A DNA stretch of 64,000 bases from Anaerovorax odorimutans DSM 5092 (GTDB taxonomy: Bacteria > Bacillota > Clostridia > Peptostreptococcales > Anaerovoracaceae): NCBI RefSeq assembly GCF_000426305.1, contig NZ_AUFC01000008.1, forward strand, positions 62,001 to 126,000, in the 5' to 3' direction. The notes under the pieces were generated by a model that worked only from the letters and a program-made list of their open reading frames with translations, ran no database searches and was not told where the DNA came from. This document shows, piece after piece, positions 1 to 64,000 of this stretch; position 1 is the stretch's first letter; each line of letters opens with the position of its first letter. Position numbers and translations under genes: made by a program.

Positions 1-65
1 ATAATAATCCTATATTATCATTGTGATTATTAAAATTATAAATTTATATAGAAAGGAACTAGTTT

Positions 66-1598
66 ATGGAAAGCAAAGCAACACCCACATTACTAATGAT
101 ATTAGACGGCTACGGATCAAATAAAAACCTTCACGGTAATGCAATATTAAATGCTGATAAAAAAAATATTGATTCCCTATTTAAAAGATATCCTAATACA
201 ACTATTGGCGCAAGTGGTCTGGACGTTGGTCTGCCTGCAGGTCAAATGGGTAATTCAGAAGTGGGACATCTAAATATCGGGGCAGGAAGAATTGTTTATC
301 AGGAACTTACTAAAATCACAAAATCTATTGAAAATAAAACTTTCTTTGAAAACAATCCTTTAAATAATGCTATGAAACATGCAAAAGAAAATAATTCTGC
401 ACTTCACCTGATCGGATTGTTATCTGATGGCGGAGTACATAGCCATATTAATCATCTGTTCGCTTTAATAGATCTAGCTAAAAAAAATCAACTTAAGAAA
501 CTTTATATCCATGCATTTTTAGATGGCAGAGATGTTACTCCAAGATGCGCAGCAAAATATTTGGCAATCTTAGAAAAGTATATGAAAGATATAGGCTTGG
601 GGGAAATAGTATTAATCTCCGGAAGATATTACGCAATGGATAGAGATAACAGGTGGGAAAGAATTCAAAAATGTTATGATGCTATGACTGAAGGCATTGG
701 TGAAAAATATAATAGCTCTCAATTAGCCTTAGAAGCGGCTTATGAAAGAAAAGAAAATGATGAATTTGTTATACCGTCACTCATTACAAATAAAGAAGTT
801 GTGACAGTTAACGACAACGATTCTATAATCATGTTTAACTTTAGACCTGATAGAGCAAGAGAAATAACCCGTTGTTTTGTTGACAAAAACTTCAATGGAT
901 TTGAACGTAAAAAATTTGTTAAAAATTTATGTTATATATGTATGACTCAATATGATGCTGAAATGCCTAATGTTCAAATTGCATTTCCTCCTCAATCGTT
1001 AAAAAATACTTTGGGAGAATATATATCATCACTAGGTTTAAGACAACTTAGAATCGCTGAAACAGAAAAATATGCACATGTAACTTTTTTCTTTAACGGT
1101 GGAATAGAAGCTCCAAATAACGGTGAAGATAGAATTTTAGTTCCCTCTCCTAAAGTAGCAACTTATGATTTGCAACCCGAAATGAGTGCTCTTGAAATAA
1201 CAGAAAGATTATTAGAACAAATTAAAGAAGATAAATATGATTTAATAATCTTAAATTATGCCAATCCCGATATGGTAGGTCATACAGGTAATATGGAAGC
1301 AACAGAAAAAGCTATCGAAACTTTAGATATTTGTGTAAAAAAAGTTGTTGATGCTATTACTTCTAAAAATGGTCAAATGATAATAACAGCAGATCATGGA
1401 AATGCAGATGCTATGCTGGACGATGATAATAATGTATTAACAGCTCATTCTGTAAATCCTGTTCCATTTTTAGTTATTGCAAACAGGCAAGTAGAACTCA
1501 GAAATGACGGCATTTTAGCTGATGTAGCACCAACCCTTCTTGATTTAATGGGAATTGAAAAACCTAAAGAAATGACCGGAAAAAGTATAATAAAATAA
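66..1598 (+). CDS. gpmI: 2,3-bisphosphoglycerate-independent phosphoglycerate mutase
   Basis: Cytosolic glycolytic enzyme that interconverts 3- and 2-phosphoglycerate using two Mn2+ ions and a phosphoserine intermediate. The 510 residues match the usual iPGM length. Visible motifs are the N-terminal metal ligand in ILDGYG (Asp14), the catalytic serine in GNSEVGH (Ser64), DGRDVTPR near residue 153, and the metal motif DHGNADAM near residue 444. A Shine-Dalgarno site (GAAAGGA) precedes the ATG. The reading frame ends just before a strong hairpin terminator. The window begins 65 bases upstream, so any glycolytic operon partners (tpi, pgk) would lie outside. The family assignment is secure. Confidence 0.97.
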   Translation: MESKATPTLLMILDGYGSNKNLHGNAILNADKKNIDSLFKRYPNTTIGASGLDVGLPAGQMGNSEVGHLNIGAGRIVYQELTKITKSIENKTFFENNPLNNAMKHAKENNSALHLIGLLSDGGVHSHINHLFALIDLAKKNQLKKLYIHAFLDGRDVTPRCAAKYLAILEKYMKDIGLGEIVLISGRYYAMDRDNRWERIQKCYDAMTEGIGEKYNSSQLALEAAYERKENDEFVIPSLITNKEVVTVNDNDSIIMFNFRPDRAREITRCFVDKNFNGFERKKFVKNLCYICMTQYDAEMPNVQIAFPPQSLKNTLGEYISSLGLRQLRIAETEKYAHVTFFFNGGIEAPNNGEDRILVPSPKVATYDLQPEMSALEITERLLEQIKEDKYDLIILNYANPDMVGHTGNMEATEKAIETLDICVKKVVDAITSKNGQMIITADHGNADAMLDDDNNVLTAHSVNPVPFLVIANRQVELRNDGILADVAPTLLDLMGIEKPKEMTGKSIIK

Positions 1599-1606
1599 TT
1601 AAAAAC

Positions 1607-1650
1607 AAAGGTCTTAGTTTTCTAATAAGTTTAGAAACATAAGACCTTTT
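1607..1650. terminator. Bidirectional intrinsic terminator
   Basis: The arms AAAGGTCTTA (1607-1616) and TAAGACCTTT (1640-1649) pair perfectly, and an inner TTTCTAA/TTAGAAA stem extends the hairpin. A T-rich tail follows on the plus strand and an A-rich stretch precedes it. It lies between convergent gpmI and the GH26-like gene and can serve both. Confidence 0.85.
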
Positions 1651-1655
1651 ATTTT

Positions 1656-3212
1656 TTATGCATATATATCCCAGAAGTCTGATTTAACATTTAAGTATTT
1701 CTTAAATGTTTCAATTAATTGCGGAAATTCGTCTATAAAATAAGGTCTTGCCACATTCCCATTTGAATCCCAATCACATCCATCCCACCAAACGGCAACT
1801 TTTATGTTTTCATAATATTGAATATGATCAAACATATTGATAACCCATTGATTTTTGTCTCCACCTACACTGCTAGAAGAAAACTCCGTAATCATCATTG
1901 GTTTATCAAACAATGTCAAATAGCCCCAATACATGGAATCATATAAATCTTTAAATTCTGTCCATTTTTCGTCTTTATAATAAGTTCCCGTATTATAAGC
2001 AGTTAATCCAATAATATCCACATATTCATCTCCTGGATAATACATAAGCGCATCATTCCACTTAAAGTTAGGGAAAGAAACACCATTTGGATTCCAGATC
2101 CATATAACATTATCTGCACCTGCTTTTTCAAAAATACTATAGATATAACGATAAAATTCTTTAAACAGCAAGGTATCCTTAGAGGTATGGTAACTTGAAT
2201 AAGGGCACCAGTCTCCATTCATCTCATTGCATAATCTAAATAGTACCGGATGATCAAATTCACTGACTGTTTCTGCATAATTTGTTAAAAATCCATCATA
2301 TTCTCCGTTCAATACATCGTATATCATATTTCCTTCACCCCAAGTTTCATCTGGAGTTTGTAATGTTAGCTCTAGAATTTTATTATGGGCATATGCATTA
2401 TCTAAGCGACCTTTAAGCCAAGGATGCATGATTTTATTTTCAAAACTTGTATAATTTAAAATTATAGGAAATTCATATTCAATTTCACTTTCAATTCTAT
2501 CCAAATCTGAAAATGAATCAGGCGCATTCGGTTCAAAAATACCCCATTTAAGTTCACTATCAGAGCCAAAATATTGGTTATATGCAATCTTTGTTTCATT
2601 ATTCCAACCCTTATCTTCAAAGTTAGTTGGCTTTGCTTTTCTTGTATAAGCTGATTGCGTTGGTGTAAAAGCAGTAAAACTGTTAGCTAAATACATATAT
2701 CCTCCGCTTTGCCATAATGGTTCATCTGCTTTTACAAAAATGCTGTATACATAATTACCTACTGTAATTTCCATATCAGCGTAATAGTTTTTATCATTTT
2801 GAACCCTAGATAATTTATCTCTTGACCATTGCAATATGTAAACAGAATGACCGTTTATAGTTACAGTTGATTCATATTCTTTCCTATGATCAAGTGTATT
2901 GTTTAAGAACTTATTTGAATAATTTATATAAGAGGATCTGTTTATTCCTTGCTCTAATGGCTGCTTATATATTTCTATTCTCTTGTGTTGATTTTCCAAA
3001 ACAGCACAAATGTTAGAATAACTCATATCAACTGTCATACCATCATCCACATTTAAACTGTATCCATGCACATTATTTACAAATTTATCATACGGCGTAC
3101 CATCTTCTATCCAATATATCCCGTCAGGTACGGTTTCTGCCCCATATGAAACTGATATAAGACCTAATAATAAAACTAAAATTATGCTTATAATAATACT
3201 GCGTTTTTTCAC
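1656..3212 (-). CDS. Secreted GH26-like glycoside hydrolase (beta-mannanase family)
   Basis: Probably an exported endo-acting polysaccharide hydrolase. A positively charged, very hydrophobic N-terminus ending near SVSYGAE looks like a Sec signal peptide. Residues 1-200 are an uncharacterised N-terminal domain. The C-terminal half resembles the GH26 barrel, with a candidate acid/base Glu in CNEMNGDW and a candidate nucleophile Glu in MITEFSSSS. GH26 enzymes usually have His before the acid/base Glu; here it is Asn, so catalysis or specificity may differ. The first ATG (3221) abuts AGAAAGG with no spacing. The GTG at 3212 is spaced about 8 nt and gives the n-region MKKRSIII, so I prefer it. It follows the corrinoid adenosyltransferase closely and is probably the last gene of that operon. 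Confidence 0.8.
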   Translation of the reverse strand: MKKRSIIISIILVLLLGLISVSYGAETVPDGIYWIEDGTPYDKFVNNVHGYSLNVDDGMTVDMSYSNICAVLENQHKRIEIYKQPLEQGINRSSYINYSNKFLNNTLDHRKEYESTVTINGHSVYILQWSRDKLSRVQNDKNYYADMEITVGNYVYSIFVKADEPLWQSGGYMYLANSFTAFTPTQSAYTRKAKPTNFEDKGWNNETKIAYNQYFGSDSELKWGIFEPNAPDSFSDLDRIESEIEYEFPIILNYTSFENKIMHPWLKGRLDNAYAHNKILELTLQTPDETWGEGNMIYDVLNGEYDGFLTNYAETVSEFDHPVLFRLCNEMNGDWCPYSSYHTSKDTLLFKEFYRYIYSIFEKAGADNVIWIWNPNGVSFPNFKWNDALMYYPGDEYVDIIGLTAYNTGTYYKDEKWTEFKDLYDSMYWGYLTLFDKPMMITEFSSSSVGGDKNQWVINMFDHIQYYENIKVAVWWDGCDWDSNGNVARPYFIDEFPQLIETFKKYLNVKSDFWDIYA

Positions 3213-3226
3213 TCTATACATCCTTT

Positions 3227-3745
3227 CTAATTCTCAATACCAATTCTTGATTCAATACCTTTATTATAATAATGTTTAATCTCTTTCATCTCTGTAACTA
3301 AATCAGCTATTTCTATAATTTCCTTCGGTGCATAGCGACCGGTAAGAATAACTTCCACATTATTCGGTTTTAAATTTAAAACTTCCAATACCTCAGAAAC
3401 TGAAAATAATTTAAAATATAAACTTGTATTTACTTCATCAAAGATCACCATATCAAAGTTTCCTGACATCAGGACTTCTTTCATGCGCAAAAGTCCCTTT
3501 TTCGCATTTTGTATATCTTCTATACACGGTTCTCCATTAATAAAATTTGTACTGCCAAATTGTTCTATTGTAAAGTTAGGTAAAATTTTTTCTGCTTTTA
3601 ACTCGCTATAATCCTGACCTTTCATAAATTGCCCGCAAAAAACCCTATTGCCTGCACAAATCATTCTTAATGCAATTCCCAAAGAAGCTGTAGTTTTACC
3701 TTTTCCATTTCCGGTATATACTTGAATATATCCTTTTTCCAGCAT
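3227..3745 (-). CDS. cobO: Cob(I)yrinic acid a,c-diamide adenosyltransferase (CobA/BtuR type)
   Basis: Transfers the 5'-deoxyadenosyl group of ATP to cob(I)alamin or a corrinoid precursor to make adenosylcobalamin. The 172 residues begin with a P-loop (TGNGKGKTTAS, residues 11-21) and carry a Walker B-like FDEVN, as in the CobA/CobO/BtuR family. No other cobalamin genes are nearby, so it may serve corrinoid salvage. It sits 25 bases downstream of an FAD-dependent oxidoreductase and just upstream of a glycosidase. CobA-type enzymes need a reductase to make Co(I), so a functional link to the two upstream flavoproteins is possible, but that is inference. Confidence 0.92.
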   Translation of the reverse strand: MLEKGYIQVYTGNGKGKTTASLGIALRMICAGNRVFCGQFMKGQDYSELKAEKILPNFTIEQFGSTNFINGEPCIEDIQNAKKGLLRMKEVLMSGNFDMVIFDEVNTSLYFKLFSVSEVLEVLNLKPNNVEVILTGRYAPKEIIEIADLVTEMKEIKHYYNKGIESRIGIEN

Positions 3746-3770
3746 GTAAAATACCTCTTATTTTGTTTTA

Positions 3771-5411
3771 CTATATATTAAATTTGTTATTGTATATTTT
3801 TGCAATTTCTTCTGCAATTTTAATTCCATCAACCGCAGCTGATACAATACCGCCTGCATAACCAGCCCCTTCGCCTGCCGGATAAATTCCGTAAATCTCA
3901 CTCATATAGTTTTCATCTCTTACCATTCTAACCGGAGAGGAGCTTCTTGTTTCTACACCTGTCATTACTGCATCTGGGCTATCAAATCCTTTTAATTTCT
4001 TAGCAAATTCAGGAATTGCCTCTCTTATGGATTCGGTTGCAAATTCAGGCAGACATTTACCCAGATCAGACCACACAATACCTGGTTTATACGTAGGTTC
4101 TACTGTATTATTACATTCACCATTATCACATGGTCTTTTATTCTTTAAAAAATTTCCTAATCTCTGGGCAGGTGCCTTATATGTTTTGCCGCCAAGTTCA
4201 AAAGCCAGCCGCTCATATTTTTCCTGAAAAGCGACTCCAGCTAAAGGATCATTTGACTTAAAATCCTCTGGTTTAACGTCTACTAAGACAGCACTGTTTG
4301 CATTATCAGCCGCTCTATCATTATAACTCATGCCATTTGTAACAACGCCACATTTTTGCGATGCTGCACCTACCACATAACCTCCAGGGCACATACAAAA
4401 AGTATATACACCCCTTCCGCTTTTACAATGATAAGATAGTTTGTAGTCAGCAGCTCCAAGGTTACTGTTATTACAGTTTTTACCATACTGAGCATTATTA
4501 ATCAGCGATTGTTTATGTTCTATTCTTACACCTATTGAAAAAGGTTTTTGCTCCATATTTAATCCTATATTTTTAAGCATTTTAAAAGTATCTCTTGAAC
4601 TATGTCCTATAGCTAAAATAACATTGTTCGTTTCAATCTTCTCTGAATTATTTATTATAATACTTTTAACTTTAGAATTTTTAATTACAATATCAGTAAG
4701 CTTGCTTTCAAAACATACCTCACCGCCATTTTCAATAATTTTGTTTCTCATATTGACAACCACACTACGCAAAACATCCGTTCCTATATGTGGCTTTTGT
4801 TTATACAAAATTGTGGGACTACCTCCTGCGGCTACAAGCTCTGTTAAAACTTTTCTAACTCTGGAGTCCTTTATCTGTGTAGTAAGTTTTCCATCGGAAA
4901 AAGCCCCTGCACCTCCTTCTCCAAATTGTACATTAGATTCTTCATTTAAGAAGGATTCAGACCAAAATAAATCTACATCCTTCACCCTTTCGTCCATTGA
5001 TTTGCCTCTTTCAATAACAATAGGTCTATAACCCATCTGTGAAAGAATAAGAGCCGCAAATATACCACAAGGACCAAATCCTACAATAACAGGTTTAAAA
5101 GTTATAGGTTCTTCTCCCTTGCCCACATATTTATAGTCCATATCAGGAGCCTTGTCCAATTTTAAACCTTTAACTTTCTTTGCAGCTTTTAAAAGCTGCT
5201 CTTCTGATGAATACTTTCCCTTATTATCTATAGAAAAATCTACTGTATATACTCTTTTTATATTTTCTTTATCCCTAGCATCAACAGATTCTTTTATTAT
5301 ATTAAATTTATCTATTGAAACTTTAGCCCATTCCAATTTTTTTATAATTTTATTTAAAATATAGCTTTCATCTTCATTCAAATTTAATTTTATTTCATGT
5401 ATTCTAAGCAT
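3771..5411 (-). CDS. NAD(P)/FAD-dependent oxidoreductase (COG2509-type)
   Basis: A 546-residue flavoprotein with a small alpha/beta N-terminal domain (about 90 residues), then a Rossmann FAD site (VGFGPCGIFAALILSQMG), and family-typical stretches such as FGEGGAGAFSDGKL, CMCPGGYV and PAGEGAGYAGGI. This matches the widespread uncharacterised FAD-dependent dehydrogenases of Bacillota and plants; the substrate is unknown. I place the start at the ATG at 5411, which follows GAGGGA at proper distance and gives the family N-terminus MLRIHEIKL. The ATG 24 bases upstream has no Shine-Dalgarno. It is the second gene of a minus-strand operon after a BaiN-like flavoprotein. Confidence 0.9.
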   Translation of the reverse strand: MLRIHEIKLNLNEDESYILNKIIKKLEWAKVSIDKFNIIKESVDARDKENIKRVYTVDFSIDNKGKYSSEEQLLKAAKKVKGLKLDKAPDMDYKYVGKGEEPITFKPVIVGFGPCGIFAALILSQMGYRPIVIERGKSMDERVKDVDLFWSESFLNEESNVQFGEGGAGAFSDGKLTTQIKDSRVRKVLTELVAAGGSPTILYKQKPHIGTDVLRSVVVNMRNKIIENGGEVCFESKLTDIVIKNSKVKSIIINNSEKIETNNVILAIGHSSRDTFKMLKNIGLNMEQKPFSIGVRIEHKQSLINNAQYGKNCNNSNLGAADYKLSYHCKSGRGVYTFCMCPGGYVVGAASQKCGVVTNGMSYNDRAADNANSAVLVDVKPEDFKSNDPLAGVAFQEKYERLAFELGGKTYKAPAQRLGNFLKNKRPCDNGECNNTVEPTYKPGIVWSDLGKCLPEFATESIREAIPEFAKKLKGFDSPDAVMTGVETRSSSPVRMVRDENYMSEIYGIYPAGEGAGYAGGIVSAAVDGIKIAEEIAKIYNNKFNI

Positions 5412-5458
5412 ATATTCCCTCTTATCATCAGCCATATTGTCTATTTACAATATGAAAT

Positions 5459-6751
5459 TTATTCTATATTTTTACTTGCTCCATTACCAGTTATATATCC
5501 CGATGTCCATGCCCACTGAAGATTGTAACCGCCACACTTTCCATCAACATTTACAACTTCTCCCGCAAAGTAAACATCTTTTATTAATTTAGATTCCAAC
5601 GTATATTTATCTAATTGCTGAAGATCTATTCCGCCAGAAGTTACTTGAGCTTCCTTAAACCCCTTTGTTCCTGAAACTGGTATATTCCAATTTTTTAAAT
5701 AAGTCACAATTTTTTTCAACTGTTTTTTATTTAGCTGATAAATCTCATAACAATTTATAATATTTTCATCTAAGCCTGACTCTTTTAAAATAACACAAGC
5801 TAATTTTTCATTTATTAAACCATTTAAAAATTCTTTTACTTTTCTATCTCCGAGATATACAGCTCTTTCCACCAGCAAATCAAATACTTGTTGTTGAGTA
5901 AACTCAGGCATTAAATCAATCTTTACTATATAATCATTATAACTGCTATCCTCTAATCTAATTAATCTGCTTAAATTAAAAATACAAATCCCAGAAAGTC
6001 CACTATCTGTAAACTGAATTTCTCCTATTTCCATATCCAACAATTCCAAATTCTTCAGTAATGATACACTGCCTTTAGCACGTACACCTTTTAATTCTTT
6101 AAAAAAAAGCTGTGATGATGTTATTTGAGTTAAAGAAGGAATAGGCTTTATGATTGTATGTCCAAAATTTCTAGCAATATTAAAACCTTCACCCGTTGAC
6201 CCATATTGTGGCCCTGCCTTACCTCCTGTTGCTATAATTATTTTTTCGGAAAAAAAGGATTCTATATTATCTTTTCTTTTACTATTTTTGCATTTATCAT
6301 TAATTTCTGTAACTATGTTGAAACCATTTGATATAGTTTCCACTTTTTTTACATAAGCATTGTATATTATTTCCACATTTAAGGATTCAAGTTCAGATTT
6401 AAGTGCTTGCTGTACAGACACTGCCTGCTCAGAATAAGGATAGATTCGTCCATCTGATTCTTCCCTTGTAATAACACCTATTTTTTTAAAAAAATTTATA
6501 GTTTCCTGAAAATTAAATTGATCCATAAATTTAGAAATATTTTTAAATGTTTCATGGCAAAAACGATTTGTCATATTACATCGACCATTACCCGTCGCAA
6601 GTAACTTTCTTCCAATTTTATCATTTTTTTCAATAATTCTGATATTATATCCTCCAATATTTTTTGCAGCAAAAATAGCTGCAACCATTCCGGCTGCACC
6701 TCCACCAATTATTGTAATCTTTTTACTTTCAAAATTACTGCATTTTGACAT
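5459..6751 (-). CDS. HI0933/BaiN-family NAD(P)/FAD-dependent oxidoreductase
   Basis: A 430-residue flavoprotein with an N-terminal GGGAAGMVAAI dinucleotide fold, the GNGRCNMTN motif, and a C-terminal GKCGGYNLQWAWTSG, which are the signatures of the HI0933 (YhiN/BaiN) family. Some members reduce double bonds of bile-acid intermediates. Most, including orthologues in non-gut organisms, have no proven substrate, so I make no substrate call. The start is supported by GGTGATATT before the ATG. Its leader carries the 49-nt structured element at 6771-6819, the arm of which ends 19 bases before the start codon. Likely first gene of the operon running to 1656. Confidence 0.9.
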   Translation of the reverse strand: MSKCSNFESKKITIIGGGAAGMVAAIFAAKNIGGYNIRIIEKNDKIGRKLLATGNGRCNMTNRFCHETFKNISKFMDQFNFQETINFFKKIGVITREESDGRIYPYSEQAVSVQQALKSELESLNVEIIYNAYVKKVETISNGFNIVTEINDKCKNSKRKDNIESFFSEKIIIATGGKAGPQYGSTGEGFNIARNFGHTIIKPIPSLTQITSSQLFFKELKGVRAKGSVSLLKNLELLDMEIGEIQFTDSGLSGICIFNLSRLIRLEDSSYNDYIVKIDLMPEFTQQQVFDLLVERAVYLGDRKVKEFLNGLINEKLACVILKESGLDENIINCYEIYQLNKKQLKKIVTYLKNWNIPVSGTKGFKEAQVTSGGIDLQQLDKYTLESKLIKDVYFAGEVVNVDGKCGGYNLQWAWTSGYITGNGASKNIE

Positions 6752-6770
6752 AATATCACCAGTTTAAATA

Positions 6771-6819
6771 TAATGGTTTCCACCTCTCAGCAACGCTGTT
6801 TCAATCATAGAAACCATTA
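6771..6819 (-). ncRNA. Structured 5' leader element, copy A of a two-copy motif
   Basis: In minus-strand sense, TAATGGTTTC (6819-6810) pairs perfectly with GAAACCATTA (6780-6771). Inside lies a tight hairpin CAGC-GTT-GCTG. A second copy of identical length lies at 45841-45889 (+). The 23-nt core matches in 21 positions. Both copies are upstream of, and in the same sense as, a gene. Function unknown: a cis-regulatory RNA or a duplex regulator site are both possible. Confidence 0.5.
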
Positions 6820-6838
6820 TAACATACAAATATTTCTT

Positions 6839-6867
6839 TTGCTATATAAAGCGATGATTGATATAAT
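6839..6867 (+). promoter_or_regulatory. Sigma-A promoter of the metallophosphoesterase gene
   Basis: The -35 box TTGCTA (6839-6844) and -10 box TATAAT (6862-6867) are separated by exactly 17 bases. The predicted start near 6874 gives a leader of about 33 nt before the Shine-Dalgarno and ATG at 6907. Confidence 0.7.
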
Positions 6868-6906
6868 ATGTAAGTGCAAATTCTTATAAAATTTTAGGAG
6901 ACAAAA

Positions 6907-7749
6907 ATGCTTAAGCTTTTAAAAAAATTTTTTCGTACTATATTTCTACTTATTATTATTGTGATATTAATATTAGGTTATTCAAAATATATAGAACCTT
7001 TTATGTTGAAAACTGAAAGTATTAAAATTGAATCACCATATGTTACAGATAATTCTAATGGTTTAAATATTGTTGTCTTCGCAGATACTCATTTCAGTGA
7101 ATTTTATACAACTGATGATTTTAAAAAAGTTCTAAACTCTATAAAAGAAATCAATCCTGATATTGTAGTTTTTGCAGGGGATTTAATTGATAATTATAAT
7201 AATTATACCGAAGATATCTCTGATATTTCCCATGCTCTTGCTTCTATTAATGCACCTCTGGGTAAATTTGCAATATTCGGAAATCATGATTATGGTGGTG
7301 GGGCTGAAAATGAATACGAAGAAATTATGAGCAAAGGTGGTTTTATTGTTTTAAAAAACGAATATTATGCCTTAGATAGATTGGGGATTTCCATAATCGG
7401 TATTGATGACGTCTTAATAGGTAATGGGGATACAGGAATTGCAAGCTGGTCAAGACCCGACTATTTTAATATTGTTTTATGCCATGAACCAGATTTAGCT
7501 GATGAAATTTTAGAATACAACGTTGATTTAATGATTTCTGCACATACACATGGCAGGCAAATAAATCTTTTTGGATTAAATGATGATACTCTTCCTCTTT
7601 ATGGTAAAAACTATATAAAAGGGATTTATCAATTCAATAATTTCAGAGATACCAAACTTTATGTAAATTCCGGTATAGGTATGACCAAACTTCCATATAG
7701 GTTTATGTCTCGTCCCGAATTAACATGTATTACAATAACTAAACCTTAA
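6907..7749 (+). CDS. Membrane-anchored metallophosphoesterase (YkuE-like)
   Basis: Calcineurin-like phosphoesterase with a single N-terminal membrane helix (about residues 10-28), which would place the catalytic domain outside the membrane. The binuclear metal motifs are all present: FADTHF near 58, AGDLIDN near 96, FGNHDY near 122 and the C-terminal SAHTHGRQ near 215. This is the set seen in YkuE/YaeI-type enzymes, whose proposed substrates are lipid-linked or cell-envelope phosphodiesters; the actual substrate is not evident. It has its own promoter and a clear Shine-Dalgarno (TTTAGGAG), and appears monocistronic. Confidence 0.92.
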   Translation: MLKLLKKFFRTIFLLIIIVILILGYSKYIEPFMLKTESIKIESPYVTDNSNGLNIVVFADTHFSEFYTTDDFKKVLNSIKEINPDIVVFAGDLIDNYNNYTEDISDISHALASINAPLGKFAIFGNHDYGGGAENEYEEIMSKGGFIVLKNEYYALDRLGISIIGIDDVLIGNGDTGIASWSRPDYFNIVLCHEPDLADEILEYNVDLMISAHTHGRQINLFGLNDDTLPLYGKNYIKGIYQFNNFRDTKLYVNSGIGMTKLPYRFMSRPELTCITITKP

Positions 7750-7857
7750 TAAAAAAACCATAGAATATTGAAATCTTCCAATAAGAATTTTAAAGATAAT
7801 GTGGCATTAGCTACTTTTCACAAAAAAATTTGAAATACAGTTAAAATAAGAATAATA

Positions 7858-7904
7858 AAAAAAGAACAGGATGCAGTAACCGATTATTGGCTGCTATATC
7901 CTGT
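7858..7904 (-). terminator. Terminator of the XRE regulator gene
   Basis: In minus-strand sense ACAGGAT pairs with ATCCTGT (7898-7904 with 7866-7872), with an inner GCAG/CTGC helix, followed by a run of T. It lies 20 bases after the regulator stop codon. Confidence 0.8.
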
Positions 7905-7924
7905 ATTTGTGTACAATTAAAGAT

Positions 7925-8161
7925 TTAATCTTCATTAAAATTTAAAAATTTGTATGCGGGAACTTCTAAAATATCAGCAATATCAAATAAAGTGTCAAGC
8001 GATACTGTCCTATCAATATTTGGTGCTTCTACTGCCCCAATAAAAGCAAGATTTTTATCAAGCCTTTCTGCTAACTGTTCCTGAGTAATTCCTTTTAGCT
8101 TTCTATAATAACTTATTTTTAATCCTAATTTCCTGTATTTTGTTTTATGCTCCACTTTCAA
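7925..8161 (-). CDS. XRE-family helix-turn-helix regulator (78 aa)
   Basis: A small single-domain DNA-binding protein. Residues 11-67 form a classical HTH_3/XRE fold (LGLKISYYRKLKGITQEQLA, then a recognition helix near FIGAVEA and a LDTLFDIADIL helix). It has no additional sensor domain. The start is a TTG at 8161 with GAGGTGG five bases upstream; the GTG two codons later is a weaker alternative. It is transcribed divergently from the DUF6809-type gene, and the region between carries a promoter whose -10 box lies inside a palindrome, a natural site for this regulator (inference). The GAVEAPN stretch in the recognition helix is typical of many clostridial and ICE/phage-type regulators. Confidence 0.9.
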   Translation of the reverse strand: MKVEHKTKYRKLGLKISYYRKLKGITQEQLAERLDKNLAFIGAVEAPNIDRTVSLDTLFDIADILEVPAYKFLNFNED

Positions 8162-8201
8162 CTATACCACCTCACTCCATATAAAATTTTAACAAAAGGT
8201 A

Positions 8202-8230
8202 TTGACTTATGGTATTTGCTGAATTACAAT
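8202..8230 (+). promoter_or_regulatory. Sigma-A promoter of the DUF6809-type gene
   Basis: TTGACT (8202-8207) and TACAAT (8225-8230) with a 17-base spacer. The predicted start near 8237 leaves a leader of about 98 nt before the ATG at 8335. Confidence 0.7.
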
Positions 8231-8240
8231 AAATATTGTA
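8225..8240. promoter_or_regulatory. Candidate operator: TACAATA-AA-TATTGTA palindrome over the -10 box
   Basis: A 7-bp perfect inverted repeat with a 2-bp centre that begins on the first base of the -10 hexamer. A repressor dimer bound here would block the promoter directly. The neighbouring XRE gene is the obvious candidate (inference). Confidence 0.5.
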
Positions 8241-8334
8241 TTACAAGCAATAATAATTATTTTCAAGGCAATTATAATTAAATTCATAAGCATAAGAGTT
8301 ATCCAACAATGAATATGCAAGGTAGGTGTAATAA

Positions 8335-8619
8335 ATGGGAAAGATTTTAAAAGCCTTATATGATGGCAAACTCTATCCGGCAGAACAGTATCAACCTATG
8401 ACCGAAGATTATATCGTATTGTTAAAAAATCATTATGAAAATTATGAAAATTTTATAGAAAAGCTCGGCAGTCCACTTGATAAAGAATTTATCAAGATAA
8501 TGAATGAGCAACTTGACATTGTCCCTTTTGAACTATCAGAAACATTTATTGACGGTTTTCGTCTTGGTGCAAAAATGATGATAGAAGTCTTCGAGGGCAA
8601 GGATAGAGAAGATGAGTAA
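8335..8619 (+). CDS. Small acidic DUF6809-type protein
   Basis: A 94-residue hypothetical that resembles the DUF6809 family: it opens with LKALYDGKLYPAEQ, has a central helical region and a C-terminal SETFIDGFRLGAKMMIEVFE. Many of these proteins are encoded in Bacillota mobile or accessory regions beside XRE regulators. No catalytic residues or membrane segments are visible and the role is unknown. GGTAGGTGTAATAA precedes the ATG. It is expressed divergently from the XRE gene and could be its regulatory target or partner. The family call rests on pattern memory alone. Confidence 0.7.
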   Translation: MGKILKALYDGKLYPAEQYQPMTEDYIVLLKNHYENYENFIEKLGSPLDKEFIKIMNEQLDIVPFELSETFIDGFRLGAKMMIEVFEGKDREDE

Positions 8620-8631
8620 TTAAATTGCCAT

Positions 8632-8684
8632 AAAAAAAAAACGGGATACCATAGCCAATTCATGACTACTTTGTCCCGATTTTA
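8632..8684. terminator. Bidirectional terminator between DUF6809-type gene and SulP
   Basis: CGGGA (8642-8646) pairs with TCCCG (8674-8678). A run of ten A lies on the left (a T run for the minus strand) and TTTTAT lies on the right. The stem is short and the loop long, but the flanks on both sides fit two convergent transcription units. Confidence 0.65.
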
Positions 8685-8710
8685 TATTAATTATTTTATA
8701 GTTTTAAATA

Positions 8711-10369
8711 TTAAGCCTTTACTTTTTCATAAATATGTTTATTGTTTGCACATACAATGGCATATTCTGCACTTTCAAAGACATTTTCTTCACCGATAAT
8801 ATCAATAAGTCTTCCTTGCTTTAAAATTTTCATTACTTTTGGCTGTACACTTGTAAGCATGATGGATGTACCATTTTCCTGTAAATTCAAAACAAGTTCT
8901 GTAAGTGCCTGAACTCCGGAAACGTCAATTATTGGCACACCTCTCATTGAAATAATAAGTACCGTAGTATTTTCTAACTGAGAAAGTTGATTTTTCAACT
9001 TTTCCACAACTGCAAAAAATATAGATCCTGTAAGATATGCTACTCTTATATGTTTAGGTACTTGTGAAATATTTATCCCTATTTTCTCAAGTCTCTCATT
9101 TTCAACTTCACTGATTGTAATGTCTATATCAGCAAGCCTTACCACAATAAGAAATGCCGAAAAAGCAACTCCGATAATTATTGCTTGTGTTAAATCCAAG
9201 AAAACAGTTGCTATCATAGTAATAAAAAACTTTGCCATACCGGTTTTAAATTTATAATCAAATATGTAATGTATATTTTCCCAGTCATTCATTCTCCATG
9301 AAGTAACCATTAGAACACCTGCCAAAGCAGAAAGGGGTATTGCCGACATAACGGGTGCTAATAAAAACATTGATAATAGCAACCCAATGGCATGTATTAT
9401 TCCTCCGATTCTCGTTTCACATCCTGATTTTATCGCAACACTTGTTCTAGCTATAGCCGCAGTAGCCGGAACTCCTCCAAAAAATGGAATTATCATATTT
9501 CCAATTCCTTGTGCAATCAATTCCCTGTCTCCATTCATTTTTTCATTCTTTAATTTCCCTGCTGACGCACCGCATAATAAGCTTTCTATCATGGCGAGTG
9601 CTGCAATGCTTAAAGCAGGAACAAAAAAATCCCAAAGTTGATTTAGAGGTATTGAGCTCAAAGAAAGCCTGTCCTGAAGAAATATACTTTTTGGAATTTC
9701 TCCTACCACAGCTACATTAAACTTAACAAAATGATTAACTATTAATACTATTATCAAACTTGCCAGAGATGACGGGAATTTAGAATTCCATTTTTTAGGC
9801 CATATTACCATAATCACTATAACAAGTAAACCTAATAATAATGTTGGTATATTAGGATGAAAACCATTTATAAAATATGAAAATAGTTTACTAACAGCTA
9901 AATCTCCCGTAGAAGTCACCCCAAAAAAATTGTCTAATTGTCCTAATGCAATAATTATTGCAATACCTGAAGTAAAGCCTGTAATTACAGAAGACGGAAT
10001 AAAAGATATAATTCTGCCTAGCTTAAAGATCCCCGCTATTATTAAGATAATGCCTGCCATAAATCCTGCCACAAATATGCCATTTAATCCATACTTCTGC
10101 ACAAGCATTATAAGAATTGCCGTCATGGCACCTGTTGGTCCTGATATTTGAAAGGATGCTCCTGAAAAAGTTCCAATTACGATACCTGCTAAAATTGCAG
10201 TCACAAGTCCTGAAGCTGCCGTTGCCCCGGAGCCTACACCAAATGCCAATGCCAAAGGCAATGCTACAGCAGCTACAGTAAGTCCTCCTAATAAATCTTT
10301 TGAAAACTTTTGAGCATTGTAGCCTGAAAATTCATTTTTTAAGTCATTAATATACTGCCTGAAAACCAC
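8711..10369 (-). CDS. SulP-family anion transporter with STAS domain
   Basis: A 552-residue membrane protein: residues 20-410 are the multi-span transporter core with SulP signatures (TVAAVALPLALAFGVGSG, SGPTGAMTAIL), and about residues 430-540 are a cytoplasmic STAS domain (ISMRGVPIIDVSGVQALTEL). SulP proteins carry sulfate, bicarbonate or dicarboxylates, and the sequence does not tell which. It starts with GTG four bases after the stop of the AI-2E-like gene, so the two are co-transcribed and probably translationally coupled. No carbonic anhydrase or sulfate assimilation gene is nearby to fix the substrate. Confidence 0.93.
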   Translation of the reverse strand: MVFRQYINDLKNEFSGYNAQKFSKDLLGGLTVAAVALPLALAFGVGSGATAASGLVTAILAGIVIGTFSGASFQISGPTGAMTAILIMLVQKYGLNGIFVAGFMAGIILIIAGIFKLGRIISFIPSSVITGFTSGIAIIIALGQLDNFFGVTSTGDLAVSKLFSYFINGFHPNIPTLLLGLLVIVIMVIWPKKWNSKFPSSLASLIIVLIVNHFVKFNVAVVGEIPKSIFLQDRLSLSSIPLNQLWDFFVPALSIAALAMIESLLCGASAGKLKNEKMNGDRELIAQGIGNMIIPFFGGVPATAAIARTSVAIKSGCETRIGGIIHAIGLLLSMFLLAPVMSAIPLSALAGVLMVTSWRMNDWENIHYIFDYKFKTGMAKFFITMIATVFLDLTQAIIIGVAFSAFLIVVRLADIDITISEVENERLEKIGINISQVPKHIRVAYLTGSIFFAVVEKLKNQLSQLENTTVLIISMRGVPIIDVSGVQALTELVLNLQENGTSIMLTSVQPKVMKILKQGRLIDIIGEENVFESAEYAIVCANNKHIYEKVKA

Positions 10370-10372
10370 TTT

Positions 10373-11443
10373 TTACCTAATTCTCTCCTTTATTTCACGT
10401 CTTTTCTTTTTGTGTTCTTTTGTTCCCTCATAATCTACCTCAAGAACGTTCATTAAAAATATAAATATAGGAACACCAATAAGCAATCCCCATACACCTA
10501 AATAATGCTCACCGACGAGAAGAATGATAAATACAAAGCATACGGGAAGTTCTGTTTTATTTGACATAAGCTTAGGATTCAGTATATAAGCTTCGATACT
10601 ATGAATTATGACAATCATGATTACTACTGCAATAACCTTATTTATGCCGCCTATATTAAATGCAATAATGCTTAATGGTACTAGTGAAATAATTACTCCT
10701 GCTACTGGAATTAATCCTAAAATAAAAATCATAATTCCAAGTCCTGCAATTTGTGGAAAGCCCAATATTGTTAAAATTATCATAGATATTACGGAATTTA
10801 TAATTGCAATGGTAACCTGTACCTTCATTACTTTACTGAAGGTCTTAACAAAATTTCCTCCAAATTTTATTAAATAACGGTAAAGGAAAGAAATTTTACT
10901 CCTTTCCAATTTTTCACCAAACCTTCTGATTTTTCCCTTTTCAAGCAATAGAAAATAGCTTAAAATCATAGATAAAAATATATTTATTCCAAATCCTCCA
11001 ATTGTAGTAGCACCTGTAGCTAACATACTTCCTACCTTTTCTACATACTTATTTACATCTAAATTTGGAATAAATTCGGCAAGTCTGGGATCAATAACTT
11101 CACGCACATCTTTTATATCAAATCCCTTAAATAGATCTGCTATTGCAATTATTTGCTGAGTCAATTTAGGATAAATTTCTATTATACTTATTATTAGAAT
11201 TGATATAAATACTATATATAAAATAGATAGTATAATGCCGTCAGCTATACTAATCTCTATAAATCTCCTTATTTGCTTTTTTATTATTTTCAATAAATTA
11301 TAAAATAGAAAAGTAATAATAAAAGTAAGTAAAACAATGTCTAGCATATAAGAAATTGTAATAATCATTAGGACTAATGCAGCAATAGCAATTGTTCCTT
11401 CTTTTATTTTCCTATAAATTTTTAAAATATCTTTTTCATCCAT
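10373..11443 (-). CDS. AI-2E family transporter (UPF0118)
   Basis: A 356-residue polytopic protein with the AI-2E exporter-like layout: paired N-terminal helices (about 15-50), a helix near 65-85, a soluble loop containing an amphipathic stretch (KLTQQIIAIADLFKGFD), and a C-terminal helix bundle with GLIPVAGVIISLVPL, the most conserved part of the family. Some members export Na+ or autoinducer-2; the substrate here is not evident. The C-terminus is strongly basic. First gene of a two-gene operon with the SulP transporter 3 bases downstream. Confidence 0.88.
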   Translation of the reverse strand: MDEKDILKIYRKIKEGTIAIAALVLMIITISYMLDIVLLTFIITFLFYNLLKIIKKQIRRFIEISIADGIILSILYIVFISILIISIIEIYPKLTQQIIAIADLFKGFDIKDVREVIDPRLAEFIPNLDVNKYVEKVGSMLATGATTIGGFGINIFLSMILSYFLLLEKGKIRRFGEKLERSKISFLYRYLIKFGGNFVKTFSKVMKVQVTIAIINSVISMIILTILGFPQIAGLGIMIFILGLIPVAGVIISLVPLSIIAFNIGGINKVIAVVIMIVIIHSIEAYILNPKLMSNKTELPVCFVFIILLVGEHYLGVWGLLIGVPIFIFLMNVLEVDYEGTKEHKKKRREIKERIR

Positions 11444-11557
11444 ATTTCAACACCATATTTTGTAATTTTAACCGATTTCAAGTAATTTCAAATATATACT
11501 ATCACAAGAAATCCTTGTTTACAAGACACCTAGAAAAAACACTATTCTTTAAAAATT

Positions 11558-11586
11558 CAAAAAAATAGAAGCAAAAGAATGCTTCA
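11558..11586 (-). terminator. Terminator of the HdeD-like gene
   Basis: In minus-strand sense GAAGCA-TTCTTT-TGCTTC followed by TATTTTTTT. It lies 33 bases downstream of the stop at 11619. Confidence 0.85.
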
Positions 11587-11618
11587 GTAATTATATATTT
11601 AATAGTTAAACAAAAATA

Positions 11619-12140
11619 CTATTTTTTACCAAATCTTAAAGCAGTAGAAAATGAATTAATTCCCTGTATAAAAAATGCTACTCCTACCATAAATACTATT
11701 GAAAATCCAAATAAAATAGAATTAAAAAATGAATAAACACCAAATATTAACCCTATAATACCTAATATAAACATTAGTTTCCAAGTTTCCCCTGATTTTT
11801 TCTTCTTTATTACAAATGAATCTATAATACGTATTATTGCTGAAAACATAACCCACATTGCAAAAAATAAAGGAATTGCTGAATCTACATTAAGCCTATT
11901 AGATAAGATTAAAACTGCCAGTATTACTGTTAGAATAGACTCCTCTAAAACCCATTCCATTCTTTCTTTATCTTTATATTTTTTAACTTCTTTATATGCA
12001 ATAATACCACTAATTCCATAAAACATCATCACTATTCCAAAAATAAAAGCTAATGAAAAATAAGTTTCACCCGAATTTGCAAGACACCATATCCCTACCG
12101 CTGCTGAAAAAATTCCTGCTAACATTAATAATAAACGCAC
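11619..12140 (-). CDS. HdeD-like DUF308 membrane protein
   Basis: A 173-residue protein made of six hydrophobic segments in three pairs, each with the glycine-rich GI.LI..G pattern typical of the DUF308/HdeD family (FILGIIGLIFGVYSFF). In enterobacteria HdeD is linked to acid resistance; in Bacillota the role is unknown. It starts with GTG preceded by a strong AGGAGG. A basic cytoplasmic loop (IKKKKSG) separates helices four and five. It stands alone with its own terminator, divergent from the Usp gene 200 bases upstream. Confidence 0.8.
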   Translation of the reverse strand: MRLLLMLAGIFSAAVGIWCLANSGETYFSLAFIFGIVMMFYGISGIIAYKEVKKYKDKERMEWVLEESILTVILAVLILSNRLNVDSAIPLFFAMWVMFSAIIRIIDSFVIKKKKSGETWKLMFILGIIGLIFGVYSFFNSILFGFSIVFMVGVAFFIQGINSFSTALRFGKK

Positions 12141-12339
12141 TGTAACAATCCTCCTAATTATTTCTTAAACTATAAATATTTTTAAATTTATATCTAAATA
12201 TTTCTATACTAACATTGACAATTTGTTCTTTTTTAATACTTATAATTACATTATATTTTATACTAGTAATATATAATAAGCTAGTGTATAATGAAATTGT
12301 AAATATATAACACTAAAGCACGATAAAAGGTGAAAAAAA

Positions 12340-12717
12340 ATGAAAAACGTTATGGTTTGCGTAACTCAACAAAAAACCTGTGATAGATTAATTAAATATG
12401 GACATGACTATCTTAGTGAAGATGATGATGATGAATTGTTCATAATTCATGTGGCATATCATGAATTTAATTTTTTAGGGAAATCAAGAGAAGGAGAAGC
12501 TCTTGAATATCTTTATGAAAAAGCTTTAGAATATGGCGCTAATCTCACAGTAGTAAAATCAGATAATGTCTTAGGAACGTTGGTAGATTTAATCAATAAA
12601 AATAATATTACCCACGTTGTTCTTGGACAATCAGGAGATAGACAAAGTAATAATAACATAATAAAGAAACTGGAAAATAAAATAAAAGGTAAAGCAGAAC
12701 TTATAGTTATACCTTAA
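12340..12717 (+). CDS. Universal stress protein-type (UspA-like) protein
   Basis: A 125-residue single-domain protein with an alpha/beta Usp fold: first strand NVMVCVTQQ, a middle strand LFIIHVAYHE, a helix, then THVVLGQSGDRQ and a final strand AELIVIP. The GxxG..S/T nucleotide loop is only partly conserved (LGQSGD), as in the Usp domain of KdpD, which this protein resembles more than E. coli UspA. The role is not evident. A Shine-Dalgarno (AAAGGTG) precedes the ATG and a palindromic terminator begins on the stop codon. Confidence 0.8.
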   Translation: MKNVMVCVTQQKTCDRLIKYGHDYLSEDDDDELFIIHVAYHEFNFLGKSREGEALEYLYEKALEYGANLTVVKSDNVLGTLVDLINKNNITHVVLGQSGDRQSNNNIIKKLENKIKGKAELIVIP

Positions 12718-12748
12718 AAATGGCTTTATATAAAGCCATTTTTTTTAT
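12716..12748 (+). terminator. Terminator of the Usp gene
   Basis: The near-perfect palindrome AATGGCTTTA-TA-TAAAGCCATT (12719-12740) runs into eight further T. It overlaps the end of the stop codon. Confidence 0.92.
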
Positions 12749-12818
12749 AAAGAAATATAAGAAAACATTTCTTGCAGTATAAATTGAATATCCTAAGTAT
12801 TTTATGATCAGCAGCTTC

Positions 12819-12863
12819 CAAGTCATTAAATTACTAATACGTGACTACGTGACAAATGACTTG
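12819..12863. repeat. 9-bp inverted repeat enclosing ACGTGAC direct repeats
   Basis: CAAGTCATT (12819-12827) and AATGACTTG (12855-12863) are perfect complements. In the loop ACGTGAC occurs twice with one base between. It sits between convergent Usp and pyk genes. No T run follows on either strand, so it is a poor terminator. Confidence 0.45.
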
Positions 12864-12877
12864 TAACGCATTTTCTT

Positions 12878-14305
12878 TTAAAGTTCTTTACCAACTTCAT
12901 GAATTCTCATAACATTGGTATTCTCCTCTAATTTTACCGGTATTCCTGCAGTGATTATTACAATATCTCCGTTTACTATAAATCCTTCGATTAACGCTTT
13001 ATCAACTGCTCCCTTAAACACCTCTACAGCCGTTTCACTTGTAGGTATTACAAATGGATATGCACCCCAAACTAAAGCAAGTCTCCTTGCTATTCTTTTT
13101 GTTCTTGTAAAAGCCAATATAGGTGTCCTAGGTCTAAACTTAGATACAACCATAGCTGTATATCCAGATGAGGTAGGTGTTAATATGGCTTTAGCCTTTA
13201 AACCATATGCACTAGTACAAGTCGCATAGCCAATTGCATTAGTTATACTTTTATTTTTATGTGGCGCCCTGCCAATGAGCATTTCATCATAATTAAAATT
13301 ATCTTCCGTAGCTACGGCGATGTTAACCATAGTCTTAATAGATTCTACAGGGTATTTTCCTATTGCCGTTTCACCTGATAGCATAATTGCATCTGTACCA
13401 TCAAAAATTGCATTTGCAACATCTGCCACTTCTGCTCTTGTAGGTCTAGGATTTCTAATCATAGAATCAAGCATTTGTGTAGCTGTTATAACTGGTTTAC
13501 CTGCTTCATTACATTTTTTTATAATAGATTTTTGTATAATAGGCACTTGTTCCGGCGGAACTTCTACTCCTAAATCACCTCTGGCTACCATTATACCATC
13601 TGCTGCTTTTATAATTTCATCAATATTGTCAATACCTTCTTTATTTTCAATCTTTGCAATAACTCTAATATGTGCAGCACCTCTGTCTTTTAAAAGCCAT
13701 TTCATTTCTTTAATATCAGCTGCTCTGCGCACAAAAGAAGCAGCAATAAAATCTATATCTTCTGAAATGCCAAATTCAATATCAGCTTTGTCTCTATCAG
13801 TAATAGCCGGCAGCTTGACTGCAACACCTGGTACATTAATCCCCTTATAATCTTTAACTTCTCCACCATTTTCAACTATACATATAAAATCTGAACCCTT
13901 TATTTCATTTACAGTCAGTTCTATAAGTCCATCATCTATTAATATAGTATCTCCTATGTTTATATCACTTCCAAGGCCCTTATAAGTTATGCTGCATATG
14001 TCCGAATTCCCTATTATGTCTCTTGTAGTAAGAGTAAATTTCTGTCCTGCAACCAACTCTACAGATCCGTTTTCAAAAGTTCCCGTTCTAATTTCCGGAC
14101 CTTTGGTATCTAAGATTATGGCAATTGGTAAATTCAATTCATCTCTTAATTCCTTTACCAAATCCATCTTAATTTTGTGCTCTTCGTATGTGCCATGGGA
14201 AAAATTAATTCTTGCGGCATTCATACCTGCTAACATCATGTTTTTTAAAGTATCACGATTTTCACTAGTTGGACCTATTGTACATACGATTTTAGTTTTT
14301 TTCAT
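12878..14305 (-). CDS. pyk: Pyruvate kinase
   Basis: Converts phosphoenolpyruvate and ADP to pyruvate and ATP, the last step of glycolysis. The 475 residues cover the barrel, B and C domains: KIVCTIGPTSEN at the N-terminus, the substrate loop MVARGDLGVE, and GETAIGKYPVE. It lacks the extra C-terminal PEP-utilising domain that Bacillus and Geobacillus enzymes carry, so it is the short form. It starts 25 bases after the amidohydrolase gene with TGGAGT before the ATG, so the two are likely co-transcribed. gpmI and pfkA in the same window supply other glycolytic steps. Confidence 0.97.
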   Translation of the reverse strand: MKKTKIVCTIGPTSENRDTLKNMMLAGMNAARINFSHGTYEEHKIKMDLVKELRDELNLPIAIILDTKGPEIRTGTFENGSVELVAGQKFTLTTRDIIGNSDICSITYKGLGSDINIGDTILIDDGLIELTVNEIKGSDFICIVENGGEVKDYKGINVPGVAVKLPAITDRDKADIEFGISEDIDFIAASFVRRAADIKEMKWLLKDRGAAHIRVIAKIENKEGIDNIDEIIKAADGIMVARGDLGVEVPPEQVPIIQKSIIKKCNEAGKPVITATQMLDSMIRNPRPTRAEVADVANAIFDGTDAIMLSGETAIGKYPVESIKTMVNIAVATEDNFNYDEMLIGRAPHKNKSITNAIGYATCTSAYGLKAKAILTPTSSGYTAMVVSKFRPRTPILAFTRTKRIARRLALVWGAYPFVIPTSETAVEVFKGAVDKALIEGFIVNGDIVIITAGIPVKLEENTNVMRIHEVGKEL

Positions 14306-14330
14306 TTTTACTCCATTCTGAGGTAAAACT

Positions 14331-15587
14331 CTATTCCTTTACCTCACCTTTTACCAAGGCGCCTTCTTTCATAATCACACTCATATTTTCAGGTGAAATA
14401 ATATGTATATCTTTAAGTGGATTTCCATCTAATACCAAAACATCAGCAAATTTACCCTCCTGTAAGGTTCCTGTTATATTATCTATTTTAAGCATTTCGG
14501 CGCCATTCTTTGTTGCTGCGGTAATAACTTCCATAGGCGTCATTCCTGCCTTATTTAATGCGTACATCTCTGTAATAGCATATTTGCCATAAGGTGTAAG
14601 GGTACTGCAAAACGAGTCAGACCCTACTACTATTCTAATACCTCTTTTATTAGCATTTTGCAAATTACTTATAATTCTGTTCAATTCTTTTTCCGCTACT
14701 GTATTACCAGGATATTCATCGTGTATTGGTCTATATGGTGGTTCATATACAGTAAACCATTCAAAGAAAAATTGTAAAGTTGGACAAAACGTAATATCCT
14801 TTTCAAGCATTATATCCAAACATTCTTCATTTAATTCCTGGCCGTGAATTATTGTGGAAACTCCAGCTTTGCATGAAAGCAATGCTCCTTCATATCCCTC
14901 TGCATGAGACCAAACAGGAAGACCTACCATAGAACTTTCTTCTACAACTGCTTTTATTTCTTCCATAGTATAATGCAGGTCAGCTTTAGCATCAAGTCTC
15001 CAAATACCTCCTCCTGTAGACCAAATTTTTATAGCATCGGGATTTTCTCTAATTCTTTTTCTTACAGCCTTTCTAAGATCCCACGGACCATCTACTCTTT
15101 CAGCCCAAGGATGAGATTCATAATTATAATCTAAAGGTAAATTGTGAGAATCACCATGACCTGAAGTCCTGCAAAATCCCAAGCCAGTAGTAATTGTTCT
15201 TGGTCCCGGTATTACGCCTGCTTCTATCATGTTTCTGATGTGTGGTCCGAATCTTGATATTTCTCCGACTGAAGTCAATCCATTTTCCAAAGCTTCCCTT
15301 GCCTGTGCAACTGCAACTACAGCTTTTTGATACACAGGTTCTAAAACCCATTCAGTGTCATTATCACTTAGATTTCCGCTGTAATGAAGATGTGTGTCAA
15401 TTAATCCCGGCATAATAGTTTTTCCGGTAATATCATATATTTTATAGCCATTATCAAATGATTTCTTTTCTCCTGCATATTTAATCTTCTTATCGTCTAC
15501 AAGTACTAAAGAATCTTCTATTGGAGCTCCTCCCATGCCATCAATGAGATAACCCCCTGCAAATGCAATCTTATTACTCTGGCTCAT
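14331..15587 (-). CDS. Metal-dependent amidohydrolase (imidazolonepropionase-like)
   Basis: A 418-residue amidohydrolase-superfamily enzyme. The metal ligands are visible: DTHLHYSG (HxH), a His in WSHAEGYEG, another in IIHGQELNE, and the Asp in VVGSDSF. The N- and C-terminal strands form the usual small beta-sandwich (GKTIMPGLIDTHLH, GKFADVLVLDGNPL). It resembles Xaa-Pro dipeptidase/imidazolonepropionase-related enzymes of clostridia rather than true HutI. The substrate is unknown. It lies directly upstream of pyk on the same strand. Confidence 0.88.
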   Translation of the reverse strand: MSQSNKIAFAGGYLIDGMGGAPIEDSLVLVDDKKIKYAGEKKSFDNGYKIYDITGKTIMPGLIDTHLHYSGNLSDNDTEWVLEPVYQKAVVAVAQAREALENGLTSVGEISRFGPHIRNMIEAGVIPGPRTITTGLGFCRTSGHGDSHNLPLDYNYESHPWAERVDGPWDLRKAVRKRIRENPDAIKIWSTGGGIWRLDAKADLHYTMEEIKAVVEESSMVGLPVWSHAEGYEGALLSCKAGVSTIIHGQELNEECLDIMLEKDITFCPTLQFFFEWFTVYEPPYRPIHDEYPGNTVAEKELNRIISNLQNANKRGIRIVVGSDSFCSTLTPYGKYAITEMYALNKAGMTPMEVITAATKNGAEMLKIDNITGTLQEGKFADVLVLDGNPLKDIHIISPENMSVIMKEGALVKGEVKE

Positions 15588-15659
15588 ATTAAACCTCCAT
15601 AAATCATTTTTACATTACATGATATTAATTTACATATAGTAATATTATAAAATATTGTC

Positions 15660-17336
15660 CTACACCTCATGTACAAAGTCAATATCTTGCAATACTGCTT
15701 CTGCAATATTTGTACAATGATCACCAACTCTCTCAATATTATGAATTATATCTGTATAGATAACAGTAAATTCCGGCGAACATTTTCCATGATAAAGCCT
15801 TTCCATATGATGATTTCTTAGTCTTTCTTCAAGATTATCCAGCTCTTTTTCCTGTTCCAAAACAGATCTTGCTAAATTATCATCCCCGTTTTCCAATGCT
15901 TTGATTACATTTGCCACCATCTTTTCTACACGAGAAAATGCATTGGTTATTTCGTCTAATGCTTCTTTTGAAAAAGCATATTTTTTTGTCATTTTTTCCT
16001 GTGCAAATTCTGCAATATTTGTACAATGATCTCCGATTCTTTCTATATCACTAGCAACATGCATAAGTCCTCTCACACGGAGTGCCTGATGCTCTGTAAG
16101 TTCTGCTGCCGTAGGTATGGAAGCTAAATATTTAACTGTATAGTCCTGAAGAATGTCTACTGTATCTTCTGTTTCTAAAACCCTTTCTACTGCCTTATGG
16201 CTTTCATCAACAAAAGCCTTTTTTGCATCACCAATCATAGTTGCTGCAAAATTAGCAATTCTTGATAATTCTCTTGTGGCCAAATGTATTGCAAAAACCG
16301 GTTGGTTAATAATTTTGTGATCCAAATACATGGTACTTTTTTCTCCTGCAACCACTTCCTCACCAGGTAAAATCTTAGTAACAATTTTAACAAGTAACCA
16401 TATGAATGGAAGCCAAAGTAACGTATTCAGAATATTAAACGAAGTATGTGCATTTGCTATTTGTCTGGCAATTACATCAAGCTCTGCGCCTTTTGGTGAA
16501 ATCATTACAACAAACTTTGCAAATAAAGGTATTATAAAAAGAAATACCAAAGTCCCTGTTACATTAAATACGGTATGTGCAATGGCAGTTCTTTTAGCAT
16601 TAACAGAAGCTCCTATAGTGGCTAATAGGGCTGTAATAGTTGTCCCAATATTGTCTCCAAACAAAATTGGCAATGCACCTTTTAATCCTATAATACTTGT
16701 TACACCATCAGGTCCGGCTTGCGAGGCTAAATTTTGTAATACGGCAATAGTTGCACTGCTGCTTTGTACAACGACTGTCATAAGTGTACCTACTAAAACT
16801 CCTAACAAAGGAGTACTTTGTACATTCGTCATCAAATCAGCAAAAAATTGTGTGGCTGCTAAAGGCTTCATAACAGAGCCCATATTTTCAATGCCTATAA
16901 AAAGTAACCCAAAAGCAAATATAGTTTGTCCGATATGATTTATATTTTCTTTCTTAAAAAAGAAATATAAAATAAATCCTATTACTAAAATGGGCCATAT
17001 AAAATCACCTATTTTAAAGGCAATTAATTGTGCAGTCATGGTTGTTCCAATATTTGCACCTAAAATAATACTAATTGCCTGAGGCAATGTCATTAATCCT
17101 GCGCTTACAAATCCAATTGCCATTACTGAAGTGGCACTGCTGCTTTGTAATACTGCTGTAGTCAATGCACCTGCCAAAACTCCAATCAAAGGATTTTTTG
17201 TAAGCAGGGCTAAAATACTTCTCATTTTTTCCCCTGCCGCCTTTTGCAGACCTTCGCTCATCAAATTCATTCCATAAATGAAAATTGCCAAACCGCCTAA
17301 TAAGCCAAATACGATTTGTACATATTCGTTACTCAT
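15660..17336 (-). CDS. Na+/phosphate cotransporter with C-terminal PhoU-like domain
   Basis: A 558-residue protein of the Na/Pi cotransporter family (NptA/YjbB). The membrane half holds the two inverted-repeat QSSSAT motifs (near residues 65 and 190) that form the substrate and Na+ site. Residues from about 345 on form a PhoU-like three-helix repeat, with IERIGDHCTNIAE and a second VGDHCTNIAE copy. Imports phosphate with Na+ and is probably modulated by its own PhoU domain. No pst or phoR gene is near. A Na+ gradient for it could be supplied by the V-ATPase of this window (inference). Confidence 0.94.
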   Translation of the reverse strand: MSNEYVQIVFGLLGGLAIFIYGMNLMSEGLQKAAGEKMRSILALLTKNPLIGVLAGALTTAVLQSSSATSVMAIGFVSAGLMTLPQAISIILGANIGTTMTAQLIAFKIGDFIWPILVIGFILYFFFKKENINHIGQTIFAFGLLFIGIENMGSVMKPLAATQFFADLMTNVQSTPLLGVLVGTLMTVVVQSSSATIAVLQNLASQAGPDGVTSIIGLKGALPILFGDNIGTTITALLATIGASVNAKRTAIAHTVFNVTGTLVFLFIIPLFAKFVVMISPKGAELDVIARQIANAHTSFNILNTLLWLPFIWLLVKIVTKILPGEEVVAGEKSTMYLDHKIINQPVFAIHLATRELSRIANFAATMIGDAKKAFVDESHKAVERVLETEDTVDILQDYTVKYLASIPTAAELTEHQALRVRGLMHVASDIERIGDHCTNIAEFAQEKMTKKYAFSKEALDEITNAFSRVEKMVANVIKALENGDDNLARSVLEQEKELDNLEERLRNHHMERLYHGKCSPEFTVIYTDIIHNIERVGDHCTNIAEAVLQDIDFVHEV

Positions 17337-17365
17337 ATTTCTTTACTCTTTCTCCTATCTTAATT

Positions 17366-17409
17366 AAAAAGCACTAACCCAGTAATTATATTCAATTACT
17401 AGGTAGTGC
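17366..17409 (-). terminator. Terminator of the dnaE-pfkA operon
   Basis: GCACTA/TAGTGC, CC/GG and AGTAATT/AATTACT helices stack into one long hairpin, followed by TTTTT on the minus strand. It lies 6 bases after the pfkA stop. Confidence 0.9.
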
Positions 17410-17415
17410 AATAGA

Positions 17416-18378
17416 TTAAATTGATAATATATTCGCTAATTGTATAAATGACTCGTCATTTACTTTTTTCATCTGTAAAGCCTCTTCTAAATCATAATGA
17501 ACTATTTCTGTACCTTCAATTCCAACAGCTCTGCTTCTGCTGTCTTCCCGCAATAATTCAACCGCTTTATGACCCATTCTGCTGGCGAGCATCCGGTCTC
17601 TGGCTGTAGGAGATCCCCCTCTTTGTGTATATCCCAAGACAACTACTTTTGTTTCCATTCCAGTTCGCTTAGTAATAGTATCTGCTAAATCTTGAGAGTT
17701 TATAGATATCCCTTCTGCACGAATAATAATACTATGGAGTTTGCCTCTGTTTATACCTTGAATTATTTTTCTGCATATTGCATTTATATCTATGGGGATT
17801 TCAGGAATTAAAATAGCCTCAGCTCCCCCTGTTACTCCTGCATACAATGCTATATCACCGCAGTTTCTGCCCATTACTTCTACAATCGTGGATCTTTCAT
17901 GTGATGAAGATGTATCACGTATATTTCCGATTGCCGATAATACGGTGTTCACTGCCGTATCAAAGCCTATGGTAAAATCTGTATATCCTAAATCATTATC
18001 AATTGTACCAGGAAGACCTATAACAGTAACGCCTGCTTTTGTTAATTCAAGACCTCCCTTTAAAGATCCATCCCCGCCAATTACTACTAAACCTTCTATT
18101 TCAAAGTTTTCTAACATGTCCAAAGCTCTGTTAAAACCTTCTTCAGTCATAAAAGCTTTGCTTCTTGCTGTTCTGAGAATGGTGCCTCCGCGTTGTAAAA
18201 TGTCTGAAACTGATGAAACGCTCATTTCATTTATTTCTCCATGTATGAGACCTTCATAACCTCTATTTATTCCATATATTTCCATATCATAATAGATTGC
18301 ACTTCTTACTACAGCTCTGATTGCCGCATTCATCCCCGGAGAATCTCCTCCGCTTGTTAGTACACCAATTCTTTTCAT
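17416..18378 (-). CDS. pfkA: ATP-dependent 6-phosphofructokinase
   Basis: Phosphorylates fructose 6-phosphate, the committed step of glycolysis. With the ATG at 18378 the protein has 320 residues, exactly the bacterial PfkA length, and begins MKRIGVLTSGGDSPGMNAA. Other motifs are GGDGSLKG, the catalytic GTIDNDLGYTDFTIGFDTA, and VEVMGRNCGDIA. The Gly of GGDGS marks it as ATP-dependent rather than PPi-dependent. AGGAAGGAG precedes this ATG; an in-frame ATG 51 bases upstream lacks a ribosome site. It follows dnaE by 47 bases and ends before a strong terminator; dnaE-pfkA(-pyk) clustering is common in Bacillota. Confidence 0.97.
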   Translation of the reverse strand: MKRIGVLTSGGDSPGMNAAIRAVVRSAIYYDMEIYGINRGYEGLIHGEINEMSVSSVSDILQRGGTILRTARSKAFMTEEGFNRALDMLENFEIEGLVVIGGDGSLKGGLELTKAGVTVIGLPGTIDNDLGYTDFTIGFDTAVNTVLSAIGNIRDTSSSHERSTIVEVMGRNCGDIALYAGVTGGAEAILIPEIPIDINAICRKIIQGINRGKLHSIIIRAEGISINSQDLADTITKRTGMETKVVVLGYTQRGGSPTARDRMLASRMGHKAVELLREDSRSRAVGIEGTEIVHYDLEEALQMKKVNDESFIQLANILSI

Positions 18379-18425
18379 ACGATAACTCCTTCCTATCGTT
18401 TTAAAAATTTCCCCAGTATATTGTA

Positions 18426-21400
18426 TCATTTTATATTATCTTTGCCAATTAAATCCGAAATTTTTGTTAAAAATATATTATCGGGGTTTACCCATAAATC
18501 TGATTTTGTTTTAAACCTTTTGTTTGAACTTAATGAGGATATAATAACAGGTGTGTCCCCTTTATGCTCAATAATGATATTTCTTATAGCATTTAATGTC
18601 TTTGACTCATCCATTTCCTTTGGAATAATTATCTTTATTATATTAGAAAATTCACTTTTATTGTCTCCTATATACGAATTTATATCAAAGATTTTATTTG
18701 CTAGAATTTTAGGTTCTTCATCTTCTTTAAAATTGACAGTTCCTTTTACAACAATGATAGAATCCTCTTTAATTAAACCTATATTTTTTTCATATACGTT
18801 ACTAAAAACTATTACTTCAAAATTTCCATAAAAATCTTCAATCTGCAAAAATGCCATCATCTTATTATTCTTTGTAATTAATGTCTTTTTTGAACTTATG
18901 ATACCTGCCATGATAACAGTCATTCCATCATAAATTTTACTTCCACTGTCTGAATGTGCATTGATTAAGTCTTCTGAATTCACGCTGATTATTTTGTTTA
19001 TATCTTCTTTGTAATCGGCTAATGGATGGCCGGTAAGATAAACACCTATCATTTCTTTTTCCATAGTAATCAATAAATTATTTTTAAAATTTGTAATTTT
19101 AGGCAAGGTAGTTTCCAAACCTGAGCTGCTCATAACCTCGCTGTTCATCTGAAATAAACTCATTTGTCCTTCTATGTTTTTTCTGGAATTGCTTTGTGCA
19201 GATTCAACCAAGCTTTCATAAACTGCCATATATTGTGCCCTATTTTCATTTAATGAATCAAAGGCTCCTGATTTAATCAAACTTTCAATTGCTTTTTTAT
19301 TAATTTCGTGAATATCTACATTATTGATAAACTGAAAAATATCTTTTGGTTTTCCTTTTCCTGTCCTTGCTTTAATAATCTCATTTATAACGCCTTCACC
19401 AACATTTTTCACACCTAAAAGACCAAATCGAATTTTTCCGTCAATTACAGTAAATTTTTTGCTGCTTTCATTTATATCAGGTGGCAAAACTTCAATTTTC
19501 ATTTCATTGCAGTTTCTTATATATTTAGCAATCTGATCTGGATCGCCAATAACGCTGGTCATAAGTGCTGCCATAAATTCTACGGGATAATAGTTTTTCA
19601 AATACGCTGTTTGATAAGCCAAAACTGCATAAGCTGCTGCATGAGATTTATTAAATGCATACTCTGCAAAACTAATCATTTGATTATATATTTCCTGTGC
19701 AGAAGATTCGGGGATTCCATTTTTGACACAGCCTTTTATTTCTATATTTCCGTTTTCATCATCTTTTCCGTAAATAAAATATTCCTGTTCTTTCAGCATT
19801 ATATCTCTTTTTTTCTTACTCATTGCACGTCTTACAAGATCACTTCTTCCATAAGTATATCCTGCTAAATCACGAACAATTTTCATTACTTGCTCCTGAT
19901 ATACAAGACAGCCATAAGTTACAGATAAAATAGGTTCTAAGTTTTTATCAATATATGTAATTCCATCAGGATTTTTTTTATTTTCAATATAAGTTGGAAT
20001 TGAAGCCATAGGTCCTGGTCTATAAAGAGATATTCCCGCTATAATGTCTTCAAAGCAATCTGGTTTCAAATTTTTCATAAACTGAGTCATGCCACTGCTT
20101 TCAAGCTGAAATACTCCTTGTGTATTTCCACTGCTTATCAGGTCATATGCAGCTTTATCATCATAAACCATCTTTGATAAATCAATTTTAACCCCATGAT
20201 TTTTTTCAATTAAATCAAGTGCATCTCTTATGACAGTTAAATTTCTTAAGCCAAGAAAATCCATTTTAAGTAATCCGAGTTCTTCAATTGTACCCATTGT
20301 AAACTGTGTACTGATTCCCTTGTCAGAGAAATATAAAGGAACATATTCGTTTATGCTTTTCTTTGAAATCACCACTCCTGCCGCATGAGTTGAACAATGT
20401 CTTGGCATTCCCTCTAATGCAATTGCAGTATCAATAAGCTCCTTAATTCTTTTATCATTATCATAAGAACTTTTTAATTCCGGATTCATTTCTAAAGCCT
20501 TGCTTATTGTCATCTTTAAATCAAAAGGAATAGCTTTTGCTATGGCATCAACCTCACCATAACTCATATTCAAAGCTCTGCCCACATCTCTTACTGCCCC
20601 TTTAGCCTTCATAGTTCCAAAGGTTATAATCTGTGCAACTTTATCCTCTCCATACTTTTCAACAACATAATCAATAACTTCTTGTCTTCTTTCATAACAA
20701 AAATCGATATCAATATCAGGCATACTCACTCTCTCAGGATTTAAAAATCTTTCAAAAATCAAATCATATTTAATAGGATCAATATCTGTAATCTTTAAAG
20801 CGTATGCCACAATACTACCTGCTGCAGAACCTCTTCCCGGTCCCACCATTATTTTGTTACTCTTCGCATAATTTATAAAATCCCAAACTATAAGAAAATA
20901 TTCCACATATCCCATGTTTTCAATAGTGGTAAGCTCATATTCCAACCTGTTTCTTAAAACTTCATCAATTTGATCATACCTTTCTAAAAGGCCACTCTCA
21001 CAAAGTTCTCTTAAAAATTCTTTATTACTTTTACCATTGGGAGCTGAGAATTCAGGTAAATGAAGTTTTCCGAATTCAAAGTCAACATTACACCTGCTTG
21101 CAATTTCAGAAGTATTTTCTATTGCCTCGGGAATATCAAAAAATAACTGCTTCATCTCTTCTTCGGACTTCAAATAAAACTGATCATTTGGGAATTTCAT
21201 TCTGTTATCTTCATCCACAGTCCTTGCGGTCTGAATACAAAGCAATACATCATGTGCTGCAGCATCTGACTGATTTACATAATGAACATCATTTGTAGCC
21301 ACAAAAGGAATACTAGTTTCCTCATTGAGTCTTTTCATATATGATAATATCTTATATTCCTCTTCCAATCCTTGATCTTGTAATTCTAAGTAAAAATTTC

Positions 21401-21902
21401 CTTCCCCAAAAATTTCCAATAATTCAAGAGCTTCTTTTTTTGCCCCTTCATAATCATTGTTTAAAAGTTTCCTCTGAACGTCCCCTGCAAGACATGCAGA
21501 TAATGCAATAATTCCTTTACTGTATTTTTTTAATACTGTTTTATCAATCCTAGGTTTATAATAAAAACCTTCTGTGTAACCAGCTGAAACAATTTTTATA
21601 AGATTTTCATATCCTTGCTGATTTTCTGCAAGCAGTACTAAATGTCCCTGATATTTATCTTTATCAACATCCTTGTCACTCATAGTTCTTGCTGCAGTAT
21701 AAACTTCGCAGCCAATTATAGGTTTAACCCCTTGGTTTTTTGCTTCCTTATAAAAATCAATAACGCCAAACATTACTCCATGATCAGTAATCGCAATTGA
21801 ATCCATGCCAAGCTCTTTTACACGAGCAATTAAGTCTTTAATTCTGGCTGCTCCGTCTAAAAGGCTGTATTCTGTATGTACATGAAGATGTGTAAAGCTC
21901 AT
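18426..21902 (-). CDS. dnaE: DNA polymerase III alpha subunit DnaE
   Basis: Replicative DNA polymerase catalytic subunit, 1158 residues. It begins with a PHP domain (FTHLHVHTEYSLLDGAARI), then the C-family polymerase core with the catalytic aspartates in PDIDIDFCYERR, a helix-hairpin-helix region (VGEGVINEII) and a C-terminal OB fold (MTVIMAGIISSKK). It lacks the PolC exonuclease insertion, so it is the DnaE type that partners PolC or proofreads elsewhere in the genome. AAGGAGATT precedes the ATG at 21902. The in-frame ATG 42 bases upstream has no ribosome site and adds residues foreign to the family. Confidence 0.97.
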   Translation of the reverse strand: MSFTHLHVHTEYSLLDGAARIKDLIARVKELGMDSIAITDHGVMFGVIDFYKEAKNQGVKPIIGCEVYTAARTMSDKDVDKDKYQGHLVLLAENQQGYENLIKIVSAGYTEGFYYKPRIDKTVLKKYSKGIIALSACLAGDVQRKLLNNDYEGAKKEALELLEIFGEGNFYLELQDQGLEEEYKILSYMKRLNEETSIPFVATNDVHYVNQSDAAAHDVLLCIQTARTVDEDNRMKFPNDQFYLKSEEEMKQLFFDIPEAIENTSEIASRCNVDFEFGKLHLPEFSAPNGKSNKEFLRELCESGLLERYDQIDEVLRNRLEYELTTIENMGYVEYFLIVWDFINYAKSNKIMVGPGRGSAAGSIVAYALKITDIDPIKYDLIFERFLNPERVSMPDIDIDFCYERRQEVIDYVVEKYGEDKVAQIITFGTMKAKGAVRDVGRALNMSYGEVDAIAKAIPFDLKMTISKALEMNPELKSSYDNDKRIKELIDTAIALEGMPRHCSTHAAGVVISKKSINEYVPLYFSDKGISTQFTMGTIEELGLLKMDFLGLRNLTVIRDALDLIEKNHGVKIDLSKMVYDDKAAYDLISSGNTQGVFQLESSGMTQFMKNLKPDCFEDIIAGISLYRPGPMASIPTYIENKKNPDGITYIDKNLEPILSVTYGCLVYQEQVMKIVRDLAGYTYGRSDLVRRAMSKKKRDIMLKEQEYFIYGKDDENGNIEIKGCVKNGIPESSAQEIYNQMISFAEYAFNKSHAAAYAVLAYQTAYLKNYYPVEFMAALMTSVIGDPDQIAKYIRNCNEMKIEVLPPDINESSKKFTVIDGKIRFGLLGVKNVGEGVINEIIKARTGKGKPKDIFQFINNVDIHEINKKAIESLIKSGAFDSLNENRAQYMAVYESLVESAQSNSRKNIEGQMSLFQMNSEVMSSSGLETTLPKITNFKNNLLITMEKEMIGVYLTGHPLADYKEDINKIISVNSEDLINAHSDSGSKIYDGMTVIMAGIISSKKTLITKNNKMMAFLQIEDFYGNFEVIVFSNVYEKNIGLIKEDSIIVVKGTVNFKEDEEPKILANKIFDINSYIGDNKSEFSNIIKIIIPKEMDESKTLNAIRNIIIEHKGDTPVIISSLSSNKRFKTKSDLWVNPDNIFLTKISDLIGKDNIK

Positions 21903-22176
21903 AAAATAATCTCCTTTTATAGTCAATTTAGTATCATTTAGCAAATTATTATCGAATAATACTAAATCTATTTTAACATATTGTTCTTAACGTAGCTACA
22001 AAGTATAATATTAAGAAAGAATATATTTTTACTTAAAATTATAAAAGCATAAATTACTATATCAAAGATTTTAATTGTATATAAAAGCAGTATAATAATT
22101 GATATTTATAATTAATTTGTATGCTTTTCTAATATCATAACAAACATACTTTAAATAAAACTAAAAGGAGCTAACT

Positions 22177-23955
22177 TTGATACTTTTAAATGTAAATAAT
22201 ATTACAAAATCATATACTGAAAAACCATTGCTGAAAGATATTTCTTTTAGTATACATGAGGGAGATAAACTTGCTCTAATTGGTGTCAATGGGACAGGCA
22301 AATCTACTCTTCTTCGTATTATTGCCGGTGATATTCAGCCGGAAGAAGGCAACTTAACCATGACAAATGGTACTAGAATCTCTTATCTGCCTCAAATGCC
22401 GTCATACACTGACAATTTAACTGTACTTGAACAGGTATTAAAAAATAATAGCAATCTTTCTATGGAATATGAATATAAATCCATGCTGAACCAGCTTGGA
22501 ATAACAAATTTAAATGTGCCTATCACGCAGTTATCCGGCGGTGAAAAGAAAAGAGTATCTATGGCTTCTGTTTTTACAAATCCAGGAGATTTGCTTATCC
22601 TAGATGAACCAACAAATCATATTGACAGTGATACTTCTGCATGGTTGGAACAATATTTATATAAGTATAAAGGTGCTATTTTAATGGTTACACACGATCG
22701 TTACTTTTTAGATCGAGTTACTAATGGTATTATTGAATTGGACAAAGGAAAATTATATCGACATGAAGGAAATTACTCTAAATTTTTAGAAGAAAAGGCT
22801 TCCAGAGAAGAGATGTCTTTAGCTGCAGAAAGGAAAAGATATACACTCTATAAACATGAGCTTGCATGGATCAGGAGGGGTGCACAGGCAAGAAGTACAA
22901 AAGCACGCTCCAGAATAGAGCGTTTTGAAGAATTAAAAAGAAATAAATTAGTTATAGATGAATCTCAAATAAATATAAGTTCTCTCAGCAGCCGCTTAGG
23001 AAAAAAAGTCATTGAATTAAATCATATTTCTAAAAAATATGATAACAAACAATTAATTAAAGATTTTACTTATACTGTTCTCAGAAATGATCGTATTGGC
23101 ATAATAGGAGAAAACGGGTGCGGTAAATCAACTTTATTAAAAATCATACAAGGTATAATTCCTCCTGATGAAGGTACCATTGAAATAGGAGATACCGTAA
23201 ATATAGGATATTTTTCACAGGAAAACGAACATATGAATACAAATATGCGTCTTATAGACTTCATACAAAGCTATGCTTATAATATTGCAACCCCTGAAGG
23301 TGTAATTTCTGCTTCCCAAATGTTAGAGAGGTTTTTATTTCCCACTTCCATGCATTCCACGATGATTAATCGTTTATCCGGAGGTGAGCAACGCAGACTT
23401 TACCTTCTAAGTATTTTAATGAAAGCACCAAACGTATTACTTTTAGATGAACCTACAAACGATCTTGACATTGAAACGCTAACAATTCTTGAAGATTATT
23501 TAGATAATTTCAACGGTGCAGTTATAGTTGTTTCCCATGATCGATATTTTCTTGACCGAGTGGTTTTCAGAACTTTTGTATATGAAGAAGAAGGTACAAT
23601 AGGGCATTATCCCGGAGGATACAGTGATTATATTGATATTCGCAAATATGAATCCCAAGAAATAAAAACATCAGAATCAAAAGAGAAAAAGCAAAAAGAA
23701 ATTAAAAAAAAGTCACCTGGTAAATTAAAATTTTCTTATAAAGAGCAACGAGAATTTGACACAATAGATGAAGATATTTCAAATTTAGAAAACAAAATTG
23801 CAGAATTAGAAAAAGACATGTTGTCGCAATCAAGTAATCATGCTAAACTCCAAGAACTTTTTCACGAAAAAGATATATTAGAAAAAGAATTAGAACAAAA
23901 AATGGAACGTTGGGTATATTTAAATGAATTAGCCGAAAAAATATCGTTGCAATAA
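22177..23955 (+). CDS. ABC-F family ATPase (ribosome-associated type)
   Basis: A 592-residue soluble protein with two tandem ABC domains and no membrane segments. Domain 1 has GVNGTGKST (Walker A), LSGGEKKR and ILDEPTNHID. Domain 2 has GENGCGKST, LSGGEQRR and LLDEPTNDLD. The linker between them (about 225-275, WIRRGAQARSTKARSRI) is the ABC-F signature that reaches into the ribosomal exit site. A charged coiled coil ends the protein (about 525-590), as in Uup/YdiF types. It starts with TTG six bases after AAGGAG. Members act in translation or antibiotic protection; I see nothing that makes this a resistance variant. Confidence 0.93.
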   Translation: MILLNVNNITKSYTEKPLLKDISFSIHEGDKLALIGVNGTGKSTLLRIIAGDIQPEEGNLTMTNGTRISYLPQMPSYTDNLTVLEQVLKNNSNLSMEYEYKSMLNQLGITNLNVPITQLSGGEKKRVSMASVFTNPGDLLILDEPTNHIDSDTSAWLEQYLYKYKGAILMVTHDRYFLDRVTNGIIELDKGKLYRHEGNYSKFLEEKASREEMSLAAERKRYTLYKHELAWIRRGAQARSTKARSRIERFEELKRNKLVIDESQINISSLSSRLGKKVIELNHISKKYDNKQLIKDFTYTVLRNDRIGIIGENGCGKSTLLKIIQGIIPPDEGTIEIGDTVNIGYFSQENEHMNTNMRLIDFIQSYAYNIATPEGVISASQMLERFLFPTSMHSTMINRLSGGEQRRLYLLSILMKAPNVLLLDEPTNDLDIETLTILEDYLDNFNGAVIVVSHDRYFLDRVVFRTFVYEEEGTIGHYPGGYSDYIDIRKYESQEIKTSESKEKKQKEIKKKSPGKLKFSYKEQREFDTIDEDISNLENKIAELEKDMLSQSSNHAKLQELFHEKDILEKELEQKMERWVYLNELAEKISLQ

Positions 23956-23957
23956 AA

Positions 23958-23994
23958 TTACGGGTACTGTTTAAAATTTATTCAGTACCCGTAA
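23958..23994. terminator. Hairpin between convergent ABC-F and germination genes
   Basis: TTACGGGTACTG and CAGTACCCGTAA pair over 12 bp with a 13-nt loop. The minus-strand tail (TTTTATT) fits termination of the germination gene; the plus-strand tail is A/T mixed, so it is weaker in that direction. Confidence 0.7.
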
Positions 23995-24074
23995 AATATA
24001 TAAAGACATATATACGTTGAGTTTCTACTATATCAAAAACTAATTTGCTAAAATGAATACTTTTAAGTTTTTCT

Positions 24075-25469
24075 CTATGATCTTGTTCTAAATAATAAAT
24101 GTTTTAATTCATACCAGTTAAAAGGTATGAGTGGGTATAAATAAGAAGTTCCTACCAAAGATTTTGTACTTGCCAGTAATATTAAATTGAAAGCTAACGC
24201 AGCAAGTCCACCCCATATTCCAAAGATAGCAACACCTATAAGAATAAGAATTCGCATAAATTTAATTGCATATCCAAGTTCCATACTTGACTGAGTAAAG
24301 CTGGCAAGAGCAACCACAGCCATACATAATATTGTTTGAGGAATGAACCATCCTGCACTGATTGAAAACTCTCCTAATATTAAAGCACCAATAACCGACA
24401 AAGACATACCTAAAGAATTCGGGGTACTTAAAGATGCAAGCTTTAAAGCATCAATAGCAAATTCAAGTATAATAAATTGCAGAAAAAGTGGTATAGAATA
24501 GCCTTCATCTGGTATCATGAATTTTAATTGTGCCGTTACAGGAATATTACCTTCTGCAATTAACAAATATATAGGAGTTAAAAGTAGAATTGAAATCATA
24601 TTTATTGTCCTGATTAATCTAAAATAGTTTCCTGTCATAAACGGTAAATAATAGTCATCTACATCTTGATTAAAGTCAAATATACAGGTGGGCAGCATAA
24701 TAGCCGTAGGACTGTTGTCCACAAGAATTACAAATTTCCCTTCTGTTAAATGAGCACAAACAACATCAGGTCTTTGTGTGTATCTCACTTTCGGAAATGG
24801 ATTTATTGAACTGCTTTTTCCTATTGCTTCTACTAAACTTTGATCTCCCACAGTTAAGCTTTTTACTTTAAGACCTTTAATTTTATCAGTGATTTTTTCC
24901 AATTGTTTATCGTCCGCTAAACCCTCAATATAACCAATACTAACATCGGTTTTGGTTTTTTCTCCAACATTGAATATCTTAAAAACCAAATTAGGATCTC
25001 TGACCCTTCTTCTTATCAAAGCAGTATTAAAAAGTAAAGTTTCTACAAAACCATCCTTTGCTCCTCTTAATGATTTTTCTTTATCAGGTTCTGATACACT
25101 ACGCACAGGATAAGTTCTAAGATCCATTACAATTGCTTCTGAAAAGCCATCGACAACCATAACGGTTTGTCCTGACAAAATACTTGTTACTATATTATTT
25201 ATATCTGTTTCTCTTGTAATCCCAATATATGGTATCTCACTTTTTATAAAATCCATGGCACAAGTATACTGATCCATCTGAATTTTAGCAATAGTAAAAA
25301 ATCCAGTTATAATACGTTCCATAACATCATCTTTTACTAAAGCTTGTAAAAAATACATATTACATTCTTTTCCGCCTATCAGTAGATTTCTTTCTACCAT
25401 ATCAAAAGTTCTTCCGATTGGTAATATTTCTCTTATTTTTCCTACATATTCTTTAAACTTATTTTCCAT
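24075..25469 (-). CDS. Spore germination protein, GerA family (SpoVAF-like)
   Basis: A 464-residue GerA-family membrane protein. A large cytosolic N-terminal domain (about 1-275) includes the conserved VRSVSEPDKEKSLRGAKDGF and FPKVRYTQRPD; about four to five helices follow (SILLLTPIYLLIAEG onward). Classical GerAA receptors sit with GerAB and GerAC genes, but those are absent here. Together with its length this fits SpoVAF, which associates with the SpoVA dipicolinate channel. It would act in the spore inner membrane. A candidate SigG-type promoter lies upstream, separate from the pyr operon. Confidence 0.85.
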   Translation of the reverse strand: MENKFKEYVGKIREILPIGRTFDMVERNLLIGGKECNMYFLQALVKDDVMERIITGFFTIAKIQMDQYTCAMDFIKSEIPYIGITRETDINNIVTSILSGQTVMVVDGFSEAIVMDLRTYPVRSVSEPDKEKSLRGAKDGFVETLLFNTALIRRRVRDPNLVFKIFNVGEKTKTDVSIGYIEGLADDKQLEKITDKIKGLKVKSLTVGDQSLVEAIGKSSSINPFPKVRYTQRPDVVCAHLTEGKFVILVDNSPTAIMLPTCIFDFNQDVDDYYLPFMTGNYFRLIRTINMISILLLTPIYLLIAEGNIPVTAQLKFMIPDEGYSIPLFLQFIILEFAIDALKLASLSTPNSLGMSLSVIGALILGEFSISAGWFIPQTILCMAVVALASFTQSSMELGYAIKFMRILILIGVAIFGIWGGLAALAFNLILLASTKSLVGTSYLYPLIPFNWYELKHLLFRTRS

Positions 25470-25501
25470 TAAACTTTTCTCTCCTTGCCAAAACTTACTA
25501 T

Positions 25502-25530
25502 TATTTTGACCCTACGAGAAAATTTCATAC
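25502..25530 (-). promoter_or_regulatory. Candidate SigF/SigG-type promoter of the germination gene
   Basis: In minus-strand sense GTATG (25530-25526), a 17-base spacer, then CAAAATA (25508-25502) resembles the forespore consensus (GNATR, CATNNTA) with one departure in the -10. The gene's function supports it; the sequence alone is weak evidence. Confidence 0.35.
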
Positions 25531-25539
25531 ATTTTTTTA

Positions 25540-26232
25540 TCAGTCATTATTTACACAATATTGTTTTAAATAATCTTCCATCTTTTCTTTCACTGAATCA
25601 TCAATAACAACTTTACCATCAATAGGGACATTATGTAAGGTATCTATAATGTCACGAACTGTTACGATTGGATAAGTCTTTATACCAAATTCCGCTTCTA
25701 TTTCCTGAATGGCAGTTTTATCATGCTGACCTCTTTCCATACGATCTACAGAAATAATAAGACCTGTAAGATTCACATTTGCTGATGCCTTAAGAATAGG
25801 GAAACATTCTCTTATAGCTGTTCCAGCCGTAATAACATCTTCGATAATTAAAACATTATCACCATCTTTTAGCTTATAGCCTACCATTGAACCACCCTCT
25901 CCGTGATCCTTTTCTTCTTTTCTGTTAAAACAGTAGTTTAAATTTTTATCATATTCATTGGATAAAGCAATGGCAGTAGCTACAGAAAGGGGAATCCCCT
26001 TATATGCTGGTCCAAAAAGTGCAGAAATATCTCCTTTGATATTTCCTTTATTTATATTTTCCATTATACATTCAGCATAAAACTTACCCAATTGAGCTGC
26101 TTGCTTACCTGTTTTATAATTTCCTGTATTTACAAAATAAGGTGTTTTTCTTCCGCTTTTTGTAGTAAAATCTCCAAATGTTAAAACATCTGATTTTACC
26201 ATAAATTCTATAAACTCTTTTTTATAACTCAT
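25540..26232 (-). CDS. pyrE: Orotate phosphoribosyltransferase
   Basis: Attaches PRPP ribose-phosphate to orotate, giving OMP. The 230-residue protein has the PRPP-binding motif LIIEDVITAGTAIRE near residue 130 and the catalytic-loop lysine context NRKEEKDHGEGG. It is the long clostridial form. Last gene of the pyr operon, 28 bases after pyrD, with GGAGAAATAA before the ATG. No clear terminator separates it from the germination gene 70 bases further on. Confidence 0.96.
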   Translation of the reverse strand: MSYKKEFIEFMVKSDVLTFGDFTTKSGRKTPYFVNTGNYKTGKQAAQLGKFYAECIMENINKGNIKGDISALFGPAYKGIPLSVATAIALSNEYDKNLNYCFNRKEEKDHGEGGSMVGYKLKDGDNVLIIEDVITAGTAIRECFPILKASANVNLTGLIISVDRMERGQHDKTAIQEIEAEFGIKTYPIVTVRDIIDTLHNVPIDGKVVIDDSVKEKMEDYLKQYCVNND

Positions 26233-26260
26233 TTATTTCTCCTTAATTTTTAATCTATAT

Positions 26261-27172
26261 CTATTCACAAAAGGCTTCTCTTATTTCCCTAATAGTTTTA
26301 AATCCATGTTTTTCCATATATATCTTTAATTCTTTTAAAATGTCTACCGGCGCAGTTGGATTAATCAACGCAGCTGTTCCAACTGAAACAGCATCTGCTC
26401 CTGCCATAATAAATTCTACGACATCCTCACCTGTCATAATACCTCCTAATCCAATAATAGGAATATTAACTGCTTTTCTTACCTGATAAACCATTCTTAC
26501 GGCAACAGGTTTAATTGCAGGTCCTGAGAATCCTCCCATTTTGTTACATACAACCGGTCTTTTTCTGTTAACATCTATCTTCATACCAAGTAAGGTATTA
26601 ATGAGAGAAACACAATCCGCACCTTCAGATTCTACTGCTTTTGCAATTTCTGTAATATCTGTAACATTTGGAGTTAGTTTAATAATAATGGGTTTTTTAG
26701 AAACTGCCCTAACACCTTTAGTTACTTTCGCTGCCATATCAGTGCTTGTTCCAAATCCAATTCCGCCCTCCTTTACATTTGGGCAAGAAATATTTATTTC
26801 CATCATATCTATATCAGTATCATTTAATTTTTCCGCTACTGAGCAATATTCCTCTATAGTCCTTCCTGCTACATTTACAATAATTTTCGTATTAAAATTT
26901 TTTAAATAAGGTATTTCTTCTTTTATAAAATAATCAATTCCCGGATTTTGAAGACCAACTGCATTAATCATACCTCCATAAGTCTCTGCGATTCTTGGTG
27001 TAGGATTTCCATCCCAAGGAACACTGGCGACACCCTTTGTTATCACTGCTCCAAGTTCATTGATATCATAATACGCACCGCTTTCTCTTGCTGAAAAAGT
27101 TCCTGATGCTGTGGTAATTGGGTTTTCTAATTTTACACCGCACAAATTTACTTTTAAATCTAACTTACTCAT
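26261..27172 (-). CDS. pyrD: Dihydroorotate dehydrogenase class 1B, catalytic subunit
   Basis: Oxidises dihydroorotate to orotate with FMN, passing electrons to PyrK and NAD+. The 303 residues include ITTASGTFS, the catalytic cysteine in NISCPNVKEGG, and the FMN site GLGGIMTGEDVVEFIMAG. The Cys base and the linked pyrK show class 1B. The start ATG at 27172 follows GAGGTGG and overlaps the end of pyrK by 8 bases (coupled translation); the in-frame ATG upstream would lie deep inside pyrK and add unrelated residues. Confidence 0.97.
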   Translation of the reverse strand: MSKLDLKVNLCGVKLENPITTASGTFSARESGAYYDINELGAVITKGVASVPWDGNPTPRIAETYGGMINAVGLQNPGIDYFIKEEIPYLKNFNTKIIVNVAGRTIEEYCSVAEKLNDTDIDMMEINISCPNVKEGGIGFGTSTDMAAKVTKGVRAVSKKPIIIKLTPNVTDITEIAKAVESEGADCVSLINTLLGMKIDVNRKRPVVCNKMGGFSGPAIKPVAVRMVYQVRKAVNIPIIGLGGIMTGEDVVEFIMAGADAVSVGTAALINPTAPVDILKELKIYMEKHGFKTIREIREAFCE

Positions 27173-28040
27173 CAAAAACCACCTCATTTCCAAAGAATAC
27201 AGGCCCATCTTTACATACTTTTTTCAACACGATTTTTTCACAATTATTTTCAATATCTTTTTCTTTGATTTTACATATGCAGCCTACACAAGCACCATAA
27301 CCGCATCCCATACGTTCTTCCATAGATACTTGCAATGGAATTACCTTTTGTTTATTTTGAATTTTTTCCTCTATACAATAATTTGTTAATGCCTTCAGCA
27401 TAACTTTTGGTCCGCAGGAATAACAGTAATCTATTTGAATATCTTCTTTTTCAATAAGTTTAACTACATTGCCATGAAATCCAACACTTCCATTATCAGT
27501 AGCAATATAAACTTTATCACAGTAATTTTGCAGCTCTCTTTGTAAAAAAGGTTCTTCTCTAAAGCCTATGACCGCAATCAATCTTATCCTGTTACGCTTG
27601 TATTCATCATCTTCTTTTTTTCTGATTGTTTTTGCTAGTTCAAGCATTGGAGGAACACCAATTCCGCCAGCCACAAGCAATACAACTTTATCCTTATTAT
27701 CAGATAAAACACAATCCATATCTTCTAAATTAAAACCATTTCCGTTTGCTGAGGAAAGTTTAATTTCCTCACCCTCAGTATATGAAGAGAGTTCTTTTGT
27801 TCCCTGCCCCACAACTCCATAAACCAATGTTATATTATCACCTTCCAATTCGCATATACTTATTGGTCTTGGTAATAACAGACTTTTATTGTTTAGATAT
27901 ACGTTTACAAACTGCCCTGCTTTTGCACCATTTGTAACCTCTTTGGCTCTTAATACTATTTTGTATATGTCTTTTGCAATCTCTGTATTTTCAACTATTT
28001 TAGCTTTTACTACTTTTTTCTTTGCTTCAAAGCAACTCAT
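27165..28040 (-). CDS. pyrK: Dihydroorotate dehydrogenase electron transfer subunit
   Basis: FAD and [2Fe-2S] subunit that carries electrons from PyrD to NAD+. The 291 residues show an FAD domain (RPISICELEGDN), an NAD(P) domain (LLVAGGIGVPPML) and the C-terminal cluster cysteines in GCGYGACVGCIC with a later Cys in CKDGPVF. The start overlaps the pyrF stop by one base (TAATG), and its own end overlaps pyrD by eight, so pyrF-K-D are tightly coupled. About 30 residues longer than Lactococcus PyrK, mostly at the N-terminus. Confidence 0.95.
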   Translation of the reverse strand: MSCFEAKKKVVKAKIVENTEIAKDIYKIVLRAKEVTNGAKAGQFVNVYLNNKSLLLPRPISICELEGDNITLVYGVVGQGTKELSSYTEGEEIKLSSANGNGFNLEDMDCVLSDNKDKVVLLVAGGIGVPPMLELAKTIRKKEDDEYKRNRIRLIAVIGFREEPFLQRELQNYCDKVYIATDNGSVGFHGNVVKLIEKEDIQIDYCYSCGPKVMLKALTNYCIEEKIQNKQKVIPLQVSMEERMGCGYGACVGCICKIKEKDIENNCEKIVLKKVCKDGPVFFGNEVVFDE

Positions 28041-28957
28041 TAAATTGCCCCCTGTAAATCTATTTTCATTTCTTTTGCTGATTCTCTTGCTGCATCAGCA
28101 AAATTCATTTCATTATATCGTGAATCTTTTTTATACGCTGCAATAATTCCTCTGGAAGAATTTATAATACAGCCTAGTCCATCCTTGTCAAAAAAACCTT
28201 TTAAATCTTTACCTTTGCCGCCTTGAGCTCCATAACCGGGCACTAAAAAGAAGGTATGAGGCAATCTTTTTCTAAGATCTTCCCCTTGCTCTTTATAAGT
28301 AGCTCCTACAACTGCACCAATTTTACTGTAACCTTTTTTGCCCATCGCAAGTTCTCCCCATTTTGAAACTAAATCAGCAGTTTGTTCATAAAAAGTTTTA
28401 TCCAGATTTTCTACTTTTAAATCCTGAAGTTCACCGCTGCTGGGATTACTTGTCTTAACTAAAATGAAAAGACCTTTGTCCAATTCTTTACAAGGCTTTA
28501 TAAAAGGCTCAATACCATCAAATCCTAAATAAGGATTCAAAGTTACGGCATCTTCTTTCCAAAGATCAAAATATTCATCTTCAATAGAAATTCCTGCGAT
28601 ATGTCCGGCATAAGCCGCTGCTGTTGATGCAATATCTCCACGTTTAATATCGCCTATAATAATTAAGCCTTTTTTCTTGGCATAATCTATAGTCTCTAAG
28701 TAAGCTCTTAATCCTTCTAATCCATATTGTTCATACATGGCAATCTGAGGTTTGACTGCTGGAGCTATATCACAGATTCCATCAATAATTCCTTTATTGA
28801 ACTTTATAAACATTTCTGCTGCAGCTTTTGGTGTTTTTCCGTATGTTTCAAGCATCTCTTTTTTTATCATATCAGGTATCATCACATAAGTAGGATCAAG
28901 ACCTACTACTGTTGGATTTTCAAATTTTATAATCTTTTCTAACAATCTATCTATCAT
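28040..28957 (-). CDS. pyrF: Orotidine 5'-phosphate decarboxylase (type 2)
   Basis: Decarboxylates OMP to UMP, the last step of the pathway. The 305 residues are the long type-2 form (VGLDPTYVMIPDMI at the N-terminus, catalytic IIGDIKRGDIASTAAAYA near residue 100, phosphate site VPGYGAQGG), unlike the 240-residue form of Bacillus. The ATG at 28957 shares one base with the pyrC stop and has GGGAGG eight bases upstream; an earlier in-frame ATG lies inside pyrC and overlaps that ribosome site, so it is unlikely. Confidence 0.96.
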   Translation of the reverse strand: MIDRLLEKIIKFENPTVVGLDPTYVMIPDMIKKEMLETYGKTPKAAAEMFIKFNKGIIDGICDIAPAVKPQIAMYEQYGLEGLRAYLETIDYAKKKGLIIIGDIKRGDIASTAAAYAGHIAGISIEDEYFDLWKEDAVTLNPYLGFDGIEPFIKPCKELDKGLFILVKTSNPSSGELQDLKVENLDKTFYEQTADLVSKWGELAMGKKGYSKIGAVVGATYKEQGEDLRKRLPHTFFLVPGYGAQGGKGKDLKGFFDKDGLGCIINSSRGIIAAYKKDSRYNEMNFADAARESAKEMKIDLQGAI

Positions 28958-30279
28958 TATTTTGCCTCCCAAACAATTTCACCATTACAAATGGTATACT
29001 CAGCCTTACCCCATACATTAATTCCTGTAAATGGTGTATTTTTAGCTTTTGATAAAAATTCTTTCGGATCTATCATATATTTCTCTTCAATATCAATTAT
29101 CGCTATATCTGCTGCATAACCAACTTGCAAACTACCTCTTTTTAATCCTAATATCTCTGCCGGATTTGAGCTCATTTTTTCAATAAGTTTCAGTGGAGAT
29201 AATATCCCTGTTTTTACTAGATAAGTGTAACTTATAGGGAAACTCGTTTCAAGGCCAATAATACCAAATGGTGCCTTTTCAAAAGGTAAAGCTTTCTCTT
29301 CTTCACTGTGAGGCGCATGATCTGTAGCAATGGCATCCAAAGTGCCATCCTTCAGTGCTTCTCTTAAGGCAAGCATATCATCTTTAGTTCTCAGCGGAGG
29401 ATTCATTTTCATATTTGTCTTTGCCAGTGGTTTTTCTGCTACAATTTGCTGGTTTACTATTTCCCATTCAGTCATTGAAATATAATGGGGCGCTGTTTCT
29501 GCAGTAATCTTAATACCTTGCTTCTTTGCTTCACGTATTAAATTCACACTTCCTCTTGTACTCATATGTGATAAGTGTAATTTACAGCCAACTTTAGCTG
29601 CAAGCTCGATATCTCTTTTTACAATGTTTTCTTCTGCCTCTCTTGGAATACCTTGCAAACTCATCCCGTATGACACCAAGCCCTCATTCATAACACCGCC
29701 GGTTAAAGTATGATCTTCTGTATGATCAAATATAGGAAGATTTAATTCTTTTGCTTTTTTCATAGCTTCTTCCATCAAGTTTACATCCATTACTGACTTT
29801 CCGTCTTCACTTATTGCACAAATTCCATGACCCAATAATTCTTTACATTTTGTTTCTGCTTTGTTCATTTCATCTAAATCAGCTAATTGTTTTCCTTCCT
29901 GATTTTTAGTAATCGCACCTATGGGAAAAACATTGATTAATGATGCTTCTTTAGCTTTATTATCTACAAAAGAGACAATTTTTTCGTTATCTATTACCGG
30001 ATTGGTATTAGGCATACAACATACTGTAGTAAATCCACCTCTGGCTGCTGACCTGCAACCACTGGCTATATCTTCTTTATATTCATATCCCGGCTCTCTG
30101 AAATGGACATGCAAATCAATTAAACCGGGAACAACCCATTTTCCTTCTGCATCAATGAATTTCACATCATTATCATCCATGGGATCAACAATAACTCCAT
30201 TATTAATCCAAATATCACTGATTTCTTGAGTTCCTTTTACAGGATCAATAACCAAACCATTTTTTATACATAACTTCAT
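28957..30279 (-). CDS. pyrC: Dihydroorotase (class I)
   Basis: Cyclises carbamoyl-aspartate to dihydroorotate, using two Zn2+. The 440 residues carry the class I motif DLHVHFREPGYEYKEDI near residue 57, further ligand histidines in FDHTEDHTL and LHLSHMSTRGS, and the catalytic Asp in ATDHAPHS. It lies 48 bases after pyrI and overlaps pyrF by one base. Class I length and motifs are complete, so it should be active on its own. Confidence 0.97.
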   Translation of the reverse strand: MKLCIKNGLVIDPVKGTQEISDIWINNGVIVDPMDDNDVKFIDAEGKWVVPGLIDLHVHFREPGYEYKEDIASGCRSAARGGFTTVCCMPNTNPVIDNEKIVSFVDNKAKEASLINVFPIGAITKNQEGKQLADLDEMNKAETKCKELLGHGICAISEDGKSVMDVNLMEEAMKKAKELNLPIFDHTEDHTLTGGVMNEGLVSYGMSLQGIPREAEENIVKRDIELAAKVGCKLHLSHMSTRGSVNLIREAKKQGIKITAETAPHYISMTEWEIVNQQIVAEKPLAKTNMKMNPPLRTKDDMLALREALKDGTLDAIATDHAPHSEEEKALPFEKAPFGIIGLETSFPISYTYLVKTGILSPLKLIEKMSSNPAEILGLKRGSLQVGYAADIAIIDIEEKYMIDPKEFLSKAKNTPFTGINVWGKAEYTICNGEIVWEAK

Positions 30280-30327
30280 TTTCTGCTACTCCTCTACTTC
30301 TCTTTCTTATGATGTACATTATCCATT

Positions 30328-30759
30328 TTACTTACTGTTCATAGTAACTATCTCATCGCAATATTCACATCTGTATTCTTTATTTTCTTCGTCAATAAGA
30401 TGAAAAACATGTGGTACATTTGTTTCTACAGATGTAACACAACGTGGATTTTTACATTTAATTACGTTTGTTACTGTCTTAGGAAGTTCAAGTTTAATCT
30501 TCTTTTTAATAATATGATCTTCAATAATATTTACTGTGGCTTGATTATCAATTAGTCCCAATGCCGCTAAATCGATATCATCTAAATTTTGAAGTTTAAT
30601 AACATCTTTTCTTCCATATTTGTTGCTTGTTGCATTCATTATAAATGCCACTGTACCCTTTGATGCGTCAATATTTAAATAATCAAGAATCTTTACACCA
30701 AAGCCTGCCTTAATATGGTCTATAACAATTCCCTTTTCAATACTATTAATTACTACCAT
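30328..30759 (-). CDS. pyrI: Aspartate carbamoyltransferase regulatory subunit
   Basis: Nucleotide-binding chain that, with PyrB, forms the allosteric enzyme inhibited by CTP/UTP and activated by ATP. The 143 residues have the N-terminal effector domain (IEKGIVIDHIKAGFGVKILD) and the C-terminal zinc domain with four cysteines: CKNPRC and CEYC, spaced as in E. coli PyrI. The ATG at 30759 follows TTAGGAGG. pyrI here beside pyrB means the enzyme has enterobacterial-type allostery, matching the enterobacterial-type leader upstream. 11 bases follow pyrB. Confidence 0.96.
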   Translation of the reverse strand: MVVINSIEKGIVIDHIKAGFGVKILDYLNIDASKGTVAFIMNATSNKYGRKDVIKLQNLDDIDLAALGLIDNQATVNIIEDHIIKKKIKLELPKTVTNVIKCKNPRCVTSVETNVPHVFHLIDEENKEYRCEYCDEIVTMNSK

Positions 30760-30770
30760 CTCTTTACCTC

Positions 30771-31697
30771 CTAACAAGTTACACCTAAAACACTCATAAT
30801 CAAAGCCATTCTAATAAACATACCATATTTTGCTTGCTTAAAATAAAGGGCTCTCGGATCACTATCTACTTCAACTGCTATTTCATTAACTCTTGGAAGT
30901 GGGTGCAATACTATCATATCTTCTCTTGCTAATCTCATTTTTTCTAAGTCTAGTATATATCTATCCTTTAACCTTATATAGTCTTCTTCGTTAAAAAATC
31001 TTTCTCTCTGTACTCTTGTCATATATAATATATCCAAATCATGGATTACTTCTTCCATTTTTTGTACTTCTTTAAACTCTATATTATTTTTAATTAAAAC
31101 TTCCTTTATAACATAATTAGGCAATCTTAATTCTTCAGGAGAAATAAGTATAAATTTTATATTATTGTATCTGGAAAGAGCCTTTATTAATGAATGTACC
31201 GTCCTTCCAAATTTTAAATCTCCACAAAGACCTACTGTCAAATTATCAAAATGACCTTTTTCTTTTTTTATTGTCAATAAATCTGTTAAAGTTTGAGTAG
31301 GATGTTGATGGCCCCCGTCACCTGCATTAATTACAGGCATATCTGTACTCAAATGAGCAACTTTCGGTGCTCCCTCTTTTGGATGTCTCATAACCGCTAA
31401 ATCCACATAACATGCTACGGTTCTTATTGTATCAGAAATACTTTCACCTTTTGCAACTGAACTGGAATTAGGTTCAGAAAAACCTATTACTTGTCCTCCT
31501 AATCGCAGCATGGCAGCTTCAAAACTAAATCTTGTTCTTGTGCTTGGCTCGTAAAATAATGTTGCCATCAGTTTTCCTTCACAAGCCTTCGTATATTTTT
31601 GAGGGCACTCTATAATTTTATCGGCTAACTGAAAAAGTTCTTCTAATTCACTTGTTGTAAAATCCATAGGTTCTAATAAGCTTCTTCCTTTTAACAT
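30771..31697 (-). CDS. pyrB: Aspartate carbamoyltransferase catalytic subunit
   Basis: Condenses carbamoyl phosphate with aspartate, the first committed pyrimidine step. The 308 residues have the carbamoyl-phosphate motif [14 protein letters not shown] near residue 51, the catalytic His and loop in [12 protein letters not shown], and the aspartate site VLHPLPR. The ATG at 31697 follows GAAGGAGT and gives the family N-terminus [13 protein letters not shown]. The same frame stays open for a further 44 codons upstream through the terminator, but that extension is hydrophobic, foreign to the family and lacks a good ribosome site. First enzyme gene of pyrBICFKDE; expression is governed by the leader attenuator. 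Confidence 0.97.
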
Positions 31698-31718
31698 CGT
31701 GTATACTCCTTCCATACA

Positions 31719-31745
31719 TAAAAAAAGTCTTCCAAAAAGGAAGAC
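31719..31745 (-). terminator. Attenuator (intrinsic terminator) in the pyr leader
   Basis: In minus-strand sense GTCTTCC-TTTTT-GGAAGAC (31745-31727) then seven T. It stands between the leader ORF stop (31753) and the pyrB ribosome site, so transcripts must read through it for any pyr enzyme to be made. Confidence 0.9.
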
Positions 31746-31752
31746 ATAAATT

Positions 31753-31872
31753 TCAAATATTAATAAAAGAAATAGAAGAGAAACTAATACTGCCGATATA
31801 AAACGAATCCAAAAATACCGGTAAATCATGTAATCTTTTTAATTTTGTAACATCATATCTATTCCTATCCAT
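31753..31872 (-). CDS. pyr operon leader peptide (39 aa, pyrL-like)
   Basis: A 39-codon frame starting ATG at 31872 with a near-perfect ribosome site (TTAGGAGGAG, six bases before the ATG) and ending TGA at 31755-31753, seven bases before the attenuator hairpin. The peptide opens [14 protein letters not shown] and closes [12 protein letters not shown]. The last 70 or so bases are T-rich in the transcript (about 41 of 72 by my count), as in E. coli pyrL, where uridine-rich pausing couples ribosome position to termination. It probably acts through being translated rather than as a product. The sequence is not obviously homologous to E. coli PyrL. Confidence 0.65.
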
Positions 31873-31915
31873 AGTTTACTCCTCCTAATTTCTAAATTTA
31901 GCTTAAATCTTCAAT

Positions 31916-31944
31916 ATATTATCATAAAAAAATACTCAGGTCAA
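31916..31944 (-). promoter_or_regulatory. Sigma-A promoter of the pyr operon
   Basis: TTGACC (31944-31939), 17-base spacer, TAATAT (31921-31916) in minus-strand sense. Predicted start near 31909, 37 bases before the leader ATG. The -35 box lies inside the terminator hairpin of the upstream gene. Confidence 0.75.
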
Positions 31945-31957
31945 GTACCTAAGTATT
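31926..31957 (-). terminator. Terminator upstream of the pyr promoter
   Basis: AATACTTAGGT and ACCTGAGTATT form an 11-bp stem with one G-T pair and a 5-nt loop, followed by seven T on the minus strand. It ends the small membrane protein/MscS transcript. Confidence 0.9.
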
Positions 31958-31979
31958 TATATTTTTATTTTTTTATTTA

Positions 31980-32153
31980 TTATGACCTATGTCTAGAGTT
32001 ATATGTCAAAGCTGCTATTATATACAAAACACTTACTACAATCAGCATCTTAAGTACTGCCTCTTTGCTGTCACCAAATCCAGCAAATTTAGCAATCAGA
32101 CTGGCTATGACTATAGTTATCCAATAATATAATACCAAACTTACTTTACTCAT
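31980..32153 (-). CDS. Small two-span membrane protein (57 aa)
   Basis: A 57-codon frame from an ATG at 32153, with ACGGAGAA upstream, to TAA at 31980. It opens MSKVSLVLYYWITIVIASLI and has two hydrophobic stretches (about residues 5-23 and 36-50) with a short polar loop GFGDSKEAV and a basic tail RHRS. It lies 33 bases downstream of mscS on the same strand and before a strong terminator, so it is very likely co-transcribed with mscS. I do not recognise a family. A role beside the channel is possible but not shown. Confidence 0.65.
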   Translation of the reverse strand: MSKVSLVLYYWITIVIASLIAKFAGFGDSKEAVLKMLIVVSVLYIIAALTYNSRHRS

Positions 32154-32186
32154 AATAAAATTCTCCGTTTCTAAAGTTATTTAATT

Positions 32187-32969
32187 TTATTTTTTTAAGT
32201 TTACATCCAACTGTGGGAATGGTATTGATATACCTGCTTCATCAAAAGCTAATTTTACTTTTTCTTCTAAATAATATTTCACATCCCAATAATCTTCTGT
32301 CTTACACCAAACTTTTAAATCAATACCTATACTACTGTCATTATGTCCTGATACTCCAATAACAATATCTTCATCTTTAAAAACTTTATAATTTGATACT
32401 GCAACTGAACGCAGGATATCTTTTGCTTTGTCTATATCATCACCGTAACTGATTTGGAAATTACAATCTACACGTCTGTTTTCTGCTTTAGAATAATTTA
32501 CAACTGTAGAATTTGCCAATTTACCGTTAGGGATAGTAATTATTTTATTATCAAATGTAATTAATGTAGTATACAGCAAATCTATTTTTTCTACCTTCCC
32601 AGCTGTTTCATAATCTTCTATGTAATCACCTTTTCTGTAAGGTTTTGTACAAATAATCAGAATACCGCCGGCAAAGTTAGAAAGACTGTTTTGTAAGGCT
32701 AAAGCAACAGCAATTCCAGCAGCACCAAGCACAGTAAGGAAAGCCGTTGGTGGTATCCCCATTTTACTAAGTGCAGTAATCAGAACCACAATCCAAAGAA
32801 TTACTTTTATACAATTAATAATAAAAGTATGAATAACTTCATCAAGACCGCTTTTTACTAAAGCTTTTTTAACAATTTTACACACAATTTTTATAGCTAT
32901 ATACCCTACAATTAAAATAAGAGCTACAATGCCAATTTTAATAAGTAAGTTCATATATTTCTCTGGCAT
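32187..32969 (-). CDS. mscS: Small-conductance mechanosensitive channel (MscS family)
   Basis: Opens under membrane tension to release solutes after osmotic downshift. With the ATG at 32969 (AAAGGAG upstream) it has 260 residues, close to E. coli MscS. Three N-terminal helices are followed by the pore helix with the Ala/Gly pattern LGAAGIAVALALQNSLSNFAGG, then the beta domain (KGDYIEDYETAGKVEKIDLL) and the alpha/beta vestibule ending PFPQLDV. It follows typA by about 140 bases and probably has its own promoter. Confidence 0.95.
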   Translation of the reverse strand: MPEKYMNLLIKIGIVALILIVGYIAIKIVCKIVKKALVKSGLDEVIHTFIINCIKVILWIVVLITALSKMGIPPTAFLTVLGAAGIAVALALQNSLSNFAGGILIICTKPYRKGDYIEDYETAGKVEKIDLLYTTLITFDNKIITIPNGKLANSTVVNYSKAENRRVDCNFQISYGDDIDKAKDILRSVAVSNYKVFKDEDIVIGVSGHNDSSIGIDLKVWCKTEDYWDVKYYLEEKVKLAFDEAGISIPFPQLDVNLKK

Positions 32970-33094
32970 AATTATTCTCCTTTCACTAATAGATATTTTT
33001 TTATTATACACTACTCTACTCTAAAAGTGCAATCTATACTTGTTGTTTTTAAGAAAAGTAAGTGAAAATTTCAAAAAAAAGAAGTAAAAGTATG

Positions 33095-33124
33095 AAAAAA
33101 AGAAGTGACTATCTGCCACTTCTT
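33095..33124 (-). terminator. Terminator overlapping the end of typA
   Basis: In minus-strand sense AAGAAGTG and CACTTCTT flank a 9-nt loop, then seven T. The first arm is within the last typA codons and the stop codon is inside the loop. Confidence 0.85.
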
Positions 33125-34920
33125 CTACGTTCTAATTCTTTTAATAATTTCTTTCTGAGTCTTATATCATCAGGTACAATTTCCACTAATTCGTCATCGT
33201 TAATAAACTCCAGTGCTTCTTCCAATGTAAACACTCTTGGCGGTGACAATTTAATTGCATCATCACTTCCTGCAGCTCTCATATTAGTTGCTTTTTTTGC
33301 TTTACATGGATTTACTACCATGTCTTCATTTCGACTGTTCATTCCAACAATCATGCCTTCATATACTTTTGTACCCGGTTCTATAAACATGGTTGCTCTC
33401 TCACTTATATTAAATAAAGCATAAGGTGTGGATACTCCCTCTTCCTGTGCAATAATAGCACCATTTGTTCTTTGAGGTATTTCTCCCTTATATTCTTCAA
33501 AACACTCAAATCGCCTTACCATGGTGCCTTCTCCCCTAGTATCATTAATAAATTCTGTTCTATATCCAAGAAGTCCTCTTGTGGGAACAAAGTATTCCAA
33601 TCTTGAGTATCCATCTTTCCCTGACATACTCTTCATAATACCTTTTCTCACATTTAATTTTGAAATTACTGTACCTGAATATTCATCCGGAACATTTATT
33701 ACAACCTGTTCAATAGGCTCCAATTTTTTTCCATTTTCACCTCTGTGCATTATAACTTCAGGTTTTGATACTGCTAATTCATAACTTTCACGTCTCATAT
33801 TTTCTATCAGAATGGAAAGATGTAATTCTCCCCTGCCAGAAACTTTATATCCTTCAGTACCTTCTAAAGGCTCCACAAGCAGTCCAACATTTACCTCTAA
33901 TTCTTTTTCAAGTCTTTCTTTTAAATGTCTTGTAGTAACATATTTGCCTACTTTACCAGCAAATGGTGATTTATTTACCATAAAATTCATAGATAACGTT
34001 GGCTCTTCAATATGAATCATTTCCATTGGTAGAGGTTTTCCTAAATCACAAACAGTCTCACCGATTGATATATCCGCAATACCTGAAAGTACAACAATAT
34101 CTCCGCTTTCTGCTTCTTCTACAGGAATACGTTTAAGACCTTTATATACAAAAACTTGATTAATTTTTCTTTGTACAATACTGCCATCTGCCTGACAAAC
34201 AGTAACAGCTTCTCCCGACTTAATTTTTCCTTTTGATATTCTTCCAATGCCAAGTCTTCCAATATAATCATCATATGCGAGGGTTGAAACTTGTAATTGT
34301 AAAGGTTCATCGTTATAATCGGGATATGGATCTACATGTTTTGTAATAGTTTCAAAAAGAGGAATAATATCATTATTATCATCCTCCATTTCATATTTTA
34401 CAACTCCGTGCTTTGCCACACCATAAAGAATCGGAAAATCCAACTGTTTATCACTTGCATCAAGTTCCATAAACAATTCATAAACCATATCAACAACTTC
34501 CATTGCACGCTGATCTCTTTTATCTATTTTATTGATTAAAAGTATGGGATTTAACTTCATTTCCAAAGATTTTTGAAGTACAAATCTAGTTTGAGGCATT
34601 GGGCCTTCACTGGAATCAACTAATAAAATAACTGTATCTACAGTTTTAATAATACGTTCTACTTCCGATGAAAAATCAGCGTGGCCCGGAGTATCTACAA
34701 TATTAATCTTTATATCTTTATACATAACAGAACAATTCTTAGAATAAATTGTAATTCCACGTTCTCTTTCTATATCATTGCTATCCATAATACAGTCAAC
34801 TACATCTTCGTTATCTCTAAAAACTCCGCTCTGAGATAAAAATGCATCCACTAACGTTGATTTTCCTGCATCTACATGGGCAATTACTGCTATATTTATA
34901 ATCTTTTGTTTATTATTCAT
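33109..34920 (-). CDS. typA: Ribosome-binding GTPase TypA/BipA
   Basis: Translational GTPase of the EF-G-like superfamily that assists ribosome assembly and stress adaptation. The 603 residues are full length. G motifs are AHVDAGKST (G1), RGITI (G2), DTPGHADF (G3) and NKIDKRD (G4), followed by the beta barrel, EF-G-like domains III and V, and the TypA-specific C-terminal domain. It ends in a basic tail (KELERRRSGR) that overlaps its own terminator. Single-gene unit with no nearby functional partner. Confidence 0.97.
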   Translation of the reverse strand: MNNKQKIINIAVIAHVDAGKSTLVDAFLSQSGVFRDNEDVVDCIMDSNDIERERGITIYSKNCSVMYKDIKINIVDTPGHADFSSEVERIIKTVDTVILLVDSSEGPMPQTRFVLQKSLEMKLNPILLINKIDKRDQRAMEVVDMVYELFMELDASDKQLDFPILYGVAKHGVVKYEMEDDNNDIIPLFETITKHVDPYPDYNDEPLQLQVSTLAYDDYIGRLGIGRISKGKIKSGEAVTVCQADGSIVQRKINQVFVYKGLKRIPVEEAESGDIVVLSGIADISIGETVCDLGKPLPMEMIHIEEPTLSMNFMVNKSPFAGKVGKYVTTRHLKERLEKELEVNVGLLVEPLEGTEGYKVSGRGELHLSILIENMRRESYELAVSKPEVIMHRGENGKKLEPIEQVVINVPDEYSGTVISKLNVRKGIMKSMSGKDGYSRLEYFVPTRGLLGYRTEFINDTRGEGTMVRRFECFEEYKGEIPQRTNGAIIAQEEGVSTPYALFNISERATMFIEPGTKVYEGMIVGMNSRNEDMVVNPCKAKKATNMRAAGSDDAIKLSPPRVFTLEEALEFINDDELVEIVPDDIRLRKKLLKELERRRSGR

Positions 34921-35192
34921 TGAGAATTTCCTGCTTTCTTTTGCTTCTTTACTTATCTATTATAAGCCATTTTTTTACATTTATCTATTCAACCTTTTAA
35001 TTATATCAGAAAAAGTACAAATTGAACAGTTTTTATTTTTACCAATAATATAATAAAAATTGCAAATGTCCGCATTTTTTTAATTTATAATGTAATATTT
35101 ATACCTTTATAGTCTAAGATTTCACGGCCTTGTGTGCCATTGATAATAAACTAAAACATGATATCCTTGTTTAGGGTAGTGCCCTAGATTTA
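34921..35192. other. Intergenic region between typA and the V-ATPase operon
   Basis: AT-rich stretch of about 270 bases holding the typA 5' region. Apart from a short hairpin (TAGGG/CCCTA, 35172-35186) next to the V-ATPase terminator I see no open frame or recognised RNA. A slightly GC-richer patch near 35121-35145 has no identifiable function. Confidence 0.4.
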
Positions 35193-35229
35193 GAAAAGCC
35201 CCTTGTAGTCTCTCTACAAAGGGCTTTTC
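35193..35229 (-). terminator. Terminator of the V-ATPase operon
   Basis: GAAAAGCCC and GGGCTTTTC with an inner TTGTAG/CTACAA helix form a long hairpin 14 bases after the subunit D stop. The T run is partly within the stem. Confidence 0.85.
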
Positions 35230-35242
35230 ATTGTGAAACGAT

Positions 35243-35905
35243 TTACGCTTCTCTTTTTTTCTTTTCTTCCAATGCTTTTTTTAAAATAAGATCCTTAACT
35301 TTCATCATTCTGATAGTTCCAGCACGTTCATTTTCTTCCAACTTCATGGTTATATACTTAATGGTTTCCTGACAGTTTGGAATCATAACGTTCTCCAAGG
35401 CATTTACACGCCGACGAGTACGTTCAATTTCCTGTGCCAAAAGCTGAGCAGTTTTTTCGCTTTCTGCCAAACGCAATAAAGGTTCCATGGCATTAGAAAA
35501 CGAAAGTATTGCACTATCTAATTCACCTGAAGAAAAAGCAAGACCATAAGGATAAATATCTCCACTGCTCTCTTCTTTCTGGAAATCAAAAACAGGCACA
35601 TTTACGCTCATAATATTCTTTTTTGTAACCTTTACAGCAACAGTTTGCTGAGGTATCATTAAAGACTCACCCAAAACGCTTTCGCTTAAAACAGCTCTAG
35701 CAATAACAAAGTCTCTATAAGCATTTTCCAACGCTTTCTCCACCTCTTCACGCAAACGCATGTTTTCCCGCACGATATTTAAGAACTGCTTCATCAGCTC
35801 ATCCAGCTTATCTTTCAACAGCTTATGACCTCTTGTTGCCGTCTTAAGCTGCTGCTTTAATCTGGACATTTCCATACGGGTTGGATTGACATTTAATCTA
35901 GCCAC
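35243..35905 (-). CDS. ntpD: V-type ATPase subunit D
   Basis: Central rotor shaft subunit. The 220 residues begin RLNVNPTRMEMSRLKQQL and are almost wholly long antiparallel coiled coil at both ends, with a globular middle, as in all D subunits. The C-terminal helix ends in a basic tail (LEEKKKREA). Last gene of the operon, 6 bases after subunit B. It turns within the A3B3 head and contacts the membrane ring through C and F. Confidence 0.95.
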   Translation of the reverse strand: MARLNVNPTRMEMSRLKQQLKTATRGHKLLKDKLDELMKQFLNIVRENMRLREEVEKALENAYRDFVIARAVLSESVLGESLMIPQQTVAVKVTKKNIMSVNVPVFDFQKEESSGDIYPYGLAFSSGELDSAILSFSNAMEPLLRLAESEKTAQLLAQEIERTRRRVNALENVMIPNCQETIKYITMKLEENERAGTIRMMKVKDLILKKALEEKKKREA

Positions 35906-35911
35906 GACTCA

Positions 35912-37288
35912 TCACTCCCCGTCTGCTAAATATTTTTCCAGATATTCCTCACGAATACGCTTTAATTCACTCTTTGGTAACATACTAAGCAATTTCCATC
36001 CGGTTTCCAAAGTCTGTTCAATAGTTCTATCAGTTCTAAATCCCTGAGAAACATATTCCTTTTCAAATTCATCCGCAAAGTTTGAATAAATCAAATCGAT
36101 ATCGGATAATGCGGATTCACCCAAAATTGCCATCAATTCCTTTGCATCCTTACCACGAGAGTAAGCTGCAAATAACTGATTTAGAGTATCAGCATGATCC
36201 TCTCTGGTCTTGCCTTTTCCAATACCTTTATCCTTCAAACGAGAAAGGGATGGCAAAACATTGATTGGTGGCTGAATACCTTTTTTATAGAGGTCACGGC
36301 TCAAAATAATCTGACCTTCTGTAATATACCCTGTTAAGTCAGGGATAGGATGTGTCTTATCATCTTCAGGCATGGTCAAAATAGGAATCATTGTAATAGA
36401 GCCTTCTTTACCCTTCATACGACCAGCACGTTCATACATAGTTGCAAGGTCAGTATACAAGTAGCCTGGGTAACCACGACGACCGGGTACTTCCTTCTTT
36501 GCCGCAGAAACTTCACGCAATGCCTCTGCATAGTTTGTAATATCCGTAAGGATAACCAAAACATGCATCCCCTGTTCAAATGCCAAATATTCCGCTGCGG
36601 TTAATGCCATACGAGGAGTACAAATACGCTCTACCGCAGGGTCGTTTGCAAGGTTTACAAATACAACGGAACGATCAATGGCACCAGTGGCTTTAAAGTC
36701 ATTAATAAAGTATTCGGCATCCTCAAAAGTAATACCTATTGCTGCAAAAACTACAGCAAACTTTGAATCCGTACCACGTACCTTTGCCTGACGGGCAATC
36801 TGTACCGCTAGATTTGCATGGGGCAAACCTGCACCGGAGAAAATAGGCAGTTTCTGACCACGTACCAATGTATTCAGTCCATCAATGGCAGAAACTCCTG
36901 TCTGAATAAATTCTGCTGGATATTCTCTTGCCGCCGGGTTAATGGGTGCACCGTTAATATCTAAGCGTTTTTCTGGTATAATTTCCGGACCTCCATCAAT
37001 AGGTTTACCCATACCACTGAATACACGTCCTAAAATATCAGGTGATACACTAAAGTCCAAGCTTTTTCCAAGGAATCGAACTTTACTTTCAGCAAGGTTA
37101 ATCCCTGTTGCGCTCTCAAACAGCTGTACCAAAGCAGTATCGCCGTTTACTTCCAACACCTTACATCTTCTCACTTCACCGCTTGCCAGCTCGATTTCGC
37201 CAAGTTCATCGTATTTTACGTCTTCAACGCCTGTTACAAGCATAAGGGGGCCGGCAACTTCTTGAATTGATCTATATTCCTTTATCAT
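35912..37288 (-). CDS. ntpB: V-type ATPase subunit B
   Basis: Non-catalytic nucleotide-site subunit of the A3B3 head, 458 residues. It carries [18 protein letters not shown] in place of a true Walker A, plus [21 protein letters not shown] and PSLSRL, typical of B subunits. The ATG overlaps the end of subunit A by four bases (ATGA), so A and B are translationally coupled, which suits their 3:3 stoichiometry. The C-terminus forms the usual helical bundle. Confidence 0.97.
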
Positions 37289-39060
37289 AATTCATCTGCC
37301 CCCTTTCTGATTAATTCGTTTATTTCTACTTTAATATCATTTTCAATTTCATCATAACTATTATCAACATCCATCTCTTCTACATACTTTGCACGACCAA
37401 TGCGTTCAACAACATCTATATTTGTAATTTTCTGAATGGGAACGTTTGCTTTAATTGCAGCCTGTGCTTCATGATAGAAGGTTAAAATCAGCTTTAACAT
37501 TCTATACTGCTTATGCAAAGAGGTATAGGTATCCACTTCATGGAAAGAGTTCTGATGCAAGAAGTCCTCACGGATAGAACGAGCTGTTTCCAAAATCAGT
37601 CTATCACCATGGGATAAGGAATCAACACCAACCAACTGTACAATTTCCTGCAATTCTGCTTCTGTCTGCAACAATTTCATGGCTTCAATTCGATGACCAG
37701 AAAAATTAGAATGTACGTTAATATCAGCCCATTCATCAACTCTATCCTGATATAAAGAATAACTTGTCAGCCAGTTGATCGCAGGGAAATGACGTTTATA
37801 TGCCAAAGAAGCATCAAGACCCCAGAAAACCTTAACGATACGCAATGTAGCCTGAGATACAGGCTCAGAGGTATCACCACCGGGAGGAGATACTGCGCCG
37901 ATTGCTGTCAGCGTACCAATTCTTTCTTCACTACCCAAGCTAACAACACGACCTGCTCTTTCGTAGAACTGTGCCAAACGAGAACCCAAGTAAGCAGGAT
38001 AACCTTCCTCACCGGGCATTTCCTCCAAACGACCACTCATTTCACGAAGTGCTTCTGCCCAACGGGAAGTAGAGTCAGCCATAAGGGCAACACTGTAACC
38101 CATATCACGGAAGAATTCCGCAATGGTAATTCCTGTATAAATAGATGCTTCACGAGCCGCAACGGGCATATCGGAGGTATTTGCAATCAAAACGGTTCTT
38201 TGCATCAAAGACTCTCCTGTACGGGGGTCTTTAAGCTCAGGGAACTCGTTCAAAACGTCGGTCATTTCGTTACCACGCTCACCGCAGCCAATATAAACAA
38301 CGATATCCGCATCTGCCCATTTTGCCAGCTGATGCTGTGTTACTGTTTTACCACTACCAAAAGGTCCAGGGATTGCAGCAACACCACCCTTTGTAATAGG
38401 GAAAAATGTATCAATAACACGTTGTCCTGTCACCAACAAAGAGTCAGGAGTCTTTTTTACTTTATAAGGTCTTTCACGACGTACAGGCCATTTTTGCATC
38501 ATTGTTACTGCTACGTCCTTACCTTTTTCATTAGTTATAACACAAACAGTTTCTTCAACTGTAAATTCGCCAACATAAATTTCTTTTATGGTACCTTTTA
38601 ATCCATAAGGTACCATAATTTTACAGGTAGTCACTGCCGTTTCCTGTACAATACCAATGATATCTCCAGCTTCTACGGCATCACCATTTTTCTTTGAAGG
38701 CTCAAATTTCCATTTTTTCTTACGATCTAAGGATTTTACTTCAATCCCTTTTTGGATATTCGTACCACTGGCTTCATATAACTTTTCCAGAGGACGTTGA
38801 ATACCATCATAAATCGTAGAAACCAATCCAGGTCCCAATTCAACACTCATTGGCATCCCTGTGGATACAACTTCTTCACCGGGTCCAAGGCCTGATGTTT
38901 CTTCATAAACCTGAATGGATGCTTTATCTCCGTGTATTTCAATAATTTCACCAATAAGGTGTTTATCAGATACACGTACCACGTCAAACATATTGGCGTC
39001 TCTCATACCTTCCGCTACTACCAACGGACCCGACACCTTTATTATTGTGCCTGTTTTCAT
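37285..39060 (-). CDS. ntpA: V-type ATPase catalytic subunit A
   Basis: Catalytic subunit, 591 residues from the ATG at 39060. The P-loop is [17 protein letters not shown], followed by the catalytic Glu in [11 protein letters not shown] and the [22 protein letters not shown] stretch. The A-specific non-homologous insert lies between residues about 110 and 200. I choose the second ATG because AGGTGA is eight bases before it, while the ATG at 39072 directly abuts that site. 24 bases separate it from subunit F. Confidence 0.97.
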
Positions 39061-39084
39061 ATGCTCATTCACCTACAATCGTTT

Positions 39085-39402
39085 TTATTCACTAAATAAT
39101 ATATCCGCTCCAATCGCACGCTTTGCCGATTCTCTTAATTCATTCATGCCTAGCCCCATGCTTCCCTCAACACCAGGGATCACAATAATTGCAGGCAATT
39201 CAAAATCCTTGTATTTCGCAATGCTATCTTTTGCCATTAAACTAGCCTGCTCTGTGATATAAATAATCGCATAGTCTTTTTCTGCCAGTCCATGAATTGT
39301 TTTTTTTACCTCATCTGCATTATATGCAGGGAAAACATCAATTCCTAAGGCAAGGAAGCCCAAAATGCTGTCCTTATCACCAATAATACCCACTTTAGAC
39401 AT
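39085..39402 (-). CDS. ntpG: V-type ATPase subunit F
   Basis: Small Rossmann-like rotor subunit (105 residues; NtpG in Enterococcus naming), starting MSKVGIIGDKDSILGFLALG, with YAIIYITEQ and PAIIVIPG strands. It binds the D shaft and regulates coupling. Its start overlaps the end of subunit C by eight bases. Next is subunit A. Confidence 0.93.
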   Translation of the reverse strand: MSKVGIIGDKDSILGFLALGIDVFPAYNADEVKKTIHGLAEKDYAIIYITEQASLMAKDSIAKYKDFELPAIIVIPGVEGSMGLGMNELRESAKRAIGADILFSE

Positions 39403-40375
39403 AAGCTTCTCTCACCCTTTCTTTTATAATAGCCGCTTCAATGTTATGCATCTTACATGTCATAATAATGCGAATAGACTTCGCTTCAGTTTCTTTCGCC
39501 AATATAAACGCCATAACTGGTTCTGGAGTCAAGGTTTTATATTTCGCAGCTTTGATATATTCCATAAGGTAATCATCACAAGCTTTTTCAAAAACCGTAA
39601 ATCCTTGTTCCATATACCTTTCACAAAGTAAACCATATGGTGTTTCCTTTAGGACTGCCACTGAAGAATCACTGCGGAACGCTCTGGAAAACACTTCAAA
39701 GCTAATACTCCCTCCGGGAACAAAACATTCCTGAAAAACCTGAAAATCTCTGTCTAACGTCTTCATACGCAAAAGAGTCTTTAAGTTTGTAAGGTCTGCC
39801 AACATTTGAACGTACTTAGAAACATAGGGATTTTCCAACTTACTTGCCGCCTTTTCCATGGTAGAAAAGCAAGCCTTATCCAAAATAGTATCTATATATC
39901 TTGCGTTTCGGGTTTTTGCGTACATACTAACGGCTTCTTCCACAGCTTCTCCACTAATATTAGGTAACTCAACATAGTTTCTTTCCCGTAAATTCTTTCG
40001 TAGCGTTTCTAGTGGTATTGTACCACCTCGTATCAAAAACTTTTTACCGCTTTCCTTTGAAACCTCTTCCTTAAGGAGAACCTTAATATTGTGGTAATCA
40101 TTTTTATACAGAAAAATATCAATAAATGTTTCTTGAGGAATTAAGCCGGCAACCGCCTGATATGTTTCCTCTAAATGATTTCCAATCATCTGCTCAAAAT
40201 CATGAACATCTTTGATTTGCGTTTTTCCGTATGCGCTGTCAGACAAAATACGTAAAGCTTCTTCTACTGTTTTAGCTTCTGCCATCTGCATCAATTTCTG
40301 CTTTGTCATTAAGGAGTTTTCCATGGAACGGACACTGGCTACAGCGAAAGGGTATATCTTATTTTTTGACATCAA
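39395..40375 (-). CDS. ntpC: V-type ATPase subunit C
   Basis: Funnel-shaped subunit linking the D-F shaft to the K ring (V-ATPase d/AC39 family), 326 residues, nearly all helical. The start reads MMSKNKIYPFAVASVRSMEN, and the AC39 pattern YHNIKVLLKE is present near residue 113 and AKETEAKSIRIIMTCK near the end. It lies 12 bases after subunit E. Confidence 0.93.
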   Translation of the reverse strand: MMSKNKIYPFAVASVRSMENSLMTKQKLMQMAEAKTVEEALRILSDSAYGKTQIKDVHDFEQMIGNHLEETYQAVAGLIPQETFIDIFLYKNDYHNIKVLLKEEVSKESGKKFLIRGGTIPLETLRKNLRERNYVELPNISGEAVEEAVSMYAKTRNARYIDTILDKACFSTMEKAASKLENPYVSKYVQMLADLTNLKTLLRMKTLDRDFQVFQECFVPGGSISFEVFSRAFRSDSSVAVLKETPYGLLCERYMEQGFTVFEKACDDYLMEYIKAAKYKTLTPEPVMAFILAKETEAKSIRIIMTCKMHNIEAAIIKERVREAYV

Positions 40376-40387
40376 TAATCCCCCTCC

Positions 40388-40948
40388 TTAAAATAAAATT
40401 TTTGCAGCTATTTGTCTAATCTCTTCTTGCTCCACTGCGATAATAGATTCAAAAGAATAATTATATTCAATGTCTCCATTTTTCACAATAAATCCACCGT
40501 CAAGCTCTCTGCTTTGATTAGAAAGATTAAAGCCTTTTTCCTTAACAATTGGAGCCAGGCGTTCTCTATCCCTTTCAGAAACAATAATTTCTGTACCGTT
40601 TTTTTTATCCAATCCATCAAGCATTATTCCTACCGTTTCTGCATACTGAGCATCAGGTAACGTTTTCAAACGTTTCTTTGCTTCAGCAATAACATCTTCC
40701 AGCAAATTTTGCTTTTCTTGTAAAATTGTAATTTTTCTTTGTAACTCCGCACCAGAAATAGCTTTCGACTTTACTTTTTCCGCCTCAATGTCAGCGTCTT
40801 TTTTTAAAGCTTCACTTTCACGTTTCGCTTTTTCCTCTGCAGCCTTAATAATTGCTTCTGCTTCCAAATTGGCTTTCTCTTTAATCGCCTTCGCTTCCTC
40901 TTCTGCCTTCTCTATGATTTTATCGATGATTATTTTACCGTCATTCAT
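40388..40948 (-). CDS. ntpE: V-type ATPase subunit E (peripheral stalk)
   Basis: Peripheral stalk subunit, 186 residues. The first 85 or so are a long charged helix rich in Ala, Glu and Lys (AEEEAKAIKEKANLEAEAII); the rest is the globular head that binds subunit B. It pairs with the small G/H-like subunit encoded first in the operon. GGAGG-type ribosome site upstream. 30 bases after subunit K. Confidence 0.92.
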   Translation of the reverse strand: MNDGKIIIDKIIEKAEEEAKAIKEKANLEAEAIIKAAEEKAKRESEALKKDADIEAEKVKSKAISGAELQRKITILQEKQNLLEDVIAEAKKRLKTLPDAQYAETVGIMLDGLDKKNGTEIIVSERDRERLAPIVKEKGFNLSNQSRELDGGFIVKNGDIEYNYSFESIIAVEQEEIRQIAAKILF

Positions 40949-40978
40949 AGGAGTGCGCCTCCTTTTCTTTCAAGTTTA

Positions 40979-41482
<504 letters not shown>

Positions 41483-41502
41483 TCAATATTTGAAATTTGT
41501 TA

Positions 41503-41555
41503 ATATATCTCCTGATATATTCTTAAATACTTGTTATCAATACCATAAAGGTATT
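41503..41555 (-). other. Two hairpins in the 116-bp ntpI-ntpK gap
   Basis: ATATATC/GATATAT (41503-41520) and AATACC/GGTATT (41539-41555) lie in the only large gap of the V-ATPase operon. Neither has a T run on the sense strand, so they look like mRNA processing or stability elements ahead of the subunit needed in most copies. Confidence 0.4.
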
Positions 41556-41580
41556 AACATTAATAATTTTTACTAGATTT

Positions 41581-43557
41581 TTACTTAAGTATCTTGATAT
41601 ATTTAGTTTTTCTCTCAAAAGGTACAAATGGTCTACCACCGCCGGTATAAAATTTACCAAAAAACTCTACATATTGCAATCTGCAAGAATGTACGAAAGC
41701 ACCTAATGCATTGATTGCAATGTTGAATATTGTACCGACCACAAATGCTATCAGTAAAACTATTGCACCCTTTAGTCCGCCACCTGCCAGGGAACCTAAA
41801 GTGTTAATTACTTTCGCAACAACACCCGTCGCCAAACCTAACGCAAGAAGCCTGGAGTAAGAAAGAACATCAGACAAATAGCTGGTAATACCATATAGAC
41901 TACCAAGACCGCCTGTAACCTTGCCCAAAATACCTTTTTTACTTCTACCACCGGTTAATAAAATACCTGCTGCACCTACAATAGACATACCTTTGCCTAC
42001 CGTAACCATGGCAGGGCCTACACTGCTGCCTAATCCAAATAGAACCAAACCGATTAATAAAATATACCAAAGACCAATATCAAGCAATGCATCCAAAGGA
42101 TGTCCCTCTTTGATATACATATACGCGCGAATACCCATACCTACAAATAAATGAATACCACCCAATATTAAGGAAAAAATCAATAATTTCATAGGTTCTG
42201 ACAACGGATCAAACCAAATCGGCTTGATTACAAAGTCCACATTAAACAGGGTTTTTCCCGCAACGGTGAAGAAATCTCCAAACCATCCACCAAAAATAAC
42301 ACCCCAGAAAAAAGTTGAAATGCCGCAAAAGGAAAACATCTTTATCATTCGATATGTCATTCCTTCTAACTTAAACTTCTTTAACAAAATCCAACAGGCA
42401 ACCGTAATAATTATACCGTAAGCTGCATCACTGAGCATCAAACCGAAAAATATAAAATAAAACGGTGCCAAAATCTTCGTTGGATCTATGTCATGCCTTG
42501 ATGGCAAACTGTACATATTTGTAACCGCTTCAAATGGAGTAGAAAATCCACCATTTTGAAGACAAACTGGAATTTCCTCATCTGACTCAGGCTCGTTAAT
42601 CTCATAATAGAATTCAAATTCTTTCAATAGCGCTTCCACCTCAGGCTGCGCTTTTTTTGGCATCCAACCGTCAAAATAAAATACCATCTCTGTACTAAGC
42701 ATATTACCAACGATTTTTGCCCGATCACGATGCATGCTTAAACTATCATAAAGAAATTCGATTTGCTTTTTTGCTCCCGATAATTCAGCTAGTAACGCCT
42801 CTTTTTCATTAATTCCTTGCTGAATCTCTTCGATTTGTGTTTCATATTGCTTCATTACTTCCCTCGGAGGTCCATAGTGCTCTGTAAAAGAAACTGGATT
42901 AAATGCAAATTCTCTAAGAGCTTCAAATGCCTGATCCCGTTCCTCTTTTAAGCAGATAATGGAGATATAAATCTGCTGCACGTCTGCACTGACCTGCTGT
43001 ACTACTGCTGAGGGAGCTTTTCCTAGTACAGCCTGTAATAATTCTTCAAACTTCGTTTTAATATTTACGGTTCCAAGAATTACTACGGAATATTTTGTTT
43101 CCTTCGTTTGTAATGGCAAGTCCATGCTTTCCCATGGTCTTAAACCTGCAATAATACCTTTTAAACGATTGATTTCGTTTTGTCCATCAGCAATTTGCTT
43201 ATAGCTCATAACCGCTGTCTCCACATTCATCTCCGTTTCTGTTTTTGTTCGATTCATATAATCTGTAAATTTCCCTCGACCAATCTCTTCACGGGTATGA
43301 AATAAAGGTTTTTTTCCTTTATCGTAGCGGTTAATTGCCTCCAGCGCAGTGCTAACACGGGAAATATCGGCCTCCAAACGTGAAACATCCGCACTGTTAC
43401 TGGTTCTAAAAATGTCAGACATCCATTCTTCATCATTCACAACACCTTCCTGTGAGTTGATTTCCACAACACCTAAATGCATTAATTCGTGAATAAAAGG
43501 AGTTCGTCCACTATTTAGACCAATTACAGTAAGCTTTTGCATCTCAATGACTGCCAT
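41581..43557 (-). CDS. ntpI: V-type ATPase subunit I (a-subunit)
   Basis: Stator membrane subunit that holds the ion half-channels. The 658 residues comprise a cytosolic N-terminal half (about 1-340, with coiled coil near 235-265) and a C-terminal half of seven to eight helices from DAAYGIIITVACWIL on. The ring-facing helix with conserved Arg is in SYLSDVLSYSRLLALGLATG. The start MAVIEMQKLTVIG fits the family, and the ATG at 43557 is preferred over one four codons earlier. It overlaps the small stalk gene by 14 bases. Confidence 0.94.
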   Translation of the reverse strand: MAVIEMQKLTVIGLNSGRTPFIHELMHLGVVEINSQEGVVNDEEWMSDIFRTSNSADVSRLEADISRVSTALEAINRYDKGKKPLFHTREEIGRGKFTDYMNRTKTETEMNVETAVMSYKQIADGQNEINRLKGIIAGLRPWESMDLPLQTKETKYSVVILGTVNIKTKFEELLQAVLGKAPSAVVQQVSADVQQIYISIICLKEERDQAFEALREFAFNPVSFTEHYGPPREVMKQYETQIEEIQQGINEKEALLAELSGAKKQIEFLYDSLSMHRDRAKIVGNMLSTEMVFYFDGWMPKKAQPEVEALLKEFEFYYEINEPESDEEIPVCLQNGGFSTPFEAVTNMYSLPSRHDIDPTKILAPFYFIFFGLMLSDAAYGIIITVACWILLKKFKLEGMTYRMIKMFSFCGISTFFWGVIFGGWFGDFFTVAGKTLFNVDFVIKPIWFDPLSEPMKLLIFSLILGGIHLFVGMGIRAYMYIKEGHPLDALLDIGLWYILLIGLVLFGLGSSVGPAMVTVGKGMSIVGAAGILLTGGRSKKGILGKVTGGLGSLYGITSYLSDVLSYSRLLALGLATGVVAKVINTLGSLAGGGLKGAIVLLIAFVVGTIFNIAINALGAFVHSCRLQYVEFFGKFYTGGGRPFVPFERKTKYIKILK

Positions 43558-43870
43558 ATACTGCCACAACCCTTCTAATTACCGCCTGAACAGCTTCATC
43601 TTTCTGTTGTGCTGCCCGCTCTTTAATTTTCAAACAAGTATCTTTCGTATCTTTTTGTATACTCTGGATCTCGACGCGACTTTCTTCATCCGCTTGTTTG
43701 GCAACAAGTTGCATCAGTTCTTTTCCTTGTTTTTGAACCTGTTGCAATAGTACTTCCCTTTGCTTCTGGGCATCCTTTTTCAAAGCTTCCGCGTCTTCAT
43801 TGGCCTGCTTTACGATCTGACCAGCTCGTTCTTCAGCCTCTACAATGCTTTTAAGGATCTCATAAGCCAT
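43544..43870 (-). CDS. V-type ATPase small peripheral stalk subunit (G/H-like)
   Basis: A 108-residue, almost wholly helical and charged protein (EILKSIVEAEERAGQIVKQA) that heads the V-ATPase operon, the position of the E. hirae ntpF stalk gene. It should form the heterodimeric peripheral stalk with subunit E. Two ATGs are close; the one at 43870 has GAGGTG at proper distance. Its last 14 bases overlap ntpI, so translation is coupled. Short coiled-coil proteins are poorly conserved, so the call rests mainly on position. Confidence 0.85.
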   Translation of the reverse strand: MAYEILKSIVEAEERAGQIVKQANEDAEALKKDAQKQREVLLQQVQKQGKELMQLVAKQADEESRVEIQSIQKDTKDTCLKIKERAAQQKDEAVQAVIRRVVAVYGSH

Positions 43871-43891
43871 TTCCATCACCTCTCTTGTTTG

Positions 43892-43910
43892 CAATTTGCC
43901 ATGCAAATTG
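43892..43910 (-). promoter_or_regulatory. Leader hairpin before the V-ATPase operon
   Basis: CAATTTGC-ATG-GCAAATTG in minus-strand sense: a perfect 8-bp stem with a 3-nt loop that ends 12 bases before the GAGGTG ribosome site. No T run follows, so it is not a terminator; it may protect the mRNA end or tune translation. Confidence 0.5.
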
Positions 43911-44094
43911 TATAGTATGCACTTCATTTAGAACATAACCCTCTTTTTTGTTAGATCATTTTTTATTAAATTTTCGTCCGACTTCTCATATAAATATGAA
44001 AAAAACATTTTGTTTAGATAAAATACAACAAAAAACACAGTTTTTTTATGGTCTCACCCAGTATGTATTAATTCTAAAGCACATCTCAATTTAA

Positions 44095-44123
44095 ATAATA
44101 AATTATTTACCTTATATTGTCAA
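44095..44123 (-). promoter_or_regulatory. Sigma-A promoter of the V-ATPase operon
   Basis: Consensus TTGACA (44123-44118), exact 17-base spacer, TATTAT (44100-44095) in minus-strand sense. The predicted start near 44088 gives an untranslated leader of about 218 bases before the first gene. Confidence 0.8.
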
Positions 44124-44194
44124 TGACCTATTGTTTTGACTTTTCTCATAAAAATTTCGATATTAAATGTCCACTTTTTCCCCAAAATACAACA

Positions 44195-44227
44195 CGCCGG
44201 ATTGAATTATGTAAATTCAAAACGGCG
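44195..44227 (-). terminator. Terminator of the Rh-type channel gene
   Basis: CGCCG/CGGCG outer stem with inner GAATT/AATTC helix, 45 bases after the stop codon; tail TGTTGTATTTT on the minus strand. The GC-rich stem stands out in an AT-rich gap. Confidence 0.75.
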
Positions 44228-44272
44228 CATTTTATTTAAAATATTAAGCTTTTATTTATATTAGTTTATTTA

Positions 44273-45382
44273 TTATTCTTCTTCCAAAAATTCTTCGCTA
44301 TCTTCATATGCTAATTCTTTTGTTCCTGTAATCTTAAGTATTACTCCGCTTATTGCTCCTGCAACCAAAGCTAAAACTATGGTAAATATAATACCAATAA
44401 TCTGTGCCTTTGCAGCTGATGGAACAACTGCTATAGCAAATAAACCACCAAATAAACCAGGCATACCATGAAGATTATGAACTCCGCAAGTATCTATAGT
44501 CTTAAAAATTCTTTGTAGTCTCGGTTGAATACATACATATCCTATAACACATAAAGCTCCTGCAATCAGCCCAACAATAAACGCTCCTATTGGACTCACA
44601 AGATTACATGTTGCACCAATTGCAACTCCACCAGCAAGGGTAGCATTGGCAATATCTGCTATAGCAATTTTTTTACGTAAAATTGAACCTGTAATATATG
44701 TACAAAGGGTGGCACCGCAAAGAGCTAAAATTACATTAACCACAGTTTGTCCAAATTGTGCTTCAGGAACAAGCGCACTGCAAAAGCTCGGCCAGAATAT
44801 CCATAATATCATAGAGCCGATCATACTGAATCTGTCAGAAGTTGCATCACTTTCAATTTTAACATTTTTATTCTTTGTATTCAGTACTAATATAAGACCC
44901 ATTCCAAAATATGCACCAAATGCATGAATTACAATAGAACCGCCAGCATCTACGAATCCTTCTGTGATACCTAATCCTCCATCTAAGACAAGCCATTCAT
45001 TAAGCATATAAAAAGGAACAATAAGAGCACCCAATATTGCATATTGATAAACTCGTATTCTTCCTAAAATGGCTCCCATTGCAATCAGTCCTGCCGCCGC
45101 AGCTAATTCAGCAAAAATAAAAGCTTCTACGCTATCTGCTTTTATTACTTCTTCTGATAAAATTCCCATGGATTTCAATCCAAGGTAAACAGGTAAAGCA
45201 GCTGCAACCAACATATACGTACCCGTAATTGCACTAAATCCATAATTTCTAATGAAAACCATTAAAAATCCAAAACCTAACAGCAGCATTGCAAGTATGG
45301 CAATAGCAAAATCATATTGCTGTACTTGATGAATTACTTCAGATGTGCCGTTAACTACAGCATTTGTATTACTAGACAACAT
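44273..45382 (-). CDS. Rh-type ammonium channel (Amt/Rh superfamily)
   Basis: A 369-residue membrane protein of about eleven helices. It has Rh rather than classical Amt features: FGFLMVFIRNYGFSAITG near residue 37, FSMIGSMILWIFWPSFCSAL near 187, and DTCGVHNLHGMPGLFGG near 300. The twin histidines are in VIHAFGAYFGMG and GVHNLHG. Rh proteins pass NH3 (and perhaps CO2) down a gradient. No glnK/glnB gene is attached, unlike most bacterial amt operons, which also fits Rh, since Rh channels lack the PII-blocking loop. The C-terminus is acidic (EDSEEFLEEE). Monocistronic with its own terminator. Confidence 0.88.
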   Translation of the reverse strand: MLSSNTNAVVNGTSEVIHQVQQYDFAIAILAMLLLGFGFLMVFIRNYGFSAITGTYMLVAAALPVYLGLKSMGILSEEVIKADSVEAFIFAELAAAAGLIAMGAILGRIRVYQYAILGALIVPFYMLNEWLVLDGGLGITEGFVDAGGSIVIHAFGAYFGMGLILVLNTKNKNVKIESDATSDRFSMIGSMILWIFWPSFCSALVPEAQFGQTVVNVILALCGATLCTYITGSILRKKIAIADIANATLAGGVAIGATCNLVSPIGAFIVGLIAGALCVIGYVCIQPRLQRIFKTIDTCGVHNLHGMPGLFGGLFAIAVVPSAAKAQIIGIIFTIVLALVAGAISGVILKITGTKELAYEDSEEFLEEE

Positions 45383-45764
45383 TTTTCAGTACCTAAACCT
45401 TTCTTTTAATTTTAGTAAATAGATATAATTATTATTAAACCTTCAAAATATTATTATATTCCTCTATTTTTGTCAATATATTTGTAAAAAATTAGCAAAT
45501 TTTGAATTTTCTAAATTACATGTTATTTTATAATAAAAGGAATTTTAATTAAGGTTTTAAATACTTACTGTATTTTATTTTTTATTTTCCAATCTTATTT
45601 TATATATATAAGAATCTATTTTTTATCTAATCACAATTAATCACAAAATTTATAATTTATCATATATTATATTAGAAGTTGCCCAAATCAACTACTCCAT
45701 TGCAGCTTAAACTGTTTTTTAATCGGAAATTTTAAAAAATTGTTTTCATTAATATGTTTTCAAT

Positions 45765-45793
45765 GCGCCCATCTATATGGGCGCTTTATTATT
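45765..45793 (+). terminator. Orphan intrinsic terminator
   Basis: A perfect 8-bp stem GCGCCCAT-CTAT-ATGGGCGC followed by TTTATTATTT. No gene on the plus strand ends upstream of it, so it may end a small RNA or act in a leader. Confidence 0.7.
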
Positions 45794-45840
45794 TATGGTT
45801 ATAATCATTGATTCACCTCTTAAAAATATATAACATGAAA

Positions 45841-45889
45841 TAATAATTGCTATGATAAAAACAGCGTTGCTGCAAGGTAGTAATCATTG
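45841..45889 (+). ncRNA. Structured 5' leader element, copy B of a two-copy motif
   Basis: TAATAATTGC (45841-45850) pairs with GTAATCATTG (45880-45889) with one mismatch and two wobble pairs, around the same CAGC-GTT-GCTG hairpin as copy A at 6771-6819. Same length (49 nt), same sense relative to the downstream gene (plsC, 140 bases on). Confidence 0.5.
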
Positions 45890-46029
45890 AATACTATCTG
45901 CAACGATAAAATAGTCTGAAGACGTGGATAATAAAATTAGACTTTTTTCTTAAAAACTGATAAAATATTCCTGATAAAATAATTTCTATATACAAGACTA
46001 CAAAATAATTAGAATAAGAAGGAATTAAT

Positions 46030-46737
46030 ATGCGCACTATAATATGGTTTATATATTTTTGGCTTTATCTTATATTAGTTTGGCCTTACAGCCTTTACAT
46101 AAATTTTAAAACAAAAAGAAATCAGGCTCCCTTAGATTTAATATATAAGGTTGTACACAAATGGGCTTCTCGTTTACTTTTTCTTGCAGGTGTAAAAGTT
46201 ACAGTCAAGGGATTGGAAAACATTCCAAAGGGCGGTGCCCTTATTGTAAGTAATCATCAAGGAAACTTTGATATTCCTATTCTTCTTTCAAAGCTTGATA
46301 AACCGAAAAGTATTATTGCTAAACTAGAACTTTCAAGGCTTCCCGGGATAAGCAGCTGGATGAAACATTTTCATTGTCTTTTTTTAGACAGAGGCAATGC
46401 GAGACAATCATTAAAAATAATGAAGGAAGCTCAGGAACTCATAGATAACGGATTACAAGTAATAATTTTCCCAGAGGGAACACGAAGTAAAGGCAGTACT
46501 CCTGGAGAATTTCAACCTGCTGCTCTAAAGTCAGCTTTAAGTGCAGAAGCCCCTATTGTACCTGTTGCCATTGATGGTTCATATAAGGTGATGGAAGAAC
46601 ACGGTTTTTGGATTCATCCTGCTGAAGTAAAACTGACTATACTCCCTCCAATAGAAACTTGTGAACTATCTAAAGAAAGGAAAAAAAATCTTCATAATGA
46701 AGTGAGAGATCAAATTATTAATATAATATCTAATTAA
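46030..46737 (+). CDS. plsC: 1-acyl-sn-glycerol-3-phosphate acyltransferase
   Basis: Acylates lysophosphatidate to phosphatidate in phospholipid synthesis. The 235 residues start with a membrane helix (about 3-22). The acyltransferase motifs are NHQGNFDIPIL (the HX4D catalytic pair), LFLDRGNARQS, and FPEGTRSKGS. Ends before a hairpin that overlaps the ribosome site of the next gene. The leader carries copy B of the structured element. Confidence 0.94.
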   Translation: MRTIIWFIYFWLYLILVWPYSLYINFKTKRNQAPLDLIYKVVHKWASRLLFLAGVKVTVKGLENIPKGGALIVSNHQGNFDIPILLSKLDKPKSIIAKLELSRLPGISSWMKHFHCLFLDRGNARQSLKIMKEAQELIDNGLQVIIFPEGTRSKGSTPGEFQPAALKSALSAEAPIVPVAIDGSYKVMEEHGFWIHPAEVKLTILPPIETCELSKERKKNLHNEVRDQIINIISN

Positions 46738-46753
46738 ATATAGTGACACAATG

Positions 46754-46790
46754 CACTCCTCTTTTTCATATTATAAAAGAAAAAAGGAGT
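46754..46790 (+). promoter_or_regulatory. Hairpin overlapping the ribosome site of the amidase-like gene
   Basis: CACTCCT...AGGAGTG with inner CTTTTT/AAAAAG pairing. The right arm contains the Shine-Dalgarno of the gene at 46801. It may act as a weak plsC terminator, or hide the ribosome site. Confidence 0.5.
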
Positions 46791-46800
46791 GTTATTTGTT

Positions 46801-47361
46801 ATGCCTTCAATATATTTAAGTCCTTCTGTTCAAGAGTACAATAAATATGTAATAGGTGGCGATGAAGAATACTATATGAATCTCATAGCTGATGCAATGG
46901 TACCGTACTTAAGAGCTGGAGATATTGATTTTACAAGAAACAGTCCGGGGTTTACTTTGGATAAAATTGTAGAGCAATCTAATTTAGGAAATTATGATCT
47001 ACATTTAGCTTTACATTCAAATTTTTCACCAAGTAACCTTACGGGAATATTACAAGGTCCGGACGTATACTACTATGCTTATAACTCTCCGGCTAAAAGG
47101 GCTGCCGAAATTATAAGCAATAATTTAAAATCCATATATCCAAATCCTGAATTAGTAACAGTAATTCCAAACACTACTTTAGGAGAAATAAAACGGGTCA
47201 AAGCCCCTGCTGTGTTAGTGGAAACAGCTTACCATGATAATTATGACGATGCTACGTGGCTTAAAGATAATATAAATGGCATCGCAAAAAATCTTGTATA
47301 TTCCCTTACAGAGTATTTTGAGATACCATTTGCAGATCCATATGAAACTATTTCATATTAA
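46801..47361 (+). CDS. N-acetylmuramoyl-L-alanine amidase-like protein
   Basis: A 186-residue protein resembling the Amidase_3 fold: start MPSIYLSPSVQEYNKYVIGG, the LHLALHSNFSP stretch with the ligand His, and KAPAVLVETAYHDNYDD with a catalytic-type Glu. It would cut the amide between muramic acid and peptide. It has no signal peptide, so it may act inside the mother cell or be released otherwise. The ATG at 46801 is preferred to a GTG at 46789 that overlaps the ribosome site. Its stop overlaps that of the convergent lipoprotein gene by three bases. Confidence 0.8.
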   Translation: MPSIYLSPSVQEYNKYVIGGDEEYYMNLIADAMVPYLRAGDIDFTRNSPGFTLDKIVEQSNLGNYDLHLALHSNFSPSNLTGILQGPDVYYYAYNSPAKRAAEIISNNLKSIYPNPELVTVIPNTTLGEIKRVKAPAVLVETAYHDNYDDATWLKDNINGIAKNLVYSLTEYFEIPFADPYETISY

Positions 47362-47846
47362 AAGTATTTCCCTATTATCTTCTGTGCATTATCTTCATCA
47401 CCAGTAATGCACAGAATTACATAATTATCATTTGATTCAATAATAGCCTTATTTAATTTGTCCATTTCTTTCGGTTTATAGCTTTCCATAATAGATTTTT
47501 GATCTTCCACTCTCATTTTAAGAGCATCTATTACCTTTTCCTTATCATCCTTGTTATTTATTCCGAAAACAGCTATTTCTTCTGCTGTAGCTCCTGTGGA
47601 CATTAAAACATTATAAGAGGATATTTGATCTTCATTTATGCCATACATTGTTTCAATAACTTTCATATCAACATTTTCAAGCTGATCTTCAAAATCTATA
47701 CTATCTAATAATTCTTGAGGTAGTGTTTTCTCAATATTTTCAGAATCAGTAGTGTTTTTATCTGCACTGCAAGCAGATAGGCTCAATACAAAAATCATAA
47801 TAACAGTAATTATTTTGCCAATTTTCTTAAGTTTATTCATTTTCAT
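47358..47846 (-). CDS. DUF4358 lipoprotein
   Basis: A 162-residue lipoprotein: signal sequence with lipobox LSLSAC (Cys26), then a DUF4358-type domain (MYGINEDQISSYNVLMSTGATAEEIAVF cut short here in the middle, with a conserved EEIAVF). The role is unknown. In clostridia such genes commonly sit beside SGNH hydrolase and envelope-modifying genes, as here. It follows the SGNH lipoprotein by 32 bases on the same strand, so the two likely work together at the cell surface. Confidence 0.8.
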   Translation of the reverse strand: MKMNKLKKIGKIITVIMIFVLSLSACSADKNTTDSENIEKTLPQELLDSIDFEDQLENVDMKVIETMYGINEDQISSYNVLMSTGATAEEIAVFGINNKDDKEKVIDALKMRVEDQKSIMESYKPKEMDKLNKAIIESNDNYVILCITGDEDNAQKIIGKYF

Positions 47847-47878
47847 TTTCCCTTCTTTTACCTCAAATTTAATATTTA

Positions 47879-48862
47879 TTATTGTTTATGTTCCTTTAAA
47901 TATTCAAACCAAAGCTGACAATATTTTTTATTTAAATGAACTCCATCCGTGGTGGCTTCTTCATACAAAAATCCATTATCATCAGTAACAGCTGAACTTG
48001 CATCAATATAATTTACACCCTTATCTTCTGTCATCTTAGCAATAAGGTTATTAAACTCTAAAATTCTATTATTATTAACATACGTACCCTCATCATTTTT
48101 TTTAGCTGTAACAGGCAATATTGCTTCTACGTAAATTACAGCCTGCGGTTGCAGTTCTTTTAATTTATCAATTACTTTTCCATATTGATCAATAAACTTG
48201 TCTGTATAAACCCAACCTAATTCATTCATTCCCAATTTTATATAAATTTTACCAAATTTACTTATTTGCAACGCTTCAGGAATTGTAAGCCTTTGTCCAT
48301 TATTTTTAACAAAAGCTTTAGTAAGAACCGTGTTAACATCTAATCCAGATTCAGTATATCCCGTTGCAGAAACCCCTGAATAAAGCATGAACCCCTGCAT
48401 TCTAGAATCCCCTATAAACAAAGCATCATCAAAATAACTATCATCCTCTTTTGGAGTCACAGAAGCAGGAACGCTTTCTTCTTCATTAATTTCATTAGAT
48501 TTAGTGTTTTCATTGGTTTTACTATTCTCATTGGTTTTACTATTTTCATTGCTTGATTGTTTTGGTATAATACTGCTGGCCAATATATTATAATCATCTT
48601 TAATATTATCATATTTTGAATTCTTATTTTTTGTTTCACTATTTTCTTTGCTTACATCTTTCTTATTATCTTTTTTAGTCTCATTATCAATTACACTGTT
48701 TTCATTTTTTAATTTTATATCCTTTGTTTTTACATCCTTTCCTGAATTATTACATCCTGTCAGAAAAATACCGGATATACTCATTGATATAATTAATATA
48801 ATAATTAAAATTCTTTTAATCATTATATGATTTTTTTTAAAATTGCTGTTATTTACCGTCAT
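47879..48862 (-). CDS. SGNH/GDSL-hydrolase lipoprotein
   Basis: A 327-residue surface hydrolase. The N-terminus has a hydrophobic segment and lipobox LTGC (near 37), then a low-complexity Lys/Asn/Ser linker (about 40-135) with three NENSKT-type heptads, and a GDSL-type domain: LFIGDSRMQGF (nucleophile Ser), KLGMNELGW (Gly/Asn block), and DGVHLNKKY (catalytic Asp-His). Likely a carbohydrate or cell-wall esterase. The start at 48862 follows AAGGGGAA; the internal Met nearer the helix has no ribosome site. Confidence 0.85.
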   Translation of the reverse strand: MTVNNSNFKKNHIMIKRILIIILIISMSISGIFLTGCNNSGKDVKTKDIKLKNENSVIDNETKKDNKKDVSKENSETKNKNSKYDNIKDDYNILASSIIPKQSSNENSKTNENSKTNENTKSNEINEEESVPASVTPKEDDSYFDDALFIGDSRMQGFMLYSGVSATGYTESGLDVNTVLTKAFVKNNGQRLTIPEALQISKFGKIYIKLGMNELGWVYTDKFIDQYGKVIDKLKELQPQAVIYVEAILPVTAKKNDEGTYVNNNRILEFNNLIAKMTEDKGVNYIDASSAVTDDNGFLYEEATTDGVHLNKKYCQLWFEYLKEHKQ

Positions 48863-49018
48863 AGATGATTTCCCCTTTTTATATTTTAATGTCGATTTTT
48901 ATAAAATTTTATCGTTATTTATTAAATTATAATACAAAGGTTAACATTTCTCCATATAAGTTGTAAAAAAAAAAGTGTTTATATTGATTTAAATTTTGGA
49001 AACTGTTAAAATTTTATT

Positions 49019-50176
49019 ATGGAAAGATTTAATGAATTAATAAATGAAATATTAGCAAGCAACAGCCTAATTAAAATGGTCTTCAGTGGACTGCGTAAAA
49101 AATCGCTGCCTTTTAAAAAAGTATCAATTCGCCCTGTTATAATACAAGGGCTAGTTTACTATCAGGCAGAATATCATTTTGATAAAAAAGTTACTCATGA
49201 GAATTTAGATGACGAAGAATTTTATAATCTTTGTCAAGATTTACTATTAAATAATTTTAAGCAAGTGAATATTTTCAGTATTTCTGCTGATTATCAAATA
49301 CTGGCTTCAAAACCTGAAAAGCCAAAGATTATAAAAAAAGATCCAAGTAAAACTTTAGAATGTTTAGAACATAATCAAAACAAGAAATATATTATTCCTG
49401 ATGGAAAACCTTGTGACTTCTTAATTCGTCTTGGGGTTATGCAAAAAAATGGTCAAGTTGTTCCGAAGTACTATGCAAAATTCAGGCAAATAAACAGATT
49501 CTTGGAAATAGTTTCAGATGTACTTGAATATTTGCCCAATAGCTCAAATAGTACTGATAATAAAAAGCCCATAAAAATTATTGACTTTGGCTGTGGTAAA
49601 GCATATCTTACTTTTGCCCTTTATTACTATCTGAAATTGACATTGAATAGAAATGTAGAAATAATAGGCTTAGATTTAAAAACAGATGTGATTAATTTTT
49701 GTAATGAGATAGCTAATGACTTAAACTATGATAAGCTTAAATTTCAATTAGGTGATATAGCTGAATACAATGATGCTGCTTCTGCGGATATGGTCGTTAC
49801 TCTTCACGCATGTGATACTGCAACAGACTATGCCTTAATTAAAGCAGTAAACTGGAAAGCCTCTGTTATTTTATCAGTGCCTTGCTGCCAGCATGAATTG
49901 TTTAGCCAAATAAAAAATGATATTAATGATTCATTGTTAAAATACGGTATTTTAAAAGAACGATTTACTGCAATTTTAACTGATGGTATGCGTGCATTAA
50001 AACTGGAAGAATACGGATATGATATTTCAATGATAGAATTTACAAGTTTAGAGCATACTTCAAAAAATATTATGATAAGAGGTGTTAAAACAGATAAAAA
50101 AAATATGAAATCTGCCGAAGAATTTATAAAGCTTAAAGAATATTGGAATATCAATCCAACTATTGATCAATTATAA
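49019..50176 (+). CDS. Class I SAM-dependent methyltransferase (Methyltransf_32-like)
   Basis: A 385-residue two-part protein. The N-terminal 160 residues are family-specific. The C-terminal half is a Rossmann methyltransferase: motif I IIDFGCGKAYLTFAL near residue 190, motif II EIIGLDLK, and a motif IV region VVTLHACDTATDYAL followed by SVPCCQHEL. This DFGCGKAYLT...LHACDTATD...VPCCQ pattern matches a conserved but poorly characterised Bacillota/GSTCD-like family, probably acting on RNA. It has no clear Shine-Dalgarno. The target is not evident. Confidence 0.85.
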   Translation: MERFNELINEILASNSLIKMVFSGLRKKSLPFKKVSIRPVIIQGLVYYQAEYHFDKKVTHENLDDEEFYNLCQDLLLNNFKQVNIFSISADYQILASKPEKPKIIKKDPSKTLECLEHNQNKKYIIPDGKPCDFLIRLGVMQKNGQVVPKYYAKFRQINRFLEIVSDVLEYLPNSSNSTDNKKPIKIIDFGCGKAYLTFALYYYLKLTLNRNVEIIGLDLKTDVINFCNEIANDLNYDKLKFQLGDIAEYNDAASADMVVTLHACDTATDYALIKAVNWKASVILSVPCCQHELFSQIKNDINDSLLKYGILKERFTAILTDGMRALKLEEYGYDISMIEFTSLEHTSKNIMIRGVKTDKKNMKSAEEFIKLKEYWNINPTIDQL

Positions 50177-50212
50177 CCTATAATACATTTACTAATTTAA
50201 ATTTATACAATT

Positions 50213-50309
50213 TACAGAGTAGAAGTTTATACGTGAAGTGTTCTTTGAACGGGGAGTTGTCAAAGAAACGAAAGGAAATCCTGCGGTTTAAACTTTGCAT
50301 CCCGCTGTT
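50213..50309 (+). ncRNA. Tetrahydrofolate (THF) riboswitch
   Basis: Matches the THF-I (folT motif) consensus: an ACAG/CTGT closing stem, GAGTAGA, an AGTTTA/TAAACT helix, the internal GGGGAGTTGTC, the TTCTTTG/CAAAGAA helix and the highly conserved 3' stretch CTTTGCATCCCGCTG. GCATCCC can form the known pseudoknot with GGGG. It lies before a folate synthesis operon and is followed 17 bases later by an intrinsic terminator, so it should turn the operon off when THF binds. Confidence 0.88.
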
Positions 50310-50326
50310 ATTATACTTAATAATCT

Positions 50327-50356
50327 AAGGGATAAGTATCTGTGCTTATCCTTTTT
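50327..50356 (+). terminator. Riboswitch-controlled terminator
   Basis: GGATAAG (50330-50336) and CTTATCC (50345-50351) with an 8-nt loop, followed by TTTTT; flanking A-T pairs extend the stem. Positioned between the THF riboswitch and the first folate gene. Confidence 0.85.
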
Positions 50357-50444
50357 ATATTTAATTAGTTATTACTATAAATCATGTATCTAACTAACTA
50401 TTTAAAAATTAGTTTTATGTTTAATTAAGAAAGAAAGATAAATT

Positions 50445-50927
50445 ATGGAAAGGATAAACAAAATATTAAGTAATAAAATATTTAAACATTACTTGTATGA
50501 AATTGAATCTTGTGAAAAAGATCGTATATTTTGCAAACACGATATGACACACTTTTTAGATGTTGCAAGAATTGCATATATTATTAACTTAGAAAATAAC
50601 TACAATATGGAAAAGGACTTAATTTATGCAGCTGCATTACTCCATGACTGCGGAAAAAGTATCCAATATAATTACGGCATACCCCATAATATTGCTAGCT
50701 GTGATATTGCAAAAGATATTTTATCAACTTGTGATTTTACTGAAAAAGAAATAAGTGCAATTATATGTGCGATTCGTGACCATAGAAACAGCAAAGTGAT
50801 AAATGAATTTACACTAAGTGAATTATTGTATAAAGCTGATAAAATGAGCAGAAATTGTTTTAACTGTTCCGCTTCAAAAGACTGCAATTGGAGTAATGAA
50901 AAGAAAAATTTAAAAATATTGATATAG
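50445..50927 (+). CDS. HD-domain phosphohydrolase of the folate operon
   Basis: A 160-residue HD-superfamily protein. Metal ligands are CKHDMTHFLDVA (His), ALLHDCGKS (the HD pair) and IRDHRN. The C-terminus has four cysteines (NCFNCSASKDCNW) that could bind metal. It is first in the THF-riboswitch operon before folP and folB-folK, so a folate-pathway role is likely. A candidate is removal of phosphates from dihydroneopterin triphosphate, a step often without a known enzyme in Bacillota (inference). folE is not in this operon. Confidence 0.85.
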   Translation: MERINKILSNKIFKHYLYEIESCEKDRIFCKHDMTHFLDVARIAYIINLENNYNMEKDLIYAAALLHDCGKSIQYNYGIPHNIASCDIAKDILSTCDFTEKEISAIICAIRDHRNSKVINEFTLSELLYKADKMSRNCFNCSASKDCNWSNEKKNLKILI

Positions 50928-50937
50928 GAGATTACAA

Positions 50938-51744
50938 ATGAAAATAGGTAATAAAGAATTTGATACAAATAATAATACTTATATTATGGGAATTTTAAAT
51001 ATAACTCCGGATTCTTTTTCTGACGGAGGTAACTATACATCTATAGATAAAGCTTTAAAACAAACTGAAAAAATGATAGATGAAGGAGCTGCAATTATTG
51101 ACATAGGTGGTGAATCCACAAGACCGGGAAGCAGTTTTGTCTCAGCGCAAGAAGAAATTGAAAGAACAATTCCAATAATAAAATCAATTAAAAATAATTT
51201 TGATATACCAATCTCCCTTGACACTTATAAAGCAAGTGTCGCAAAAGCTGGTATTTCAGAAGGTGTAGATCTGATAAACGACATTTGGGGATTAAACTAT
51301 GATAATGAAATGGCTGAAGTTATTGCCCAAAGCGATATTCCCTGCTGTCTTATGCATAATCGAAAAGAAATAAACTATATTGATTTTTTATCTGATGTAA
51401 CAAAAGATTTAAAAGATACATTGGAAATTGCAAGGAAAGCAGGAATTAAAGATAATAATATTATTTTAGATCCGGGAGTTGGTTTTGGAAAAACATATGA
51501 ACAAAATCTTCAAATCATTAATGAACTTCAAGCCCTTCATTCTCTTGGCTTTCCTATTTTATTGGGAACTTCTCGTAAATCGGTTATCGGTTTAACTCTT
51601 GATTTACCAGTTAGTGAAAGAGTAGAAGGAACATTGGTTACTTCAGTTTTCGCAGTTCTAAAAAAATGCGCCTTTATTCGAGTACACGATATAAAAGAGA
51701 ATTTCAGAGCAATAAAAATGACACAAGCTATATTAAAAAGATAA
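50938..51744 (+). CDS. folP: Dihydropteroate synthase
   Basis: Joins 6-hydroxymethyl-dihydropterin pyrophosphate with p-aminobenzoate to form dihydropteroate; the sulfonamide target. The 268 residues show MGILNITPDSFSDGG, the phosphate-binding IDIGGESTRPGS, and GTSRKSVIG near residue 220. 10 bases after the HD gene with AGGAGATTAC before the ATG. No resistance insertions are seen in the loop regions. Confidence 0.97.
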   Translation: MKIGNKEFDTNNNTYIMGILNITPDSFSDGGNYTSIDKALKQTEKMIDEGAAIIDIGGESTRPGSSFVSAQEEIERTIPIIKSIKNNFDIPISLDTYKASVAKAGISEGVDLINDIWGLNYDNEMAEVIAQSDIPCCLMHNRKEINYIDFLSDVTKDLKDTLEIARKAGIKDNNIILDPGVGFGKTYEQNLQIINELQALHSLGFPILLGTSRKSVIGLTLDLPVSERVEGTLVTSVFAVLKKCAFIRVHDIKENFRAIKMTQAILKR

Positions 51745-51753
51745 GAGGTTATT

Positions 51754-52569
51754 ATGGATAAAATAAAAATTACTAACTTAAAAGTATTTGCCTATCATGG
51801 TGTTTACGAAGAAGAAAAGAACAATGGTCAAGACTTTTATATAAATACGGTATTATATACAAATACAAGAAAAGCAGGTCAAAGTGATGATCTTCAGCTT
51901 TCCACTAATTATGGTGAAGTATGTCATTTTATAAATGATTATATGACAAAGCATACTTTTAATCTAATTGAATCTGTTGCTGAAAATTTAGCTGAAAATA
52001 TTCTATTATCTTTTCCTTTAATTTCATCAATAGATTTAGAAATCTGCAAACCACATGCACCTATAGGTTTACCCTTTGAGAATGTATCAGTATGCATTAC
52101 TCGAAGCTGGAAAAAAGCTTTTTTAGGAATTGGCTCAAATCTAGGAAATAAGCAAGCATATATTGATAATGCAATAAGACAATTAAGTACAAATTCTAAA
52201 ACAAGAAATATCAGAGTATCAAAAATTATAGAAACTGAGCCTTATGGTATGAAAGACCAAGATACTTTTTTTAATGGAGCTATTGAAATTGAAACTATTT
52301 TATCACCCTTTGAACTTCTTGATTTTCTTCATTCTATTGAAAATAATGCACATAGAGAAAGAAAAATTCATTGGGGTCCAAGAACATTGGATTTAGATAT
52401 ATTATTGTATGAAAATGAAATAATTAATACGGAAAATCTTACAATTCCTCATATTGATATGAAAAACAGGATATTTGTTTTAGAGCCCCTTTGTGAATTA
52501 GCGCCCTATTACATACACCCTGTTTTTAAAAAAAGTATAAAGCAAATGCTATGTGAGATTAGGAAATAA
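51754..52569 (+). CDS. folBK: Fused dihydroneopterin aldolase / HPPK
   Basis: A 271-residue bifunctional enzyme. Residues 1-118 are FolB (KVFAYHGVYEEEKNNGQDFY, catalytic ESVAENLAENIL), which makes 6-hydroxymethyl-dihydropterin. Residues 125-271 are FolK (FLGIGSNLGNK and HWGPRTLDLDILLY), which pyrophosphorylates it for FolP. Both active-site sets look complete. Such fusions are known in clostridia and channel the intermediate. Stop lies 5 bases from the convergent DUF2207 gene. Confidence 0.96.
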   Translation: MDKIKITNLKVFAYHGVYEEEKNNGQDFYINTVLYTNTRKAGQSDDLQLSTNYGEVCHFINDYMTKHTFNLIESVAENLAENILLSFPLISSIDLEICKPHAPIGLPFENVSVCITRSWKKAFLGIGSNLGNKQAYIDNAIRQLSTNSKTRNIRVSKIIETEPYGMKDQDTFFNGAIEIETILSPFELLDFLHSIENNAHRERKIHWGPRTLDLDILLYENEIINTENLTIPHIDMKNRIFVLEPLCELAPYYIHPVFKKSIKQMLCEIRK

Positions 52570-52574
52570 AAAGA

Positions 52575-54467
52575 TTACCAGCGGCCACCTCCGCCGCCGC
52601 CCATTCCTCCGCCGGAAAATCCACCACCACCGGAAAATCCGCCAATGTCTCCTACTGACGATGTATCAACTTTTGGTACAGAAATATTATTCTGAACAGT
52701 TGAAGTAAAGTGATGGAAAGAATTCATAAATAAATAAGTATTAAATACATTCATGCTATTGTAACTTGAATACCAAACAGGTTCAGGAACAACAATCTTT
52801 TCAAATTTCTTTACCCATTTATCATTCAAGCCAAATACATACGCATAAGGTAATACATCATAAAAATATTGAGGATTTTGAGATGAAAGAAGCTTTATTC
52901 TATCAAGTTCAGCTGTTTTTATAAACTCCTTAAATCCTAAAATTTTACCAAGCAGCATATTACTTTTTTTAGTTCTTTTTAACATTATTAATATGAAGAA
53001 CAATACTATAACGCTTGATAAAATCATTAAAATACCATAAATTATATTATCTAAAGCAAAAATACCGTAACCTAAAAATATTACTGCTGACAAAGCTGTA
53101 AAGATAGAACCTCCTACTATATTTCCCATAAACTTAGTCTTAGATATGCTGTGCTTTTTATCATTAGCAATAATAAATATAATAGTACCAATTATAAAAA
53201 GTATACCTGCTGCAATGGGCAATAAACCAAACATTGAACTTTTCATGCTTATCTGCGTCCCTAAGATGGCAAATATAGAAAACGATACAATTAATACAAG
53301 TATACTAAGCATCCTTGTAATCCTAGAAGCTATTGTAAAAATTCTATTTTCTTTAAACTTTGTAAAGTATGCTCTCAGTTGGTCTTTAGTTGCCTGAAAG
53401 CTGCCGTAAAAATCATCTTTTAATTGCTCCATTGTTACTTCATCTCTATTATCAAAAAGACCGTTAAACATGGTATATTCATATGTTTTAGCATCCCCAG
53501 GTAAGTCCTTTATTTTCTTTAATATAAATTCTTTCTTACTTTCTTCTCTTATACTCAAATATCCTTTTTCAGCCCAATATATAATAAGAGAAACAATATC
53601 CTTACTATCCACAAAGCCATCTACAATATAACCTACTTCTGCAGAATTATTACCTTCAGGCGGATAAAATTCCACCGTCTTGACAACTTTATCATCTCTT
53701 CCGAATAATAGCCATAATATTAAAGTAATCAAAGGTATTAATGCAATTAATATAACAAGAAGAAGCTTTAATGCAGTATTGGTTTTTTCTCCCGTAAAAT
53801 ACCCTTCTTCTAAAGGTATTTTAACAGTTATTCCCTCATTTGCACTTATTGTTCTATTAGTTTTTGCTGTAATTTGATTTCCCTTAACCTTAAAATCCAC
53901 ATCATCCACATTATTTTGACCATAAGTTCCTGTAATAAATTCAATTTTAGATGAATCAAAGGCTTTTGGCATATTTATAACAATCTTACTTGATAAAACA
54001 GGCTCAGGCCATTGTGTGCCCAAAACATTCCAGTAAAACTCATCAAAATCCTTAATGCCATCATCGTAAGCTGTAACTTTATAACTGATGGTAAATGTCT
54101 GAAGACCTGTTAAGTAAACATCTTCATCACCTATCTTAATTACCAGACAGTCATTTTCATGATAAGTCTCATAGTTATATCCTTCTACATTAACATCTGA
54201 TAATTTTATTTTATATGCGTCTTTTCTCACTTCTCCGTCTACTTCACGAGTTACAGTGCCTATATATGGAATATATCTATAAATTCCCCTTCCCGGTTCA
54301 GTAAATTCCATTTGAATTTTTTCTGTAATATCATAAGTATTATTTTTATTTACATCTATTGTAACATCATAATCCTGTGTTTCCTCAGCAAAGGAATATG
54401 AAACACTGACAGCAAGCAGAAACACTGCAACAAAAACAGTGGATAAAATCTTTGCTAATTTTCTCAT
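52575..54467 (-). CDS. DUF2207 membrane protein
   Basis: A 630-residue protein with a Sec signal (LLAVSVSYSFAEE), an extracellular beta-rich DUF2207 domain (about 30-225, with the family pattern RGIYRYIPY), a helix near 230-250, a large cytosolic segment, two more helix pairs (about 380-490), and a glycine-rich C-terminus (GGFSGGGGFSGGGMGGGGGG). It pairs with lemA 3 bases upstream. LemA-DUF2207 pairs are very common; the role is unknown, possibly in envelope stress or surface assembly. Confidence 0.9.
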   Translation of the reverse strand: MRKLAKILSTVFVAVFLLAVSVSYSFAEETQDYDVTIDVNKNNTYDITEKIQMEFTEPGRGIYRYIPYIGTVTREVDGEVRKDAYKIKLSDVNVEGYNYETYHENDCLVIKIGDEDVYLTGLQTFTISYKVTAYDDGIKDFDEFYWNVLGTQWPEPVLSSKIVINMPKAFDSSKIEFITGTYGQNNVDDVDFKVKGNQITAKTNRTISANEGITVKIPLEEGYFTGEKTNTALKLLLVILIALIPLITLILWLLFGRDDKVVKTVEFYPPEGNNSAEVGYIVDGFVDSKDIVSLIIYWAEKGYLSIREESKKEFILKKIKDLPGDAKTYEYTMFNGLFDNRDEVTMEQLKDDFYGSFQATKDQLRAYFTKFKENRIFTIASRITRMLSILVLIVSFSIFAILGTQISMKSSMFGLLPIAAGILFIIGTIIFIIANDKKHSISKTKFMGNIVGGSIFTALSAVIFLGYGIFALDNIIYGILMILSSVIVLFFILIMLKRTKKSNMLLGKILGFKEFIKTAELDRIKLLSSQNPQYFYDVLPYAYVFGLNDKWVKKFEKIVVPEPVWYSSYNSMNVFNTYLFMNSFHHFTSTVQNNISVPKVDTSSVGDIGGFSGGGGFSGGGMGGGGGGRW

Positions 54468-54470
54468 AAT

Positions 54471-55028
54471 TTAAAACTGCACCTTTACATTTTCCCTTTC
54501 TTTTACATCCTGAACCTCAAATAATGGCTTACGTGTAAAATGAAACATACCTGCGATAATATTGCTCGGAAACATCTCTGTCTTAATGTTAAATTCTTTG
54601 ACTACTGCATTATAGTATTTTCTGGAATTTGCAATTTCATCCTCAATTCTTTTTAATTGACTTTGCAAATCTAAAAAATTCGTATTTGCTTTTAAATCAG
54701 GATAACTTTCAGCTATTGCAAATAAACTTTTTAATGTTCCCTGAAGCATATTTTCACCTTGAATCTTATCCTCCATTGTAGTTGCTCCTGCTGCCATATT
54801 CCTAGCCTGTACTACTTTTTCCAAAGTACCTGATTCATGGGCTGCATAGCCTTTTACAGTTTCAACAAGATTAGGTATTAAATCATACCTTTTCTTTAAA
54901 TAGACATCCATTGTTGAAAATGCTTCCTCAATCATATTTTTTAATTTAACAAAACCATTGTAGGCAGTAATTATCCATACAATAAGTATAGCAACAACTG
55001 CAACAATTATAATTAGTGCTATTTTCAT
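54471..55028 (-). CDS. lemA: LemA family protein
   Basis: A 185-residue protein with one N-terminal membrane helix and a long helical domain exposed outside or in the cytosol depending on orientation. Conserved stretches include YNGFVKLKNMIEEAFSTMDV, KKRYDLIPNLVETVKGYAAHE and MFPSNIIAGMF. The function is unknown. First gene of the LemA-DUF2207 unit. Confidence 0.94.
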   Translation of the reverse strand: MKIALIIIVAVVAILIVWIITAYNGFVKLKNMIEEAFSTMDVYLKKRYDLIPNLVETVKGYAAHESGTLEKVVQARNMAAGATTMEDKIQGENMLQGTLKSLFAIAESYPDLKANTNFLDLQSQLKRIEDEIANSRKYYNAVVKEFNIKTEMFPSNIIAGMFHFTRKPLFEVQDVKERENVKVQF

Positions 55029-55100
55029 ACTTTCTCTATGATGTTATAAAAACATCATTTACTCCTTCCTCTATATTGTTTTAATTTTAAACCTTTTTAA

Positions 55101-55766
55101 TTATTTAATTTCCCAGTCAATAATCTTCCCGTATTCAGACAAAAATTTATTTGCCTTAGAAAAATGTTTACATCCAAAAAATCCATTATACGCCGAAAGT
55201 GGGCTTGGATGTGCTGCCTTTAATACAAGATGATTTTTATTTGTAATAAAAGCGGATTTTGACTTTGCATTTGCTCCCCAAAGGATAAAGACTATAGGAT
55301 CATTTCTTTCATTTAATAGTTCAATAACTTTATCTGTAAATATTTCCCATCCTTTCTGTTTATGTGAATTTGCCTGACCCTTTCTCACTGTAAGTACTGT
55401 ATTTAACAATAAAACCCCTTGCTTTGCCCAATCTTCTAAATAACCATGATTTGGAGGCTTAATGCCTAAATCACTTTCCAGTTCCTTAAAAATATTTACA
55501 AGAGATGGTGGTTTTTTTACTCCCTTCTGTACTGAAAAGCAAAGACCATGAGCCTGATTTGGTTCATGATATGGGTCTTGACCTAAAATAACAACCTTGA
55601 CATCACTATAGCTTGTATACTTTAAAGCATTAAAAATGTCATACATTGTCGGATAAGTTACTTTTGTCCTATACTCGCTAATCAGGAACTTACGTAACTG
55701 CAAATAATATTCTTTTTTAAATTCATCTTTTAGGATTTCATCCCATTCATTTCCTATGTTAACCAT
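55101..55766 (-). CDS. ung: Uracil-DNA glycosylase
   Basis: Removes uracil from DNA to start base excision repair. The 221 residues have the family 1 motifs [14 protein letters not shown] (catalytic Asp), [11 protein letters not shown], and [13 protein letters not shown]. It has no Shine-Dalgarno; a TATTAT box lies 11 bases before the ATG on its strand, so the transcript may be nearly leaderless. It shares a 60-base divergent promoter region with the GME-fold gene. Confidence 0.97.
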
Positions 55767-55814
55767 ATTTTAATTTTATAATAAATTGTTAGAGAAAACA
55801 AGAAATAGATAGTG

Positions 55815-55820
55815 TATAAT
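55815..55820 (+). promoter_or_regulatory. Candidate -10 box giving a leaderless transcript
   Basis: TATAAT ends 7 bases before the ATG at 55827, so transcription would begin on the start codon itself. The -35 is not convincing. No Shine-Dalgarno is present. Confidence 0.35.
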
Positions 55821-55826
55821 ATAACC

Positions 55827-56465
55827 ATGAGTACAGTTTATTTATCAGAAAATGCTGACGAATCACTGAAGGAATATATTATTGACACTGGTCATGTTTT
55901 AATGGAGGTAAAAAAAACTGCTGATGTATATGACGGAATAGCAACTCATCCTGACATATACATATGCAAAATCTGTGACCAGCTAATAACCGAAGAAGGT
56001 GATTTAGGCTATAATTATCCAAACAATGTTAAATATAATGCTGCTTGTGTGGGGAAATATTTTATACACAACACAAATTACACTGCGCCAAAACTTCTTG
56101 AATTTGCAAAACAAAAGGGTTTGACTATTGTCCATGTAAATCAGGGATATACAAAATGTAACCTTGCAATAGTAGATGATAAATCGGTCATTACATCGGA
56201 TGAAGGAATTGCAAAAACACTTGAATCCACCACGGATATTGATGTACTTCTTATTTCAAACGGCAATATAAAGCTTAAAGGATTTCCATATGGATTTATA
56301 GGCGGTACATCTGGCAGAGTGGGAGATGCAATGGTATTTCATGGTGACTTATCCGAACACCCTGATTATATAGAAATGTCTAACTTTGTATTTGACAGAG
56401 GTTTTTGTCTTCAATATTTTGATAGTTTTGAGTTAGAAGACATAGGCTCTATAATAGAAGTGTAA
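55827..56465 (+). CDS. DUF6873 / GME-fold protein
   Basis: A 212-residue protein that I believe belongs to the DUF6873 family with the guanidino-modifying-enzyme fold. Visible blocks are VLMEVKKTADVYDGIATHPDIY, HVNQGYTKCNLAIVDDKSVITSDEG, and GFIGGTSGRVGDAMVFHGDLS. The Cys in YTKCNLAI and His in VFHGDL are possible catalytic residues. The substrate is unknown. A GTG five codons upstream would overlap a TATAAT box; I choose the ATG at 55827. The next gene (radical SAM) follows by 2 bases. Confidence 0.75.
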   Translation: MSTVYLSENADESLKEYIIDTGHVLMEVKKTADVYDGIATHPDIYICKICDQLITEEGDLGYNYPNNVKYNAACVGKYFIHNTNYTAPKLLEFAKQKGLTIVHVNQGYTKCNLAIVDDKSVITSDEGIAKTLESTTDIDVLLISNGNIKLKGFPYGFIGGTSGRVGDAMVFHGDLSEHPDYIEMSNFVFDRGFCLQYFDSFELEDIGSIIEV

Positions 56466-56467
56466 TC

Positions 56468-57484
56468 ATGAAAAAACATGCAATTATACCTATTTTCATT
56501 CCACATATCGGATGCCCAAATGACTGTGTATTTTGTAATCAGAAAAAAATTACAGCCAAAATAAATCCGCCTTCAAAAGAGGATATTGTGGATATAATAG
56601 AAAGAAATTTGAAAACTATCATAAATCGCAATATTGAAACCATTGAAATTGCTTTTTTTGGAGGAAGCTTTACAGGAATCCCCTTAGACGAGCAAATATC
56701 ATATCTTTCCATTGCAAAAAAATATAAAGATGAAGGCTTTATAAACAAAATTCATCTGTCTACAAGACCTGACTATATTGATGACAAAATCCTCACCAAT
56801 TTAAAGGAGCATAGTGTTGACATTATTGAACTTGGAGTTCAATCCTTTGATGAAGATGTTCTTCGTTTATCAGGAAGAGGCCATAATGCTCAAGTAGTAT
56901 ATTCCAGCTCAAAACTTATTAAAGAATATGGTTTTGAACTTGGTCTTCAGCTTATGATTGGTCTTCCGGGAGACAGTTATGAAAAAGATATTTACTCTGC
57001 TAACGAAGCTGTTAAAATAGGTCCTTCAATAGCAAGACTATATCCTACTATTATAATTTATGATACAGCACTTTATGACATGTATAAAAAAGGAAGTTAC
57101 ACTCCACTTTCTGCTGATGAAGCTGTAAAAAATACAAAAGATATGTACAAGATTTTAAAAAATGCCGGCATTAATGTAATAAGAATAGGTTTAAAAAGTA
57201 CAGATTATATTAATGAAAACGGTCAAGTAACAGGCGGCACATATCATCCTGCTTTCAGACAGCTTGTTGAATCAGAACTTGCAAAAGAACATCTGGAGAA
57301 TCAGCTTTTAAAGTCACAAATTAATAATAGTAAAATAAACTTTGTCAGCAACAGTAAATGTTTTTCTTATATGATTGGAAATAATAAATCAAATAAAATA
57401 TATTTTAAAGAAAAATATCCCAATTTTTCCTTTAAATTTAAAGTTAATCCAAATCTTAAAGATGATGAATATTTATTGTTATAA
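56468..57484 (+). CDS. Radical SAM protein (Elp3-like, without acetyltransferase domain)
   Basis: A 338-residue radical SAM enzyme. The cluster motif is CPNDCVFC (residues 17-24), with FFGGSFTGIP, STRPDYID and LGVQSFDEDVL as in the COG1243/Elp3 N-terminal family. It lacks the GNAT domain of full Elp3. The substrate is not known. It overlaps no gene but lies 2 bases after the GME-fold gene, so the two are almost surely one operon and perhaps one pathway (inference). A terminator follows. Confidence 0.85.
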   Translation: MKKHAIIPIFIPHIGCPNDCVFCNQKKITAKINPPSKEDIVDIIERNLKTIINRNIETIEIAFFGGSFTGIPLDEQISYLSIAKKYKDEGFINKIHLSTRPDYIDDKILTNLKEHSVDIIELGVQSFDEDVLRLSGRGHNAQVVYSSSKLIKEYGFELGLQLMIGLPGDSYEKDIYSANEAVKIGPSIARLYPTIIIYDTALYDMYKKGSYTPLSADEAVKNTKDMYKILKNAGINVIRIGLKSTDYINENGQVTGGTYHPAFRQLVESELAKEHLENQLLKSQINNSKINFVSNSKCFSYMIGNNKSNKIYFKEKYPNFSFKFKVNPNLKDDEYLLL

Positions 57485-57592
57485 TGTTCTTTGTTTTATA
57501 CCATATCTATATCAAACTCAATATAGATTAATAAGAGAAAATTATTAAATAGAGAAACTAATAAAATAAAAATAAGGTTATTATTTTTACTT

Positions 57593-57624
57593 GGCAGATT
57601 GATATTTTTTCAATCTGCCTTTTT
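57593..57624 (+). terminator. Terminator of the GME-radical SAM operon
   Basis: GGCAGATTG and CAATCTGCC form a perfect 9-bp stem with a 9-nt loop, then TTTTT. Confidence 0.92.
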
Positions 57625-57733
57625 ATTTGGTTATTAAAATTTTTCAATATTTATTAATGATATTAAACAAATAATTAAATAGAGAAAATAAGAATTTTTT
57701 GCTTCTATAATTAAAAAAAGGTTGCTTATTCAT

Positions 57734-57838
57734 ATGCAGATTATTTATTTACTTATTATTTTATTAACTTGTCTAATTTTTATATACATATTGTCCACTT
57801 TTCTGAATACAATTTACAAAATGCAAAATTCTTTTTAG
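57734..57838 (+). CDS. 34-aa single-span membrane micropeptide
   Basis: A short frame from ATG 57734 to TAG 57838 encoding a nearly wholly hydrophobic peptide: it begins MQIIYLLIILLTCLIF and ends TIYKMQNSF, one membrane helix with few charges. AAAGG lies about 12 bases upstream, a weak and distant ribosome site. It ends 28 bases before the ATPase start on the same strand. Micropeptides are known to regulate P-type pumps (KdpF, and phospholamban or sarcolipin in animals), so it may be a pump subunit; AT-rich chance is the alternative. Confidence 0.4.
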   Translation: MQIIYLLIILLTCLIFIYILSTFLNTIYKMQNSF

Positions 57839-57866
57839 AGAACTTAAGATAAGGAGTGAATTGAAT

Positions 57867-60512
57867 ATGTATATTAAACCTGGACTTACTTCCTCTCAGG
57901 TTGCTGATTCTCGAATAAATAACGGTGATAACAGTCTAACACAGAGAAAAAGAAAAGGATTTTTAAAGCAATATTTAAGCAGCTTTGGTGATCCAATCAT
58001 AAAAATATTGTTAGTTGCATTAGCTTTAAATGTAATTTTTTTATTTCGTGATGCAAACTGGCTTGAAACAGCAGGTATAGCCATAGCTGTTTTTTTAGCT
58101 ACATTTGTTTCAACCTTATCCGAATATGGCAGTGAATCAGCTTTCATTAAATTAATGGACGAGACTCAACGTATACAATGCAGGGTTTTAAGAGATGGAA
58201 ACACTATATCTGTACCAATCAATGAAATTGTTGTTGGTGATATTGTATTATTGCAGGCAGGGGAAAAAATTCCTGCCGACGGTATTATAATATCAGGGAA
58301 ATTAAAAATTGATCAATCTGCTTTAAACGGAGAAAGCAAAGAAATTGAAAAATTACCTGATATCAGAAGTATTACCGAGCAAACATCCAGCTGGGATTTA
58401 ATGTCTTCTCATCAACTATTTAGAGGAAGTGTGGTTGATGAAGGTGAAGGCGTAATGGAAGTTATTAGGGTTGGAGATTTTACATTTTATGGTGTTTTAG
58501 CTATGGAAATGCAAGAAGAATCAAGAGAAAGTCCTTTAAAGATCCGCCTTTCAGAGCTTGCAAAAATCTTAAGTAAAATCGGTTATTTAGCTGCCGCAGT
58601 TATAGCTTTTTCAGATCTTTTTTCTTCTATTGTACTAGAAAATAATATGCAGTTTTCATTAATCTGTTCAGTACTTTCAAATCCATACGCAATGACAGGT
58701 TATATTCTACACGCCATAACCCTTGCAATTATTATCGTTGTTGTTGCTGTCCCCGAAGGTCTTCCTATGATGATTACTGTGGTACTCTCATCTAATATGC
58801 TGCGAATGCTGAAAGATAAAGTAATGGTCAGGAAGCTGGTTGGAATTGAAACAGCCGGCAGTTTAAATATTTTATTTACCGATAAGACTGGAACACTTAC
58901 GCAAGGAAAATTGGCTGTAAGCCATTTCATGACAGGTGACGGTAAAATTTATCGTAATAAGGATAAACCGGGAAGAGGTTCTCCTCAATTACAATATTTA
59001 GCACTTTCTAGTTTTTATAACACTGGCTCTGTAATTTCAAAAACAAAACCCTTAGGAGGAAATTCTACTGACAGAGCCTTATTAGAATACGTTATGCCCT
59101 TACCCATAGAAACAGATCAATATATCAAACTTGACAGTATTCCCTTTAATAGTGAGAAAAAATATTCCGCCGCCCGAATATCAGGGAAAAAAGATTTAAG
59201 TTTAATAAAAGGTGCTCCCGAAAAAATTTTACCAAGCTGTACACATTACTATGGAGAAGATGGCAATGTATACCCACTTTCAAAAATAAAATTATTGGAA
59301 GATACTTGGCACGATCTTACAGCAAACGCAATTCGTGTTATTGTAGTTGCAGCTGCAAAGACTTGGCCTATATACGAAGATGAATTTTCAAACCTCATTT
59401 TAATCGGTCTTATTGGTATCAGAGACGAATTGAGACCTGAAGCACAAAGCTCTATTAATCAAATAATGAATGCCGGTGTACAGGTTGTAATGATTACAGG
59501 AGATAATAAAGATACTGCTGTTGCCATAGCAAGAGGTACAGGGCTTCTTAATGAATATGAAAAAGACAGCATTATCACTAGTAAGGATTTAAATAAACTA
59601 AGTGACGAACAATTAAAGCAAATTCTACCAAAGCTTCGTGTTGTAGCAAGAGCTTTGCCTACAGATAAAAGCCGATTGGTCACTTTAGCTCATGAACTAG
59701 GTATGGTTACAGGAATGACTGGTGATGGCATAAATGATGGTCCTGCATTAAAGCTTTCCGATGTTGGCTTTGCCATGGGTGACGGTACAGAAGTTGCAAA
59801 AGAAGCCGGAGATATTGTCATAATGGACAACAACATTCACTCTATTTCAAAAGCAATATTGTATGGCAGAACGATTTTTAAAAGTATTCAAAAGTTTATT
59901 ATATTTCAGCTTACTATGAATTTATGTGCCGTGGGAGTTTGCTTTATTGGACCGTTTATAGGAATGGAAACACCCATTACAGTAATTCAAATGTTATGGG
60001 TCAACATTATTATGGACACTCTTGCAGGTCTTGCCTTTGCCGGAGAAGCCCCTCTTTTAGAATATATGGAGGAACCTCCGAAATCCAGAGATGAACCTGT
60101 ATTAAACAAACAAATGCTAAAGCAAATATTGTTTATGGGATTTTATACGATAATTATATGTATGCTTTTCCTTTCATTAAATTGGGTAAAAATATTCTTT
60201 CATTATTCATTTAATGCTTCAAAATTTTTATCTGCATTTTTTACTTTATTTATATTTTGCGGTATTTTTAACAGTTTTAATGCCAGAACAACAAGAATTA
60301 ATTTAACTGCATATTTGTCAAAAAACCCTGCCTTCATAGCTATCATTTCAATAATATGCACAGTGCAGTTGATTTTAACATATTATGGGGGAACATTGTT
60401 TAGAACTTATCCCCTTTCCGCGCCAGAATTAATTTTAACCATAATATTAGCAGCAACAGTTATACCTGCAGATATGATAAGAAAAATTTTTATTAAAAAA
60501 ATACTGAAATAA
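57867..60512 (+). CDS. P-type cation ATPase, type II (Ca2+ pump-like)
   Basis: An 881-residue pump of the P2 class. Features in order: A-domain QSALNGESKE (TGES loop variant NGES), the M4 motif VAVPEGLPMMI, phosphorylation site DKTGTLTQG, nucleotide-site KGAPEKIL, hinge TGDNKDTAVAIARGTG and TGDGINDGPALK, then M5-M10. PEGLP in M4 and the M6 region VNIIMDTLAGLA suggest Ca2+ export (PMCA/SERCA-like type IIB). The ATG at 57867 is 10 bases after AAGGAG; the TTG at 57861 is too close. No calmodulin-like tail. Confidence 0.94.
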   Translation: MYIKPGLTSSQVADSRINNGDNSLTQRKRKGFLKQYLSSFGDPIIKILLVALALNVIFLFRDANWLETAGIAIAVFLATFVSTLSEYGSESAFIKLMDETQRIQCRVLRDGNTISVPINEIVVGDIVLLQAGEKIPADGIIISGKLKIDQSALNGESKEIEKLPDIRSITEQTSSWDLMSSHQLFRGSVVDEGEGVMEVIRVGDFTFYGVLAMEMQEESRESPLKIRLSELAKILSKIGYLAAAVIAFSDLFSSIVLENNMQFSLICSVLSNPYAMTGYILHAITLAIIIVVVAVPEGLPMMITVVLSSNMLRMLKDKVMVRKLVGIETAGSLNILFTDKTGTLTQGKLAVSHFMTGDGKIYRNKDKPGRGSPQLQYLALSSFYNTGSVISKTKPLGGNSTDRALLEYVMPLPIETDQYIKLDSIPFNSEKKYSAARISGKKDLSLIKGAPEKILPSCTHYYGEDGNVYPLSKIKLLEDTWHDLTANAIRVIVVAAAKTWPIYEDEFSNLILIGLIGIRDELRPEAQSSINQIMNAGVQVVMITGDNKDTAVAIARGTGLLNEYEKDSIITSKDLNKLSDEQLKQILPKLRVVARALPTDKSRLVTLAHELGMVTGMTGDGINDGPALKLSDVGFAMGDGTEVAKEAGDIVIMDNNIHSISKAILYGRTIFKSIQKFIIFQLTMNLCAVGVCFIGPFIGMETPITVIQMLWVNIIMDTLAGLAFAGEAPLLEYMEEPPKSRDEPVLNKQMLKQILFMGFYTIIICMLFLSLNWVKIFFHYSFNASKFLSAFFTLFIFCGIFNSFNARTTRINLTAYLSKNPAFIAIISIICTVQLILTYYGGTLFRTYPLSAPELILTIILAATVIPADMIRKIFIKKILK

Positions 60513-60520
60513 CTAATAAG

Positions 60521-60556
60521 CAGAAAGACAATTTTATATTGTTTTTCTGTTTTTTA
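60521..60556 (+). terminator. Terminator of the Ca2+ ATPase gene
   Basis: CAGAAAGACAAT and ATTGTTTTTCTG form a 12-bp stem with one G-T pair and a 5-nt loop, followed by six T. Confidence 0.9.
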
Positions 60557-60598
60557 GTATATGTAGCTGCCATAGGTTTTTAGTAATGTAGCTGCCAT
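60551..60598. repeat. Tandem duplicate, two copies of about 23 bp
   Basis: TTTTTAGTATATGTAGCTGC plus CAT (60551-60573) is repeated at 60577-60598 with one base missing. It begins in the T run of the terminator and precedes the ACT-domain gene. Confidence 0.75.
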
Positions 60599-60675
60599 CT
60601 TGTTTTTTCCTAATGTTTATGATAAAATGACTGGTAAAACTTTTTAAATGAATAAACTTTATGGAGGTAATTAAT

Positions 60676-60939
60676 ATGAGAGCAGTCATCACTGTAATCG
60701 GTAAAGATATGGTAGGTATATTAGCTAAAGTCAGCACAACTTGTTCTGAAGCAAATGCAAATGTTATTGAAGTGACTCAATCAGTATTGCAAGACTTCTT
60801 TGCCATGGTTATGCTTATTGATATTGAAAAAATGACGTGTGAATTACCCGAATTACACGAAAAACTTGAAAATAATGTAAAAGAAATGACAATACACGTT
60901 ATGCATGAAGATATATTTAATTCAATGCATCGTATATAA
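60676..60939 (+). CDS. ACT-domain protein (UPF0237)
   Basis: An 87-residue single ACT domain (MRAVITVIGKDMVGILAKVS, ANVIEVTQSVLQDFF), the small-molecule sensor fold. Members of UPF0237 lie next to UPF0210 genes across Bacillota and archaea, as here (34 bases). It likely regulates or assists the PFL-family partner; the ligand is unknown. ATG at 60676 follows GGAGGT; an ATG 15 bases upstream overlaps the ribosome site. Confidence 0.92.
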   Translation: MRAVITVIGKDMVGILAKVSTTCSEANANVIEVTQSVLQDFFAMVMLIDIEKMTCELPELHEKLENNVKEMTIHVMHEDIFNSMHRI

Positions 60940-60973
60940 TACTATATAAGAAAGAAATCAGAGGTAGAAACAC

Positions 60974-62332
60974 ATGCTTAACATGAGTGACATCATGGAA
61001 ACTATAACCATGATTCAAGATGAAAATTTAGATATAAGAACTATAACTATGGGAATTTCTCTTTTAGACTGCTGTGACAGCGATATTGATAAATCCTGTG
61101 AAAAAGTTTATAACAAAATTTACAATTATGCTAAAGATTTAGTTAAAACAGGATGTGATATAGAACAAAAATATGGTATTCCTATTATTAATAAAAGAGT
61201 TTCTGTTACTCCAATAGCCATATTAGTAGCAGCATCCGGCGGAGATCCTGTTAAATATGCTCACACATTGGAACGTGTTGCAAATGATATTGGAGTAAAT
61301 TTTATCGGGGGTTTTTCTGCCCTTGTTCATAAAGGTTTTTCTCCCGGAGACAAAGCTTTAATTGATTCAATTCCACGTGCTTTAGCAGAAACAGATCATG
61401 TTTGTGCTTCAGTAAATATAGGTACAACTAAAACCGGAATAAATATGGATGCTGTTAAAACTATGGGGAAAATAGTACGTGAAACAGCAGAATTAACAGC
61501 TGATCGTCAGTGTATAGGTGCTGCAAAATTGGTTGTATTTTGCAACGCTCCTGAGGACAATCCTTTCATGGCCGGTGCAATGCATGGCCCAGGTGAACCA
61601 GACTGCGTAATTAATGTGGGAGTTTCAGGTCCCGGAGTTGTTCGAGCTGCAATTGCTAAAGCTCCTGATGATTATGACTTAACTCAAATTGCTGATATAA
61701 TAAAGAAAACTGCATTCAAAATCACCCGTATGGGACAACTTGTAGGAAGTGAAGCTTCTGCTCGTTTAGGGGTTCCCTTTGGAATTGTAGATTTATCTCT
61801 TGCTCCTACACCTGCCATTGGTGATTCTGTTGCTCATATATTAGAAGAAATCGGACTTGATATGTGCGGATGCCACGGAACTACTGCTGCACTTGCTATG
61901 CTTAACGATGCAGTTAAAAAAGGAGGAGTAATGGCATCATCTAATGTGGGTGGTCTTTCTGGCGCTTTTATTCCAGTAACTGAAGATGCTGGTATGATAG
62001 AAGCCGCTCGCTGCGGAACACTTATATTAGAAAAGTTAGAAGCTATGACTGCTGTATGTTCTGTTGGTCTTGATATGATTGCAATTCCTGGAGAGACTCC
62101 TGCTGAAGTTATTTCAGCTATTATAGCAGATGAAGCTGCAATAGGTATGGTAAACTCAAAGACTACTGCCGTAAGAGTAATCCCTGCAATCGGTAAATCA
62201 GAAGGAGAAGAACTTGAATTCGGAGGACTTCTCGGAAACGGTCCTGTTATGAAAGTAAATATGACATCTCCTGCAAAAATGATTAACAGAGGCGGAAGAA
62301 TACCGGCTCCAATGCATAGTTTGAAAAATTAA
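60974..62332 (+). CDS. PFL family protein (UPF0210/DUF711)
   Basis: A 452-residue protein of the UPF0210 family, which folds like pyruvate formate-lyase/ribonucleotide reductase barrels but whose activity is unknown. Conserved blocks are [21 protein letters not shown] region, [42 protein letters not shown] and [19 protein letters not shown]. No C-terminal glycyl-radical motif is visible, so it is probably not a glycyl radical enzyme. Pairs with the ACT gene; ends before a terminator. Confidence 0.93.
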
Positions 62333-62345
62333 AGATTATTACATG

Positions 62346-62376
62346 AAAATACCTAGCTTAAAAGTTAGGTATTTTT
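62346..62376 (+). terminator. Terminator of the ACT-PFL operon
   Basis: AAATACCTAGCTT and AAGTTAGGTATTT form a 13-bp stem with one G-T pair, followed by TTTTT. Confidence 0.9.
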
Positions 62377-62423
62377 ATGTGTTTTATTATCAAATTCTTG
62401 ATTATATTTAGAAACTTTTTTCA

Positions 62424-62516
62424 TTATGACAATGCCAAACCTCTAGCCAATCCAGCTACAGCCATAGTAATAACTATCCCCTCTTCAGTTATAAAGATAC
62501 TTTTTAAATCTATCAC
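62424..62516 (-). CDS. Candidate 30-aa peptide coupled to the small membrane protein
   Basis: A GTG-started frame whose first four bases overlap the stop of the upstream 74-aa gene (GTGA). It reads MDLKSIF-like at the start (after GTG ATA) and ends MAVAGLARGLALS. The overlap is typical of coupled genes, and a hydrophobic Gly/Ala C-terminal half is visible. I know no family. It may be a chance frame. Confidence 0.25.
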   Translation of the reverse strand: MIDLKSIFITEEGIVITMAVAGLARGLALS

Positions 62517-62737
62517 CTTACTTTTTTATAAATAAAATAAATGGCGATTCCAATTGGAAAATATAGAGCACAAATAATTCCCCAAAAGATAGATTCATAA
62601 AAATCAATTCCATTTTTTCTTGCATCCTTAAAAAAAGTAATACAAACTATAAGAAACAAAATACACAGTAGCAGAAAATCAAAATACAAAAATGGCCATA
62701 TGCTGAGATTTATATTATTAAAAAAATTATAATGCAT
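62513..62737 (-). CDS. Small two-span membrane protein (74 aa)
   Basis: A 74-residue protein with two hydrophobic helices (about 13-36 and 50-68) separated by KDARKNGIDFYESIFW, and a basic end (YKKVR). The FKDARKNG...W...YFPIGIAIYF pattern resembles PLDc_N-type small membrane proteins, but I am not sure. AAAAGGGG precedes the ATG by about 9 bases. Function unknown. Confidence 0.7.
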   Translation of the reverse strand: MHYNFFNNINLSIWPFLYFDFLLLCILFLIVCITFFKDARKNGIDFYESIFWGIICALYFPIGIAIYFIYKKVR

Positions 62738-63118
62738 TTACTATCAAATCCCCTTTTTACTATCTTAAAATATTCCTATAAAAATTTTATATTTTGCATT
62801 TATTTACTAAAATAATCCAATATATTACTATTATAATATATCTTTATATAAATTAGTCAATATCTTAGGTATTACGTGTTGATATAATCTGACATCACTT
62901 TTAGATAAATACTATATAAATTTTAGATATATATAATTTTATATAGTACATAATAAGGCTTTATTCAATTAAATTCTTATTTTTATCATGACAATATTTG
63001 AAACAAAAATAAACCCACCTTTTCGTAGGTTTATTATGTTTTTGAGTAATACCCGATTTTGCGTAAATCACATAATTTGTATATGATAACCTAAAAATAA
63101 AATTAAAGATAATATCTC
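62738..63118. other. 381-bp AT-rich intergenic region
   Basis: Holds the promoter region of the 74-aa gene and the terminator of the histidine kinase. I see no credible open frame, and no recognised RNA motif apart from the hairpin at 63008-63035. Confidence 0.5.
63008..63035 (-). terminator. Terminator of the histidine kinase gene
   Basis: AATAAACC (63008-63015) pairs with GGTTTATT (63028-63035); TTTTTG follows on the minus strand. It lies 84 bases after the stop codon. Confidence 0.75.
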
Positions 63119-64000
63119 TTATAAATTAATTTTAAACGCTACGCCATTTTCAATATTATAAGCTGTTATTCTGCCATTATGAGCATCTAAAACCTTCTTT
63201 GTTATTGCAAGACCAAGTCCGAATTTACCGTCTTTATCTTTTTTATATGCATCAAATAATTCCATAGGATTATCTCTGTTAATCTTTGGTCCATCATTTG
63301 ATATTATCACTTCAATATGTTCATCATTGTTTATTGAAATATTAATTTCATTCTCGGCGTATCTCATTTGATTCTCAAGAATATTTTCAAAAGCAATAAG
63401 TAATGCCTCTGCATCCCCTTTTATTTCTGCTTCTTTTATTTCTAAATTCCAATGTAATTCAGGTCTTATAACTTTAAATTTAGATACTAAGCTTTTAAGA
63501 ATTCTATCAATACTTACAATATCCCAATTTTCATTGTAATCAAGAGAATGTTCTAATGTATTAAGTCTCAAAATCTGAGTTATTTTTCTTTCTAAGCGAT
63601 CAGCTTCTAATTTAATTACTTCTGCCGCTGGTTTTTCTGAGTCTATACTTATTCCATCTAAAATAGATTGTGCATATCCTTTTATAACCATAACAGGTGT
63701 TTTTAAATCATGTGATGTGGATTGTAAAAATTGTCTGTCTCTTTCTTCTGCTATTTTCAATGAATTTCTCATATCTTCCAATGACTTTGCTAACATTCCG
63801 ATCTCATCATTATCCGTCTTAGGTAATTCAACTTCCCAATTTTTCTTTGATACTTCCTCCGCAAAAACTTCCAGCTGTTTAATTGGGCTAAAAATTCTCC
63901 TTGTAACAATTCTGGAAGCAAAAAAGCTTATAATTAACAATCCCACTAATAAAATTATCATTTCAATTGTTAATGGACTTTTCTTTTCAACTGACGTTAA
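63119..64000 (-). CDS. Sensor histidine kinase (partial, 5' end beyond window)
   Basis: The frame stays open to the last base of the window, so the N-terminal sensor region is missing. Visible are a membrane helix (IILLVGLLIISFFASRIV), a HAMP linker (RRIFSPIKQLEVFAEEVS), the H-box STSHDLKTPVMVIKGY with the phospho-acceptor His, an N-box ENILENQMRYAENE, and the G-box GKFGLGLAITKKVLDAHNG. It is an orthodox HATPase_c kinase of the OmpR-partner type. The response regulator is expected upstream, outside the window. Confidence 0.95.
   Translation of the reverse strand, partial: LTSVEKKSPLTIEMIILLVGLLIISFFASRIVTRRIFSPIKQLEVFAEEVSKKNWEVELPKTDNDEIGMLAKSLEDMRNSLKIAEERDRQFLQSTSHDLKTPVMVIKGYAQSILDGISIDSEKPAAEVIKLEADRLERKITQILRLNTLEHSLDYNENWDIVSIDRILKSLVSKFKVIRPELHWNLEIKEAEIKGDAEALLIAFENILENQMRYAENEINISINNDEHIEVIISNDGPKINRDNPMELFDAYKKDKDGKFGLGLAITKKVLDAHNGRITAYNIENGVAFKINL

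Follow-up and report, generated by a model that had tools for sequence, protein, structure and literature searches.

PyrR is the usual pyrimidine regulator in Gram-positive bacteria. The closest described systems to the locus studied here are the UTP-sensitive, translation-coupled attenuators of Escherichia coli pyrBI and rph-pyrE, a class marked by a reading frame that stops at or beyond the terminator, a U-rich tract before the terminator and no competing antiterminator. Translation of the frame lowers the efficiency of an E. coli terminator placed 5 bp after the stop codon from ∼90% to <10% (PMC4824070). No leader peptides were considered known beyond Proteobacteria and Actinobacteria until the prediction of histidine leaders in Bacilli (PMC2965389). 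We found no earlier report of a UTP-sensitive leader of this kind in Bacillota in the open-access literature. Here we analyze the pyr locus of Anaerovorax odorimutans DSM 5092, within a stretch of 64,000 nucleotides (the window), where all three marks of the class are found.

Layout of the pyrB leader region

An earlier note on this DNA had described a promoter, a leader frame with its ribosome site, a hairpin and a pyrB ribosome site, and we located all of them on the minus strand. Positions below are those of the window.

31916..31944, minus strand: sigma-70-type promoter TTGACC-17-TAATAT (-35 TTGACC at 31944-31939, 17-nt spacer, -10 TAATAT at 31921-31916)
near 31909, minus strand: putative transcription start, ∼37 nt upstream of the leader ATG
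31881..31886, minus strand: leader Shine-Dalgarno AGGAGG, 8 nt upstream of the leader ATG
31753..31872, minus strand: leader frame of 39 codons with a TGA stop at 31755-31753; equivalent frames occur in relatives
31746..31752, minus strand: gap of 7 nt (AATTTAT) between leader stop and hairpin
31720..31745, minus strand: intrinsic terminator (attenuator) with a 7-bp stem GTCTTCC/GGAAGAC, a T5 loop and T7
31706..31713, minus strand: pyrB Shine-Dalgarno GGAAGGAG, with the pyrB ATG at 31697

The first half of the leader frame is purine-rich and the second U-rich, with U rising from 0.35 to 0.55. The stem-loop of the attenuator (31745-31727; predicted energy -10.9 kcal/mol) runs directly into the T7 tract (31726-31720). 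Two terminator-like sites were observed in the 600-base stretch around the leader, where 0.1 were expected, and single-sequence folding of the leader gave a z of -0.68. The pyr promoter shares the DNA of its -35 box with a terminator-like hairpin of 12 bp on the minus strand (31930-31958), which is probably the end of the upstream transcription unit. No similar leaders were seen before carA, the uracil permease gene or upp of the same genome. A search of the whole window against Rfam at the gathering threshold returned a single match, a THF riboswitch away from the leader (50213-50309, plus strand, 83.8 bits). It lies upstream of an HD-domain gene, and the genes that follow are presumably folP and folB/K.

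Downstream from the leader, the operon runs in the order pyrB-I-C-F-K-D-E (pyrBICFKDE).

30771..31697, minus strand: pyrB, aspartate carbamoyltransferase catalytic subunit (TIGR00670)
30328..30777, minus strand: pyrI, aspartate carbamoyltransferase regulatory subunit (NF002063)
28957..30279, minus strand: pyrC, dihydroorotase (TIGR00857)
28040..28972, minus strand: pyrF, orotidine-5'-phosphate decarboxylase (TIGR02127)
27165..28040, minus strand: pyrK, dihydroorotate dehydrogenase electron transfer subunit (NF000798 family, slightly below cut-off)
26261..27208, minus strand: pyrD, type 1B (NF005574)
25540..26232, minus strand: pyrE, orotate phosphoribosyltransferase (PF00156 phosphoribosyltransferase match at 87711-88121 of its contig; named from operon position)

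PyrI had been taken as a hint of an enterobacterial-type system. We rejected it as a sign of enteric style, as outside the clade of leader-bearing relatives pyrI adjoins pyrB in 65 of 67 loci, mostly in PyrR-type clostridia, and the adjacency is thus general in clostridia.

Recurrence of the leader across a clade of Anaerovoracaceae

We collected the upstream regions of 185 nonredundant pyrB genes and found that the same leader architecture recurs in one Anaerovoracaceae clade of 64 loci, spread over some 20 genera, with unrelated peptides. A strict rule asked for a Shine-Dalgarno sequence of at least five matching bases, a frame of 18–60 codons and a stop whose distance from the hairpin core was -3 to 10 nt. 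Of the 54 clade loci with a terminator, 27 qualified, compared with 0.34 expected from dinucleotide-preserving shuffles and with 0 of 45 terminator loci outside the clade. The count is conservative because it misses the window's own locus, where a neighboring terminator was picked. The other half of the clade's terminator loci fail the strict rule, and a clear leader is mostly missing from a derived sub-clade of fragmentary genomes. At a single locus the architecture would be open to doubt; across the relatives, with 27 occurrences against 0.34 expected, it cannot be due to chance.

Similar results were obtained when the strongest ribosome site was chosen blind to the position of the stop. Stops then fell at -3 to 10 nt in 27 of 38 clade loci, and 36 of the 38 frames either ended no more than 11 nt short of the hairpin or entered it, placing a terminating ribosome within reach. 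Outside the clade none of nine frames came near the hairpin, and every one stopped >60 nt away. Stop-to-hairpin gaps within the clade were -1 to 10 nt. In a few members (L017, L019, L174 and L040) the frame enters or crosses the hairpin in the manner of E. coli pyrL, and both geometries thus occur within the clade. A promoter with 16–18 nt spacing precedes 33 of 35 related leaders, mostly ending 34–49 nt before the leader start.

PyrR and the leader

The earlier note had reported no conserved PyrR-binding loop at this locus, and our searches bear this out. The PyrR RNA model RF00515 had no match in the whole genome and none at the pyrB leader site at E-values up to 5. A PyrR protein model likewise found nothing in the genome, which spans 3.26 Mb and is 98.5% complete. 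The genome has seven phosphoribosyltransferase matches, which we take to be Hpt, Prs, PurR, Upp, PyrE, Xpt and ComF.

Among relatives, with membership in Anaerovoracaceae assigned from names and taxonomy, PyrR protein was found in 35 of the 39 genomes that represent other families in this order and in 15 of 60 genomes within Anaerovoracaceae. It was found in none of the 31 leader-bearing genomes searched, many of which are drafts (18 of 31 are at least 90% complete). We based this co-occurrence count on protein searches because our PyrR-box regular expression, judged by eye, is unreliable: it misses some weak sites and reports some false ones (e.g., L169).

Two genomes, G035 and G122, are the only ones in the leader clade with a PyrR box; both encode PyrR protein and have no leader. 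Their pyrB loci (L010 and L172, respectively) carry a PyrR-type leader with the same CTTCC/GGAAG terminator, inside the leader clade. In the PyrB tree, whose deep branches are weak, every one of the clade's earliest branches carries a leader, while G035 and G122 sit within the clade in a comb of unresolved branches. These two genomes are candidates for PyrR retention or regain.

A divergent peptide encoded by a conserved frame

Between genera, the leader peptides share nothing visible, yet the gap, the length class and the U gradient stay. Closely related leaders keep their frame: in nine of 10 pairs of sister species, every indel had a length divisible by three. Substitutions at codon positions 1, 2 and 3 numbered 91, 79 and 141. 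In the tenth pair (L164 and L165) the frame is shifted, and the stop still lies 5 nt before the hairpin. Comparison of the relatives thus gave the pattern expected in the earlier note, with frame, ribosome site and stop-to-hairpin distance kept and the peptide divergent, and none of the leader genomes searched had PyrR. From this conservation the leader appears to be translated.

The excess of third-position substitutions would also fit a frame that encodes a small functional protein and is followed by a terminator of its own, with pyrB expressed by read-through. In one genus (L166, L168 and L170, from genomes G109, G204 and G167), leaders of 55–56 codons do share a conserved core, YPSV(F/L)ELICLLPLSG ... 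DDC(I/L)I, that is unlike all other leaders, and there the peptide may have gained a function. As a general explanation a functional protein seems improbable, given unrelated peptides between genera with constant layout and the close pair that reads different frames to the same stop position. The gap is also abnormal for the family because terminators of ordinary genes lie ∼27 nt after their stops.

The composition of the RNA is conserved. Across 35 curated leaders, median U content was 0.25 in the first half and 0.42 in the second. The rise was seen in 34 of 35 leaders (p 3e-7) and was accompanied by a fall in purines, whereas control loci were flat. U rises at all three codon positions, and C changes little; the selection therefore acts on the U content of the RNA and not on the peptide.

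We considered whether the leader could be a stalling attenuator of the trp, his or erm type, which senses an amino acid or the nascent peptide and switches between antiterminator and terminator. Such systems also place a short translated frame before a terminator, the second half of our leaders is rich in Phe, Ile and Ser codons, and Bacilli have predicted histidine leader peptides (PMC2965389). However, no codon is common to all 35 leaders, and the commonest, TTT, occurs in 26, a frequency that U-richness predicts; U rises at synonymous positions as well. No run of control codons was found. Pairing of the 5' arm of the terminator with the preceding 125 nt was no better than in shuffles at leaders (median z 0.03), compared with a z of -2.55 for the same measure at loci outside the leader set, mostly of the PyrR type. 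Finally, stops in known amino-acid attenuators lie >20 bp from the terminator (PMC4824070), compared with 0–10 nt here. We rejected amino-acid attenuation and antiterminator folding on the codon and pairing evidence, and stalling of this type is marginally less likely than a functional protein. With no antiterminator pairing at leaders, the ribosome is the only evident means to block the hairpin.

A related possibility is that an RNA-binding protein or small molecule not yet described takes over the role of PyrR by acting on the leader RNA, the frame being incidental. A genome without PyrR needs some pyrimidine control, and PyrR-type loci carry the CTTCC/GGAAG hairpin core seen at leader-type loci. 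Against this, the leader RNA matched no Rfam family at E-values up to 5, no alternative pairing of the terminator was found, only the promoter, ribosome site and hairpin sequence are shared by inspection, and the frame recurs far beyond chance. We therefore rank such a factor lower still, as a slim chance. That the attenuator reads general ribosome speed or translation capacity, with pyrimidine supply tied to growth, is hardly credible: any ribosome-coupled terminator should react to translation rate (compare PMC4824070, on translation rate and termination), but the strong gradient in U, and not in C, at all codon positions points to UTP.

A probable UTP-sensitive attenuator

Because the layout resembles those of E. 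coli pyrBI and rph-pyrE, UTP-sensitive, ribosome-coupled attenuation is the best supported reading. Judging by comparative sequence evidence, we consider it very probable that the leader is a UTP-sensitive, translation-coupled transcription attenuator of the pyr operon. The earlier note had arrived at the same reading, which is strengthened here by conserved frame and spacing, a divergent peptide, a U-rich half that is kept, the lack of an antiterminator and leader genomes free of PyrR.

Transcription would begin ∼37 nt before the leader frame, and a ribosome would load at AGGAGG while polymerase copies first the purine-rich and then the U-rich half. When UTP is plentiful, polymerase would stay ahead, the hairpin would fold and transcription would end before pyrB. 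When UTP is scarce, polymerase would slow in the U-rich stretch, and the ribosome would close up and reach the stop 7 nt before the hairpin, where it would cover the 5' arm and allow read-through into pyrBICFKDE. We infer both the response to UTP and the occupancy of the leader by ribosomes.

Terminator spacing and transcription–translation coupling

A leader of this kind works only if the ribosome can catch the polymerase. A short distance from stop to terminator has been taken to indicate runaway transcription (PMC7858274), as has the purine bias of the coding strand (PMC13323073); the latter study classes the whole phylum Bacillota as runaway. In sampled stretches of five leader genomes, the terminators of ordinary genes lay a median of 27 nt after the stop, and 13 of 111 were within 10 nt. 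The median was 9 nt in three families of the order that have PyrR, sampled likewise, with 44 of 75 within 10 nt (Fisher p 1e-11); for the window's genome the comparison was at matched GC content. Spacing was also wide in other Anaerovoracaceae genomes, with or without PyrR or the leader, where terminators were few. Sampled stretches from relatives and from the genome itself (L218–L341) gave terminators ∼23–46 nt after stops in Anaerovoracaceae versus 7–10 nt in two other families of the order. By this measure Anaerovoracaceae look E. coli-like, a pattern from which the pyr leader departs markedly. The contrast is a possible family-level difference in transcription–translation coupling inside a phylum that has been classed as runaway.

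Purine bias disagreed with terminator spacing, and we did not retain it as a second measure of coupling. Coding strands of Anaerovoracaceae are 54%–57% purine, within the Bacillota range, and Rho is present, which rejects loss of Rho as an explanation of the bias in this genome. Purine bias and Rho together suggest runaway and not coupled transcription, in conflict with the wide spacing. If polymerase slows in the U-rich half, the ribosome could close the distance locally, whether the genome is coupled or runaway.

Origin and significance

The earlier note had left the choice between independent origin and transfer. Transfer from enterics is unsupported: PyrB and PyrI are 46% and 32% identical to their E. 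coli counterparts, PyrB groups with Anaerovorax and other clostridia (up to 83% identity to Anaerovorax PyrB), and the leader peptide did not match the Pfam model PyrBI_leader (PF08052) at E-values up to 1, for which the control, E. coli pyrL, scored 3e-34. Independent origin is favored because of the low identity to E. coli and the lack of a PF08052 match. The hairpin core shared with PyrR-type loci is consistent with a new sensor swapped onto an old terminator.

We propose, tentatively and with somewhat less than even confidence, that a family of Bacillota independently evolved ribosome–RNA polymerase coupling as a UTP sensor that replaced PyrR, and that this was enabled by coupling that was kept, as suggested by wide stop-to-terminator spacing, unlike in sister families and B. 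subtilis. Anaerovoracaceae are Gram-positive gut and soil bacteria in which the E. coli strategy evidently evolved separately, and the pyr leader would be a clear case of two unrelated lineages converging on one regulatory design, in which a single operon changed its sensor and kept its type of terminator. If the leader works as proposed, its conservation across ∼20 genera contradicts a blanket runaway rule for Bacillota (PMC13323073), and it may serve as a natural reporter of coupling in Gram-positives.

Comparison with known systems

Like E. coli pyrBI, the Anaerovorax locus has a short leader frame before pyrB-pyrI, a U-rich tract and an intrinsic terminator with a long T run, with no antiterminator described and with the hairpin ∼90–130 nt from the leader start. 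The E. coli leader pyrL (PF08052) has 44 codons and crosses the hairpin, whereas the Anaerovorax leader stops 7 nt before it. Anaerovorax also lacks a U-run at the putative start for reiterative initiation, and its operon encodes the whole pathway. The spacing is closer to that of rph-pyrE, where the intact rph stop lies 7 nt before the core of the pyrE hairpin, followed by T8 and then the pyr gene; rph is a full enzyme gene, however, and Anaerovorax has a dedicated frame of 39 codons. In E. coli K-12, a shifted rph stop lies ∼36 nt from the pyrE hairpin and is known to lower pyrE expression.

The PyrR-dependent attenuators of Bacillota (RF00515) control the same operon with the same kind of terminator, and the clade's PyrR-type relatives share its CTTCC/GGAAG core, but in Anaerovorax a putatively translated frame stands in place of PyrR, its binding loop and the antiterminator. 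As in the trp, his and leu attenuators, a translated leader would control a terminator; it has neither a run of control codons nor an alternative fold, and its stop lies 0–10 nt from the hairpin versus >20 bp (PMC4824070). The Anaerovorax leader is thus predicted to work like those of pyrBI and pyrE while standing outside the pyrL family, with no homology to the pyrBI leader apparent from its sequence.
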